The notes under the pieces were generated by a model. That model ran no database searches, had not been told where the DNA came from, and worked only from the letters and a program-made list of their open reading frames with translations. From Candidatus Onthousia faecipullorum (lineage in GTDB: Bacteria; Bacillota_I; Bacilli_A; RF39; UBA660), in NCBI GenBank assembly GCA_018715925.1, contig DVKQ01000092.1, forward strand, positions 1 to 41,509: 41,509 bases of DNA, given 5' to 3'. Numbering within the stretch: position 1 is the stretch's first letter; each line of letters starts with the position of its first letter. Of the stretch, positions 1 to 41,509 are shown one piece after another. The translations under genes and the position numbers were made by a program.

Positions 1-10
1 ATTTTCTACA

Positions 11-63
11 CAAAAAAGCGAGATGTTATATAACCAAATTTGCTATGATAGGTTTCATCTCGC
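11..63 (-). terminator. Terminator downstream of the spoIIGA-sigE operon
   Basis: GCGAGATG (18-25) pairs with CATCTCGC (56-63). Read on the minus strand the hairpin is followed by six T. It lies after the last minus-strand gene of the sigE cluster, so it probably ends that transcript. The loop is long (30 bases) and itself AT-rich. Confidence 0.6.
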
Positions 64-108
64 AATTTAAGTATATCATATTTCTTTAGTTTTGTGTTAA
101 CTATTTAT

Positions 109-273
109 TTATTTATGGCTGAGTAGTAACATATATTTTTTCTTAAATTCTTCTAAATCTTTAAAATACTTATTCTTAAAATCAATATCATTATTAACAA
201 GACCTAAGTCTTTACTTTGTTTTATTTTATATAAATATCTAAGCTTCATTAACTCTTCTTTTTCACTTTTCAT
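109..273 (-). CDS. Small unknown protein downstream of sigE
   Basis: A 54-residue reading frame beginning ATG AAA AGT GAA, 5 bases after the sigE stop, and ending before the terminator at 11-63. The product is highly charged (KSEKEELMKLRYLYK at the start) and predicted helical, with no membrane segment or signal peptide. The ribosome site is weak. The position between sigE and the terminator supports a real third gene of the operon, but I do not recognise the family, and a chance frame is possible. Confidence 0.4.
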   Translation of the reverse strand: MKSEKEELMKLRYLYKIKQSKDLGLVNNDIDFKNKYFKDLEEFKKKYMLLLSHK

Positions 274-278
274 AATAT

Positions 279-971
279 TTACGAATACTTAACTATATTC
301 TTTAACCTCCTAATCACTTTCTTTTCTATTCTTGAGATATAAGATTGACTAATTCCAAGAAGTTCTGCTACTTCTTTTTGAGTAAGTTCATTATGTCCCA
401 TAAGTCCATATCTTAGTATAATAATATCTCTATCTCTTGGATTTAGTTTCATTACTTCATCTAACATTAATTTTTTATCTGTTTCTTCTTCTATTCCTTT
501 AGTAACTATATCAGCTTCAGTTCCTAAAATATCTTCAAGATGTAATTCATTACCTTCAGCATCTAAACTAAGGGATGCATCAATACTAACTTCTGTTTTA
601 GACTTCTTAATTTTTCTTAAATACATTAAAATCTCATTATCGATACAACGCGAGGCATAGGTGGCAAGTTTTATATTTTTATCAGGTTTAAAAGTATTTA
701 TTCCTTTAATAAGACCAATAGTACCTATACTAACTAAGTCTTCTAAATCTACTTTTGTATTCTCATACTTTTTAGCAAGAAAGACTACTAATCTTAAATT
801 ATGTTCAATTAAAACATCTCTTGCATGAATATCCCCATCAAGAGCCATAACAAGATATGCTTCTTCATCTTCTTTTGATAATGGTTCTGGTAAAATATCA
901 CTACTACCTACATAAAATATTTCATAACTTTTATCAAGTAAAAATGCTACTAAGTAAAGTAAACTAATCAT
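279..971 (-). CDS. sigE: Sporulation sigma factor sigma-E
   Basis: Mother-cell RNA polymerase sigma factor, 230 aa, the usual length. Residues 1-28 form a hydrophobic pro-sequence (MISLLYLVAFLLDKSYEIFYV) of the kind removed by SpoIIGA. Region 2 is typical (NLRLVV, DLVSIGTIGLIKGINTF, LATYASRCIDNEILMYLR), and region 4 ends in a helix-turn-helix (TQKEVAELLGISQSYISRIEK, about 195-215). Its start overlaps the spoIIGA stop by 4 bases, so the two are translationally coupled. The pro-sequence looks somewhat SigK-like, but the spoIIGA neighbour and the body of the protein favour sigma-E. It is the likely activator of the cotJ promoter at 8358-8386 and hence relevant to the prophage-split cotJC. Confidence 0.92.
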   Translation of the reverse strand: MISLLYLVAFLLDKSYEIFYVGSSDILPEPLSKEDEEAYLVMALDGDIHARDVLIEHNLRLVVFLAKKYENTKVDLEDLVSIGTIGLIKGINTFKPDKNIKLATYASRCIDNEILMYLRKIKKSKTEVSIDASLSLDAEGNELHLEDILGTEADIVTKGIEEETDKKLMLDEVMKLNPRDRDIIILRYGLMGHNELTQKEVAELLGISQSYISRIEKKVIRRLKNIVKYS

Positions 972-1756
972 TTTAATTCCTCCTCTATTATATTAGGAAG
1001 TATGCAAGATGCTCCCTTTATTTCTATATTCTTAGGACTAACTCCTAATAGATATTTCTTTTTAATTAAATTATCATCTATCCTTAATTCCTCTATTTCT
1101 ATACATCTAAGTAAACTATTAGACTCTACTGTTTTAAATGGTACTAAAATAGATTCTTCTAGGCTAAGGTTTATTTCACTAGAATTAATAAGAATAACTC
1201 CCCTTTTCTTATAAGGATCTTTAATGTTATTACCTGTATCTAGAAATCCTAATGTAGTTATTGTTCCTCTTTTACATTTTATAGATACTTTATGTAATAA
1301 ATCTCTTTTCTTTTTTTCATCAGTCATAGTCTTATGATACAGATAGAAGATTATAGGACTACTAATTAAAATAATTATTAGGTTTAAACTAGTACCATCA
1401 TGAATAAAGATAAAGCCTTTTTGTTTGTAACTAAACTGATTATTTAAAAAATAAATTAGACCTCCTAAAATAATACTGTTACCATAAAGACTCTTTATAA
1501 GAGAAAAAAATAATTCCTTAGAACTTATTTTAAAGCCTACAAAAATCATAATAATACTTATAACTACTTTAAAAAGAAATAAAGAAAAATTATTTAAGGG
1601 TAGGAATAAAAGAAATGTACTAAGACTTCCTAGAAATGAAGATATAAGTAATCTTCTTTTTTTAGAAAAGACTTTACACTCTATACTAACAGTCATTAAA
1701 AGGAGTAAATCAAACATGAAATTAATAAAGAATATTAGATCTAAATATACTTTCAT
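968..1756 (-). CDS. spoIIGA: Sporulation sigma-E factor-processing peptidase SpoIIGA
   Basis: Membrane aspartic protease that removes the sigma-E pro-sequence at the septum. The N-terminal half has five or so hydrophobic helices (from MKVYLDLIFFINFMFDLLLL on). The C-terminal half carries the catalytic motif GFLDTGNNIKDP with its single Asp and ends in ASCILPNII. About 262 aa, slightly shorter than the Bacillus protein. I chose the ATG at 1756 because a GGTGGTAGGA ribosome site precedes it; a GTG three codons upstream (1765) is possible. The gene overlaps sigE by ATGA. Confidence 0.9.
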   Translation of the reverse strand: MKVYLDLIFFINFMFDLLLLMTVSIECKVFSKKRRLLISSFLGSLSTFLLFLPLNNFSLFLFKVVISIIMIFVGFKISSKELFFSLIKSLYGNSIILGGLIYFLNNQFSYKQKGFIFIHDGTSLNLIIILISSPIIFYLYHKTMTDEKKKRDLLHKVSIKCKRGTITTLGFLDTGNNIKDPYKKRGVILINSSEINLSLEESILVPFKTVESNSLLRCIEIEELRIDDNLIKKKYLLGVSPKNIEIKGASCILPNIIEEELK

Positions 1757-1778
1757 TCCTACCACCGTTTTAAGTATA

Positions 1779-1810
1779 TAAAAAAAGAAGCGAATAATTT
1801 GTCGTTTCTT
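1779..1810 (-). terminator. Minus-strand hairpin with T-run upstream of spoIIGA
   Basis: AAGAAGCG (1785-1792) pairs with CGTTTCTT (1803-1810), 8 bp with one G-U pair, followed on the minus strand by six T. It may end transcripts from comEA-comEC or attenuate spoIIGA. TTTGTCG near 1799-1805 weakly resembles a Spo0A box, which would suit the spoIIG promoter, but I would not rely on it. Confidence 0.5.
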
Positions 1811-1976
1811 ATAATTGTTTAAGTTTTTTAAACATATGTGAAATATCTACGAAAGCTCGTATTAAATTATATACATTTTATTCTTGCTATATAGTCATCA
1901 ATATGATACTATTAATTTAGGTACATTTAATGTGAGTGTCACCTCCAATCATCTAATGAAGGGAGGCTTGATAAAA

Positions 1977-2069
1977 GTGAAAATAAAAACTTTTATTCTA
2001 AGACTTTTAAAGTCAATTGCTTTTATCCTTTTATGCCTTGCCATATTGGTAATTGCTATAAAGATATAA
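1977..2069 (+). CDS. Tiny single-pass membrane peptide
   Basis: A 30-residue frame, GTG AAA ATA AAA ..., giving MKIKTFILRLLKS followed by a strongly hydrophobic helix ending VIAIKI. A GGGAGG ribosome site lies at 1961-1966. That site can pair with CACCTCC (about 1940-1946), so translation may be gated by a hairpin. A terminator follows at 2123-2164. It is the only plus-strand gene between two minus-strand operons. No family recognised; an in-frame TTG at 1968 is too close to the ribosome site. Confidence 0.45.
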   Translation: MKIKTFILRLLKSIAFILLCLAILVIAIKI

Positions 2070-2073
2070 ACAA

Positions 2074-2101
2074 TGGCACTCATTAAGCTTAATGAGTGCC
2101 A
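2074..2101. repeat. 28-bp perfect palindrome
   Basis: Centred on AAGCTT (2085-2090) with arms TGGCACTCATT and AATGAGTGCCA. It starts 4 bases after the stop of the tiny membrane gene. No T-run follows on either strand, so it could be a protein-binding site or a stabilising 3' hairpin rather than a plain terminator. Confidence 0.6.
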
Positions 2102-2122
2102 ACTCTAAATAATAAATAACTA

Positions 2123-2164
2123 GAGGTAACATTCAAATGCAAAATTAAATGTTCCTCATTTTTA
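2123..2164 (+). terminator. Terminator after the tiny membrane gene
   Basis: GAGGTAACATT (from 2123) pairs with AATGTTCCTC (ending 2157) with one bulged T, followed by a T-rich run ATTTTTATT on the plus strand. Confidence 0.55.
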
Positions 2165-2320
2165 TTGTATGAAATTTTTCCTTACATATACATATTATCA
2201 TGAAAGTTACATATATTCAAGTAGTAATTGTTAATTTTATTAAGTATTCATGACTAAAGTTATGAGTAGTCTTGTCCACACATATATAATATTATGAAAA
2301 ATAAATATATACCATTAATA

Positions 2321-4393
2321 TCATGTATAAGTCTTAATTTTATTATTAGTAAAGTCAAACATAACCATACCATTTATCTGAGTATTATATATTATAGAAC
2401 CATTTTCCTCTAGTCTTTCAATTACTTCTTTATGAGGATGATTAAATTTATTATCTACTCCTGCTGATATTAAAGCATAAGTAGGATTAACACTATCTAT
2501 AAACTCTTCACTACTACTAGTTCTAGAACCATGATGTCCTACTTTTAGTATTGTAATATCTCTTATATCATAATTATCTAAGATATACTCTTCACTTTTT
2601 ATACTAGCATCTCCCATAAATAGTAAACTCTTATCATTAATAGTACTATATAAGACTAAACTACCATCATTTTCATCAGGATATGTATTAGAGATAACTA
2701 AAAAATTAAAGTTACCTAAACTAAAACTATCTCCTTCTCTTAATTTATAATGACTTAGAGAATTATTCCATATCTTTTTCTCTAATTCGTTTAATAGATT
2801 ACCATTAAAGAAAACAGTACCAACATCTATCTCATCCATTATTGTAAGAGCCTCCCCTGCATGATCATAATCTCCATGAGTTAATACTAAATAATCTAGG
2901 TTTGTTATTCCTAAGGATTTAAGAAAAGTAACTAAATATTTACCACCGCTACTCTTTTCATACTGCATCCATTGTTCTTGATAATAAGTCATAACCCCTC
3001 CTGTATCTATTAACATAGTTTTATTATTTGATGTTATTAAGAAAGAATCTCCTTGTCCTACATCTATCATATATAAAGCATCTTTAGGAAACACTTTAGG
3101 ATAAGAGTAATGTATTACTATCATAAGTAATATTAAGAATAGAAATATTTTTCTTTTTATCTTAACAAATAAATAACTAAAGATAAGTATATAGTATAAT
3201 AAGTAGTAAACTATATTAAATCTTGCCAGGGTTATATAACCTATATTAAGGTGAGATAAAAATGAGACACTACCTTCAAAGATAGTTATAAAAAACTCTA
3301 AGATAAAAGATAAATGAGGTATAAAAAAACAAATAACTGATAATGGAAAGATAATTACATTAATAAAAGGAACATAGAAAAGATTATAAATTATACTAAG
3401 AGGATTAATATAAGAAAAATGATATAAAGAAATGGGTAAACTAACTAGGAAGCTTACCCATGATACTTCTAATAAGTCTATTATCTTGCCTTTACTTTTC
3501 TTATTATTCATGTATAAGATTAACGTACAACTTATAATTGTAGAGTACTGAAAACCTACATCAAATATGTAATAGGGATTTATAAAGAAAAGAATACTTA
3601 AAGATAATAGAATTAAGAAAGAAGGTAAAATATTTAAGTTAAAAGTTTTGTTTATAGAAAATACTAAACTAAAGATCAAAGCTCTATCAATCGCTGCACA
3701 GTCTTCTATTATTAAATAATAACTTAAAAGAACACAAATGATAAAAAGCAAATTTTTAAAACTTATAGATTTTTTACGTAACGTAAATAATGAAATTAGA
3801 AAACTTATTTGCGTTCCAGATAGAGCGAAAAGATGAGAAATGCCAAGATTTCTAAAATCTTCTTCTAAAGTAGTATTAAAAGAAGTATCATCTCCTAAGA
3901 AGAAGACTCTAATATAACTTCCTACTTTATCAGTTTTAATACTACTTCTAATAGCATTTCTAATACTGTATAAAATATTACTATTCTTAGATTCAATGTA
4001 AAAGCGAGAAACTTTCATTATATAGAAAATCTTTTGGTATTCAAGGTAGGTAGGATAAGAAAAACCGTGGAAATTCAAACTAGAAATGGGTTTGGTTAAC
4101 TCTCCTTCTAAAGTAAGAGTATCACCTAATGAAAGTTCTTGTTTTGTTTTATTTAATTCTTCTTTAGTATCAAAATAATAAGTGGCGATAAGTTTTTCTT
4201 TAGTTTTAAGTGTCAGTGTCATTTTATTACCTTGGTATTTTATAGATTCTACTTTACCAGTTACATTAGACTCACTCCCTTCAAACTTGGAAGTAAAATC
4301 TATGTTTATATAAATAACAAGATAAATTAAACTAATTATAAATAACGTAATATAAATAGATCTAAGTAGTAATACTTTCCTTAATTTGATCAA
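2321..4393 (-). CDS. comEC: ComEC/Rec2 competence DNA-transport protein
   Basis: Forms the membrane channel that takes in single-stranded DNA during transformation. 690 aa, in the usual range. An N-terminal soluble OB-like region (residues about 35-130) follows the first helix, then a long multi-helix competence domain (FALSGTQISFLISL marks its start), then a C-terminal metallo-beta-lactamase domain with LIDTGG and the metal-binding motif LTHGDYDHAGEA and GHHGS. The start is TTG with AGGAG nine bases upstream; it lies 32 bases inside comEA, so the two are coupled. The gene appears intact. Confidence 0.92.
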   Translation of the reverse strand: MIKLRKVLLLRSIYITLFIISLIYLVIYINIDFTSKFEGSESNVTGKVESIKYQGNKMTLTLKTKEKLIATYYFDTKEELNKTKQELSLGDTLTLEGELTKPISSLNFHGFSYPTYLEYQKIFYIMKVSRFYIESKNSNILYSIRNAIRSSIKTDKVGSYIRVFFLGDDTSFNTTLEEDFRNLGISHLFALSGTQISFLISLFTLRKKSISFKNLLFIICVLLSYYLIIEDCAAIDRALIFSLVFSINKTFNLNILPSFLILLSLSILFFINPYYIFDVGFQYSTIISCTLILYMNNKKSKGKIIDLLEVSWVSFLVSLPISLYHFSYINPLSIIYNLFYVPFINVIIFPLSVICFFIPHLSFILEFFITIFEGSVSFLSHLNIGYITLARFNIVYYLLYYILIFSYLFVKIKRKIFLFLILLMIVIHYSYPKVFPKDALYMIDVGQGDSFLITSNNKTMLIDTGGVMTYYQEQWMQYEKSSGGKYLVTFLKSLGITNLDYLVLTHGDYDHAGEALTIMDEIDVGTVFFNGNLLNELEKKIWNNSLSHYKLREGDSFSLGNFNFLVISNTYPDENDGSLVLYSTINDKSLLFMGDASIKSEEYILDNYDIRDITILKVGHHGSRTSSSEEFIDSVNPTYALISAGVDNKFNHPHKEVIERLEENGSIIYNTQINGMVMFDFTNNKIKTYT

Positions 4394-5072
4394 AGATAGC
4401 TTCTCCTATACCATTAACTTCTTTTAACTCTTCAATACTTTGAAATGCTCCTACTTCTTCCCGATATTTAAGTATAGCTTCTGCCTTAGACTCTCCAATA
4501 CCAGGGAGTGTCATTAACTCATCAAGGGTAGCGGTATTAAGGGATATTTTTCCACTAATTACTACACTACTAGAACTAGTATCACTAGTACTATCTTTAA
4601 TACAAGCATCGTTTATAATATCGTTTTGATTTATACAAGCTTCTTGTTCTATTTCTTCTTGTTCTTTAGTTTCTTTAAAGTTTGCAACTTCATCATAACT
4701 ATAGACTATTATAACCATTTCGTCTTTAACTTTCTTAGAAAGGTTTAAAACTGAAGTATCGGCTACTTCCGTTAAATCGCCTGCTAATCTAATGACATCA
4801 ATAACTCTACTTCCTTCTTTAACTGAGTAAATACCTGGAGTATTAACTTCTCCTTTAATATCTACTTGATAGTAAACTTCACTAACTTCTTTCTCCTCTT
4901 CATTCTTTGTAATATCTTTCTTTGTATTTAAAACAATATTTTTATCTTCTTTATCACTCGCAGTATAATTTTTATAGATTAAGAAGATTCCTATGACTAA
5001 TAGCAAAACAAGTCCTAAAGTACAAAGAATTATTTGTTTTCTATGACGATAAGTAAAAGTCATTTCATGCAT
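4362..5072 (-). CDS. comEA: ComEA competence DNA receptor
   Basis: Membrane-anchored receptor that binds double-stranded DNA and hands it to ComEC. 236 aa. A short cytoplasmic start, one membrane helix (IILCTLGLVLLLVIGIFLIY, about 14-33), an SLBB domain (DIKGEVNTPGIYSVKEGSRVIDVIRLAGD), a Ser/Asp-rich linker, and a C-terminal helix-hairpin-helix DNA-binding pair (LNTATLDELMTLPGIGESKAEAIL and ELKEVNGIGEAIFDQI). GGAGG lies five bases before the ATG. First gene of a comEA-comEC operon. Confidence 0.93.
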   Translation of the reverse strand: MHEMTFTYRHRKQIILCTLGLVLLLVIGIFLIYKNYTASDKEDKNIVLNTKKDITKNEEEKEVSEVYYQVDIKGEVNTPGIYSVKEGSRVIDVIRLAGDLTEVADTSVLNLSKKVKDEMVIIVYSYDEVANFKETKEQEEIEQEACINQNDIINDACIKDSTSDTSSSSVVISGKISLNTATLDELMTLPGIGESKAEAILKYREEVGAFQSIEELKEVNGIGEAIFDQIKESITT

Positions 5073-5151
5073 TCCTCCTTTCCAGTTATGATACTACCAG
5101 AAAGAAAAAATAAATGCAAAAAGGCAATTTTGCAAATTCGAGCCAAAATTT

Positions 5152-5215
5152 AGGTGAATTTTCAAAATTCGCCCGGCGAAAATGCAAAATTGACCCTCAA
5201 AACAGGGGTCAATTT
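5152..5215 (-). terminator. Tandem hairpins between ftsW and comEA
   Basis: Hairpin one: AAATTGACCC (5187-5196) with GGGTCAATTT (5206-5215), a perfect 10-bp stem. Hairpin two: GGTGAATTTT with AAAATTCGCC (about 5152-5172), one G-U pair. On the minus strand hairpin one runs into TTTTGCATTTTC. They lie just after the ftsW stop and probably terminate it. The whole 5093-5240 gap carries repeated CAAAATT/GCAAATTC words. Confidence 0.6.
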
Positions 5216-5242
5216 ACAAAATTCATACTTTTTTAATTTTTT

Positions 5243-6382
5243 TCATTTTTTTTCATCTCTGAGCCTATTTTCGATATTAACACGTTGTACCATTGCAAGG
5301 GAAACCATTAAACACAAAGTAAAACTACCACCATAACTCATAAATGGTAAAGGTACTCCTGTCATTGGCATAAGCCCAAATAATCCCATTAAATTAACGA
5401 TAACATGTAAGAAAATATAGACAGCGACACCATAACAAAGTAAGGCTCCTCTATTGGTATAACTTTCTCTACCTATTTTTAGTATTCTATATAGTAAATA
5501 TAAATAGGCAAAAATAATAGCAATACCTGTTACAAGACCTAATTCTTCAACAATAACAGCAAAGATAAAGTCTGTATATGGATATGGTAAATATAAGTAC
5601 TTTTGAGTACTATTACCAAGACCTATACCAGTTAAACCACCATTATTGATAGCGATGTAACCATTACATACTTGATTACCTGTATCAAGTAATCTATCAC
5701 ATGGTCTTGTAAAATTAAATCTTTCTAGCTGTCTTGCTTGAAGAATACTACCTCCTGTCATAACAAGTACCGCTCCTACAACTAAACACATACCTATAAA
5801 TAGTGCAAGTACTTTTAACTTTATACTTTTAGAAACAGGAGATGAGAAAAAAATTATTCCTGTAAGAGCTGCAAAGATAATGGCAGTTCCTAAATCTGGC
5901 TGTAACATAATTAAAAATGTTATAATTACTCCTACTATTAAGGGAATTATAGCGATAAAGAAATTATTTAAACGTTTTTCATGGACTTCATAAAATCTTG
6001 CCATAAAGACTATCATAATTATTTTAATAAATTCACTTGGTTGTAAAGTAAATGGTCCTATAGGAATCCAACTAACAGCATAGTTTGTCGCTTTACCATA
6101 TATAAGTAAGAGAATAAGTACTGCTACAAAAAATACTAAAAGAATATTTGACATCATTCCGTAAAACTTGGTATTAAACTTAACCATGATTATGCAAAAG
6201 ATAAAACTTACGATTAAGAATAATCCTTGTCTTAAGAAATAAGCATAAGGACTTCCTCCGTTCATATATGATGTAACATTACTAGCAGAAAAAATCATTA
6301 CTAGTCCTAATACAAAGAGAATTAGAGTTAGAATAAATAATGGTTTATCTATATTTTTAATTATATCTTTAAGTTTAGTCAT
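5243..6382 (-). CDS. ftsW: FtsW/RodA/SpoVE-family peptidoglycan polymerase
   Basis: SEDS glycosyltransferase that polymerises lipid II with a partner class B PBP. 379 aa, about ten membrane helices. Family signatures are present: TLQPSEFIKI, MLQPDLGTA, NNGGLTGIGLGNSTQKYLYLPYPYTDFIFAVIVEELG, and the C-terminal MTGVPLPFMSYGGS. It stands alone with its own terminator. The sequence alone does not tell division FtsW from the spore-cortex paralogue SpoVE; the sporulation neighbours leave the latter open. Confidence 0.88.
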   Translation of the reverse strand: MTKLKDIIKNIDKPLFILTLILFVLGLVMIFSASNVTSYMNGGSPYAYFLRQGLFLIVSFIFCIIMVKFNTKFYGMMSNILLVFFVAVLILLLIYGKATNYAVSWIPIGPFTLQPSEFIKIIMIVFMARFYEVHEKRLNNFFIAIIPLIVGVIITFLIMLQPDLGTAIIFAALTGIIFFSSPVSKSIKLKVLALFIGMCLVVGAVLVMTGGSILQARQLERFNFTRPCDRLLDTGNQVCNGYIAINNGGLTGIGLGNSTQKYLYLPYPYTDFIFAVIVEELGLVTGIAIIFAYLYLLYRILKIGRESYTNRGALLCYGVAVYIFLHVIVNLMGLFGLMPMTGVPLPFMSYGGSFTLCLMVSLAMVQRVNIENRLRDEKK

Positions 6383-6466
6383 TATTCTAACCCTCCTTAT
6401 CTTTAGTCTTTTTCTTTAAGAATATCATAAAATCAAGATAGTTTAAAGAGAGCTAGTCAAATTCAT

Positions 6467-6500
6467 TAACAATTTGACATATTTTTTCATATCTTATAGT
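6467..6500 (+). promoter_or_regulatory. Candidate promoter of the yjcZ-like gene
   Basis: TTGACA (6474-6479) and TATAGT (6495-6500) are spaced by 15 bases. Overlapping this, TAACAAT (6467-6473) and CATATCTT (6488-6495) with a 14-base spacer partly fit the sigma-E consensus. Either sigma factor is possible. Confidence 0.35.
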
Positions 6501-6521
6501 AGAAAAAGGAGGTTTTTAACT

Positions 6522-6701
6522 ATGTATTATTATGGTGGTGGATCATTTAATTCATTCCCAAGTTGTGGCTGCTCTAACCAATGCTGGTTCCCTAGTTGTG
6601 GTTGGGGTTGGGGCTTTGGAAATAACAACAATAACTATGCCATAATTTTAGTTTTATTTATACTACTTGTTATTGTAATTGGTGCAAGATTCACAAGATA
6701 A
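6522..6701 (+). CDS. YjcZ-family small sporulation membrane protein
   Basis: 59 residues. It begins MYYYGGG, followed by a Cys/Gly/Trp-rich stretch (PSCGCSNQCWFPSCGWGWGFG) and a C-terminal membrane helix YAIILVLFILLVIVIGA that matches the YjcZ/YrzQ-type hydrophobic tail. The ATG at 6522 is preceded by AAAGGAGG; an upstream in-frame ATG at 6474 overlaps the promoter and has no ribosome site. Five cysteines in the N-terminal half are unusual for the family. The role is not established; it is probably expressed during sporulation. Confidence 0.7.
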   Translation: MYYYGGGSFNSFPSCGCSNQCWFPSCGWGWGFGNNNNNYAIILVLFILLVIVIGARFTR

Positions 6702-6725
6702 GAAAGGTTATCCTTTCTTTTTTTT
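6702..6725 (+). terminator. Terminator of the yjcZ-like gene
   Basis: GAAAGG TTAT CCTTTC followed by eight T, directly after the stop codon. Confidence 0.8.
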
Positions 6726-6765
6726 AAGAATTGTGTTAGAATATAGCAAGAAATGGGGTATTTAG

Positions 6766-7314
6766 ATGTTAAGAAATAAAGATATATTAGATGAAAAAGA
6801 TAAAAGATTAAGATTAGTTAGTAAAGATGTTACTTTTCCTTTAAGTAAAGATGACTTAAAGACTATTGATTTAATGGTAGAATATTTAACTAATAGTCAA
6901 ATAGAAAGATTATCAGAAAAGTATAATCTTCGTCCTGGTATGGGTATGGCAGCAATACAACTTGGTATTCCTAAAAGATATTTAGTTATTGTTCATGAAG
7001 TAGATGAAGAAGAATTTGATACTTATATTATTTGTAATCCTAAGATTATTAGTAATTCAGCTGAGAAGATTTATGTAGAAATGGGAGAAGGATGTTTATC
7101 TGTTAATCGGGAAGTTGATGGAATTGTACCAAGATATGCTAGAGTTACTGTAGAAGGATATGATACTAAAGGTAATAAAATTAGAATAAGAGCAAGAGAA
7201 GAACTTGCTATTGCCTTTCAGCACGAAATAGATCACTTAAATGGAGTTATGTTTACAGATTATATTGATTCTAAAAATCCATATAAAGATAGTGATAAGT
7301 ATAGAGCGATTTAA
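6766..7314 (+). CDS. def: Peptide deformylase
   Basis: Removes the N-formyl group from new proteins. 182 aa. All three family motifs are present: motif 1 GMGMAAIQLG (58-67), motif 2 EGCLSV with metal ligand Cys110, and motif 3 QHEIDHLNG with His153, Glu154 and His157. The extra N-terminal length and GMGMAA form of motif 1 fit type 2 (Gram-positive) deformylases. It stands alone between two terminators. Confidence 0.95.
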   Translation: MLRNKDILDEKDKRLRLVSKDVTFPLSKDDLKTIDLMVEYLTNSQIERLSEKYNLRPGMGMAAIQLGIPKRYLVIVHEVDEEEFDTYIICNPKIISNSAEKIYVEMGEGCLSVNREVDGIVPRYARVTVEGYDTKGNKIRIRAREELAIAFQHEIDHLNGVMFTDYIDSKNPYKDSDKYRAI

Positions 7315-7325
7315 GGCTCTTTTTA
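7303..7325 (+). terminator. Terminator of def
   Basis: AGAGC (7303-7307) pairs with GCTCT (7316-7320), followed by TTTTAAT. The left arm overlaps the def stop region. Confidence 0.7.
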
Positions 7326-7403
7326 ATTTCTTCAATACTTTTGCTAACCATCCTTAAACTTCTCTATGCCATAATACTCTTTACATCTGTTAAAATTTTT
7401 ACA

Positions 7404-7432
7404 TTTACAAATCTATCCTTCCTTGCTAGAAT
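7404..7432 (+). promoter_or_regulatory. Vegetative-type promoter of the transglutaminase-like gene
   Basis: TTTACA (7404-7409), 17-base spacer, TGcTAGAAT with an extended -10 (7427-7432). AGGAGG follows at 7438-7443. Confidence 0.6.
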
Positions 7433-7448
7433 TAAATAGGAGGATATC

Positions 7449-8360
7449 ATGAAAAAATACATTGTTTTAATATTTTTAATTATTTTATTTGGATTTGCTT
7501 TTGCCTTTAGACGTCCTTTATATAATTTATATAGAACTTATTTTGTTAAAGAAGACAAAGATGTTATCTTAACATCATCTAATGATTATACAAGAGATTA
7601 TGATTTCAATTATGTACAAACAACTGATGACTTTACTCCTAGTGATTATCAAGACTTATTAAATATTTACTATACTGTTTTAAACTCTGGTGAAGAAGAA
7701 TTTTCCTTTTACTGCCCTGATGAGTACAAAGAGTGTTTAACTGATATAGATGGTCTTGCTAATAATCAAAGAGTATTGTCTACTATTAATAACTTTGTTC
7801 ATCCTTTTAATAGTTTTAGACATTTAGAGACTAGTTACGATGACTATGGTAAAGTAACTTTAAAAATAGAACATATTTATAGTGATAATGATATTAAGTT
7901 AATAAAAGCGAAAGTTAAAGAAATAGAAAGTACAATCTGGCAAGACAGTATGAGTGATGAAGACAAAATAAAAGAGGTCCATAACTATATTATTAATAAT
8001 AGTAAATATGATAGTGATAGAAGTGATAAAAATATTGTAAATTATAAATCAGATACTGCTTACGGTACTCTTTTACAAGGTTATAGTCTTTGTGGAGGAT
8101 ATACTGATGCCATGGAATTATTTTTAGAGGATATGGGAGTTAAAAGTTATAAAATATCATCTGAAAATCATGTATGGAATGCTCTATATTTAAATAATAC
8201 TTGGTATCACTTAGATCTTACATGGGATGATCCTATTACAACAGATGGTAGTGACATTTTAGAGTATAATTTCTTTTTAATAACAACTAGTGAATTAGAA
8301 GAACTAGAAGCTGAACAACACAATTATGATAAAAATGTTTATAGTGAACTTAGCGTGTAA
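7449..8360 (+). CDS. Membrane-anchored transglutaminase-like cysteine protein
   Basis: 303 aa. An N-terminal membrane helix (YIVLIFLIILFGFAFAF, 4-20) anchors an extracellular domain. Residues about 170-260 form a transglutaminase-like core: helix DEDKIKEVHNYIINNSKYD, Cys in LCGGYTDAM (about 214), His in ENHVWNAL (about 240), Asp in HLDLTWDDP (about 255). This is the papain-like triad order. It may act on peptides or the cell wall; substrate unknown. It lies directly upstream of the cotJ operon but has its own promoter. Confidence 0.8.
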   Translation: MKKYIVLIFLIILFGFAFAFRRPLYNLYRTYFVKEDKDVILTSSNDYTRDYDFNYVQTTDDFTPSDYQDLLNIYYTVLNSGEEEFSFYCPDEYKECLTDIDGLANNQRVLSTINNFVHPFNSFRHLETSYDDYGKVTLKIEHIYSDNDIKLIKAKVKEIESTIWQDSMSDEDKIKEVHNYIINNSKYDSDRSDKNIVNYKSDTAYGTLLQGYSLCGGYTDAMELFLEDMGVKSYKISSENHVWNALYLNNTWYHLDLTWDDPITTDGSDILEYNFFLITTSELEELEAEQHNYDKNVYSELSV

Positions 8361-8386
8361 AATTCATTAATCTCTATTCATATAGG
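8358..8386 (+). promoter_or_regulatory. Candidate sigma-E promoter of the cotJ operon
   Basis: TAAAATT (8358-8364), 14-base spacer, CATATAGG (8379-8386). This fits the Bacillus sigma-E pattern KMATATT-N14-16-CATACANT at all but one or two positions in each box. The cotJ operon of Bacillus subtilis is sigma-E dependent. The -35 overlaps the previous stop codon. Confidence 0.5.
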
Positions 8387-8442
8387 TTAGAGCCCTTACC
8401 AAGGTAAATATCTAGAATAAAATAAAGGGAAAGGAGCAAAGT

Positions 8443-8868
8443 ATGAATAGAGATTTTAATTATAATTACTATCCAAATAATATGGATAGAGATATGAATA
8501 ACCCTAAATTCTTTACTGAAAAAGAAGGTTATTTAAGAGGAAATATGTTTAGAAACTTATATAGTGAATATAAAAATTATGAACCGCAAGTATTAAGATC
8601 TATGAATGAACAAGAAGAAATGTTTTTAAGAATGTCTGAAGCAGAGTTTGCAGCTCATGACCTTAATTTATATTTAGATTTATATCCTAATGATGGTAAT
8701 GCTATAGATTTATTTAATAAATATAGAAAAGAATCTAATAGATTAATGATGGCATATGAAGAAAAATATGGTCCTATTTTAATTAGTAGTGATAGTCTAA
8801 ATACAAGTCCATTCCTATGGCAAACATTAATATTTCCTTGGAATATGGAGGGACTTTCTAATGTTTAA
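8443..8868 (+). CDS. cotJB: Fused spore-coat proteins CotJA-CotJB
   Basis: 141 aa. Residues about 20-50 (PKFFTEKEGYLRGNMFRNLYSEYKNY) match the core of CotJA, normally a separate small protein. Residues 54-141 match CotJB: LNLYLDLYPNDGNAIDLFNKY, EEKYGPIL and the Trp-rich end SPFLWQTLIFPWNMEG. Both are inner coat components of the CotJ complex with the Mn-catalase CotJC. GGAAAGGAG precedes the ATG. The end overlaps the cotJC start by 8 bases. The fusion is my reading; homologues with separate genes would confirm it. Confidence 0.8.
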   Translation: MNRDFNYNYYPNNMDRDMNNPKFFTEKEGYLRGNMFRNLYSEYKNYEPQVLRSMNEQEEMFLRMSEAEFAAHDLNLYLDLYPNDGNAIDLFNKYRKESNRLMMAYEEKYGPILISSDSLNTSPFLWQTLIFPWNMEGLSNV

Positions 8869-8983
8869 ATATGCTAAAAGATTACAGTATCCTATTAATA
8901 TTAAGAAAAAAGATATTAATATGGCTAAACAATTAATAACGCAATATGGAGGAATATATTACAAAAAGGACATAAAAAAATAG
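8861..8983 (+). pseudogene. cotJC: cotJC, 5' part (split by prophage)
   Basis: Codons 1-31 (MFKYAKRLQYPIN ... ITQYGG) are the authentic N-terminus of the manganese catalase CotJC. After the second Gly of QYGG the frame runs into phage DNA and stops at TAG after nine foreign codons, leaving a 40-residue fragment. TGGAGGG (about 8846-8852) is its ribosome site inside cotJB. The rest of the gene is at 39474-39944. All predicted metal ligands lie on the other side, so this fragment cannot be a catalase. The break is at the phage attachment core, not a random mutation; excision would restore the gene. Confidence 0.93.
8943..8954 (+). other. attL core
   Basis: AATATGGAGGAA, identical to 39463-39474. 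To its left is cotJC; to its right (8956-8973) is a phage arm, ATATTACAAAAAGGACAT, whose reverse complement matches the phage arm at the right end at 16 of 18 positions. Confidence 0.88.
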
Positions 8984-9010
8984 GTAGAGCCAATTAAGGC
9001 TTTACCTATT
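8974..9010 (-). terminator. Terminator of the phage late operon
   Basis: AATAGGTAGAGCC (8979-8991) pairs with GGCTTTACCTATT (8998-9010), 13 bp with one G-U, followed on the minus strand by seven T. It sits immediately after the endolysin and 20 bases inside attL, so it also protects cotJ from phage late transcription. Confidence 0.88.
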
Positions 9011-9011
9011 A

Positions 9012-10022
9012 TTACTTAACTCTTAACTTTTGTCCCGGATAAATTAAATTAGGATTAGATATATTATTCCAAGATACTAATTGATTAACAGTAGTACCAT
9101 ATCTATTTGCTATTTTAGTAAGATTATCACCAGTTACAACAGTATAATAAACAGCACTAGATCCTTTATTACTACTACCTGGTATCTTTACCTGTTGCCC
9201 TGGATAAATCTTGTTAGGATCTGCTATACCATTGTATTCTGCTAATTTCTGATAAGTAGTTCCATATCTACTAGCAATACCACTTAATGTATCACCCTCG
9301 ACAACAGTATAAACTGTTCCATAACTAGTTGTATCAGTGTTTATTTGATGGCTATTTGATGAACTACTATCTTTACTATAACCATTTAATCCATTACTTT
9401 TGATAATACTAGGGTAATCTTTATAAGCTTCATTTAGGTCCAAGTTACCACTATAACCATTTACTTTACCACTTGAAGTAGTTTGCCACATACCATATTC
9501 TGTAACATATTCAGGCTTTTTGCCATACCTAGCAACCCATTTATCATAATCCTTTAATTCATCTATATTCATCATCTCTTTGAAGCCACTAATATCACTA
9601 GCATAGATGCCTACATAATAACCTAACTTTTCTAAAGTTTCACAAAATCCTTTAATACCCTGTGTAGTAGCATCTTTACCAGCATTTCTTAGATAATACT
9701 TTTTACCAGTATCATCTTCAACATCTATGTAGATAGGATAGTCAAATTGCTTACCTTTTAAACAATTATTATATAGCCAATTAGCCTCATCTACTCCCTC
9801 ATTATAAGATGTTGCTATAGTGAAGTAATAAGCTCCTACACCTAAACCTGCTGCTTTGGCTTTACTATAAAATTCTTCAAAGCTAGGATCAGCAGCTTTG
9901 CTTTCTCCATCACCCCAGCCTGTGTAACCAGCTCTGATAATTACAAAATCATAACCATTATTCTTAATATTATTTAAGTCTATACCTGCTTGATATTTAG
10001 ATATATCAATTCCTTTTTTCAT
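9012..10022 (-). CDS. Endolysin: GH25 muramidase with two LysM domains
   Basis: Peptidoglycan hydrolase for host lysis, 336 aa. The N-terminal GH25 domain (1-about 200) shows GIDISKYQ, the catalytic DVEDD and WQTTSSGKVNGYSGNLDLNEAY. A Ser/Asn-rich linker leads to two LysM wall-binding modules (about 238-283 and 291-335), each ending in a YPGQ motif. No signal peptide, so export depends on the holin encoded just upstream. Last gene of the late operon. Confidence 0.95.
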   Translation of the reverse strand: MKKGIDISKYQAGIDLNNIKNNGYDFVIIRAGYTGWGDGESKAADPSFEEFYSKAKAAGLGVGAYYFTIATSYNEGVDEANWLYNNCLKGKQFDYPIYIDVEDDTGKKYYLRNAGKDATTQGIKGFCETLEKLGYYVGIYASDISGFKEMMNIDELKDYDKWVARYGKKPEYVTEYGMWQTTSSGKVNGYSGNLDLNEAYKDYPSIIKSNGLNGYSKDSSSSNSHQINTDTTSYGTVYTVVEGDTLSGIASRYGTTYQKLAEYNGIADPNKIYPGQQVKIPGSSNKGSSAVYYTVVTGDNLTKIANRYGTTVNQLVSWNNISNPNLIYPGQKLRVK

Positions 10023-10078
10023 TTCTACACCTCCATATTATTTTATCTTAATAATATTAATTTTGAATTTACTATTAA

Positions 10079-10279
10079 CTATTCTTCAACTTCAGGCAAA
10101 CCTGCAATGCTAGTTAATATACTTAATAGACCTGCTAATAGACTAGCACTAACTATCATAACCCAGTTTACCTCACTAAATACTGTTGCAGTACCTATTG
10201 TTGCAACTGCTGTTTGAGCAATTGTTTTAACCGCTCTAATTAAAGCTGCTTTAATCCAGTTTTTCATTTTTGTACTCAT
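10079..10279 (-). CDS. Phage holin (r1t-type)
   Basis: 66 aa. A basic start (MSTKMKNWIKAALIRAVKTIAQTAVATIGTA) is followed by a hydrophobic segment (VMIVSASLLAGLLSILTSIAGLP) and a short acidic tail. This is the pattern of the phage r1t holin family. It lies between the GAF-like gene and the endolysin, the expected lysis-cassette position. Confidence 0.88.
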   Translation of the reverse strand: MSTKMKNWIKAALIRAVKTIAQTAVATIGTATVFSEVNWVMIVSASLLAGLLSILTSIAGLPEVEE

Positions 10280-10296
10280 TTTATCTACTTCCTTTC

Positions 10297-10905
10297 TTAT
10301 TTTGAATTAGTAAGATGCTCTTCAACATACCATACTAATTGATTAATCACATCTTTATCGACTCTCATATTATTTTTATCGAACCAATGAATAGCAATAA
10401 ACCCTATGATATTACCTTCTTTATTGTGTATTGCTATGTCATAAAATGAACCTACATCTATACTCTTCTTAAAATTGTAAGTGCTAGGCATAGATGTTTT
10501 AAGTTCTTCTAAGTCTTTACATATAAACTTACCATCTTCAGTAATTCTATGAATAAACTGAGGCATACAGTTTGTTGGTAAATTAATGCATCTCTGTTGA
10601 ACTGGCTGATTACCAGCCTTAAAGACTTCGTAAGTGCATGAGAACTTATAAGCTGACCTATAATCAGAATAATGTTCTCCATTATGGAACTCATAAACGT
10701 GGACCCTGTCAGCATTAAGTATTTCTTTTACATACTCTAACTTATTAAGTATTTCTAAATCCAACTTATTCTGTCTAGGCAACATTTTACCCACATTAGT
10801 CTTTCTAAAATATTGATTTAAATACTTTTTACATGCAAATAAGGCTATTATTATCTCTGCAATAAATAAGCCTAATTCTTTAGCTGTTTCTATTATTTCA
10901 TTCAT
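10297..10905 (-). CDS. Membrane-anchored GAF-like phage protein
   Basis: 202 aa. An N-terminal helix (LGLFIAEIIIALFACKKYL, about 11-29) is followed by a GAF-like fold from about residue 55: NKLEYVKEILNADRVHVYEFHNG, a central region, and NKEGNIIGFIAIHWF. Such proteins recur upstream of holins in Firmicute phages. The role is unknown; sensing a small ligand to tune lysis is one possibility and is inference only. Confidence 0.6.
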   Translation of the reverse strand: MNEIIETAKELGLFIAEIIIALFACKKYLNQYFRKTNVGKMLPRQNKLDLEILNKLEYVKEILNADRVHVYEFHNGEHYSDYRSAYKFSCTYEVFKAGNQPVQQRCINLPTNCMPQFIHRITEDGKFICKDLEELKTSMPSTYNFKKSIDVGSFYDIAIHNKEGNIIGFIAIHWFDKNNMRVDKDVINQLVWYVEEHLTNSK

Positions 10906-10916
10906 TGTTCCTCCTT

Positions 10917-11333
10917 TTAATTTGCTGTTTTAGTGTAATAAATAATGCATTTACCTCCTGTTGTTCTATCTGCCCAAGCTACATTACCTAACCCTTCAAT
11001 AATCAATGATGTATTATTAACTGCAACTTTGCAAATGACAGAAGAACTATCAATTCTAGGACCACTAAAATATTTATTATCAGCTGTATCATACCAACTA
11101 TAATTAAACCAACATATTTCGCTCAAATTTAATATATTATGATTTACTGTCCTTTGACCATTGCTTGGAAAAGAGCCAAAATCTACTATTTTCCTATATA
11201 ATTTTTTCCCATCAAACCATTTGCCAATAATTATTTCCTCTTTGGAATATAATTTTAATTTTTCATATTCCTTGTTAGGATTATCAACTACTAGGATATT
11301 ATTTCCTTTTTTTAATATATTGTATTGTGCCAT
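10917..11333 (-). CDS. Receptor-binding/tail-tip paralogue 3
   Basis: 138 aa. The N-terminus QYNILKKGNNILVVDNPNKEYEKLK is shared with the two upstream genes. The rest differs: EIIIGKWFDGKKLYRKIVDFGSFP followed by a beta-rich region resembling the small C-terminal head domains of siphovirus receptor-binding proteins. Third of three tandem paralogues. No strong ribosome site is visible, so it may depend on translation of its neighbours. Confidence 0.6.
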   Translation of the reverse strand: MAQYNILKKGNNILVVDNPNKEYEKLKLYSKEEIIIGKWFDGKKLYRKIVDFGSFPSNGQRTVNHNILNLSEICWFNYSWYDTADNKYFSGPRIDSSSVICKVAVNNTSLIIEGLGNVAWADRTTGGKCIIYYTKTAN

Positions 11334-11360
11334 ACAATTGGCTAACTATTTTATTCCCTC

Positions 11361-11789
11361 TCAACTATTAGAATTATATATATACTTTATTTCAGCCCAA
11401 CCACTAAAATTTGACCTATCAATTGTAGTTTCAATTAAAAGATATAATATATTACTATTGACTTTTGTATTCAGACCAATATTACTATTTGCCATACTTA
11501 TAAAAGGAACAGGAATATATGTTTTATCACTACTTCTATAAGCCAAACATTCAATACTTGTTACAACTATTTCATTAATATTTAAACCAGTATTTACTTC
11601 TAGGGCACTTGCATTTGGTAATTGAGCTATACTTATTCTTTTTATATACTCATCTTTTCCATCAACCTTTCGACCTGTTTTTACTGGACTACCATTTGTT
11701 TTAAGATTATATTTTAATTCTTCATATCTCTTATTAGGATTATCAATTACTAAAATGTTATTTTCCTTTTCTAGGATATTATAATTCAC
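11361..11789 (-). CDS. Receptor-binding/tail-tip paralogue 2
   Basis: 142 aa. It begins with NYNILEKENNILVIDNPNKRYEELK, the shared N-terminal block. It continues with TGRKVDGKDEYIKRISIAQLP, matching in position the GKWFDGKKLYRKIVDFGSFP of paralogue 3, and then a divergent beta-rich end. The start is GTG with a weak ribosome site. Probably a swappable adhesion tip; host receptor unknown. Confidence 0.6.
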   Translation of the reverse strand: MNYNILEKENNILVIDNPNKRYEELKYNLKTNGSPVKTGRKVDGKDEYIKRISIAQLPNASALEVNTGLNINEIVVTSIECLAYRSSDKTYIPVPFISMANSNIGLNTKVNSNILYLLIETTIDRSNFSGWAEIKYIYNSNS

Positions 11790-11808
11790 ACATTTCGCTT
11801 TTAGCTTA

Positions 11809-12213
11809 CTATGAGTTTTTCATTCCTATAACTTTAATGGGAATTACATGAATACTAGTGTCATCAAGGTTTCTTTTTGCAATTTGTGTTTTGTACTGTG
11901 TATCACTAACTCTATTAATAATTCTTCTTAATGACACACCATCTGTATACGAGACTGCTGAAATTAATAAACTATTACCTTTCAAACAAGATTCACTAAT
12001 ATTATTACTATTAGACGTTGAATAAGCACATATCCATTCTAGTTCATCATAATCATCAGTAGATAAATTGATAATCACATTTTCTCCCATTTCTTGACTA
12101 GGGTTACTATTAGTCCATAAGACTTTTCTTTTTCTCTTTTCATATTCTTTATTAGGATTATCAAAAGTTAGGATTTTATCTCCTTTTTTCAGAATATTAT
12201 GAACACTACTCAT
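11809..12213 (-). CDS. Receptor-binding/tail-tip paralogue 1
   Basis: 134 aa. It begins SSVHNILKKGDKILTFDNPNKEYEKRK, the same N-terminal block as the next two genes. The remaining 100 residues differ from both. The block probably fixes each protein to a common baseplate partner and the variable ends bind the host or tune activity. AGAGGTG precedes the ATG. The G10 tract lies 80 bases upstream. Confidence 0.6.
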   Translation of the reverse strand: MSSVHNILKKGDKILTFDNPNKEYEKRKRKVLWTNSNPSQEMGENVIINLSTDDYDELEWICAYSTSNSNNISESCLKGNSLLISAVSYTDGVSLRRIINRVSDTQYKTQIAKRNLDDTSIHVIPIKVIGMKNS

Positions 12214-12246
12214 AGTTACACCTCTTTAGAGAGAGAGAATTAAATA

Positions 12247-12329
12247 CTAGCCTCTCCCTCCTTCCATCATTAGAGGAGTTAAGCCAAATAAGCTCCCCCC
12301 CCCCATGTAACATATTGTAAACTTATCAT
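12247..12329 (-). CDS. Short frame-variable ORF crossing a G10 tract
   Basis: The ATG at 12329 has GGAAAGTG upstream. As sequenced (ten G) the frame ends after 16 residues at 12279. With eleven G it reads on to 12247 as a 27-residue peptide ending LFGLTPLMMEGGRG. With nine G it gives 40 residues and stops 5 bases past the start of the next gene, allowing coupling. It lies between a baseplate gene and the receptor-binding paralogues. It could be a length-variable switch or just a leader; coding status uncertain. Confidence 0.35.
12295..12304. repeat. Homopolymer C10 (G10 on the coding strand)
   Basis: Ten consecutive C in a very AT-rich element, the longest G/C homopolymer in the window. Such runs are prone to slip in replication and transcription. 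Confidence 0.95.
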
Positions 12330-12345
12330 ATTATCACTTTCCTTT

Positions 12346-13038
12346 CTATTCATCATCATACATAGAATCAATTACTGCTTGTAATTCTTCATCTGTACAA
12401 GTTCCTAATACTATTTCATTATTTTCTAAAGTAATAATTCTATTTGTTAGATTAGTGGCTGTATTCTCATCTAATGTTACTTCTAAATCATTAAACCAAT
12501 TATTAAATTTAGTTTCAAATTGTGAAAAAATATCAGTAAAATCAGCTCCCTGAACTGCTTGAATAACATTTCCACAGTCACTAGAATTAAATCTACAGTC
12601 AGTAATTAAATCATCAGTTATTTCGGTAGTACCTGCAGGAATACTTATTGTTGCTAATCTTAAATCATAAGTAGTAGTGTCTCTAATTAAAGCAGGTGGA
12701 ACTGGATTAGAACTATAAGATCCTTTTACTATTTGACAAGTAAAAGTTCTATTGGTCTCATCTACTCTAAGTACAACATTATCTATTCTTGACTGTTCGC
12801 CATCTGCTATATCAATAGTTTTAGTTAATACTGTATCCTTATTAATATATCTATGACCATTACAATAAGCTCTACCTGTTGCTATATTGACTTTCATTCC
12901 TTCATCAGCTGTTACTTTTAAACCATTATTAAATATTCCATTAGTAAAAAATGGAAGAAAAAACTCTGCTAAATCAGAAGCATCATATCTTCTATCTCCA
13001 TTAACAGAATTAAAAAAAGAATATTGTTCCATATTCAT
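12346..13038 (-). CDS. Baseplate/tail-fibre structural protein
   Basis: 230 aa. It begins EQYSFFNSVNGDRRYDASDLAEFFLPFFTNGIF, a common N-terminal block of Firmicute phage baseplate proteins that follow the tail lysin. A beta-rich middle (GMKVNIATGRAYCNGHRY, RIDNVVLRVD) and a C-terminal coiled-coil-like stretch (FETKFNNWFNDLEVTLDEN ... IITLENN) suggest a trimer. Probably links the tail tip to the receptor-binding paralogues downstream. Confidence 0.7.
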   Translation of the reverse strand: MNMEQYSFFNSVNGDRRYDASDLAEFFLPFFTNGIFNNGLKVTADEGMKVNIATGRAYCNGHRYINKDTVLTKTIDIADGEQSRIDNVVLRVDETNRTFTCQIVKGSYSSNPVPPALIRDTTTYDLRLATISIPAGTTEITDDLITDCRFNSSDCGNVIQAVQGADFTDIFSQFETKFNNWFNDLEVTLDENTATNLTNRIITLENNEIVLGTCTDEELQAVIDSMYDDE

Positions 13039-13050
13039 TCCTCTCTTTCT

Positions 13051-15027
13051 CTATTCACTAAACACCTCTGGAAGTGGAGTTCCAAAAGTAGGTGTTATAG
13101 TTCTTTTACCTTCCTCAATGACCTCTTTCACCTCAATAATTCGCTGTTGGACAACGATACCCCAGTCTTCTTTCTTTAAATCTACTATATCTCCTAAATC
13201 CCATTTATCTTTATAGTAATCAGAATTAACAGTAGCTTCAAAAGTAAATGTTTCATCAGTTAAAGCACTCTCGCCATCTGAAATTAATTGATTCTCTATA
13301 TCAGTATTATCTTGCTGATTTTTACTATCTACAAAAATTTCTCTTAAATCAAAACCAGTAGCATTTCCCTTTTTAACTGTTTTTAACACTCTATCACTAC
13401 CTTCACCAGGACCACCAACTAAAGCATAATTATATTCTGTTTTAGAAGAATAAATCATGCTAGCTTTATCTATATTAGCTTGATCATCACTGAAGGCAAA
13501 CCTTTCATTCTCATTTTGTAAAGAACTTCTATCTTTACCCTCATAAGTTTCAAAAATATAAACTTTATTTTCAATATTAGGTACTAATCTAAAACCAACT
13601 AAAGAATATTTGGAAAGTTTAACTAAATATTCATATAAGTTTTTATAAGTACATTGGAAAGCTATATTTTTACTAACACTTTGAGTAGTTTCCATTTCAA
13701 AATTATTGCAAATAACTGTAGCATTATTAATTAATGTTTTCATTCCATTGATACTTTCACCAGAAAAATTAATAGTTTTTTGTAAAATTCTTCTATCAAA
13801 GATAGAAGATAAAAACCTACCACTAACTGTTAGCTCTACTTCATCGCTATTATCTTCAATGTCGTAGGTTTCAATAATAGCAGATTCTGTATAATTATTT
13901 CTTATCAATATATTATCTTTATTTGTTAACAAAGGTATGTTATTTTCATCTGGAGTTACTACAAGTTCAAATTCACCAGCCTCAAAATATTTTCTTGTCC
14001 ATTGCAAAGAGATAAATTCATCAATTATTCCTAATAAATTTAAATTTTTATCATATACGAATATACAGTCATTTTCATAATCTACTAAATCTCTTGTAAC
14101 ATCTAAATACAATAATGGAACATTGCCTGTACTAGATAATCTATTACCTGTAATTACATATCTATTATTAGAATAAACCATACCATACCATGTACCACCA
14201 GTAAAGCCATCATCTTGCTCTGACCAATTTATTCCATCAATAGATGTTAGGACAGTACAATTGTAGCCAACAGCTACATACATACCATTACCATATCTTG
14301 AACGTATTAAATAAGAGTCTGTATTTGATGTTTGTTTAGTCCAATTTATTCCATCAGAAGAAGTAAGTATTGTACCATTCGCACCTGTAATAACAAATAA
14401 ACCTTTACCAAAAGAAATACCTACAAGTTTATCTGTTACATTAGAATTTGCCTTTTTCCAATTATTTAAATCGGTAGAATAAAATATAATTCCATTATCA
14501 CCAACAAACACATATACACCATTACCATATTCAATATCCATAATACCAACACTTGTACCAGACGTTTGATGTTTTACCTCATGTCTTTTAATAGTGTCGC
14601 CATTTTTTGTTTCATAAATTTGATAAGTCGTTGTTCTAATGTTAGTAGAAGAATTAGTAGTATAATAAGCACCTATAAATATCAAATTATTATTAATAAA
14701 TTTACATGAATTTATATTTAATGAAAGATCATTTGATGTTCCTGTATCTACCTTCTTGTAATTCCAATTTATTCCATCAGAAGAAATTGCTATATATGTA
14801 CCATTTTTGTCGTTTGATTCACCACATAATAAAAACACTGAATTACCATAGGACAAATGAGATGGAATAAAATAATTAGTATCTATACTATTATCTTCCC
14901 ATTCTTTTAAATCCTCACTTATTGCAACACCAGCAGGTTCTTTATGGACTAAATAATACTTTTCATTAGCATAAACTATATCTCTACCATAACCTGGTAT
15001 TCCAGTATCTATCCATTTGAAATCCAT
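13051..15027 (-). CDS. Tail-tip protein: beta-propeller fused to Gp37-like tail domain
   Basis: 658 aa. Residues 1-about 310 carry some six repeats with the pattern S-S-D-G-I-N-W followed by W/Y-K/T-x, for example AISSDGINWNYKK, STDLNNWKKA, SSDGINWTKQT and SIDGINWSEQD, as in BNR/sialidase-type propellers. Residues about 315-658 (ENDCIFVYDKNLNLLGIIDEF, LQWTRKYFEAGEFELVVTP) match the ReqiPepy6 Gp37-like tail family that takes the place of the Tal protein. The propeller normally is not part of that family. It may bind surface sugars. No protease motif seen. Confidence 0.75.
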   Translation of the reverse strand: MDFKWIDTGIPGYGRDIVYANEKYYLVHKEPAGVAISEDLKEWEDNSIDTNYFIPSHLSYGNSVFLLCGESNDKNGTYIAISSDGINWNYKKVDTGTSNDLSLNINSCKFINNNLIFIGAYYTTNSSTNIRTTTYQIYETKNGDTIKRHEVKHQTSGTSVGIMDIEYGNGVYVFVGDNGIIFYSTDLNNWKKANSNVTDKLVGISFGKGLFVITGANGTILTSSDGINWTKQTSNTDSYLIRSRYGNGMYVAVGYNCTVLTSIDGINWSEQDDGFTGGTWYGMVYSNNRYVITGNRLSSTGNVPLLYLDVTRDLVDYENDCIFVYDKNLNLLGIIDEFISLQWTRKYFEAGEFELVVTPDENNIPLLTNKDNILIRNNYTESAIIETYDIEDNSDEVELTVSGRFLSSIFDRRILQKTINFSGESINGMKTLINNATVICNNFEMETTQSVSKNIAFQCTYKNLYEYLVKLSKYSLVGFRLVPNIENKVYIFETYEGKDRSSLQNENERFAFSDDQANIDKASMIYSSKTEYNYALVGGPGEGSDRVLKTVKKGNATGFDLREIFVDSKNQQDNTDIENQLISDGESALTDETFTFEATVNSDYYKDKWDLGDIVDLKKEDWGIVVQQRIIEVKEVIEEGKRTITPTFGTPLPEVFSE

Positions 15028-15029
15028 AG

Positions 15030-15896
15030 TTACACCGCCTCATAATTTATAAGATAATAAATTTCAGTTACTAAAGCATTTTCACCAGTTTTAGCAGTTG
15101 CTTTAAAAGTATTGCTTCCAGTATGAATTTGTAAGAATTTGGTACCAAATTTTAAATAATTATTAATATTAATATCTTCACCATTAGAAGTTAGAATAAT
15201 ATTCTTATTATTTATATAAGTTGTAACAGTTATTACATCTCCAGCTGTCATACTTTTCTCTATTTCTAATTCTTCCTGTGTTGTTATATTTACTAATTTA
15301 GGATTCTCAACATCATCAGAAGCAGTAAATACTATTTTCATACCTATTTCTATATTAGTATCATTCTCTATTGTTACCAATGAATTGACATTCTTATAAC
15401 CAAATTCAATTCCAGTTTCTTCTGGTATTTCTAAAGGAAATTCAAAAGAAGGAATCCAGTTAGACATTTGAACCTGGCTTTCTTCTAAATCAGTAAAATA
15501 TGGGCTAGGACAAATTAAAGAGATAACAAATTTATCAACTACCTTTGATTTAGCAAACTCTATTGATTCAACATAGTACTCAATTTTATAAGCCTTATCT
15601 TCTTCATAATAAAATAAAGTACCTTTATCTTTTTTAGGAAAAATTTTATACAAGTTCTGTCTTTTTTCTGTTATATTATCTCTTTTAACAGAACCAGTTA
15701 TTACAATATTTCTTTCACTGATACTAGATGAAACATACTTACTTCCTACACCATAAGCAGAAGTTATTGTGTTTACTTTACCATCAACTTCTGTTGCACC
15801 TTCTATTGATTCTAAAAAATAAGGGAATTCATACGAAAAAGTTACTTGATTACCTCTTGAATTTTGACATACAACTTTCTTAATCACATGAATCAC
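15030..15896 (-). CDS. Distal tail protein (Dit)
   Basis: 288 aa. It follows the tape measure gene (4-base overlap) and precedes the tail-tip protein, the canonical Dit position. The N-terminal half (SYEFPYFLESIEGATEV, IVITGSVKRDNITEKRQNLYKIF, GTLFYYEEDKAYKIEYYVESIEF, FVISLICPSPYF) is typical of Sipho_tail/Dit. The C-terminal half is a beta-rich galectin-like region. It forms the hub of the baseplate. Confidence 0.85.
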   Translation of the reverse strand: MIHVIKKVVCQNSRGNQVTFSYEFPYFLESIEGATEVDGKVNTITSAYGVGSKYVSSSISERNIVITGSVKRDNITEKRQNLYKIFPKKDKGTLFYYEEDKAYKIEYYVESIEFAKSKVVDKFVISLICPSPYFTDLEESQVQMSNWIPSFEFPLEIPEETGIEFGYKNVNSLVTIENDTNIEIGMKIVFTASDDVENPKLVNITTQEELEIEKSMTAGDVITVTTYINNKNIILTSNGEDININNYLKFGTKFLQIHTGSNTFKATAKTGENALVTEIYYLINYEAV

Positions 15897-18160
15897 CCCT
15901 TATTAGCTTTCAACTTCATTATTTGCAAACTACGTTTCATTAATCTAGCATTTTCTGATGGACTAGTATATTTAGAATTATTATTGATAACAATGCTATA
16001 ATTATCAGAATTTGATGATATTACTGAATCAGTAGCAGTAACATTTCTCATAACTCCATTGTCAACATTTGGAACAAAAGATGAAAACAAATTCCTATTA
16101 ACACTTGTATTAACACCTAAATCAAAATTAGTAGGAATAGCTTTAGCCATGCTATCTCTTACAGACACCATTTCTTTACTAAAGCCTTCTCCAATACCTA
16201 AAGCCATATTTGAACCAATGGTATCACTAAATACTCTTGATGGGGAATGTATGCCTAACAATTCTTTAAAGAAATCTATAACATTTCCTACCCACTCTTT
16301 TATCTTTTTCTTAATCCAGTCAAAGCCATTAGATATACCATTCCAAATACCTTCAACTATATTCTTACCTATATCCAAAAAGTTAGATAAAAGATTCTTA
16401 AACCCATTTACTAATGAAGTAATTATTTGTGGTACTTTTGAAACTAATTGAGGTATTGCTTGAATTAATCCAACAGCTAATTGCAAAACTAGAGTTATAC
16501 CCATTTCAATAATTTTAGGTAAGTTATTTGTTAAAGCCATAACAATTTTATCTATAATTTCAGGTAATCTATCTATAAGTTGTGGTAAAGCATTCATTAG
16601 ACCATTTAGTAATCCTAAAGTCAATTGGATACCTGCATCAACTATCATATCTATATTATTTAATAATGTATCTACAATAGTTAATAAAGAATCTATAATA
16701 GTTGGAATTAAAGTTGGTAAGCTTTCAGAAATACCTTGAATTAAAGCAAGTAATATTTCTATACCTACTTCAATTATCAAAGGTAGATTTTCTACAATAA
16801 ACTCTGCTAAAGTAGTAATTGTTTCTACAACTACTGGTAATAGTTCAGGTAGAGCCTCTTGAATACCTCCAAGTAACCCCTGAATTAAATTAGTTCCTAA
16901 AGTTAACATTTGAGGTAACATTGCTGAAATATCGCTTACCAAACTAGTTAGTGCATTGCTTATAAGTTGAGTACCACCTTCAACATCGCCAGAAGCAAAC
17001 ATACTTAAAGATGATGCTAAAGCATTACCTAAATCTGCCAAACCATTTTTAGCAGTTGCTAAAGCAGGTCCTACAGTATTAGTAAGAGCAGTTGCTAGCT
17101 TTCCTTTTGAATCAGTTAATTTTTGGTCTGCAACTGATAAATCAATAGTAGCTTGATTATTTTTGTGATATTCTTCATTTAACTCTGCTAATCCACTTTG
17201 AGAAAGCCAATTTAAAGCATATTGTTGTCTTTCTGCTTCACTAGTACAATTAGCAAGTCCTGCATTAAATTCATCTAAATTGCCACCCATTCTTTCAATT
17301 AGTTCACCAAATTGTCCTGTTGCCGCTCCAGTTGCAAGAGTCTCTTGTAAACTATCTGATAGTGATTCTATTTTTAGTGTGTCTGGAAATTTAACAATTG
17401 CTCCTGATAAACCATCAAGAGCAGACTGCATACCATCTCCTTCGAACCCAGCAGCCATCAAATTAGATAGTGCTTCAATAGATGAATCTGTTTCACCAGT
17501 CATAGCAACTAAATCATACATATTGTCTTTCATACCTTCAACACTATTACCACTTGAAATAGCATTTTGCTCTAGTTTAGAAAGATCAGTATTATATTCT
17601 TTCATTTCACTAATTAAACCAGTGACTGAACCTATACTATTTTTTAAAGCAGAACCTAAAGACTTAACACCACCTATTATAGCTTCACTAATTAAATTAG
17701 CTTTAATCATATCACCTAAAGAAAAAACACTTTTAGATGTAGAATCAGCATCATTTGCAAACTCTCTAACACTTGAAGAAGCACCATCAATAGAAGTTTG
17801 AGAATTTCTCATTTTTTCTTCATTACTTTGTACTTCTTTAGTTAATTTAATAAGTTCTGCCTCAGCTGAATTTAATTCAGTTTGCCATTTTTTAGTTACA
17901 TCAGAATTTTCCCCAAATTGATTTTGACTTTGGGCAAGAGCATCTGTTAAAACATTAACCTTATTTTTTTGTTCATCTATTTGCTTATTAAGAACATTAT
18001 TTTTTGCAGTAAGTCCTTCTATAGATGTATCATTTTTATCAAATTCAGCACTTACTTTAGCCATTTCAGAAGATACTAATTTTAATTCGGATTTTATTTG
18101 ACTTAAAGCTTTACGATACTCACTTTCTCCTTCAAGTTTTACAACTCCACCAAAAGCCAT
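15893..18160 (-). CDS. Tail tape measure protein
   Basis: 755 aa. It sets tail length and is ejected ahead of DNA. An N-terminal coiled coil (ALSQIKSELKLVSSEMAKVS ... NEEKMRNSQT, 15-125), a central helical part, and about 200 residues of repeating amphipathic/hydrophobic helices (about 430-640) with a recurring LP-xx-I-x spacing such as LPQLIDRLPEIIDKIV and IPQLVSKVPQIITSLV, then GIHSPSRVF and a Ser/Asn-rich end. A strong ribosome site, GGAGGGGG, precedes it. The length implies a fairly short siphovirus tail. Confidence 0.92.
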   Translation of the reverse strand: MAFGGVVKLEGESEYRKALSQIKSELKLVSSEMAKVSAEFDKNDTSIEGLTAKNNVLNKQIDEQKNKVNVLTDALAQSQNQFGENSDVTKKWQTELNSAEAELIKLTKEVQSNEEKMRNSQTSIDGASSSVREFANDADSTSKSVFSLGDMIKANLISEAIIGGVKSLGSALKNSIGSVTGLISEMKEYNTDLSKLEQNAISSGNSVEGMKDNMYDLVAMTGETDSSIEALSNLMAAGFEGDGMQSALDGLSGAIVKFPDTLKIESLSDSLQETLATGAATGQFGELIERMGGNLDEFNAGLANCTSEAERQQYALNWLSQSGLAELNEEYHKNNQATIDLSVADQKLTDSKGKLATALTNTVGPALATAKNGLADLGNALASSLSMFASGDVEGGTQLISNALTSLVSDISAMLPQMLTLGTNLIQGLLGGIQEALPELLPVVVETITTLAEFIVENLPLIIEVGIEILLALIQGISESLPTLIPTIIDSLLTIVDTLLNNIDMIVDAGIQLTLGLLNGLMNALPQLIDRLPEIIDKIVMALTNNLPKIIEMGITLVLQLAVGLIQAIPQLVSKVPQIITSLVNGFKNLLSNFLDIGKNIVEGIWNGISNGFDWIKKKIKEWVGNVIDFFKELLGIHSPSRVFSDTIGSNMALGIGEGFSKEMVSVRDSMAKAIPTNFDLGVNTSVNRNLFSSFVPNVDNGVMRNVTATDSVISSNSDNYSIVINNNSKYTSPSENARLMKRSLQIMKLKANKG

Positions 18161-18195
18161 ATAAATCCCCCTCCTTTAATCAAAAAAGGATCCTG

Positions 18196-18770
18196 TTAAT
18201 CGGGGATCCATTCTTCTGATTCATTATATTTATCGTTTAATTCTTTATAAGACATTCTTGATAAAGTAAAATCATAATAATCTTGATGAAATTGATATAA
18301 TTTCATAATTCTCCCATAAGTAAAATGACCTATTTCTTTAGCAGAATATCCTAAAATATAAGTACCTATAAAGAAAAGCCACGAAAAATCAATTATAGTT
18401 GTTGATTCTTCGTGGACTATACGTTTTTTGTACTATCTACTTTAGTAGAATCTATGATTAAATTTTTAATGTTTTCACTTGTATTACTTAGTCCGAATGC
18501 TGTAATGATTCTACCTACTTTATTTAAATCTACTGTTTCCATTTTTTCATCATTATCTTCATTTTGCATTTCTATGCCTTCATTAATCATTAACCATAGA
18601 CTATATTTAATATCTTTAATGTTAGGCTCTTTCCCATCTTTATTATCTATTTTAGAAGCCCAGTCATCAATAGAACCATATTTTTCTTGAAGGGCTTCCA
18701 TTACATTAAGGGTAAAAGCTAAAGGATAGGATTTTTCTTTATAATTAATATAAATAATTTTGTCTTTCAT
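18196..18770 (-). CDS. Tail assembly chaperone, long frameshift form (GT)
   Basis: Made by -1 slippage at 18423-18429. The first 116 residues are those of the short form; the ribosome then reads 75 more (RIVHEESTTIIDFSW ... GRIMKLYQFHQDYYDF ... EEWIPD) in the -1 frame, giving 191 residues. The extension frame has no start of its own and is open throughout. The G/GT pair bound to the tape measure is conserved in long-tailed phages, and the position between major tail and tape measure genes is canonical. Confidence 0.82.
18417..18770 (-). CDS. Tail assembly chaperone, short form (G)
   Basis: 117 aa. KDKIIYINYKEKSYPLAFTLNVMEALQEKYGS is the usual start of phage tail assembly chaperones. The stop follows two codons after the slippery heptamer. 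It overlaps the major tail gene by one base. Confidence 0.85.
   Translation of the reverse strand: MKDKIIYINYKEKSYPLAFTLNVMEALQEKYGSIDDWASKIDNKDGKEPNIKDIKYSLWLMINEGIEMQNEDNDEKMETVDLNKVGRIITAFGLSNTSENIKNLIIDSTKVDSTKNV
18423..18429 (-). promoter_or_regulatory. Programmed -1 frameshift site A_AAA_AAC
   Basis: In-frame codons ACA AAA AAC give the canonical X_XXY_YYZ heptamer two codons before the short-form stop. The -1 frame stays open to 18196. Confidence 0.85.
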
Positions 18771-19366
18771 TAACTATCACCCTGTCCACCAGTACCTGAT
18801 GTTGGAGCTTCCATCAACTTATCTAAATAAGCTTGTGCTTCTGCATCAGTATCAAAAGTATTATGACGTTCCCAAATTTCTTTTTCTACTCCATCAACTG
18901 TTTCTGTAAGAGTATATACTGTTCCTTCAACAGAAGGTGTAGAAAATTCTATACTTTCACCTTTTGTTTTACTATCTGGGAAAAAAGGCTTAAATTGAAC
19001 TTTAGGAAAGAACTCTGCTTTATATTTTTTTACATTATTAACAATTTTAACAATAACTCTGCCAAAACCAACATAAGGAGCAGTATCGTCTTTAGCTCTA
19101 ATAACTTCCCCTGTTTCATCATCAACATAATGACCTAGTAAAGGTGCAAACACACTATCATCATCATCATCAACTGTTAAAGTAAGTGTTCCTTTAGTAA
19201 ATTCTTTAGCAGATTCTTTTAAAGTATCATCTGCATATAATTCTGCCTCTGCAATATTTGGAGACATTTTCGCTTCTATAGCCCCTGCTAAACCAGATGC
19301 TCCACTATACTTATTATCACTACTTAATTTTGAATATTTAAAATGTCTTAAACCTATTTGTGCCAT
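18770..19366 (-). CDS. Major tail (tube) protein
   Basis: 198 aa, phi13-type major tail protein family: GLRHFKYSKL at the start, EAELYADDTLKESAKEFTKGTLTLTVDD in the middle, and YKAEFFPKVQFKPF near the end. It polymerises into the tail tube. The last nine residues, SGTGGQGDS, are identical in protein and DNA to the end of the major capsid protein. Confidence 0.88.
   Translation of the reverse strand: MAQIGLRHFKYSKLSSDNKYSGASGLAGAIEAKMSPNIAEAELYADDTLKESAKEFTKGTLTLTVDDDDDSVFAPLLGHYVDDETGEVIRAKDDTAPYVGFGRVIVKIVNNVKKYKAEFFPKVQFKPFFPDSKTKGESIEFSTPSVEGTVYTLTETVDGVEKEIWERHNTFDTDAEAQAYLDKLMEAPTSGTGGQGDS
18771..18801 (-). repeat. Copy 2 of the 31-bp shared C-terminal tag
   Basis: Identical over 31 bases to 21157-21187. 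It encodes SGTGGQGDS plus the first two bases of the stop codon of the major tail gene. Confidence 0.97.
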
Positions 19367-19710
19367 TAAATAACACTCCTTTCTTTAGAAAAAGATGTAG
19401 TTTTATGAAAAAAACCAGTATCTGTTTCAAACAAATCTGGTCCATCGCCTTCCCACACCCATTCATTTTCTTTCATTTTTTCTTTTATATTTGATAAAAT
19501 ACCTAAATAATCTCCTTTAGTGTAAATATCAATATCATAATGATATAAACTATCTGTTATGTCATCATCTTTTGCTAAAGCTGGATCTTCTCCAGTAGAA
19601 GAATAAACAAGATATGTTTCCTTTTTACCTTTATAGGAAATAAAGGAAATAGGAATTTTAACCTTATCAACCTCAAAATCTTTAAAAATATCTTCTATTT
19701 CTTTATTCAT
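19366..19710 (-). CDS. Tail terminator-like protein
   Basis: 114 aa. The order in the morphogenesis operon (after the HK97 gp10-like gene, before the major tail gene) and motifs such as VKIPISFISYKGKKETYLVYSSTG and HYDIDIYTKGDYLGI fit the tail terminator/completion family that caps the tail tube. It overlaps the major tail start by one base. Confidence 0.7.
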   Translation of the reverse strand: MNKEIEDIFKDFEVDKVKIPISFISYKGKKETYLVYSSTGEDPALAKDDDITDSLYHYDIDIYTKGDYLGILSNIKEKMKENEWVWEGDGPDLFETDTGFFHKTTSFSKERSVI

Positions 19711-19712
19711 TT

Positions 19713-20144
19713 TTATTCCTTCGGTAAGTATGAATCTTGAACTTTTAACATTGCTGATTCTATAGCTTTCTTTTTACGAAAAGCAGGTCGTAAAATTGGA
19801 ATCTTCTTTTCACCACTGCTAGTTCCATATTCTCTGGCTAAAACGATTAAAGGAATTGGTGTTCCATTTGGATATTGTTTCGTTTTTCTTGTGGTATCAT
19901 AACCATAAAAACCTACTTTAGTAGCAATTTCTTCTTTAGCATTTTTATATGTTTTTGTTATTATTAAGCCTTTCTCTAAATTATCAGTTTTTTTAAATGC
20001 TTTAGGTAACTTCTTTTTTATTTCCTCATAAACAACTTCAGCTCCCGCTCTAGTCATTTTTTCCATCATATCTGTAGCACCTAAATCTAATTCTTCAAAC
20101 TGTTTTATTAGATCATATGGTAATTGTTCCTTAAATTTAGCCAT
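19713..20144 (-). CDS. HK97 gp10-family tail completion protein
   Basis: 143 aa. The helix EKMTRAGAEVVYEEIKKKLPKAFKKTDNLEKGL and the C-terminal block YGTSSGEKKIPILRPAFRKKK are the hallmarks of the HK97 gp10 family involved in head-tail joining. It overlaps the head-closure gene by one base. Confidence 0.85.
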   Translation of the reverse strand: MAKFKEQLPYDLIKQFEELDLGATDMMEKMTRAGAEVVYEEIKKKLPKAFKKTDNLEKGLIITKTYKNAKEEIATKVGFYGYDTTRKTKQYPNGTPIPLIVLAREYGTSSGEKKIPILRPAFRKKKAIESAMLKVQDSYLPKE

Positions 20145-20473
20145 TATTTAACCACTAACTTTGCTTGAATTTCTAACTCAATATTTGCTTCATCAACATT
20201 ATTTAAATATTCAATTGTATAGGTCTTGTTATTGTATTCAATAATCATATCTCTAGTAATTGATGTATTAGGATACCTAATCGTAAAATTAGTGTAAGCC
20301 TTTTCAAAATCAGAAGCATTTTGAATTAGAGTAAAACCACTTGTAGTTTTAACTTTAGCATAAGTACTTAAAACCAACTTCTTTTCTGGATCTGATGGAA
20401 AGCCATTTTCATTTTTTGATGGAACTAATTCGTAAATTTTAATTTGACTTCTATAATCTCCAGAATTAATCAT
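20144..20473 (-). CDS. Head closure protein
   Basis: 109 aa. GDYRSQIKIYELVPSKNENGFP at the start and MIIEYNNKTYTIEYLNNVDEANIELEIQAK at the end match the SPP1 gp16-like head-tail adaptor family. It sits between the connector and gp10-like genes and overlaps both by 1-4 bases. Confidence 0.82.
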   Translation of the reverse strand: MINSGDYRSQIKIYELVPSKNENGFPSDPEKKLVLSTYAKVKTTSGFTLIQNASDFEKAYTNFTIRYPNTSITRDMIIEYNNKTYTIEYLNNVDEANIELEIQAKLVVK

Positions 20474-20799
20474 AGAAAGTTCCTATCATGTAACCCTAAT
20501 ATACTTTCAACTAATTTATTTAAATTAGTCTTATCAACATATAAACTTCTACTATCATACATATCAGCACAAAGAACATATAAAGCAGAAATAAAACTAG
20601 GATATTTATCTAATTCTTTTTCATCTTGTATTCCTGTTTTACTCATGATAAATTCTTTTGCTGATGCTATACTCTGCTTTATAAAGTTTAAATCTTTTTC
20701 ACTAGGATCAGATAATCTAAGATAATCAGCAATATCATTAGCAGTTATAGAAGAAACTTTTTTTGTTTCTTCTGTAACTGTTTTATTATCAGTGTTCAC
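20470..20799 (-). CDS. Head-tail connector protein (HK97 gp6-like)
   Basis: 109 aa. The helical pattern TANDIADYLRLSDPSEKDLNFIKQSIASAKEFIMSKTG followed by YPSFISALYVLCADMYDSRSLYVD is typical of gp6-like connectors that form the ring below the portal. The start is GTG, with GAGGG just upstream. Confidence 0.82.
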   Translation of the reverse strand: MNTDNKTVTEETKKVSSITANDIADYLRLSDPSEKDLNFIKQSIASAKEFIMSKTGIQDEKELDKYPSFISALYVLCADMYDSRSLYVDKTNLNKLVESILGLHDRNFL

Positions 20800-20808
20800 A
20801 ATTCCCTC

Positions 20809-21141
20809 TTATTTAGATACTTTATTTTTTTGAGATTCATCAGGATTAGAAGAATCTTGTGATTCATTATCAGTATCCTCTTTAGCATTTTTCAAAGAAG
20901 TAACTTCTTCTTCTAATTTCTTCTTTTCTTCCATTAGCTTATCAAGTTCTTCTTTTTGTTTTGCGTTTTCTTCTTCCAAAGCCTTTACTGATGCTTTTAA
21001 TTCTTTATCACTTTTCACTTTATATTCTTCAATATATCCAGCTTGTTTTAAATCTTTAACGACATCAGGATCAGATATATTAATTAACTGATCCTTTTGT
21101 CCATTTATATTACCACAAAAACTAGCTAATACTTTATACAT
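20809..21141 (-). CDS. Small head-region protein with coiled coil
   Basis: 110 aa. The N-terminal block YKVLASFCGNINGQKDQLINISDPDVVKDLKQAGYIEEY resembles the small domain found after the capsid gene in HK97-like phages. Residues about 45-90 form a charged coiled coil (ALEEENAKQKEELDKLMEEKKKLEEEV), and the tail is acidic and Ser-rich. Possibly a head decoration or assembly factor; not established. Confidence 0.6.
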   Translation of the reverse strand: MYKVLASFCGNINGQKDQLINISDPDVVKDLKQAGYIEEYKVKSDKELKASVKALEEENAKQKEELDKLMEEKKKLEEEVTSLKNAKEDTDNESQDSSNPDESQKNKVSK

Positions 21142-21155
21142 AAACTAGCTCCTTT

Positions 21156-22385
21156 CTAACTATCACCCTGTCCACCAGTACCTGATGCTGTTGCCATTGT
21201 TAATTTTGCAATTTTTTGATAGTTTTCTATCTTCATATCAAATTCAGTCCATGCAACAATACCAGTAGCATGTTGAGTAGCATATAGTTCCCTTAAAATT
21301 TGCATCTCTAAATCTTTAGTCTGTTTTACAGCTAAACCTGAAAAATCACCAAATAAAATTGGAACACTACCTGCTGACATAGCTGGCATATTGTCAGAAA
21401 CATATACAGGATAACCCATGATATTTCCATCAAATTCACCAGTTAAATCATTATTGAATAAATATCTACCATCAGCATCTTTCAATTTTTCAATGGCTGT
21501 TTTAGTATCATTTCCCATAATCCAAATTGAATTTTTTCTAAATACTTGTTTAATTTTGTTTTTTAAATCAATTAATTCATCTGCTGTAATAGCAGTTTGA
21601 GCTGTTGCTGTAACATTTAATTTAGCAGTTGAACAACCTTCTGCTTTTCCAGAAGTACCTATAAGTGCTTCTTTTTCTAAAAATCTTGCAACATCTACTG
21701 ACATAATTTCAATAACTTTTTCTGTTAAATCAATATCAGTATTATTAATTAAAGAATTGCTGATTTTAGTTAAAGCTCCTGCTAAGAAATTATTTAAACT
21801 TACTGAATCAAAATTCTTTGATTTACTTTCTAAATCTTTAAATTCTTCGGCATAAGCCATATTAATAGTACTATTATCTACATCTACTGTAGGTATTTCT
21901 AATTTACCTTTTGTGTTATATTTTGTAGCTTTTTGTAACACTGGAGAAATGTCATAAGCAGTTTGAATAATCTTATTAGCAATTGTTGTAGGAATAATTG
22001 CTCCATTGTTACCCATAGTAAGATTAGAGTCTGCTCTTTCTTCAATAAAATTTCTTACATATTGAGCAAATACTTTAGCATCATTTAAATATGCTCTTTC
22101 TTCTTTGGTTTTTGCTTCATCATTTTGAGTAGAAGGTGTAGAAGTACTTGCTCCATCAGTATCAGTTCCCTCTTCATCTTCTGCTTCTTTCTTTAATTCT
22201 CTTTGTTTTTCAATTGCAGCAACTGTTTCTGTAAGAGCATTAATCTTTTTTTCCATTTCATCAAATTTAGCTTGTTCTTCTTCAGTTAAAGCTCTTTCTT
22301 CTTCAGTTGCAACATTTACTAAATCTTCCATTTCTTTTATTAATTTTGCTTTTTGTTCTGTTAATTTTTTAGTTTTTTCTCTCAT
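21156..22385 (-). CDS. Major capsid protein (HK97 fold)
   Basis: 409 aa. Residues 1-about 100 form a charged coiled-coil delta domain (KKLTEQKAKLIKEMEDLV ... AAIEKQRELKKEAED), which the protease encoded next is expected to remove. The mature part shows HK97 features: ITPTTIANKIIQTAYDISPVLQ-like region, LEIPTVD, FLEKEALIGTSGKAEG, SIWIMGND and GYPVYVSDNMP. It ends in ATASGTGGQGDS, the nine-residue tag shared with the major tail protein. Confidence 0.93.
   Translation of the reverse strand: MREKTKKLTEQKAKLIKEMEDLVNVATEEERALTEEEQAKFDEMEKKINALTETVAAIEKQRELKKEAEDEEGTDTDGASTSTPSTQNDEAKTKEERAYLNDAKVFAQYVRNFIEERADSNLTMGNNGAIIPTTIANKIIQTAYDISPVLQKATKYNTKGKLEIPTVDVDNSTINMAYAEEFKDLESKSKNFDSVSLNNFLAGALTKISNSLINNTDIDLTEKVIEIMSVDVARFLEKEALIGTSGKAEGCSTAKLNVTATAQTAITADELIDLKNKIKQVFRKNSIWIMGNDTKTAIEKLKDADGRYLFNNDLTGEFDGNIMGYPVYVSDNMPAMSAGSVPILFGDFSGLAVKQTKDLEMQILRELYATQHATGIVAWTEFDMKIENYQKIAKLTMATASGTGGQGDS
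21157..21187 (-). repeat. Copy 1 of the 31-bp shared C-terminal tag
   Basis: Identical over 31 bases to 18771-18801, in the same codon frame, at the 3' end of the capsid gene. Confidence 0.97.
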
Positions 22386-23240
22386 TTAATTTTCCTCCCT
22401 TAATTTTTTTAACCTTTCATAATAGGTATTATTATTTATTTTTTCAACAGAATTGTTTGCCTGTTGCATAGGCACTTCTCTTACTTCTTGATAGCCACCT
22501 CGAACTACTTTAACTTTTTTAGTCATATCAAAAGATACCTCTCCATTAACAATTGAATAAGGTATCTTGTAAGTAGTTCTTTCTGATTCGATATTTGCAT
22601 AAATACAATTATTATCGTAATCTTCCAAATAACTATCTCTAATATTCTTTCTTAACTCTACTGATAAAAGTTCTCTTTTTTGAGATGCAGTCATAGTAGA
22701 GAAATCGGTCTTTTTAGGTTCTTTGGTATCTGTTTGAAACTCTTCAAAACGACACTCTATTAATTTAGATTCATTATCTCTCATTTCAATACTTGTTCCA
22801 TTATAAGCTGGAATTTTCTTATCATCTATTACAGATACTTCTAATAAATCTAAATCTCTAATAGTTCTTTCTGTTATACCATTATCTTTAGGAATACGAT
22901 CTTGCTTATTACAAATCATTCTAAAAGACCAACCTCTTAATAAGCCTTTTTTAGCTTTTTCAATAACAGTTGCATCTTCTGTTTCAACGATAGCCCTTAA
23001 ACCTATATTATCTTCATATAGTTTAGCAGTACCATCTTTAGTAGAAGCTAACTTTTTATCATCTTCGTGATCTAATAGAATAGGAACATCATCAGTTCGT
23101 TCTAATGCTCTTTTAAAGACACCAGGCATAACCCTTTCGATAAACTTTCCACTAGAGTCTATTAAAGGTTTTGAAAATCTTTCCACAGCATTAACATAAC
23201 CATCAAGTACGACCTTACCATTTCTTACTTCTATTTTCAT
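22386..23240 (-). CDS. Prohead protease (HK97 type, S78)
   Basis: 284 aa. N-terminal VVLDGYVNAVERFSKPL and GVFKRAL, catalytic His in PILLDHEDDKKLAS (about 58), catalytic Ser in RGWSFRM (about 105). The last 100 residues, beyond the usual protease core, are charged and may act in scaffolding. It overlaps the portal stop by 4 bases. Confidence 0.9.
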   Translation of the reverse strand: MKIEVRNGKVVLDGYVNAVERFSKPLIDSSGKFIERVMPGVFKRALERTDDVPILLDHEDDKKLASTKDGTAKLYEDNIGLRAIVETEDATVIEKAKKGLLRGWSFRMICNKQDRIPKDNGITERTIRDLDLLEVSVIDDKKIPAYNGTSIEMRDNESKLIECRFEEFQTDTKEPKKTDFSTMTASQKRELLSVELRKNIRDSYLEDYDNNCIYANIESERTTYKIPYSIVNGEVSFDMTKKVKVVRGGYQEVREVPMQQANNSVEKINNNTYYERLKKLREEN

Positions 23241-24442
23241 TTGTTATCACCTCCTATTTCAGTTACAGAGCCTGTGTTTGGTGTAAAGTATTTTTTATTC
23301 TTTATGTCATATAAAACATCACCTAAAGACATTCCGACAACGTCCATTCCATCTATAACGTCATAATCTTCTTTAGTTCTTATTTCATTAATAGATAACC
23401 ACCCTGTCTCTTTAGCAGTTTTATAAGCTTCATATCTTTCTTTTAGAGAACCTCTTGTTAATTCGCTTGTATCAAAGGCAAAATAAAAAGAGCCTTTCTC
23501 ACTCTCTAATAAAAAATCACGATTTAAAGAATCTTCAATAGCACTAATTATTGGTAACACAGCATATTTAATTGTATCATCATAAGTATCGCAAATGTGA
23601 AAGACATCTTTAATATCATTTTTCAATGTTTGTTTTCTTTCGTTCATCTGAAGTTCAACACTTGATGAAGCTCCTTCTTGAAATTCAATTCCTTCATTAA
23701 GAATAATTACGTTTTCATTAGCATTACCATAATATTCTCGCCAAGCATTTTTCAAAGCAATAAGTTCATCTTTACCTAACTTTCTTTTTGATGATAGAAA
23801 ACCTTTCTTACCTCCACCTTTTTGCACTAAGCCTAACTCATAGATAATAGTTGTATAAGCTGTTTCAATTGATTTAGTTATTTCTTCAATAGCACTTTTA
23901 CCTTTAGCACCATCTGTTGTATTTCTTAATATCGTTAAGAAGTTCCAAGTTTCATAATCTCTTGAATAAACCTGATACTTTATATCTTTAAATATCGGAT
24001 CTACATTTTTTAATATAGATACTTGTGTTGGCTCTACATATCTCAAACTCTTAAAATCATTTATTCCTTTTTCAATGAAAACATAAGCACCTTTTTCTGT
24101 TAAATAATCTTTAACTATTGCTTTTTTCATTTGCATTGGACTTAATGTATCGCCTGTTTCCCAATTCAAAATATGTGTTCTACTATCTTCTACTTTAATA
24201 GTTTTAACTGCACCTGTTTCTTGATCTTTTTCTTTTTTATAAAGATTAACAGGACAAATTGCTACTAAATTAGAAATTGTATCAACAGCACTTGAAATGG
24301 CAGGAATAGATAAAGCTTTCTCTTTATCAATAACTTCACCATTTATTAAAGCTCTTAATAAAGCATCAGAAGTATTAAAAGATGTATCTTCTTGTTCAAC
24401 TACAGGTTCTTCCCTAAAAAATAAATTATTAATAAAGTTCAC
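23237..24442 (-). CDS. Portal protein (HK97 type)
   Basis: 401 aa. The dodecameric DNA gateway. INGEVIDKEKALSIPAISSAVDTISNLVAICPVNLYKK is the standard portal N-terminal block; QEGASSSVELQMNERKQTLKNDIKDVFHI and LRYVEPTQ are also typical. I chose GTG at 24442, with AGAGGTGG seven bases upstream. An in-frame ATG at 24505 would place the leader terminator (24465-24503) inside the coding region. Confidence 0.9.
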   Translation of the reverse strand: MNFINNLFFREEPVVEQEDTSFNTSDALLRALINGEVIDKEKALSIPAISSAVDTISNLVAICPVNLYKKEKDQETGAVKTIKVEDSRTHILNWETGDTLSPMQMKKAIVKDYLTEKGAYVFIEKGINDFKSLRYVEPTQVSILKNVDPIFKDIKYQVYSRDYETWNFLTILRNTTDGAKGKSAIEEITKSIETAYTTIIYELGLVQKGGGKKGFLSSKRKLGKDELIALKNAWREYYGNANENVIILNEGIEFQEGASSSVELQMNERKQTLKNDIKDVFHICDTYDDTIKYAVLPIISAIEDSLNRDFLLESEKGSFYFAFDTSELTRGSLKERYEAYKTAKETGWLSINEIRTKEDYDVIDGMDVVGMSLGDVLYDIKNKKYFTPNTGSVTEIGGDNK

Positions 24443-24464
24443 ATTCGCACCACCTCTGTTCAAC

Positions 24465-24552
24465 AAAAAAAGACAATAGCCTTTAATTGCTTTTGCCTTT
24501 GTCATTTCTTACATATACAATATACCATACATTGAGTGTGAAAAATGTGAAA
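24465..24552 (-). promoter_or_regulatory. Late promoter copy 2 with adjacent terminator, before portal
   Basis: Read on the minus strand: TTTCACATTTTTCACA (24552-24537, two TTTCACA words two bases apart), 12 bases, TATATTGTATATG (24524-24512), then within about 10 bases a hairpin GACAA ... TTGTC (24503-24472) with seven T (24471-24465). The portal ribosome site follows. The same composite with the same 12-base spacing occurs at 27305-27345. Activator and -10 assignments are inference; the hairpin may also end the terL transcript. Confidence 0.6.
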
Positions 24553-24553
24553 G

Positions 24554-26290
24554 TTATACTTTTTCAACTTGAACTAAAAAACCATCATTATTTAAGAAAA
24601 CATCTTGTTGTAATAGATAAACTGCATCTATTAAAGCCATTACCATATCAACCTTTCCTATAGATTTCTTTTTAGAAACATAACGATTCATATTGGTATC
24701 GAAAGTACATTTAGCATTAGAGAAATTAATCTCTAAAAGTTTATTATCTTCATATTCAAATTCGCCACTCATAATTTTTTCATAAAGTAATTTTGTTGGC
24801 TGATGTAATGTATCACTATGTTGTCTTATAACTACTGTATTATATTTAGTATCCCATTTTTGAGCTGATGACATTGCATTAAATCTATCATAACCAATAG
24901 CCATTATAGATACATTATATTTTTCTTCAATAGAAAATACAAAATCTTCAATAACACTATAATCAATTATCTTATCTCCACAAGCTATACACTTCATAGC
25001 ATTTATAAATTCATAGTAATTAATTTTTTCCATTGCATTTTTTTCTTCTATTCTTCCTTCTGGTATAAAAGCCATTACTTCTGCTAGTATTTTTTCATCT
25101 TCTTCTGCTACCATAGCAACTGCACAATTATCATTAGAAATTGCTAAATCTACACCAATATAAACATTTCTATCAGACCAGTCTATTTTAGCAACTTTAC
25201 ATTTTTGAACTTCTGATACATCTATATAAGACTCTGTTCCCAAGCCTTGATAAATAATATTACAATGTTTAGTTAGAAAGTTTTCTCTAGTATTTTCTTG
25301 AATGATAGCTTTCATTCTTTTCTTAAGTAAATCTAAATATATACTTTCTATTTCAACTGCCAATGGATTAGACTGTAAAATAATTAAATCATTAGTAGTC
25401 CAGTCTTTAATTAGTTCTTCATCAGGTTCAAATAATAAAGAGAAATAAGTTTCATCTTCAATAGTACCATCTAAAACACCTTTACAATATTTAACTTCAT
25501 CTTCCATAGGATTAGTTATAGTAGGATATTTTGTAGAGATTATGAAACCTAATTTATTAAACACTAATAATTGACCTGATCTCATTGCTTCAATTGCATA
25601 AGAACTAGGTAATGCTCCAGCTTCATCAACAATATAAACACTAGGTTCTTTTCCATCAAGTCTTGAAGTAGAGTAATTTAGTGGTGTATATATATTCTCT
25701 GTTGGTAAATGAGTTATACTATCTCTTAATATTTTAAATTCATCATCTTCTAACACATCTGAATTTACTTTTATTAAAGGCTCTAATGCTTTTTTTATTT
25801 CTTTCGCTAATGCTCCATCTGGTGCAACACTAAAAAATCTTGAAAACTTTGGCTCTAAATAAAAAAGTATAAAAAAAAGAAAGGCTACAATAAATGTTTT
25901 ACCATTCTTTCTACATATTTCAAGAACTACAGTTTCATATCTTCTTTTCTTTTTATTCTCTCTATATACAGTACAAAGAGATGCTACAATTAAAAGCCAT
26001 TGATAACCAGATAATGAATTATAGATGCTATCACCTGCTTTTAATCCTTTTGCCATTTTTAATATTTTGCATAGTTTATCAATTTTCTTTACCCTTTTTT
26101 CATTGATAATATATTTAGAATTTTTTTCATCTGCTATATCTAAAAATTCTTGACATTGCAACTTAATATATTTTGGCTCTATAAATATTTCATTATTCTC
26201 ATAAAATACAGTCGGTGCTTCAACTAGATCATTAACAACAGCATAAGCATATAAATAACTAGGGTGATTTTTAATCATCTTCATCATCAC
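24554..26290 (-). CDS. Terminase large subunit
   Basis: 578 aa. DNA-packaging ATPase and nuclease. Walker A RKNGKT (127-132), Walker B SVYIVDEAG (218-224), then a nuclease domain with VYIGVDLAISND (about 382-393) and a final acidic cluster near GKVDMVMALIDAVYLL. Lambda/HK97-type (Terminase_1) organisation. It overlaps terS by 20 bases; the exact start among the first five Met codons is uncertain. Confidence 0.94.
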   Translation of the reverse strand: MMMKMIKNHPSYLYAYAVVNDLVEAPTVFYENNEIFIEPKYIKLQCQEFLDIADEKNSKYIINEKRVKKIDKLCKILKMAKGLKAGDSIYNSLSGYQWLLIVASLCTVYRENKKKRRYETVVLEICRKNGKTFIVAFLFFILFYLEPKFSRFFSVAPDGALAKEIKKALEPLIKVNSDVLEDDEFKILRDSITHLPTENIYTPLNYSTSRLDGKEPSVYIVDEAGALPSSYAIEAMRSGQLLVFNKLGFIISTKYPTITNPMEDEVKYCKGVLDGTIEDETYFSLLFEPDEELIKDWTTNDLIILQSNPLAVEIESIYLDLLKKRMKAIIQENTRENFLTKHCNIIYQGLGTESYIDVSEVQKCKVAKIDWSDRNVYIGVDLAISNDNCAVAMVAEEDEKILAEVMAFIPEGRIEEKNAMEKINYYEFINAMKCIACGDKIIDYSVIEDFVFSIEEKYNVSIMAIGYDRFNAMSSAQKWDTKYNTVVIRQHSDTLHQPTKLLYEKIMSGEFEYEDNKLLEINFSNAKCTFDTNMNRYVSKKKSIGKVDMVMALIDAVYLLQQDVFLNNDGFLVQVEKV

Positions 26291-26735
26291 CTAAAATATC
26301 CATTATAGACTTTTTATCTTTACCTGCATCTTTTGCACCAACTATGGATATTTTGGCTCTTGCCTGTGGAGATAAACACAGTTCATTACAACATCTAAAG
26401 AAATCTTTAGAATACATATCTCTAGTAGATTTAAATGAATTAGATATTAATAAACTAGCATCTTCATTAGCTTGTTTTTCTAAAGACTCTAATCTTTCTA
26501 TTGCAATAGCAGTCTGTGATAGAACAAAGACATCAAGATTACCTAAAATATCACTTTCTTTAAGTTCATTTAAAATAAACTTAAATACTTTCTTTTGTCT
26601 ATCGTTCAAATATTTAGGAGGTTTCAACTTATTACTTTTACCTTTAATCTTCTTCTCAGTTTCTTCTCTATTTTCTCTTTCTTCTTTACTAATTTTTTGA
26701 GTACTAACTGCCATTGCTTTTGCTGGTCGTGCCAT
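26271..26735 (-). CDS. Terminase small subunit (P27 family)
   Basis: 154 aa from the ATG at 26735, which has GAGGTGG seven bases upstream. MARPAKAM and the basic block KSNKLKPPKYLNDRQKKVFKFILNEL, followed by LGNLDVFVLSQTAIAIERL and LCLSPQARAKI, match P27-type small terminases, which recognise the packaging site. Confidence 0.9.
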   Translation of the reverse strand: MARPAKAMAVSTQKISKEERENREETEKKIKGKSNKLKPPKYLNDRQKKVFKFILNELKESDILGNLDVFVLSQTAIAIERLESLEKQANEDASLLISNSFKSTRDMYSKDFFRCCNELCLSPQARAKISIVGAKDAGKDKKSIMDILGDDEDD

Positions 26736-26820
26736 ATTACCACCTCTCATTTTTCATTTTCGGCATTTTTTGTGTTTTGTGGGGGTGGGTAGGTTTTGAA
26801 AAAAGTTTATTTTTTAAATT

Positions 26821-27243
26821 TTAAAAGGTAGGGGGGACTATCTTTGAAGAAATAAACTCTTTTATATCTTTTAAAGAACAACCTCTATTAATCATTAATA
26901 AGACTTCCCTAGGTATTAAGTTCTTATCTGCTTTCTTATGATGTAAACAACATAAAGTAATTAAATTATCATCATCAAATGATAAAGTATTATCTTCTTC
27001 TATTGGTACTATATGGTGAACTTCAAGTTTTTTATAGTTAAAAGTATCATAAGTATCATAGAGATTTCTTATACATAATTGACATAAATATTGGTCTCTA
27101 TCCTTAATCTCTTCACTCTTTTTGTGCCATCTATTAGTAGCACGAACTTTAACTGCATTACTATCTTTCTTTTTAGTCATATTAGCATAGCATTTAAAAT
27201 TAATATCATGTATTTTCCCACACCTACTACAACTTTTTTTCAA
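26821..27243 (-). CDS. HNH endonuclease of the packaging module
   Basis: 140 aa. CSRCGKIHDINFKC and CQLC-CCLHH pairs bind metal; the HNH core is LEVHHIVPIEEDNTLSFDDDNLITLCCLHHKKAD. Phage HNH proteins in this position are required with the terminase for specific cleavage at packaging in HK97-like phages. The start is TTG with GAGGGTG seven bases upstream. First gene of the late operon. Confidence 0.88.
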   Translation of the reverse strand: MKKSCSRCGKIHDINFKCYANMTKKKDSNAVKVRATNRWHKKSEEIKDRDQYLCQLCIRNLYDTYDTFNYKKLEVHHIVPIEEDNTLSFDDDNLITLCCLHHKKADKNLIPREVLLMINRGCSLKDIKEFISSKIVPPTF

Positions 27244-27267
27244 AATAAAACACCCTCTTTTTATACG

Positions 27268-27345
27268 AAAAAAGCTATCATAATGATAACTTTTTAATAT
27301 ATTTCATATACAATATAGCACTATTTTGATGTGAAAAATGTGAAA
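27268..27345 (-). promoter_or_regulatory. Late promoter copy 1 with adjacent terminator, before HNH-terS-terL
   Basis: Minus strand: TTTCACATTTTTCACA (27345-27330), 12 bases, TATATTGTATATG (27317-27305), then hairpin AAAG-TATCAT/ATGATA-CTTT (27293-27271) with six T (27273-27268). It lies between the early operon and the first late gene. Architecture matches the copy at 24465-24552. Confidence 0.65.
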
Positions 27346-27351
27346 AATATA

Positions 27352-27774
27352 TTATATTTTATGCTCTTTTTTTATCTCACTAATAATTCGTTCAAATGCT
27401 TCTTCTGCTGTCAAATATCCTTTAACAGTATCTTCTTTTAATTCATCAAGAGTTAAGCACCCCATTATTTCAAGTAAATCTTGATTGGCACCATATGTTC
27501 CATCACCTTCAATTACCGATATTAGTCTTCCACCAAATATACTATTTATAGTTATTTGATAAAATTTGTTATTAGCAACATCTCTAGTTCGAAAGCAATG
27601 ATCTATGTTTGCTTTAGTTAACATAAAATCTAATTTAAATATTTCATTATAATTATCTAATATTTTATACTTTTTCTGATATTTGTTAATGACTGCTACT
27701 GCTTTATCAACAATATTAACTTCCCAATTTGAACATTCTATTTGTTTTAATCTTTTTAGTTCTTCTTCACTCAT
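27352..27774 (-). CDS. Unknown early phage protein
   Basis: 140 aa from the ATG at 27774 (GAGGTG nine bases upstream). Features: SEEELKRLKQIECSNWEVNIVDKAVAVINKYQKKY, a beta-rich middle (FMLTKANIDHCFRTRDVANNKFYQITINSIFGG) and a helical end. No family recognised. Last gene of the early operon, just before the late promoter. Confidence 0.6.
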   Translation of the reverse strand: MSEEELKRLKQIECSNWEVNIVDKAVAVINKYQKKYKILDNYNEIFKLDFMLTKANIDHCFRTRDVANNKFYQITINSIFGGRLISVIEGDGTYGANQDLLEIMGCLTLDELKEDTVKGYLTAEEAFERIISEIKKEHKI

Positions 27775-27776
27775 TA

Positions 27777-28019
27777 CTAATAACACCTCGTTAACATACT
27801 TTTCTCTTTAACTAGAATTTCTATAACCTTTCCTTTTTCCAAAATGATTACACAATTACATTCATAAAACAAATCACTTATTTGTTGTATCATGTGTTCT
27901 AATGTTTTTGTTTTAGATATGCTTTCTTCTTTCTTGTTAACGAAATGCATATATTCATTTTTTGTTGGAAATATCTCATTTTTATAAATTGGAATGACAT
28001 CTAAAGTTATCTCTTCCAT
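27777..28019 (-). CDS. Unknown small early phage protein
   Basis: 80 aa from the ATG at 28019 (GGAG nine bases upstream); an ATG three codons earlier is possible. It contains LEHMIQQISDLFYECNCVIILEKGKVIEILVKEKSML, an alpha-beta pattern. Not recognised. Confidence 0.55.
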   Translation of the reverse strand: MEEITLDVIPIYKNEIFPTKNEYMHFVNKKEESISKTKTLEHMIQQISDLFYECNCVIILEKGKVIEILVKEKSMLTRCY

Positions 28020-28024
28020 TACTA

Positions 28025-28294
28025 TCATCTCCTCTTCCTAAATTGTTTAGTAACTCTAACTTCATCTTGGTTATTTAAGTATCTCTTAAAATTTGCATAG
28101 TCTGCTATATGTCCCATATATAAGAACACTGGAAATTCTACATTATCTTCTTCATTGCATTCTATCCCCAATATTTTTTCTTTAGTTTTTTGCTCCAATA
28201 TTAACCAATCTAAACAGAATATCGTTTCATCTTTAGTATATGTACCTAAATTATAATAGCCATTAGTACCAGTAACATATAATCTATATTTCAT
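28025..28294 (-). CDS. Unknown small early phage protein
   Basis: 89 aa. MKYRLYVTGTNGYYNLGTYTKDETIF at the start, VFLYMGHIADYANFKRYL in the middle and a basic end KQFRKRR. Start overlaps the previous gene by 4 bases (ATGA). No family recognised. Confidence 0.6.
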   Translation of the reverse strand: MKYRLYVTGTNGYYNLGTYTKDETIFCLDWLILEQKTKEKILGIECNEEDNVEFPVFLYMGHIADYANFKRYLNNQDEVRVTKQFRKRR

Positions 28295-28434
28295 TTGTTC
28301 CTCTTTTTAGCTATAAAATAAACAATTGCTAAAATTATTGTTAATGGTATAACCAAAGCTAAGGCTATAGTTAGTTGGTCCATATAAGTTAATTCTGCTT
28401 GTGGTGTAGTAAATAAATCTATTATTTTATCCAT
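28291..28434 (-). CDS. Small phage membrane protein
   Basis: 47 aa: DKIIDLFTTPQAELTYMDQL, then one membrane helix (TIALALVIPLTIILAIVYFI) and a basic tail AKKRNK. It is coupled at both ends (TAATG with the upstream gene, ATGA with the downstream one). Function unknown. Confidence 0.65.
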   Translation of the reverse strand: MDKIIDLFTTPQAELTYMDQLTIALALVIPLTIILAIVYFIAKKRNK

Positions 28435-28709
28435 TATTCCACCTCTTTTAAAGTATCTAATAAATTATCAATATAGTTGCTAGGATAGCCACCTGTCGTT
28501 TTTCTTAATTCATCTATTTCATAAATAGTTTTAGTTAACTTATCAATTACTTCTTTTTGTTTTTCATTTTCTTTTAAGAGGCACTCTATATCTTTACAAT
28601 GTTCTATACAGAAATTATCAAAATCACTCATATCGCACCTGCCACTTTTATATTCACTATATATAACATCTTCTTCTAGGTATTGTTTTAATCTTTCTTT
28701 ATAGTTCAT
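28434..28709 (-). CDS. Unknown small early phage protein
   Basis: 91 aa, mostly helical and charged, with LLKENEKQKEVIDKLTKTIYEIDELRKTTGGYPSNYIDNLLDTLKEVE as a coiled-coil second half (about 45-91). Four Cys in the first half might bind metal. Not recognised. Confidence 0.6.
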   Translation of the reverse strand: MNYKERLKQYLEEDVIYSEYKSGRCDMSDFDNFCIEHCKDIECLLKENEKQKEVIDKLTKTIYEIDELRKTTGGYPSNYIDNLLDTLKEVE

Positions 28710-28911
28710 TAAACCACCCCAATTCTTTGCATTGTTGGTTTATTGCTTTCAAATAGTAAACATTAATGTCAAAGTTAATTTCTATTGTTTGTGTTTCTGT
28801 GAAAAACCATATATATTTATCTTCGAAATCATCATAATAACATATTTGATAACCATTATTTGAATAATTTAACCCTAATTTTTCAAACATCTCTCTCGCA
28901 CTTTTATTCAT
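28699..28911 (-). CDS. Unknown small early phage protein
   Basis: 70 aa from the ATG at 28911, with GGAGG seven bases upstream. SAREMFEKLGLNYSNNGYQICYYDDF and TQTIEINFDINVYYLKAINQQCKELGW give an alpha-beta pattern seen in small phage proteins of this kind (residues like 'MFEKLGY' then a short beta sheet). Function unknown. Confidence 0.65.
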   Translation of the reverse strand: MNKSAREMFEKLGLNYSNNGYQICYYDDFEDKYIWFFTETQTIEINFDINVYYLKAINQQCKELGWFNEL

Positions 28912-29089
28912 TGCAAACCTCCAAGTCTCGTGCATCTGTTAAAGGAATGTTACTGCAATATTCGTCTATTAATTCTTCTTTAATAACTTCTACTGTTCCT
29001 GTTTGAATTATAGCAATTATAAATGCTAATATTATTAATATTCCTAACGTACTAGCAACACTAACTATTGCAACTTGCTTATTATTCAT
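28904..29089 (-). CDS. Small phage membrane protein
   Basis: 61 aa. One strong membrane helix (AIVSVASTLGILIILAFIIAIIQTG, about 7-31) and an acidic exterior or cytoplasmic end containing two Cys. It overlaps the next gene start by 8 bases. Unknown role. Confidence 0.6.
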   Translation of the reverse strand: MNNKQVAIVSVASTLGILIILAFIIAIIQTGTVEVIKEELIDEYCSNIPLTDARDLEVCNE

Positions 29090-29104
29090 ATATATTTCCC
29101 CTTT

Positions 29105-29371
29105 CTAAATTTCTATTTCAACACCAAATGTATAACTTTTGCCATCTCGTTTTTCTATTAAACTGCTTTTATAATTAATAATCTTTAAATAACTATTATA
29201 AGTTAATCTTAACTTTTCTGGCATTTTATGTTCTTGCCTAACATATCCCTCAATATTTTTAACAATTATATTTAATAAAACTTCCACATCAACATCATCA
29301 TATTTAGTTACAAATAATGTTGTTCCTTTATATTTCTTATCTTCATTTATTTTATTTTTTGATTTAAACAT
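29105..29371 (-). CDS. Unknown early phage protein
   Basis: 88 aa. TTLFVTKYDDVDVEVLLNIIVKNIEGYVRQEHKMPEKLRLTYNSYLKIINY; globular, no membrane segment. Start overlaps the PcfJ-like stop by 8 bases. Not recognised. Confidence 0.6.
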   Translation of the reverse strand: MFKSKNKINEDKKYKGTTLFVTKYDDVDVEVLLNIIVKNIEGYVRQEHKMPEKLRLTYNSYLKIINYKSSLIEKRDGKSYTFGVEIEI

Positions 29372-30776
29372 ATTTTTCTTCTCCTTTTCTTAAAATATTT
29401 TTTTCCCATTTTTTTAAAAAATTCTTCTGTTCTTTTGTAGTATCATTGTTATTTTTGGTTCTTTGTTGAACTACCTCATTATTTCTTACCTCTACAGTTA
29501 CCAATGATTTATCTTTAGCATTTGATAATCTCATGAAATAAATATCACACTCTGCTTTTGCATATCTTTCTGCATAAGTCTTTACACAATTATTTTGCTG
29601 ACTACTTTCATCAATAAGTTCATTAATATCTTTAACTGGATAAATTATATACTTATCATCTTCATAATAATTAGACAATAATTTCTTATATCTTCTTTTT
29701 ATTTTTTTACTCAAAGCCTCATCTTTTTTTATTTGAATTTCTTTCATCAGTTGATCATGTTTCGCTTTTAACTTTTTAGGATATAATATTTTTTTGTCTT
29801 TTAGGTTATACTTTAATTCTTTAGCCATTCTTAAGTAATCACAATATAAATAAGCATCTTTAGAAACAATTTTATAATTAATTAAATCATAAGGATTACA
29901 AAGTTCTAATAGTTCTTTTAATAAATGTGCTGGAACATTAGAAAAGAATTTAATTAATGAGTAATCTTTTATCTTTAACTGTCTTAATAATTCAAGTTCA
30001 TTATATGTAATGTTGTTATCTTGCATAAATTTTAAATAACTTCTATCTAAGCCAAAAACTTCTTCAAACTTACCCTTTTTAAAACAATAATAATCATTTG
30101 CTAAATTATAAAGTTTTGCTTTTGATAACAATTCTAATGAGTAATTATTCTCATATAAGCCACCTAGCAATTGTTCAACATTAACTTCATCAGAATTAAT
30201 AAATATGTCTCTAGGATTAAAATATTTACTTTTAACAGTACCATTATCGACATAACAACTACCATAAGTAGATACATATAATTCAGGCTTCCAATAGGAA
30301 ACATCTTCTGTGTAATTTATATAAAAGTAACCACTAAGAGTTTTTCTCATTGTATTAATAATTGAAGAAAATTCTACATAACCTTCATTATCTATTAACT
30401 GCCTACCATATTCTGTAATTATATGTTTCATACTATCATTAGAACCTAAATAACTTCTAATTTTATAATTTCTTAATATATAATTATCATCTTTGTAATT
30501 AATCAAATACATACAATACTCTTTATCATCAAATCTTCTACTTCGTTTTATTAATAGCTTTTGATTACAATTAGGACAAGTATCATAATCATTTATTTTC
30601 TTATTACTAATAAACTCTTTTTGACATTTAGAACAAATACATTTATTTTTTTCCTTTATTCCAATATATTTTTTCTTATCATCTAACCATTTCTCAAAGC
30701 CTATACTATTTCTAAAAGCATCAGTAAAAGTGTTTATTTCATTGATTTTATCTCTTGTTTTTTTATTGATATACAT
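29364..30776 (-). CDS. PcfJ-like protein
   Basis: 470 aa. Residues about 45-85 form a zinc ribbon (CICSKCQKEFISNKKINDYDTCPNCNQKL). The C-terminal block (EDDKYIIYPVKDINELIDESSQQNNCVKTYAERYAKAECDIYFMRL, SLVTVEVRNNEVVQQRTKNNNDTTKEQKNFLKKWEK) is the PcfJ domain, first seen on the conjugative plasmid pCF10 and common in phages and mobile elements of Firmicutes. Biochemical role unknown. It follows a PcfK-like gene with no gap, the usual pairing. Confidence 0.85.
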   Translation of the reverse strand: MYINKKTRDKINEINTFTDAFRNSIGFEKWLDDKKKYIGIKEKNKCICSKCQKEFISNKKINDYDTCPNCNQKLLIKRSRRFDDKEYCMYLINYKDDNYILRNYKIRSYLGSNDSMKHIITEYGRQLIDNEGYVEFSSIINTMRKTLSGYFYINYTEDVSYWKPELYVSTYGSCYVDNGTVKSKYFNPRDIFINSDEVNVEQLLGGLYENNYSLELLSKAKLYNLANDYYCFKKGKFEEVFGLDRSYLKFMQDNNITYNELELLRQLKIKDYSLIKFFSNVPAHLLKELLELCNPYDLINYKIVSKDAYLYCDYLRMAKELKYNLKDKKILYPKKLKAKHDQLMKEIQIKKDEALSKKIKRRYKKLLSNYYEDDKYIIYPVKDINELIDESSQQNNCVKTYAERYAKAECDIYFMRLSNAKDKSLVTVEVRNNEVVQQRTKNNNDTTKEQKNFLKKWEKNILRKGEEKYV

Positions 30777-31148
30777 TTAATCAAACAAGCTTAATTGTCC
30801 TTCTGGAATCCAATTTTTATTCTTTTTAACTGTAGATTTCTTTTCTTCTTTTACTTCAACATCTGACTTTGTTTTTGATATTTTTAAGTCTTTATTAGAC
30901 TCATCAAAATAATGAATAGCCCAACTATACACTTCATCATCTTCTATCATAGCAACACCATTAGTTGCTTTTTCTTTAGCCTTTGCTTTTATAAACTCTA
31001 TCATCTGAGTTAAACTTTTTTCTTCATTTAAATATTTTTCATTCATATCTTTTCTTGATAAAAGATAATTTATAATCTTTAAAACTGCTTTATCTTTAAC
31101 TTCTGCTGATAGTTTTTTTATTCTTTCTAATCCTAACTGTTCTTCCAT
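30777..31148 (-). CDS. PcfK-like protein
   Basis: 123 aa. LKIINYLLSRKDMNEKYLNEEKSLTQMIEFIKAKAKEKATNGVAMIEDDEVYSWAIHYFDE and the terminal GQLSLFD are typical of PcfK-like proteins. A Lys/Glu-rich linker separates the helical core from the tail. Partner of the next gene. Confidence 0.85.
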   Translation of the reverse strand: MEEQLGLERIKKLSAEVKDKAVLKIINYLLSRKDMNEKYLNEEKSLTQMIEFIKAKAKEKATNGVAMIEDDEVYSWAIHYFDESNKDLKISKTKSDVEVKEEKKSTVKKNKNWIPEGQLSLFD

Positions 31149-31371
31149 TGTTACCCTCCAATTCTTTCATACGTTCTTTTAAATTTTTATTGCTATTCTT
31201 TAATCTCTTAACTGTTTTTTCTAAAGAACTTATCTTTTCCTTTTCTGATAATTGATTTAAAAAGCCTTTATAAAGATCATCTTTAATAATTTTCCTTAAA
31301 CTACTTACTTCATTTTTTAATGTATTAATTTCTTTCTTATAATTTTTCATCATCTTCATTATCTTCTTCAT
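31096..31371 (-). CDS. Coiled-coil early phage protein
   Basis: Up to 91 aa. Almost entirely charged coiled coil (YKKEINTLKNEVSSLRKIIKDDL, EKEKISSLEKTVKRLKNSNKNLKERMKELE), ending in a basic tail. Several Met codons near the start make the exact beginning uncertain (31371, 31359 or 31350). Overlaps the pcfK-like gene by 53 bases, which is long; the tail beyond GGNN may be a by-product. Unknown role. Confidence 0.5.
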   Translation of the reverse strand: MKKIMKMMKNYKKEINTLKNEVSSLRKIIKDDLYKGFLNQLSEKEKISSLEKTVKRLKNSNKNLKERMKELEGNNGRTVRIRKNKKTISRS

Positions 31372-31759
31372 CTTCCTTATGCTTTTCCAAATAATTTTTT
31401 ATTTTGTAATAAGGACTTGTTCTATCATATTGAAGTTCTTTACCTATCTCATTCCAAGTCTTTAAATCTATAAATCTCATTCTTACAATAGTTTGAATTT
31501 CAACATCATCAATATTATCAATAAAGGTTTCTATTTCTAGCTCCTCATCATATAGTTTTTTTAATTTCTTTTCTAAATTATCTTTTAGTTTTATTTTAGT
31601 TTCTGCAATATTTTCAACAGGACTACTAACTTTATTAGTGTGAACATTGTTATCTTTAAAAGAAGAACTAGATATTTCAGAAATACTATTTATTCTTTCT
31701 TTTAATTGCTTAATCTGTTTTTTTATGAAAAATAATTTAGATAGTTTTTTTATCGTCAT
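31337..31759 (-). CDS. ArpU/RinA-like late transcription regulator
   Basis: 140 aa from the ATG at 31759 (GAGGATA nine bases upstream). A helical N-terminus (IKKLSKLFFIKKQIKQLKERINSI) resembles DUF1492-type starts, and the C-terminal part has a sigma region 4-like helix-turn-helix: VEIQTIVRMRFIDLKTWNEIGKELQYDRTSPYYKIKNYLEKH. Such proteins (ArpU, RinA, DUF1492) activate phage late genes. It is the best candidate to act at the duplicated element at 24512-24552 and 27305-27345; that link is inference. Confidence 0.7.
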   Translation of the reverse strand: MTIKKLSKLFFIKKQIKQLKERINSISEISSSSFKDNNVHTNKVSSPVENIAETKIKLKDNLEKKLKKLYDEELEIETFIDNIDDVEIQTIVRMRFIDLKTWNEIGKELQYDRTSPYYKIKNYLEKHKEDEEDNEDDEKL

Positions 31760-32576
31760 TGCTAGTATCCTCACTTTCATCTTCTAACCAGTCATAATCA
31801 TATATCTCTTTGTAATCATCATCAGTTGGCTCTTTATTTTTATATTTTGTTTCTTTAGATTCAATATCTTCTAAACTGCTAATACCTGCTTTTTCCCAAT
31901 TATTTAATATTCCACTAATATAAGCGAAAGTAAATTTATTATTTAAAATAGCAATATCAACAGCTTTCTTAATCATCGTTTCATCAAACACCGACAACCA
32001 CGACTTTATTTTCTCTTTCTCTAAAGGAACAATATCTCTTTTAAAGTTATCTTCTATATATTTAGTAATATTAGTTGTAGTAGTAGTTATTAAATTAATA
32101 TCTATATTCTTATTTCTTATTTCTTTATTCTTATTTCTTATTTCTGGTGGACACTTGTCCGCCTCTTGTCCGCTAGTTGTCTTTTCTTCATTTTTAAGCA
32201 TTCTTTGTTGTTGTTTCTTAAATGCACCAATAGACTTAGAACCTATCATATTTTGAATCTGACTTAAATAAATTTCACCATTTTCTAAAATCTCTACTAA
32301 TCCTATTTTTTGTAAAAGTTCCATAGCAACAACAACTGTATCGACATCTATTCTAGTTAACTCTGCTAACTTTGAAGCATCATAAGGAACTAGCATTTGT
32401 CCTACTTGTCTAATTAATATCCCATTCGTTTTTAAAGATTTCAAACATAATTTTAGGTAAAACAAAGAATATTCTTTACCATTAGGCTGTTCTTCAAGCC
32501 ATTGTATTGCATCATCATCAAAAAAATCTTCATTTAACATTAGCCAACTAAATTTAGTAGTATCATATTTTGACAT
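31737..32576 (-). CDS. Phage replisome organizer with DnaD-like C-terminus
   Basis: 279 aa. The N-terminal winged-helix domain (FSWLMLNEDFFDDDAIQWLEEQPNGKEYSLFYLKLCLKSLKTNGIL ... DVDTVVVAMELLQKIGLVEI) is the phage replisome-organizer fold. The C-terminal part (about 175-235, YIEDNFKRDIVPLEKEKIKSWL ... FTFAYISGILNNWEKAGI) is a DnaD domain. It should bind the phage origin and recruit host helicase. No helicase loader is encoded nearby, so host DnaI/DnaC may serve. A repeat inside the gene (32101-32150) may be the origin. Confidence 0.88.
   Translation of the reverse strand: MSKYDTTKFSWLMLNEDFFDDDAIQWLEEQPNGKEYSLFYLKLCLKSLKTNGILIRQVGQMLVPYDASKLAELTRIDVDTVVVAMELLQKIGLVEILENGEIYLSQIQNMIGSKSIGAFKKQQQRMLKNEEKTTSGQEADKCPPEIRNKNKEIRNKNIDINLITTTTTNITKYIEDNFKRDIVPLEKEKIKSWLSVFDETMIKKAVDIAILNNKFTFAYISGILNNWEKAGISSLEDIESKETKYKNKEPTDDDYKEIYDYDWLEDESEDTSNDDKKTI
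32101..32150. repeat. Direct repeats inside the replisome organizer gene
   Basis: Two copies of ATTCTTATTTCTTATTTCT separated by two bases, encoding IRNKNKEIRNKN on the minus strand. Phage origins often lie within the organizer gene and consist of short repeats, so this is a candidate origin. Confidence 0.5.
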
Positions 32577-32595
32577 AATAACCCCTAGCCTTTCT

Positions 32596-32706
32596 TTACT
32601 TTTTTAATTCTTCAATGAATGCTTTTATCAAAGCTAGAATTATAAATATTCCTATTATTGATATAATTATCGTTGCAAATATAGTTAAAACTTTTAATAT
32701 TATCAT
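32596..32706 (-). CDS. 36-residue membrane peptide overlapping a zinc-finger gene
   Basis: It begins MIILKVLTIFATIIISIIGIFIILALIKAF and ends IEELKK: one membrane helix. GAGGAGG lies five bases before the ATG, one of the best ribosome sites in the early region. It lies in another frame within the 3' end of the zinc-finger gene. Unknown role. Confidence 0.55.
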   Translation of the reverse strand: MIILKVLTIFATIIISIIGIFIILALIKAFIEELKK

Positions 32707-32857
32707 TAGTAACCTCCTCAAAAAAGCTTAATTGTAAATTTACTCTTACTTTCTTACTCTCTAATTTATTAATACAATTAGGACATAAAACTTTATCATC
32801 ATATCCTTTACAATAATTCCAATTACCACACAAATCGCACTTATCCTTGAACCTCAT
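32612..32857 (-). CDS. Small zinc-finger phage protein
   Basis: 81 aa from the ATG at 32857. Two CxxC pairs (CDLCGNWNYC and CPNC) indicate a zinc ribbon in residues 8-30, followed by KKVRVNLQLSFFEE. The last 35 residues are low-complexity, Asn-rich and coincide with the overlapping membrane peptide gene, so they may not matter for function. A TTG at 32875 is an alternative start. Confidence 0.55.
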   Translation of the reverse strand: MRFKDKCDLCGNWNYCKGYDDKVLCPNCINKLESKKVRVNLQLSFFEEVTNDNIKSFNYICNDNYINNRNIYNSSFDKSIH

Positions 32858-32858
32858 T

Positions 32859-33029
32859 TTAAAATCCTGTTTCAATAGCCATATAAACCATTACAAACTG
32901 AATAACAGATGCTATGAGTGTGACTATAAAGCTATATCTTTCTCCCTCTCTTGAGTCTCCATCTTTTGCCATAGCAATACCTAAATTCAAAGTCATTAAT
33001 ACACACAAAACTATAAAATATATGTTCAT
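32859..33029 (-). CDS. Small phage membrane protein
   Basis: 56 aa, ATG with GAGAGGTAG upstream. Two hydrophobic segments (IYFIVLCVLMTLNLGIAMA and SFIVTLIASVIQFVMVYMA) separated by a charged loop DGDSREGERY. Unknown role. The 185-base gap upstream (33030-33214) holds short AT-rich inverted repeats but no gene I can support. Confidence 0.6.
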   Translation of the reverse strand: MNIYFIVLCVLMTLNLGIAMAKDGDSREGERYSFIVTLIASVIQFVMVYMAIETGF

Positions 33030-33214
33030 TACTACCTCTCCTCTCTTCCTCTATAAAAACTTGACATAACCCCTAAAACTGTAAAGTTTTTGCTAATTGC
33101 TTTTATTTTTCATATTTCCTTATTTATCAATACTTTAATTAGTATTTTTCTTTTTTTAATCTTAAAAAACTTGCACTACTTACCTAATCTCGTTAATTTA
33201 CCATTTTTAGTATC

Positions 33215-33490
33215 TTATTTAATTCTTTTTAAGATGTATCGTTTACCCTTTTTCACCCTCTTATAAGGTGTCTTTAATAGGTCTTTTAATACAGGGATGA
33301 TATGATTACATATACTAACAAATGTATCAGCTAAACTATCAAACATTTCTTTCAATGTATCAAATGCTTTATTATATTCTTCTTTTATGTTAGCATTTAT
33401 ACTTTTACTATCTGCATCACATATACATTCATAAATTAAACCTACATTATAACATTGTTCTAATGTCATATCACTATATTTTAATTTCAT
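33215..33490 (-). CDS. Unknown early phage protein with basic C-terminal motif
   Basis: 91 aa, helical (NIKEEYNKAFDTLKEMFDSLADTFVSICNHIIPVLKDLL). It ends in YKRVKKGKRYILKRIK, closely similar to YRRVKKGRKYKLKLTK in the gene upstream. Overlaps that gene by one base. Unknown. Confidence 0.6.
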   Translation of the reverse strand: MKLKYSDMTLEQCYNVGLIYECICDADSKSINANIKEEYNKAFDTLKEMFDSLADTFVSICNHIIPVLKDLLKTPYKRVKKGKRYILKRIK

Positions 33491-33762
33491 TATTTTCCTC
33501 CTAACTTATTTTTCTCTATAAATGGTATATCTATTTTTCTTTCTAATCTGTTCATGGATTTGCCAAATTTAGTTAATTTTAACTTGTATTTTCTCCCTTT
33601 TTTTACTCTTCTGTAATATAAACGAAATACATTTAACATTAACTCTTTTTCTATAGCAGTTGGTATTGGTTTACATGCATTTGCAAATTCTAATGAGGGG
33701 CTTTTTAACCCTAGTACTGCTTCATTAAAAGATTCTTTATTATTTGAATAACATGAACTCAT
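33490..33762 (-). CDS. Unknown early phage protein with shared basic motif
   Basis: 90 aa. A central helix (PTAIEKELMLNVFRLYYRRVKKGRKYKLKLTKFGKS) carries the same basic motif as the downstream gene. Possibly DNA- or RNA-binding; not recognised. Confidence 0.6.
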   Translation of the reverse strand: MSSCYSNNKESFNEAVLGLKSPSLEFANACKPIPTAIEKELMLNVFRLYYRRVKKGRKYKLKLTKFGKSMNRLERKIDIPFIEKNKLGGK

Positions 33763-33765
33763 TTG

Positions 33766-34425
33766 CTATTTTCCTCCTATAAATGTAGCTTCTCTAGCCT
33801 TTTCTGCATCTTCTTTATTCCACATAACATATAACAAAGTTGTGCCTGGCTCGTCGTGATTATACATTTTCATTAAAGTTAAAACATTACCACCATTTAA
33901 GATATACATATATCCAAAGGTTTTTCTTAAGCTATGTAAACCAAATTTAAAATCTATACCACAAGCCTTAATAACTTTTGGAAATATAACTTCATTACAG
34001 TTCTGCCTAGTAATAGGATAGATAACATCTTTAGTTATACCTTTATATGTATCTTTCTTCTTCTGCCCCATAAAAAGATAATCATTTTCTTTTAAATCAT
34101 AAGTTTCTATGTATTTTAATATCTCTTCATGAAGCTTTTTATTCATTCTAAAATTTTGCATTTTTCCTGTTTTATTTTCTTTAATAGATATATAACCCTT
34201 TATAACATCTTTAACTCTTAATTGCAGTAAATCTTCTGCTCTAAAAGCTGTGTTAAATCCTATTAGAAACAACATATAATTTCTATAAGCCTGATATTTC
34301 TTAACATCACTTTTTGCATGATCTATTTGTTGTTTTAAAAAAGTCATAACTCTATCTAAAAGTTTTTTATCTCTAATAGGTAATGTCTCTTGTTGCCCAC
34401 CATAGCTTTTTATTCTTCTAGCCAT
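33766..34425 (-). CDS. Tyrosine recombinase, short form
   Basis: 219 aa. All catalytic residues are present: Arg62 (TAFRAEDLL), Lys85 (ENKTGK), His164 and Arg167 (HSLRKTF), His190 and nucleophile Tyr199 (TLLYV). The N-terminal core-binding domain is short (about 45 residues). As a serine integrase performs integration, this second recombinase may resolve multimers or act during replication. It lies in the early lytic operon, not beside an att site. Confidence 0.88.
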   Translation of the reverse strand: MARRIKSYGGQQETLPIRDKKLLDRVMTFLKQQIDHAKSDVKKYQAYRNYMLFLIGFNTAFRAEDLLQLRVKDVIKGYISIKENKTGKMQNFRMNKKLHEEILKYIETYDLKENDYLFMGQKKKDTYKGITKDVIYPITRQNCNEVIFPKVIKACGIDFKFGLHSLRKTFGYMYILNGGNVLTLMKMYNHDEPGTTLLYVMWNKEDAEKAREATFIGGK

Positions 34426-34580
34426 AACTTACCTACTTCGTTCAATTCACATTCGCCTATAACCCACAAAAGAGCCTGTTTTTCTGCATTTAACTTTCGT
34501 ATGGTATCTACATCTATAATCGTCTCTAATTGCTTATCTATGGCATTTATAACTGCAATAATCTCATCTTTAGTTTTCAA
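34410..34580 (-). CDS. Small helical phage protein
   Basis: 56 aa, start TTG at 34580 with AAAGGAG about ten bases upstream. KTKDEIIAVINAIDKQLETIIDVDTIRKLNAEKQALLWVIGECELNEVGKLWLEE, likely two helices. It overlaps the previous gene by 11 bases and the recombinase by 16 bases. Unknown. Confidence 0.55.
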   Translation of the reverse strand: MKTKDEIIAVINAIDKQLETIIDVDTIRKLNAEKQALLWVIGECELNEVGKLWLEE

Positions 34581-34986
34581 GTTCTTCTAACTCCTTTCTT
34601 TTTAAAATTAAATTAATCTTAAATATATCTTTAGCATTTCTATAAGGAATGCCTTTATAAGTATCTAAAACTCTTGCATATCCCTCTAACAGAAAGTCAG
34701 CAGGGCATAAATCCTCTATAACTATTCTTCCGTTAATAACACTATAAATAAGTTGTACTTCGCCATACACCTGTGAAAATATTAAGTCAGTTGGAATAGA
34801 TGCAATATACTTGCCAGTATCCCTAACTTTCAAATTTTTCAACAAGTGAAAACATACATATTTATAACTTTTCGGACAATAAAATTTTAGACTTCTATAC
34901 TTTTTAACAAAATCATTGTAATCAAGAAAAGTAACTAACTTGTCATCTTCTTCTAAATTAGAAAATGAAACAGATTTATTAGTCAT
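34570..34986 (-). CDS. Unknown early phage protein
   Basis: 138 aa. Globular; LVTFLDYNDFVKKYRSLKFYCPKSYKYVCFHLLKN and a beta-rich middle (KYIASIPTDLIFSQVYGEVQLIYSVINGRIVIEDL) then a helical end. No recognised motif. Confidence 0.6.
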   Translation of the reverse strand: MTNKSVSFSNLEEDDKLVTFLDYNDFVKKYRSLKFYCPKSYKYVCFHLLKNLKVRDTGKYIASIPTDLIFSQVYGEVQLIYSVINGRIVIEDLCPADFLLEGYARVLDTYKGIPYRNAKDIFKINLILKRKELEELEN

Positions 34987-35179
34987 TAATTAACATATAA
35001 TTCCTAACTTCATAATAAGAACAAATAGAACCTTTTTCTTGATCACACATTTTTGCATACTTTTCAAAATTATCAGAACTGTTATAAACTAATTTAGCAA
35101 TAACAAATACTGCAATAATTCCTAATAATATTAATAAAGCAACCTTTACCCAATTTCTTAAAACCATTCTTTTTTTCAT
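34979..35179 (-). CDS. Small phage membrane protein
   Basis: 66 aa. Basic start MKKRMVLRNW, one membrane helix (VKVALLILLGIIAVFVIAKLVY), and an outer part with two Cys. Its leader lies opposite the small RNA candidate at 35219-35273. Unknown role. Confidence 0.6.
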   Translation of the reverse strand: MKKRMVLRNWVKVALLILLGIIAVFVIAKLVYNSSDNFEKYAKMCDQEKGSICSYYEVRNYMLIND

Positions 35180-35183
35180 AATT

Positions 35184-35212
35184 TTTACAATTATGACACT
35201 TTGTGATAAAAT
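35184..35212 (+). promoter_or_regulatory. Promoter of a short RNA
   Basis: TTTACA (35184-35189), 17 bases, TGaTAAAAT with an extended -10 (hexamer 35207-35212). Nothing longer than eight codons follows before the terminator. Confidence 0.6.
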
Positions 35213-35218
35213 AAAGAT

Positions 35219-35273
35219 GTTAATTTATTTAACAGAAGATTAATGGCTGGGGAGCTTTAATCTTTCTTTTTTT
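35219..35273 (+). ncRNA. Candidate 55-nt small RNA in the lysis-lysogeny region
   Basis: From the expected start near 35219 to a clear terminator: AAGATTAA (35236-35243) and GCT pair with AGC and TTAATCTT (35257-35264) around a GGGG loop, followed by TCTTTTTTT. A 10-bp inverted repeat (ATGACACTTT 35193-35202, AAAGTGTCAT 35276-35285) encloses the unit. The RNA would be antisense to the leader of the minus-strand early operon. No protein is encoded beyond a 7-codon frame. Confidence 0.55.
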
Positions 35274-35304
35274 ATAAAGTGTCATATCTCCTTTCCTTTC
35301 TAAA

Positions 35305-35406
35305 TTAATAATAATTTTCTTGTATATGTTCTTTAATTAATTGTATTAATTCTTTTTGATGTTCTATTTGAGGTGGATTTATTACTTTTATTTTTAACTT
35401 ACTCAT
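35305..35406 (-). CDS. 33-residue early phage peptide
   Basis: SKLKIKVINPPQIEHQKELIQLIKEHIQENYY, with GGAGGGG seven bases before the ATG. The strong ribosome site and operon position support it. Unknown role. Confidence 0.5.
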   Translation of the reverse strand: MSKLKIKVINPPQIEHQKELIQLIKEHIQENYY

Positions 35407-35461
35407 TTAAGTCCCCTCCTATATTATTTTATTCATCATATTTTAGTTGGTAGCTTTAGTA

Positions 35462-35490
35462 TTGATTTTCTTTTTCCCCTCATTTACAAT
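35462..35490 (+). promoter_or_regulatory. Promoter of the lysogenic membrane protein
   Basis: TTGATT (35462-35467), 17 bases, TACAAT (35485-35490). The gene starts 29 bases further on with GAGGTG. Confidence 0.6.
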
Positions 35491-35518
35491 TAAACTAAAT
35501 GAAAGTGAGGTGAATAAT

Positions 35519-35881
35519 TTGAAAATTGATTTAACAATTACAATAACAGTTATATTAGCTCTATCTGCAATTATTTCTCCAATAATTGTTGCCATAATAA
35601 ACAATCGATTTCAGATAAAAATGAAGCAAATAGAGAACTATGATTTAGCAAAAAGAGATGCTTTAGCTAATTTTGCAGAAGCACTAGGTAAATATAAAGC
35701 TTCAGTAACTTTCAAAGATGAAGAAATATTCTTTAGTTCTTTGTATTCTCTCTTACTATACTTTGAAATTGACACTACATTTTTTACAAAGTTAGTCGAA
35801 TCAAAAGATGATACAGAAATACTATTTTTTGAAAGCAACAAATTGATTATTGAGCTGTCAAAACAAATAAAGTACAAGTGA
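35519..35881 (+). CDS. Lysogenically expressed membrane protein
   Basis: 120 aa from a TTG at 35519 with GAGGTG upstream. One membrane helix (ITVILALSAIISPIIVAII, about 7-26), then a soluble helical domain (QIENYDLAKRDALANFAEALGKYKASV, then SSLYSLLLYFEIDTTFFTKLVE). It has its own promoter and is the only plus-strand protein gene among minus-strand early genes. The layout suits a moron such as a superinfection-exclusion protein; this is inference. Confidence 0.65.
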   Translation: MKIDLTITITVILALSAIISPIIVAIINNRFQIKMKQIENYDLAKRDALANFAEALGKYKASVTFKDEEIFFSSLYSLLLYFEIDTTFFTKLVESKDDTEILFFESNKLIIELSKQIKYK

Positions 35882-36005
35882 TTAGTATAATTGATGAGTA
35901 AATTGTATATACCCACTTACCATCAATTATTTTTTTATGCCAATATAAATTAGCAATAAAATAAACTAAACATAAAATAAATACTAAAAATATTCTATAT
36001 AACAT
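35847..36005 (-). CDS. Small phage membrane protein
   Basis: 52 aa: LYRIFLVFILCLVYFIANLYWHKK, a polar loop, and a second hydrophobic stretch (SSIILITCTLFVLTA). AAGGAGAG lies just before the ATG, which abuts the upstream stop. Its end overlaps the convergent plus-strand gene by 35 bases. Unknown. Confidence 0.55.
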   Translation of the reverse strand: MLYRIFLVFILCLVYFIANLYWHKKIIDGKWVYTIYSSIILITCTLFVLTAQ

Positions 36006-36122
36006 TTACTCTCCTTTTTCATATTCAAGAATAAGTTTTAATAATTCAACTTTATCTTTACCATCAAGCATTTTTATCTTATCGGTTAAATCTTTAATCA
36101 ATACTTTTTTTAATTCTTGCAT
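36006..36122 (-). CDS. 38-residue helical phage peptide
   Basis: MQELKKVLIKDLTDKIKMLDGKDKVELLKLILEYEKGE, probably two helices. It lies between the cro-like gene and a membrane protein gene on the same strand, adjoining the latter directly. Weak ribosome site. Unknown. Confidence 0.45.
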   Translation of the reverse strand: MQELKKVLIKDLTDKIKMLDGKDKVELLKLILEYEKGE

Positions 36123-36134
36123 ATCTTTATCTTT

Positions 36135-36392
36135 TTATCTCCCTTCTTCAACTTCATAATCGCCACTTATATCGCTATTTTGTTGTGTCTGCATTACAAA
36201 ATCTTTAAAAAAAATATCACTTATATCACTGTCTAAAGCTAAAGCCAATTTTAACATAGTATCACTTTTCAAATATTTTAAATTACCTTGCTCTATTCTA
36301 ATAATAGTAGCTCTTGAAACTTTAGCAATTTCAGCCAATTCAAGTTGTGAATATCCTTTTTCTAATCTTTTTTCTTTTAAACAATTATTCAT
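36135..36392 (-). CDS. Cro-like XRE repressor
   Basis: 85 aa. Helix-turn-helix in residues 5-60: LKEKRLEKGYSQLELAEIAKVSRATIIRIEQGN. First gene of the leftward lytic transcript, divergent from the CI-like gene, so it takes the Cro position. Its promoter (36413-36441) is near consensus and must be strongly repressed in the lysogen. Confidence 0.85.
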   Translation of the reverse strand: MNNCLKEKRLEKGYSQLELAEIAKVSRATIIRIEQGNLKYLKSDTMLKLALALDSDISDIFFKDFVMQTQQNSDISGDYEVEEGR

Positions 36393-36412
36393 AGTTCCTC
36401 CTTTCTATGTTA

Positions 36413-36441
36413 ATCATACATTACAGCATTGTTGGTGTCAA
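36413..36441 (-). promoter_or_regulatory. Early lytic promoter
   Basis: TTGACA (36441-36436), 17 bases, TATGAT (36418-36413), followed by AAAGGAGG and the cro-like ATG. ACAATG/AACAACAT-type words lie around it and near 36491-36505 and may be operators. Confidence 0.75.
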
Positions 36442-36512
36442 GCATAAACAACATTTTTTCTTGATTTTTTTATTGAAATGATGTAAACTATACAATACAA
36501 TGTTATTAGGAG

Positions 36513-36896
36513 GTGTTAAGTATAAAAAACAATTTAGGCTCTTATATTAGAAAATATAGAGGTAATCAGTCTTTGAGAGAATTTGCAAAAAAATGTGGTA
36601 TAAGTCATACACATCTTGATAGCATTGAAAAAGGTATAGATCCACGAAGTGGAAAAAGTGTCCGTGTAACGATAGATACTTTAGAAAAAATCGCAAAAGC
36701 AATGAACATGACTATTAATGATTTATTAATCAATTCTGGCGAAGTATCTAATGAAAGTATAAATGCAGTTAATAAAAACAAATGTATACATAATTACGAT
36801 CTTGACGATGATGATTTAAAAATTTTAGAACTATTAAAGGAAATGGACAGTGAAAAAAAGAAAACAATAATTAATTTTATAAAAACTTTTAGATAA
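36513..36896 (+). CDS. CI-like XRE repressor
   Basis: 127 aa from GTG 36513. Helix-turn-helix in residues about 10-70: GSYIRKYRGNQSLREFAKKCGISHTHLDSIEKG and VTIDTLEKIAKAMNMTINDLL. The C-terminal part is short and acidic, with no peptidase motif, so induction is not by self-cleavage. The ribosome site AGGAGG (36508-36513) overlaps the GTG; the best-spaced codon is ATA at 36522, which also aligns with the usual start (I-KNNLG). Likely lysogeny repressor, head of the plus-strand operon to the integrase. Confidence 0.82.
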   Translation: MLSIKNNLGSYIRKYRGNQSLREFAKKCGISHTHLDSIEKGIDPRSGKSVRVTIDTLEKIAKAMNMTINDLLINSGEVSNESINAVNKNKCIHNYDLDDDDLKILELLKEMDSEKKKTIINFIKTFR

Positions 36897-36906
36897 GAGG
36901 TGAATA

Positions 36907-37119
36907 ATGAGAACAAGAGTTAGAACCATCAATAAAGTAAGAAATGGAACTTATGTTACAACTAGTTGGAAAGTAAGTGATTATTTAGTATCAAATATTT
37001 TATACTTAATATTCATATATATACCATATTTAATAATTAAATACCTATTTTACATTCCAATAAAATGGTGTGTCAACAAACTAATTTCTCTTATTAAAAA
37101 TAAAGACAATAACAAGTGA
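36907..37119 (+). CDS. Small basic membrane protein next to the repressor
   Basis: 70 aa, AGAGGTG six bases upstream. TRVRTINKVRNGTYVTTSWKVSDYL, then one or two hydrophobic segments (LVSNILYLIFIYIPYLIIKYLFYIPI) and a basic end. Small proteins of this kind recur beside repressors in Firmicute mobile elements. Unknown role. Confidence 0.65.
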   Translation: MRTRVRTINKVRNGTYVTTSWKVSDYLVSNILYLIFIYIPYLIIKYLFYIPIKWCVNKLISLIKNKDNNK

Positions 37120-37130
37120 GGTAATAATAT

Positions 37131-37288
37131 ATGAAAAATGACGAACGTATGAGTGACGAAGAATTATATAATCAGATAAACGAAAAACTAACTATGTGCT
37201 ATCTGATGAAGAAATAAAAATGATATTTAAACTCATAAGAGATAGACAAGATGAAATTGATAAGATGCTTGAAGAAAAAGAAAAATAA
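37131..37288 (+). CDS. Small acidic protein, frame broken by one base
   Basis: The ATG at 37131 (GAGGTAATAAT upstream) gives KNDERMSDEELYNQINEKL and stops at codon 29. The -1 frame continues ELYNQINEK into TNYVLSDEEIKMIFKLIRDRQDEIDKMLEEKEK to 37288. One extra A in the A5 run near 37192 would join them into a 52-residue protein. It could be a mutation, a sequencing error or a length switch. Position just upstream of the integrase operon makes a directionality factor conceivable, without direct evidence. Confidence 0.5.
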
Positions 37289-37291
37289 AAA

Positions 37292-37315
37292 GACCTCGTA
37301 CTGGCATACGAGATC
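37292..37315. terminator. Hairpin after the small acidic gene
   Basis: CTCGTA (37295-37300) pairs with TACGAG (37307-37312). The T-run follows only on the minus strand (TCTTTTTATTTTT), so on the plus strand it may simply stabilise or partly terminate the transcript before the HNH-integrase pair. Confidence 0.5.
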
Positions 37316-37352
37316 AAATGAAAAACTACTTAGCTACCAACTAAAACTATAA

Positions 37353-37400
37353 CAATGACATAGAAGTTTTTCTATACAATGATATAGGAGTTTTTCTATA
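37353..37400 (+). repeat. Two 24-bp tandem repeats before the integrase operon
   Basis: Units 37353-37376 and 37377-37400 differ at two positions. Each contains ATAG(A/G)AGTTTTTCTAT, a small inverted repeat. They lie in a 195-base gap with no gene, 83 bases before the HNH start; probable protein-binding sites. Confidence 0.8.
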
Positions 37401-37482
37401 TTATTGTATCTTACTTTTTTAAAAAAATCAAATAAAAAAATCACAAAAAAAGTCACAAAACAAATAAAAAAGGATGGTATAA

Positions 37483-37917
37483 ATGAATATAATAGAAACT
37501 GAAATATGGAAAGATATAAAAGGTTACGAAAACTACTATCAAGTTAGTAATTATGGGAGGATAAAATCAAAGGCACGTATAAGAAAAGGTAAGCAAAAGC
37601 AATTTTATTTAACTAAAGAAAAGATATTATGTGCTCACGTTAATAAAAAGAGAGGATATGTACAAATATTATTAACAAAAGAAGGCAAGCAAAAGTTATA
37701 CTTATGCCACAGATTAGTGGCAGAAACTTTTATTCCTAATCCAAATAATTATTCTGAAATTAATCATATAGACGGAAATAAGCAAAATAATTATGTAAAA
37801 AATTTAGAATGGTGTACTCATAGTGAAAATATTAAGCATGCATATAATAAAAGTTTAATTCCAGAAACAAAGAATAGACCAAAAGGTCTAAAATATAAAA
37901 AGGAAGTGTTACAATGA
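37483..37917 (+). CDS. NUMOD4-HNH endonuclease
   Basis: 144 aa. An N-terminal NUMOD4 DNA-recognition motif (EIWKDIKGYENYYQVSNYGRIKS, 7-29) is followed by an HNH nuclease: LCHRLVAETFIPNP, INHIDGNKQNNYVKNLEWCTHSENIKHA. This is the plan of free-standing homing endonucleases. Its stop overlaps the integrase start by ATGA, so they are translated together, which is unusual. Confidence 0.88.
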   Translation: MNIIETEIWKDIKGYENYYQVSNYGRIKSKARIRKGKQKQFYLTKEKILCAHVNKKRGYVQILLTKEGKQKLYLCHRLVAETFIPNPNNYSEINHIDGNKQNNYVKNLEWCTHSENIKHAYNKSLIPETKNRPKGLKYKKEVLQ

Positions 37918-39356
37918 AAATAGGTGCTGTTTACAGAAGAGTGTCAACTGATGAACAAGCTCGTGATGGTTACTCTCTATCTGCACAATTAAAAGCAATT
38001 AAAAAGTATGCATCAGAGCATGATATTTTTATAGATCCTCAATACATTTTTACTGACGAAGGTATATCTGGTAGAAAAGCTAAAACAAGACCTGCATTTA
38101 TGGAAATGATAAAACAAGCTAAAGCAAAAAAGTTTGATGTAATTTTAGTTCATAAATTTGATAGATTTTCTAGGAATAGAGAAGATTCTGTAGTATATAA
38201 ATCATTATTAAAAAAAGAATATGGTATAAATGTTATCTCAATATCAGAACCATTAGATCCTGATGATAAGATTAGTGTTATTTTGGAAGCATTTTTTGAA
38301 GCATTCGCAGAATATTATTCTTTAAACTTATCTAGTGAAGTAAAGAAAGGTCAACTTGAAAAGCATTCGGAAGGTGAATTGCAAACTAACCCTTCTTTTG
38401 GATATAATGTAGAAGATAATAAACTTGTTATTAATAGTGAAGAAGCAGAAATTGTTAAACTAATATTTGAACAATATGCCATAGATAATCTACCTATGAT
38501 GGAAATTGCTAGAAATATTAACAAATTAGGGATTAAAACTAAAAGAGGAAATAAATTTGAAAATAGAACTATATATTATATACTCAATAATCCAGTTTAC
38601 ATTGGAAAATTAAGATATACTCCAGGAAGAAGAAAAGATACTTATGATTTTGATGATCCTAATACAATTATCACAAATGGAAAACATACTCCTATTATTT
38701 CAAGCGAACTATGGGATATGACACAAATAAAACTAACAAAAAATAATAAGTGGAAAAAACCTAAACAACATATTGATAATAACCCTAAACATTGGACTAA
38801 AGGCTTAATAAGATGTAAGGAATGCGGTTGCACTATGGTAACCTGCAATAAGACAAAATTACGTTGTAATGGATATAATAAGGGTAAATGTTCCAACTCC
38901 TCTACTCTTTCTATTGAAGAAGTATACCAATTAATAATAAATACTATAAAAGATACCATCAATAATGGAACAATTGACCATATAGTACCAAATAAAAAAG
39001 AAAGGAAAGAAACTGATAAATATTCTATTATTAAACATCAATTAGAACAACTTAAAGACAAAGAAAAAAGAATAAAGGAAGCTTATCGTGATGGAATAGA
39101 TACTCTTGAAGAATATAAAGAAAATAAAGATATTTTAACAAAAGAAAAAGAAAGATTAACAAAGGAACTTAATAATACTGAAAAACCTAAAGCAGAAACA
39201 AGAAAAAAAGAAATTATAGAAAATGGGAAAAAAGTTTATGAGATACTAAATAATGAAAATATATCTATAAAAGAAAAAAATGAAATAGTTCATATATTAA
39301 TTAATAAAATAGAATTTGACTCTAACACTAATACTTTAGAGGTATATTACAATTAG
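37914..39356 (+). CDS. int: Large serine recombinase (phage integrase)
   Basis: 480 aa. Catalytic domain 1-150 with RRVST (Ser11), FTDEGISGRKAKTRPAF and HKFDRFSRN; recombinase domain about 155-290 (NPSFGYNVEDNKLVI, NNPVYIGKLRY); zinc ribbon C301/C304/C318/C326; then a long coiled coil (about 370-430) that controls directionality. It ends 107 bases before attR, the normal place for the integrase of such phages. It should catalyse attP x attB, and excision with a directionality factor. Confidence 0.95.
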   Translation: MKIGAVYRRVSTDEQARDGYSLSAQLKAIKKYASEHDIFIDPQYIFTDEGISGRKAKTRPAFMEMIKQAKAKKFDVILVHKFDRFSRNREDSVVYKSLLKKEYGINVISISEPLDPDDKISVILEAFFEAFAEYYSLNLSSEVKKGQLEKHSEGELQTNPSFGYNVEDNKLVINSEEAEIVKLIFEQYAIDNLPMMEIARNINKLGIKTKRGNKFENRTIYYILNNPVYIGKLRYTPGRRKDTYDFDDPNTIITNGKHTPIISSELWDMTQIKLTKNNKWKKPKQHIDNNPKHWTKGLIRCKECGCTMVTCNKTKLRCNGYNKGKCSNSSTLSIEEVYQLIINTIKDTINNGTIDHIVPNKKERKETDKYSIIKHQLEQLKDKEKRIKEAYRDGIDTLEEYKENKDILTKEKERLTKELNNTEKPKAETRKKEIIENGKKVYEILNNENISIKEKNEIVHILINKIEFDSNTNTLEVYYN

Positions 39357-39449
39357 TGTCCCTTTTGTTATAAGTTCCTCGGAACTGTATAGCGAATTTT
39401 AAATAGCTTTTTTCATTAAATTTAGTAATTTAAGACTTATTTTATATAA

Positions 39450-39474
39450 ATGTCTCTTTTGTAATATGGAGGAA
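39450..39474 (+). other. attR core and right phage arm
   Basis: Core AATATGGAGGAA at 39463-39474. The phage arm ATGTCTCTTTTGTAATAT (39450-39467) is the mirror of 8956-8973. In the joined attP the arms flank GGAGGAAT, which centres the crossover on GG (39471-39472, equal to 8951-8952). Confidence 0.88.
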
Positions 39475-39944
39475 GTAATGGTGAACTTGCCGCTGCCCTT
39501 AGATACCTTAATCAAAGATATACTATGCCTGATCAAAAAGGACAAGCATTGTTAACGGATATAGGAACAGAAGAACTTGCTCATGTTGAAATGATTTCTA
39601 CTATGGTATATCAACTATTAAAAGATGCTACTGTAGAAGAAATGAAAGAAGCAGGACTTGCATCTAACTATGCGGAACATAGAAACGCCTTATATCCAGT
39701 TGATTCTAATGGCGTACCATTTACCGTTGCTTATTTTGCAACTACAGGAGATCCACTAGCAGATATAATGGAAGATATGGCAGCAGAACAAAAAGCAAGA
39801 GCAGTATATGAAAACTTAATTGACTTAACAGATGATCCTGATGTTATCGGACCTCTTTTATGGCTTAGACAAAGAGAAATAGTTCATTATAATGCTTTTG
39901 AAGATTTATTCAACTACTATGATAAAATGTTAAAGAACAAATAA
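39474..39944 (+). pseudogene. cotJC: cotJC, 3' part (split by prophage)
   Basis: 156 codons, beginning SNGELAAALRYLNQRYTMP in the frame left by codon 31 of the 5' part. Manganese-catalase motifs are complete here: Glu in NGELAAAL, GTEELAHVEM (ExxH), DMAAEQKARAVYENL and REIVHYNAFEDL (ExxH). With the 5' part it makes 187 residues, the normal CotJC length. In the integrated state no ribosome site serves this part; the first in-frame ATG is at 39525 and would lose the first ligand. Confidence 0.93.
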
Positions 39945-39957
39945 AATAAAATAAATT

Positions 39958-40062
39958 TTATTTCGCCCTTGTCGTTACCTCCAAGGATTCCTACTTCTTA
40001 GATAGAGTAACCCCTATTCTCCATAGGCTTAAATTCCGATAGTCGCTACCGTACTCGAATAT
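39958..40062 (-). ncRNA. Probable omega RNA / right end of the tnpB element
   Basis: Directly downstream of tnpB on the same strand, in order: ATTC-CGGTAG/CTATCG-GAAT (40060-40033), CCTAT/ATAGG (40027-40013), a GGGTT ... AATCC stem, and CCTTG/CAAGG (39986-39967), ending GGGCGAAA. This GC-richer, hairpin-packed block stands out from the AT-rich surroundings, as expected for an omega RNA scaffold. The guide would begin just beyond, in the 3' flank of cotJC. Exact ends not known. Confidence 0.55.
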
Positions 40063-40101
40063 TATTTATTCTTATTAATCTTTATTTATCTAAAACATTA
40101 T

Positions 40102-41250
40102 CTATACTATACTAACTAAATTATAGTGTAACTTTAATCCTTCAAATAAGATATTTAAACTTGCATTTATATCTCTATCATGATGTGATCCACATTCTGG
40201 ACAATCATACTCTCTAATACTTAAATCTTTTAATTTACTATTCTTATATCCGCAATGACTACATATTTGACTACTTGGATAATAAGTATTTATCTTATAA
40301 TAAATCTTACCTTTTATTTTACATTTCCACTCCATTAAAGAAAGAAATGTACTAACACATGCATCTGATAGACTTTTATTAAATGCTTTTTTCTTATCTT
40401 TAAACATATCTTTTACTAATAGATCTTCTGTTACTATAATATCATGGTCATTCACTATCTCATTAGCTATATTGTTTAAATAATGTTTTCTATAATTTTT
40501 AATTTTAGCATGTAATCTTGCTATTTTCTCTTTTGTCTTCAAATAGTTTTTACTACCTTTAACTTGTCTTGATAACTTTCTTTGTAATTTTTTTAATCTC
40601 TTTTCAAACTTCATTATTACTTTCGGATTACTATATTTAATACCATCACTTGTTACTACTAAATCTTTTATACCTAAGTCTATTCCTACTATACTAGTAG
40701 GTGTTACTTTCTCTATTAAGATATCTTCTACAACTACTACACTTACATAGCATTTACCTGTAGATTCTTTTGTTATAGTAGCATTTAATATCTTTCCTTC
40801 TATTTTATCTTTATTTCTATATCCTCTTATTTTTACTTTTCCTAGTTTTGGTAATTTTATAAATCTATTCAATAAATCTACTTCTATATTACTATATTCT
40901 TTTCCTTTATAACTACTTCTTACACAACTAGTTCTATAAGAGTGTTTACTAAATTTACTTTTAAATTTAGGATAACCTTTTCTTTTAGCATGATAATCAT
41001 TAAATGCTTTACATAAATCATCTACAGCAGAACATAATACACTTGAATCTACTTCTTTTAAAAATTCATTTTCTACTTTTAATTTAGGTAAATCTTTATG
41101 TAAATCAAATCTATTTATACTATTATTATCTTTTAAATAATTAAGATAATAATTATATACAAATCTTTTACATCCTAAAGTTTTGTTGATTGATATTCTT
41201 TGTTCATCAGTTGGATATAATCTAAATTTATATGCTTTATATATCTCCAT
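40102..41250 (-). CDS. tnpB: TnpB RNA-guided nuclease (IS200/IS605-type)
   Basis: 382 aa. N-terminal helix-turn-helix start KAYKFRLYPTDEQ, wedge/REC part, then RuvC: Asp191 (GIDLGIKDLVV), Glu275 (TEDLLVKDM), Asp360 (HDRDINASLNI), with zinc finger Cys330/333/350/353. All catalytic residues are intact. No tnpA is present, so it is a lone element. AGAGGTG lies eight bases before the ATG. It lies just 3' of cotJC and outside the prophage. Confidence 0.93.
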   Translation of the reverse strand: MEIYKAYKFRLYPTDEQRISINKTLGCKRFVYNYYLNYLKDNNSINRFDLHKDLPKLKVENEFLKEVDSSVLCSAVDDLCKAFNDYHAKRKGYPKFKSKFSKHSYRTSCVRSSYKGKEYSNIEVDLLNRFIKLPKLGKVKIRGYRNKDKIEGKILNATITKESTGKCYVSVVVVEDILIEKVTPTSIVGIDLGIKDLVVTSDGIKYSNPKVIMKFEKRLKKLQRKLSRQVKGSKNYLKTKEKIARLHAKIKNYRKHYLNNIANEIVNDHDIIVTEDLLVKDMFKDKKKAFNKSLSDACVSTFLSLMEWKCKIKGKIYYKINTYYPSSQICSHCGYKNSKLKDLSIREYDCPECGSHHDRDINASLNILFEGLKLHYNLVSIV

Positions 41251-41354
41251 AATCCGAACACCTCTGCTTAATATTTGTAACTTAAGTGTACTACGTAGAA
41301 GATATGTTTGTCAATACATTTTTTCGATTTTTCAGGATAAATTTCCTATTATAT

Positions 41355-41379
41355 AAAAAAAGATAGTACAAAACTATCT
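41355..41379 (-). terminator. Terminator upstream of tnpB
   Basis: AGATAGT (41361-41367) pairs with ACTATCT (41373-41379); seven T follow on the minus strand. It would end a minus-strand transcript entering from beyond the window, isolating tnpB. Confidence 0.65.
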
Positions 41380-41417
41380 CCCGAGTTTTGCAGTTGTCTC
41401 TATTATCAATACGCATT

Positions 41418-41444
41418 AAAGCCTTTTAGTATAAGGCCTTTTTT
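41418..41444 (+). terminator. Plus-strand hairpin with T-run
   Basis: AAAGCCTT pairs with AAGGCCTT around a short loop, followed by six T. What it terminates is not clear. The rest of 41251-41509 holds no gene I can support. Confidence 0.5.
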
Positions 41445-41509
41445 ATGTCAACTTTTTTACATTTTTATGTTGTGTAATTTAATGTAATATGATATTATTG
41501 TTATAGAAA

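Follow-up and report, generated by a model that had tools for sequence, protein, structure and literature searches.

Why a prophage should place a terminator-like hairpin right after the start of its late transcripts, and do so twice, is the question raised by two minus-strand elements in the window (the whole stretch of DNA analyzed here, 41,509 nucleotides). The composite motif TTTCACATTTTTCACA-N12-TATATTGTATATG is present at 27345-27305, ahead of HNH-terS-terL (P1), and at 24552-24512, ahead of the portal gene (P2). Judging from position and homology, we take these to be two putative late promoters of one prophage. The answer that we favor, with a probability of about 60%, is that a DUF1492/RinA-like regulator activates P1 and P2 and also carries polymerase past the leader terminators.

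Two composite modules ahead of late genes

The first-pass annotation had reported two copies of the motif at these positions with the same 12-base spacing, and this is confirmed: TTTCACATTTTTCACA has two exact copies in the window and two in the whole 1.41 Mb genome, in both cases those of P1 and P2. The features concerned are the following:

27330-27345, minus strand, P1 operator: direct repeat TTTCACA-TT-TTTCACA, 9-bp period, at about -40 to -25; kept in relatives
24537-24552, minus strand, P2 operator: direct repeat identical to that of P1, at about -40 to -25; kept in relatives
27312-27320, minus strand, P1 extended -10: TGC-TATATT; ATGnTATAAT is near-invariant in relatives
24519-24527, minus strand, P2 extended -10: TGG-TATATT; TGn is near-invariant in relatives
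27268-27295, minus strand, P1 leader hairpin and T run, terminator-like: about +11 to +38; compensatory pairs in relatives
24465-24500, minus strand, P2 leader hairpin and T run, terminator-like: about +13 to +48; compensatory pairs in relatives
26821-27243, minus strand, HNH endonuclease gene, the first gene of the late operon
26271-26750, minus strand, terS
24554-26290, minus strand, terL
23237-24442, minus strand, portal gene; a GTG start at 24442 is likelier than ATG at 24505
31337-31759, minus strand, candidate late regulator (DUF1492/phrog_36, RinA-like): coiled coil and sigma-region-4-like helix-turn-helix (HTH)

Read along the minus strand, P1 consists of TTTCACATTTTTCACA (27345-27330), the spacer TCAAAATAGTGC, TATATT (27317-27312) and GTATATG (27311-27305), and P2 of TTTCACATTTTTCACA (24552-24537), the spacer CTCAATGTATGG, TATATT (24524-24519) and GTATATG (24518-24512). 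The two spacers, described earlier as unrelated, do differ in sequence, but both end in TGn directly ahead of TATATT, which makes an extended -10, and TG before the hexamer is near-invariant among the modules of relatives. TTCACA-N17-TGTATA was also considered as the promoter and rejected: the hexamer that relatives conserve is TATAAT at N12 with TGn ahead of it, so that the extended -10 reading fits better. GTA right after the -10 (27311-27305 and 24518-24512 in the window) is invariant throughout the TTCACA group of phages, and about 5 nt beyond it TGTAgRA is common.

A hairpin and a T run had been noted shortly after each motif, and we found them starting at about +11 in P1 and +13 in P2, with +1 assumed to lie about 7 nt past the -10, i.e., near 27305 and 24512. 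The P1 stem (27295-27269, T run 27273-27268) folds as RNA with its flanks at -11.7 kcal/mol (z -5.95) and the P2 stem (24500-24469, T run 24471-24465) at -10.5 kcal/mol (z -2.87); the T runs are 6-7 T long. From the same assumed starts, terminated RNAs would measure about 38 nt (P1) and 48 nt (P2), in line with the 40-50 nt expected from the first reading of the sequence. Both stems are rich in A and U, which could make them weak terminators. A strict terminator scan, in which a stem needs three or more G-C pairs and must be followed by its tail, lists neither. Double changes that preserve pairing affect 5 of 10 pairs across nine P1 hairpins and 4 of 10 across nine P2 hairpins.

The longest portal ORF begins at 24505 and overlaps the P2 leader hairpin; the ribosome-binding site AGAGGTGG and the homologues make the in-frame GTG at 24442 the more likely start. 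Upstream of P1, the early region holds DnaD-like and integrase-like genes and the DUF1492 regulator gene. PcfJ-like and PcfK-like genes lie just downstream of the regulator (29364-31148, minus strand), also in the early region; PcfJ and PcfK are families named from conjugative plasmids.

Conservation and placement of the leader terminators

Other genomes of this class and family contain terL relatives at 65-73% identity. When terL and portal were used as single query sequences against viral and genome contigs, nothing was returned; an alignment-based scan of IMG/VR gave terL relatives in 361 stretches, of which 80 were kept. The search of related prophages proposed by the first-pass annotation recovered the composite: a hairpin and T run accompany 20 of 20 pattern-matched TTCACA-type modules (a few of them near-duplicate loci), the hairpin beginning 16-29 nt past the -10. 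Phages of this group, whose module consensus is AAcTTTCACAtttTTCACAcT...ATGnTATAATGTA, carry the module in the HNH leader and also in the terL-portal gap, and the latter (P2) copy recurs in about ten distinct phages. The more remote relatives G343, L066, L072, L073 and L084 have no P2 module where the gap is readable; ahead of HNH they show the same build with another repeat, CAGTA/GAGTA. In another phage, L154, one terminator lies at the stop of the regulator gene and a second one past the late promoter.

Several other observations were made on these loci. Downstream of the regulator in L157 (oriented positions about 1989-2320), two complete modules stand in series; their operators differ (GTCATACCTT and GAGCCAT), while their -10 and hairpin segments are near-identical. 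In a subset of relatives, the stretch from the P1 terminator to HNH contains a long inverted repeat, TTTATATGAGAGTATGA ... TCGTACTCTCATATAAGC (9173-9265 of L038, and the matching place in L051, L055, L057 and L052), which is possibly a cos site or a leader structure. A CRISPR array of 13 repeats lies on the minus strand of L041 (genome G016, same genus), around 6300-6900 and beyond. One of its spacers is identical over 30/30 nt to the P2 operator-promoter (24557-24528 of the window), and three more match terL (28/30), portal (27/30) and a tail-side region (27-nt exact), at window positions 24675-24646, 23843-23814 and 10359-10333, respectively; the target flanks TGGTA and AGGTA suggest an NGGTA-like PAM.

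We then counted terminators, defined as a hairpin and T run of -7 kcal/mol or better, over a diverse set of 53 non-redundant late leaders that includes phi11, phi13 and TP901-1. Part of this set was picked by eye from phrog_36 hits, the next genes there being likewise judged by eye; the genome searches with phrog_36 and phrog_248 also match sigma factors, and only strong hits were kept. A sense-strand terminator is present in 38 of the 53 leaders and an antisense one in 8, where dinucleotide-preserving shuffles expect 2.1. Control co-directional gaps have one in 37 of 183 cases, which gives the leaders an odds ratio of 10 (P 7.8e-12), related phages within the set being not fully independent. 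Several of the 15 leaders without a terminator by these criteria have their promoter elsewhere or a hairpin just below the threshold. Relative to the best -10, chosen by a promoter and repeat score that makes some wrong picks (e.g., in TP901-1), the terminator lies downstream in 37 leaders and upstream in 5. At other TGnTATAWT sites, a terminator occurs within 75 nt in 15 of 74, nearly all 15 being late modules of other phages.

The well-known phages show the same arrangement. phi11 (L146) has TGGCAGT repeats on the RinA side, TATTAT at 4382, a terminator at 4455-4484 and terS at 4527; phi13 (L145) has 18-bp repeats within the end of ltr, TATAAT near 4055 and a terminator at 4092-4118; TP901-1 (L147) has a terminator at 3519-3542 with terS directly after it at 3563. 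In A118 (L148) the terminator (7956-7979) lies at longer range, about 210-220 nt beyond the likely start. The late regulators of phi13 (phrog_1058) and TP901-1 (phrog_2198) belong to PHROGs other than that of RinA, and the layout is therefore not confined to one protein family. Lys and Ala tRNA-like genes (ARAGORN) lie between the late promoter and the terminator of TP901-1 (L147, 3135-3376).

A RinA-like candidate regulator from the early region

The TTTCACA repeat had been proposed as the binding site of a factor that carries polymerase past the hairpins. The likely best candidate for a protein that binds it is the DUF1492/RinA-type product of the early region. Its ORF (31337-31780) matches phrog_36 with an E value of 1e-20, and phrog_248 as well, and it scores above the gathering threshold of Pfam DUF1492 (1.9e-8); RinA of phi11 falls in the same PHROG, phrog_36 (E 1.9e-38). 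The gene is probably 31337-31759, because the homologues begin at the second methionine. Among 24 aligned homologues, 21 match DUF1492 and 12 the sigma-70 region 4 model. The predicted structure (mean pLDDT 85) is a long antiparallel coiled coil with a C-terminal HTH. Against the PDB it yields weak matches (best E 0.97), sigma region 4 domains among them, together with generic long coiled-coil matches, including Gfh1 (Z 7.6-7.7); the viral matches are DUF1492 proteins. The gene adjoining P1 (27352-27786) was rejected as the regulator, having neither a family match nor a homologue in the genus.

The candidate has a sequence match to Ltr/RinA-type proteins, and tandem direct repeats lie just upstream of the HNH/terS promoter. 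Its gene is about 4 kb upstream of P1, inside the early region, while many phrog_36 loci show direct adjacency, so that we assign it to the Ltr/RinA type by sequence and operator layout and not by gene position. The recognition helices of these proteins fall into classes that track the operators: (D/E)R(T/S)(T/S)-type with TTCACA, SExxxF-type with CAGTA or GAGTA, and RWH-type with GAnCC-like repeats. Over 16 phages and these three classes, which were assigned by eye, the concordance has a naive permutation probability of 5e-7, a value that shared ancestry inflates. Since both classes partly follow phylogeny, the match is not independent evidence for each phage.

A putative promoter-loaded antiterminator and its known counterparts

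Under the model that we favor, the regulator encoded at 31337-31759 would switch on both P1 and P2, its sigma-region-4-like HTH binding the tandem TTTCACA at about -40 to -25 and the bound protein replacing the missing -35 element beside the extended -10. In its absence, RNA begun at P1 or P2, or coming from upstream, would stop at the hairpin and T run, leaving ends 38-48 nt downstream of the start. In its presence, polymerase would leave the promoter in a terminator-resistant state, and the packaging and head genes would be transcribed. The strongest argument is the placement itself, because a terminator right after an activated promoter wastes transcripts unless polymerase passes it, and this placement recurs in P2, in L154 (besides its separate upstream terminator) and in the tandem modules of L157.

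The regulator might instead activate initiation only, the hairpin being an insulating terminator against read-through from upstream through which a strong promoter leaks enough. Such a role would fit the report that Ltr/RinA-type proteins are transcription activators that need their repeats (PMC13123087), the early genes that immediately precede P1, and the A/U-rich stems, which may leak. Insulators should, however, lie upstream of the promoter no less often than downstream, against the 37 downstream and 5 upstream that are observed; L154 has a separate upstream terminator in addition; and mere insulation of the early operon is argued against by P2, since there, within the late operon of about ten phages, a terminator again follows the promoter. 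We regard activation alone as unlikely. The phi13 data bear on this point: the P23 reporter, spanning -200 to +50, needs Ltr for activity (PMC13123087). With +1 placed by us at about 4067 of L145, the phi13 terminator stem occupies about +28 to +47 and its T run begins at +47/+48. The construct thus neither tests nor needs antitermination, because its +50 end cuts the T run. The words "terminator" and "antiterminat" occur zero times in that paper (PMC13123087), and none of the papers covered by the literature search joins a late transcriptional regulator, phage and terminator, a mention of leader terminators in Quiles-Puchalt 2013 or Ferrer 2011 being possible.

A quite improbable explanation is that read-through is controlled by a host factor, by a different factor of the phage or by refolding of the leader RNA, with no part for the DUF1492 protein. 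In its favor, the hairpins are conserved and covary, and the fold searches link the regulator to no antiterminator. Against it, Rfam has no RNA-family match over 23000-28500, a riboswitch-like element would not fit into so short a leader, and apart from the hairpin strong conservation is confined to the operator repeats and the -10 region. The least probable is that the hairpin is a 5′ stem-loop for stability or translation of late mRNA, or a short regulatory RNA, and that its T run is incidental: the hairpin does sit at the 5′ end of the transcript, near the ribosome-binding site, but the T run is conserved and strand-specific, as the sense, antisense and shuffle counts of the leaders attest.

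That both related and well-known phages carry the promoter-terminator unit suggests that a large family of "late activators" also enables polymerase read-through. The new element is this antitermination reading of RinA/Ltr-type regulators, known so far for transcription activation. We give even odds to the broader proposal that Gram-positive RinA/Ltr-type regulators are promoter-loaded processive antiterminators, a counterpart of Q built from a sigma-region-4-like domain and a coiled coil, with leader terminators general across unrelated Ltr families. If true, it would explain how a very common regulator class, RinA and its relatives, switches on late genes, and Gram-positive phages would gain a Q-like switch. 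It would also mean that activator reporters ending before the terminator missed half of the mechanism, and would bear on phage satellites that depend on RinA-type regulators. The model can be tested in phi11, phi13 or TP901-1.

Compared with the Ltr superfamily (phi11 RinA, phi13 Ltr and TP901-1 Alt), the system shares a small early-region protein, direct repeats just upstream of the late promoter ahead of HNH/terS and, in the named phages too, a terminator separating that promoter from the first late gene; it differs by the distance of about 4 kb between regulator gene and P1 and by the second module ahead of portal. The parallel drawn at first was with Q of lambda and phage 21, and it holds in part. 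As there, a late promoter has an intrinsic terminator shortly downstream, here as a sequence feature, and the architecture is well supported: distant phages keep the operator, the promoter and the terminator as a unit, at the packaging operon as well as in mid-operon ahead of portal. The operator place does not agree: the Q-type binding element lies between -35 and -10, whereas the repeats here, at about -40 to -25, end 12 nt ahead of the -10 hexamer, and the regulator appears to be needed for initiation too. Nor does a lambda-like sigma-pause element stand out: despite the invariant GTA and the frequent TGTAgRA there is no clean -10-like hexamer, TA being found at offset 13 in 43% of 46 modules and TAnnnT at the expected offset in 9%. 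No Q protein is among the sequence or fold matches of the regulator, which are limited to short sigma-region-4-like ones, and 21Q, considered as a fold match, is absent from the list.

Other known systems show that such proteins can act in this way. 21Q binds a 6-bp direct repeat through a sigma-region-4-like HTH (PMC6606751), so a domain of this kind on a direct repeat can work as Q does. AlpA of Pseudomonas (PMC7969949) and GafZ of Caulobacter, the latter with a predicted sigma-like HTH (PMC11150451), are DNA-binding regulators that were first taken for activators but proved to take polymerase through terminators, so that supposed activators can be Q-like. The AlpA terminators begin at +54 and +26 (PMC7969949), close to the +11 to +48 found here, whereas the sites of AlpA and GafZ lie between -35 and -10 and their hosts are others. 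Because the operator lies upstream of an extended -10 and a -10-like hexamer in the initial transcript is not clear, the P1/P2 system may work like Q without belonging to the Q family.

Follow-up and report, generated by a model that had tools for sequence, protein, structure and literature searches.

The stretch of DNA analysed here, referred to as the window throughout, comprises 41,509 nucleotides from the gut bacterium Candidatus Onthousia faecipullorum. Inside a prophage of this bacterium lies a compact unit, 35184-35273(+), which runs from a promoter to the T tract of a terminator and faces a leftward early operon. The features on which the analysis relies are as follows.

35184-35212, + strand: antisense RNA promoter, with the −35 TTTACA at 35184-35189, a 17-nt spacer and the extended −10 TGA-TAAAAT at 35204-35212
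35219-35273, + strand: predicted 55-nt antisense RNA, based on folds, covariation (11 distinct rows) and a wobble-strand test
35229-35285, − strand: ORF1, a small ORF of 18 codons (MTLYKKRKIKAPQPLIFC) opposite the RNA, whose 3′ end lies at +13 of ORF1
35287-35293, − strand: Shine-Dalgarno sequence of ORF1, AAGGAGA
34979-35179, − strand: membrane-protein gene (66 aa, one span, without Shine-Dalgarno sequence), next after ORF1
35305-35406, − strand: 33-aa ORF, preceding ORF1 in the leftward operon
31737-32576, − strand: replisome organiser/DnaD-like gene (Pfam Phage_rep_org_N and DnaB_2; PHROG 186 and 5968)
35193-35202, no strand assigned: left arm of an inverted repeat, ATGACACTTT, inside the promoter spacer and, on the mRNA, upstream of the membrane-protein start codon
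35276-35285, no strand assigned: right arm of the inverted repeat, AAAGTGTCAT, coinciding with the − strand start of ORF1

The promoter proposed by an earlier, sequence-only reading of this DNA (TTTACA-N17-TGaTAAAAT) was found at 35184-35212; its extended −10 reads TGATAAAAT, with TAAAAT at 35207-35212 and TGA ahead of it. The GGGG-loop terminator and the 55-nt RNA of that reading were recovered as well, the length assuming an RNA start 7 nt after the −10. The predicted transcript would open with a 5′ hairpin at 35219-35233 (GUUAA-UUUAU-UUAAC), followed by one unpaired base and by the terminator hairpin at 35235-35265 with its GGGG loop, and would end in the T tract that extends to 35273. In the predicted fold, the RNA is almost without single-stranded sequence. 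The extended −10 character of the promoter makes expression in the lysogen plausible. Inspection of the promoter spacer by eye revealed nothing convincing as a repressor operator.

We compared the unit with chance expectation. Promoter-like matches as such are not in excess in this AT-rich DNA (17 in 33500-37000 versus 24.4 in shuffles), and a terminator scan of the same region listed none; we think that the terminator was missed because its stem holds a bulge. The combination of the two elements is unusual. A composite unit, defined as an extended −10 promoter of at least 10/12 and, within 110 nt, a terminator at least as stable as −8 kcal/mol, occurs a single time in the 41.5-kb window, both strands counted, and twice in 60 dinucleotide shuffles (0.033 per shuffle). 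In addition, the 97-nt region folds with −29.2 kcal/mol, versus −13.5 ± 2.7 kcal/mol in shuffles. The RNA family is apparently uncatalogued: Rfam 15 gave four matches up to E = 5 in 33500-37000 of the window, all far below the gathering score, and none up to E = 1 in six distant loci, and we found no report of it in the open-access literature.

The leftward operon leads from a Cro-like gene (36135-36392) through ORFs of 38 and 52 aa and the 33-aa ORF to ORF1 and the membrane-protein gene; the replisome organiser gene lies 2.4 kb downstream of the latter, with several genes between. Its best promoter match is at 36441-36413, which places the unit ~1.1 kb downstream, inside the operon. The unit had been described as lying opposite the operon's leader. 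It is indeed antisense to the operon, but what it faces is an internal small ORF. Likewise, the statement that the unit leaves almost no room for a gene holds for the + strand and fails for the other, which carries the 18 codons of ORF1. The RNA is complementary to ORF1 from codon 5 through past its stop, and the target transcript on the opposite strand is complementary to it over its full length. ORF1 would be translated, judging from its start, Shine-Dalgarno sequence and position; its length, start and stop and the GGAGA of the Shine-Dalgarno sequence are kept in the same-genus copies. Its peptide and frame are not clearly conserved and selection on the peptide is not clear, and its first codons are lysine-rich because the T tract of the RNA terminator lies there.

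The membrane-protein gene is without a Shine-Dalgarno sequence in 4/4 unit-bearing same-genus loci; where the unit is absent, an SD-like stretch directly precedes most of its homologues, as judged by eye. Starts without a Shine-Dalgarno sequence are no rarity in this DNA: 9 of 43 hand-picked window genes, this gene included, have a match of 3 nt or less. Several membrane-protein relatives without the unit (L068-L071, L077, L081, L082) have another short leader in common, roughly AGTCGGTCAAGACTAAGAAGGGATTTGAT, a small hairpin before the Shine-Dalgarno sequence that is kept despite differing upstream genes. Read-through or translational bypass from ORF1 into the membrane protein was considered and rejected: the two are in the same frame in Candidatus Onthousia faecavium and in genome G187, but not in the window. 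We also rejected a role of the unit as leader or attenuator of the + strand gene at 35519-35881, which is divergent within the leftward early region. At the matching place, O. faecavium (L064) has another + strand gene behind an upstream region that resembles the window's, which is reminiscent of a cargo slot; in G187, no + strand gene was seen at this place.

Four same-genus copies of the unit were obtained in total (the window, G387, G187 and G395), from a DNA search of 291 family genomes and a search of 35 genus genomes with a covariance model, R1; the position of the G387 copy agrees with Candidatus Onthousia faecavium DVIS01000026.1. R1 applied to 288 order genomes gave no copy beyond these four. 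Between the window and G187, the promoter and RNA are identical at 82/90 positions (8 differ), versus 144/193 in the membrane-protein gene (49 differ; Fisher p = 0.0013 against the unit) and 43/110 in the other flank (67 differ; Fisher p = 4e-15). The promoter keeps 27 of its 29 positions in each pairwise comparison with the same-genus copies. Differences within the RNA fall in the hairpin loops and at the top of the terminator stem, the terminator loop being GGGG in the window versus GACU in the sister copies.

Additionally, we examined the structure at the level of individual base pairs. The alignment used (A11; 12 loci, 11 distinct rows) was fitted to the model and is biased to the structure; in it, 13/18 pairs are changed on both sides (38 cells), with 0/500 shuffles as high and at most 8 two-sided pairs when the partner was slid by 1-3 columns. 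Both stems covary. The wobble cells of the two inner stems comprise 24 G-U on the + strand and 0 on the − strand, among loci found with + strand models and to that extent biased to the + strand. Since a G-U on one strand is an A-C on the other and all wobbles are on the + strand, it is the rightward RNA that appears to be under selection. In 13/13 units compared, the fold of the complement is weaker, with a narrow margin in the faecal phage clone described below.

The exact 10-bp arms of the inverted repeat had been taken to enclose the unit, which proved incorrect: the left arm lies between the −35 and the −10, the right arm is the start of ORF1, and the repeat is only partly conserved. All 10 bp are present in the window only; the O. 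faecavium copy keeps 8 bp, and the G187 and G395 copies keep 7 pairs, including one G-U of the mRNA strand. A MITE-like mobile element was rejected as the source of the repeat, given that the arms are not conserved and the window's genome holds elsewhere only weak, short or partial matches (best other E = 0.005).

On the mRNA, the repeat can fold so that it masks the AUG of ORF1. Conceivably, then, there is no antisense RNA at all, and a structured leader of the leftward mRNA, with the ORF1 start codon in a stem, regulates translation in cis. The AUG can pair in the mRNA fold in 4/4 same-genus loci; in the outer stem, both partners of one pair have changed, and two G-U changes lie on the mRNA strand. 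However, covariation of this outer stem is not significant (167/500 shuffles), all wobble cells of the inner stems are on the opposite strand, the complement fold is the weaker one in every unit compared, and the −35, spacer length, extended −10 and T tract are kept. We regard regulation by the mRNA leader without an antisense RNA as quite improbable.

More distant relatives were found with successive covariance models on family and order genome sets that overlap. R1 on 386 family genomes revealed one more locus, L084 in another genus, whose terminator stem differs and still pairs. R2, built from five loci (the four same-genus copies and L084), gave 17 places at E ≤ 0.05 in 385 order genomes, of which 12 were accepted (3 of them same-genus), 4 were rejected and one, G503, stands outside this tally. 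Twelve loci went into R3, which matched 25 places in 221 family genomes (E ≤ 0.01): 7 known, 9 new and accepted, 3 rejected, and L122-L127 outside the tally. Acceptance was by eye on promoter, hairpins and context, and E-values are rough owing to short calibration. None of the nine new loci had contributed to a model, and together they make up all the new places at E ≤ 1.1e-4; all nine fall in one of two gene contexts, about which the models carry no information. By eye, L093, L094, L095/L129, L097, L121 and L130 were rejected as units, being host promoter-leaders, coding sequence or unlike the unit.

We also searched collections outside these genomes. Three membrane-protein queries and three DNA patterns gave no relative in viral contigs, the membrane protein found nothing in phage and plasmid collections, and the window DNA found nothing in the phage collection. 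Fourteen replication-gene regions from phage records, taken from 85 listed rows, contained one comparable antisense unit, in MT837225.1 (L102), a human faecal phage clone; such a unit is not a general feature of these replication genes (1/14). In L102, a TTGACA-17-TAAAAT promoter and a terminator lie on the antisense strand ahead of the replication gene at 1201, and R2 gave no match there. Across the 14 regions, R2 gave no match at E ≤ 0.01 and one weak match (E = 0.011) in L109.

The first gene context is that of prophages, with 10 loci: the window, L064, L065 and L066, and six from other genera (L084, L086, L090, L091, L115 and L120). The ten include near-identical same-genus copies, the unit sequence of L066 being that of L065. 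In all ten, the predicted RNA covers the beginning of a small ORF in antisense orientation, its 3′ end lying at +13 to +19 of that ORF. The Shine-Dalgarno sequence of the small ORF is clear in most of these loci and weak in L120. L090 offers two possible starts in different frames (26 or 35 codons), and its +15 register was computed for the first; the 35-codon ORF starts 8 nt further in and is the one that meets the replication gene, the RNA then ending only ~7 nt into it. The small ORF abuts or overlaps a replication-initiation or helicase-loader gene in five of the ten loci, where PHROG matches of the gene that it meets include DnaD-like helicase loader or replication initiation protein:

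L086: small ORF ends 2 nt before the replication gene
L090: 1-nt overlap
L091: small ORF ends directly before the replication gene
L115: 34-nt overlap
L120: 4-nt overlap

In L084, the small ORF overlaps a 103-aa gene without assigned function, and a DUF6291 gene comes next. In G187, ORF1 is separated by the membrane-protein gene from a DUF6291/DnaB_2 gene and a DnaB helicase gene, and replication genes follow at once in 3/4 same-genus loci.

The second context comprises 13 conjugative-type loci (L087, L088, L089, L092, L096, L112-L114, L116-L119 and L128), in which the unit lies after ssb and before a type IV secretion system pilin-like gene, some with an HTH gene between. Pfam scans covered SSB and HTH in L087 and T4SS_pilin in L092, and the other loci were assigned by visible similarity. 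Seven of the 13 were measured (L087, L088, L089, L092, L096 and L119, with L128 by eye only); these show a weak −35, an extended −10 in or beside the first hairpin and a predicted RNA of ~34-37 nt. By eye, a longer outer stem, AAAGCAAAGAA/TTCTTTGCTTT, would bracket the unit on the mRNA strand of L087.

The earlier claim that the unit encodes an independent RNA with its own terminator, antisense to the leftward early operon, is well supported by the comparison of relatives. Sequence comparison speaks for the unit, its structure, its strand and its position, and from these we infer a transcript, its pairing, a translational coupling and a physiological role. We consider it likely, on balance, that the replication operon of the phage is repressed by a cis-antisense RNA by way of a translated leader ORF, in the manner of plasmid copy-control RNAs, P22 sar and lambda OOP. 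An RNA of ~55 nt, initiated at its own promoter and stopped by its own terminator, would act in cis: all of it would pair with the leftward early mRNA, in a duplex that spans ORF1 as far as its base 13. The footprint of an initiating ribosome should cover base 13. The pairing would block or abort translation of ORF1, possibly with cleavage of the duplex, and less translation of ORF1 would mean less translation of the dependent downstream genes. In related phages, these dependent genes would be the replication-initiation or helicase-loader genes, whose starts overlap or abut the ORF1 stop as in translational coupling; for the window and the three loci nearest to it, coupling would be to the SD-less membrane-protein gene, behind which the replication genes lie. 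Leaky transcripts of the replication operon would likely be silenced in the lysogen, and a threshold set at induction. That the RNA could dampen early gene expression, as the earlier reading had suggested, appears to be its most likely function, with the target narrowed to the small ORF before the replication genes.

The two contexts also bear on other explanations. Transcription itself could matter, through convergent interference with the leftward polymerase or through a promoter or short RNA that helps to start DNA replication. The unit lies at the head of replication modules, and lambda OOP, once thought a primer, has a promoter that still matters for replication according to PMC12197685. 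Yet an interference promoter needs neither a covarying 5′ hairpin nor a fixed register to a start codon, and the second context, between ssb and the secretion pilin gene, is not a phage origin as far as seen. We judge an effect of transcription as such to be unlikely.

Type I toxin-antitoxin systems of C. difficile prophages are reportedly the subject of one study. In hok/mok/sok, sok is the antisense RNA over mok. The unit could follow this layout, with the membrane protein as toxin, ORF1 as the mok-like ORF and the RNA as antitoxin: a small, one-span, SD-less membrane protein lies behind a leader ORF that bears an antisense RNA, and translation of hok is described as coupled to the upstream ORF mok (PMC11228461), a dependence like that proposed here for ORF1. 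In contrast to hok/mok/sok, the unit is not tied to the membrane protein. Other genes follow ORF1 in the six other-genus phage loci, with no single toxin family among them; the model matched 0/23 other loci searched for membrane-protein relatives; and the nearness of replication genes in most same-genus loci also argues against it. Sequence comparison gave no evidence of a toxin, and we give this layout little probability.

A small RNA acting in trans, on host or other phage targets, would account for the loop UUUGCUGGCUGGC, which several secretion-type loci have in common with two phage loci. In the window, however, the loop is not that of its sisters, the RNA offers almost no single-stranded sequence, and its position is constant relative to the cis target. 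Action in trans, which the earlier reading had named as an option, seems very unlikely to us.

Antisense control of replication genes is textbook knowledge for plasmids, and a few enterobacterial phages have known antisense RNAs. Further comparisons are suggested by the P1 P53as antisense promoter and the P4 CI RNA. In the CopA/CopT system, tap is the coupled leader ORF of repA, and CopA is longer than the 55-nt RNA. A predicted antisense RNA over a small ORF that adjoins a replication gene, the CopA/tap/repA geometry, is present in L086, L090, L091, L115 and L120, and the window has the membrane-protein gene between. For CopA/CopT of R1-type plasmids, inhibition of translation by a cis-encoded antisense RNA is described as working through translational coupling (PMC5415839). 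The system serves plasmid copy control; in the unit of the window, the terminator sequence lies inside the leader ORF. The nearest in size and place is RNAII of the streptococcal plasmid pMV158, which, as described in PMC4485353, is 48 nt long, ends in an intrinsic terminator, and inhibits initiator translation from the copG-repB intergenic region, running against the replication operon just upstream of atypical initiator translation signals. RNAII differs in its single-stranded 17-nt A-U rich 5′ tail, where the RNA of the unit has a 5′ hairpin, and in that source's account it overlaps no leader ORF; it also belongs to a plasmid and not to a phage.

Among phage systems, P22 sar is described as a small antisense RNA of the immunity I operon that limits the antirepressor ant (PMC2629481, PMC5415839), in contrast to the replication genes proposed as target here. 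Lambda OOP, a self-contained promoter-RNA-terminator unit of 77 nt, is transcribed against the early operon where this borders on the replication genes (PMC5869508, PMC5415839); it works through RNase III on cII mRNA, at the 3′ end, and these accounts describe no small leader ORF whose start the RNA would cover. Here, a single RNA architecture is found repeatedly ahead of phage replication modules in more than one genus of an uncultured gut Bacilli family, and elements of another kind carry it beside ssb and secretion genes. If the proposed repression is true, these phages would add an RNA brake to the protein repressor, and one sequence would serve both as antisense terminator and, on the other strand, as the lysine-rich beginning of a leader ORF. 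Exact target sites follow from the model, and the covariance model could join the RNA catalogues.

The two contexts allow a more speculative thought, that an RNA family common to temperate phages and conjugative-type elements forms a shared brake on mobile DNA, with RNA-level incompatibility between unrelated element types in one host. Because several members of both kinds share the loop UUUGCUGGCUGGC and their targets carry its complement, the RNA of one resident element could silence a matching incoming operon; we hold this to be doubtful.

The prophage of the window also combines a tyrosine recombinase gene in the early operon (33766-34425, − strand) with a large serine recombinase gene (37914-39356, + strand), a pairing present in G187 as well. 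Near the window end lie a manganese-catalase-like gene (39525-39944, + strand) and an IS605 OrfB/Cas12f1-like transposase gene (40102-41250, − strand).
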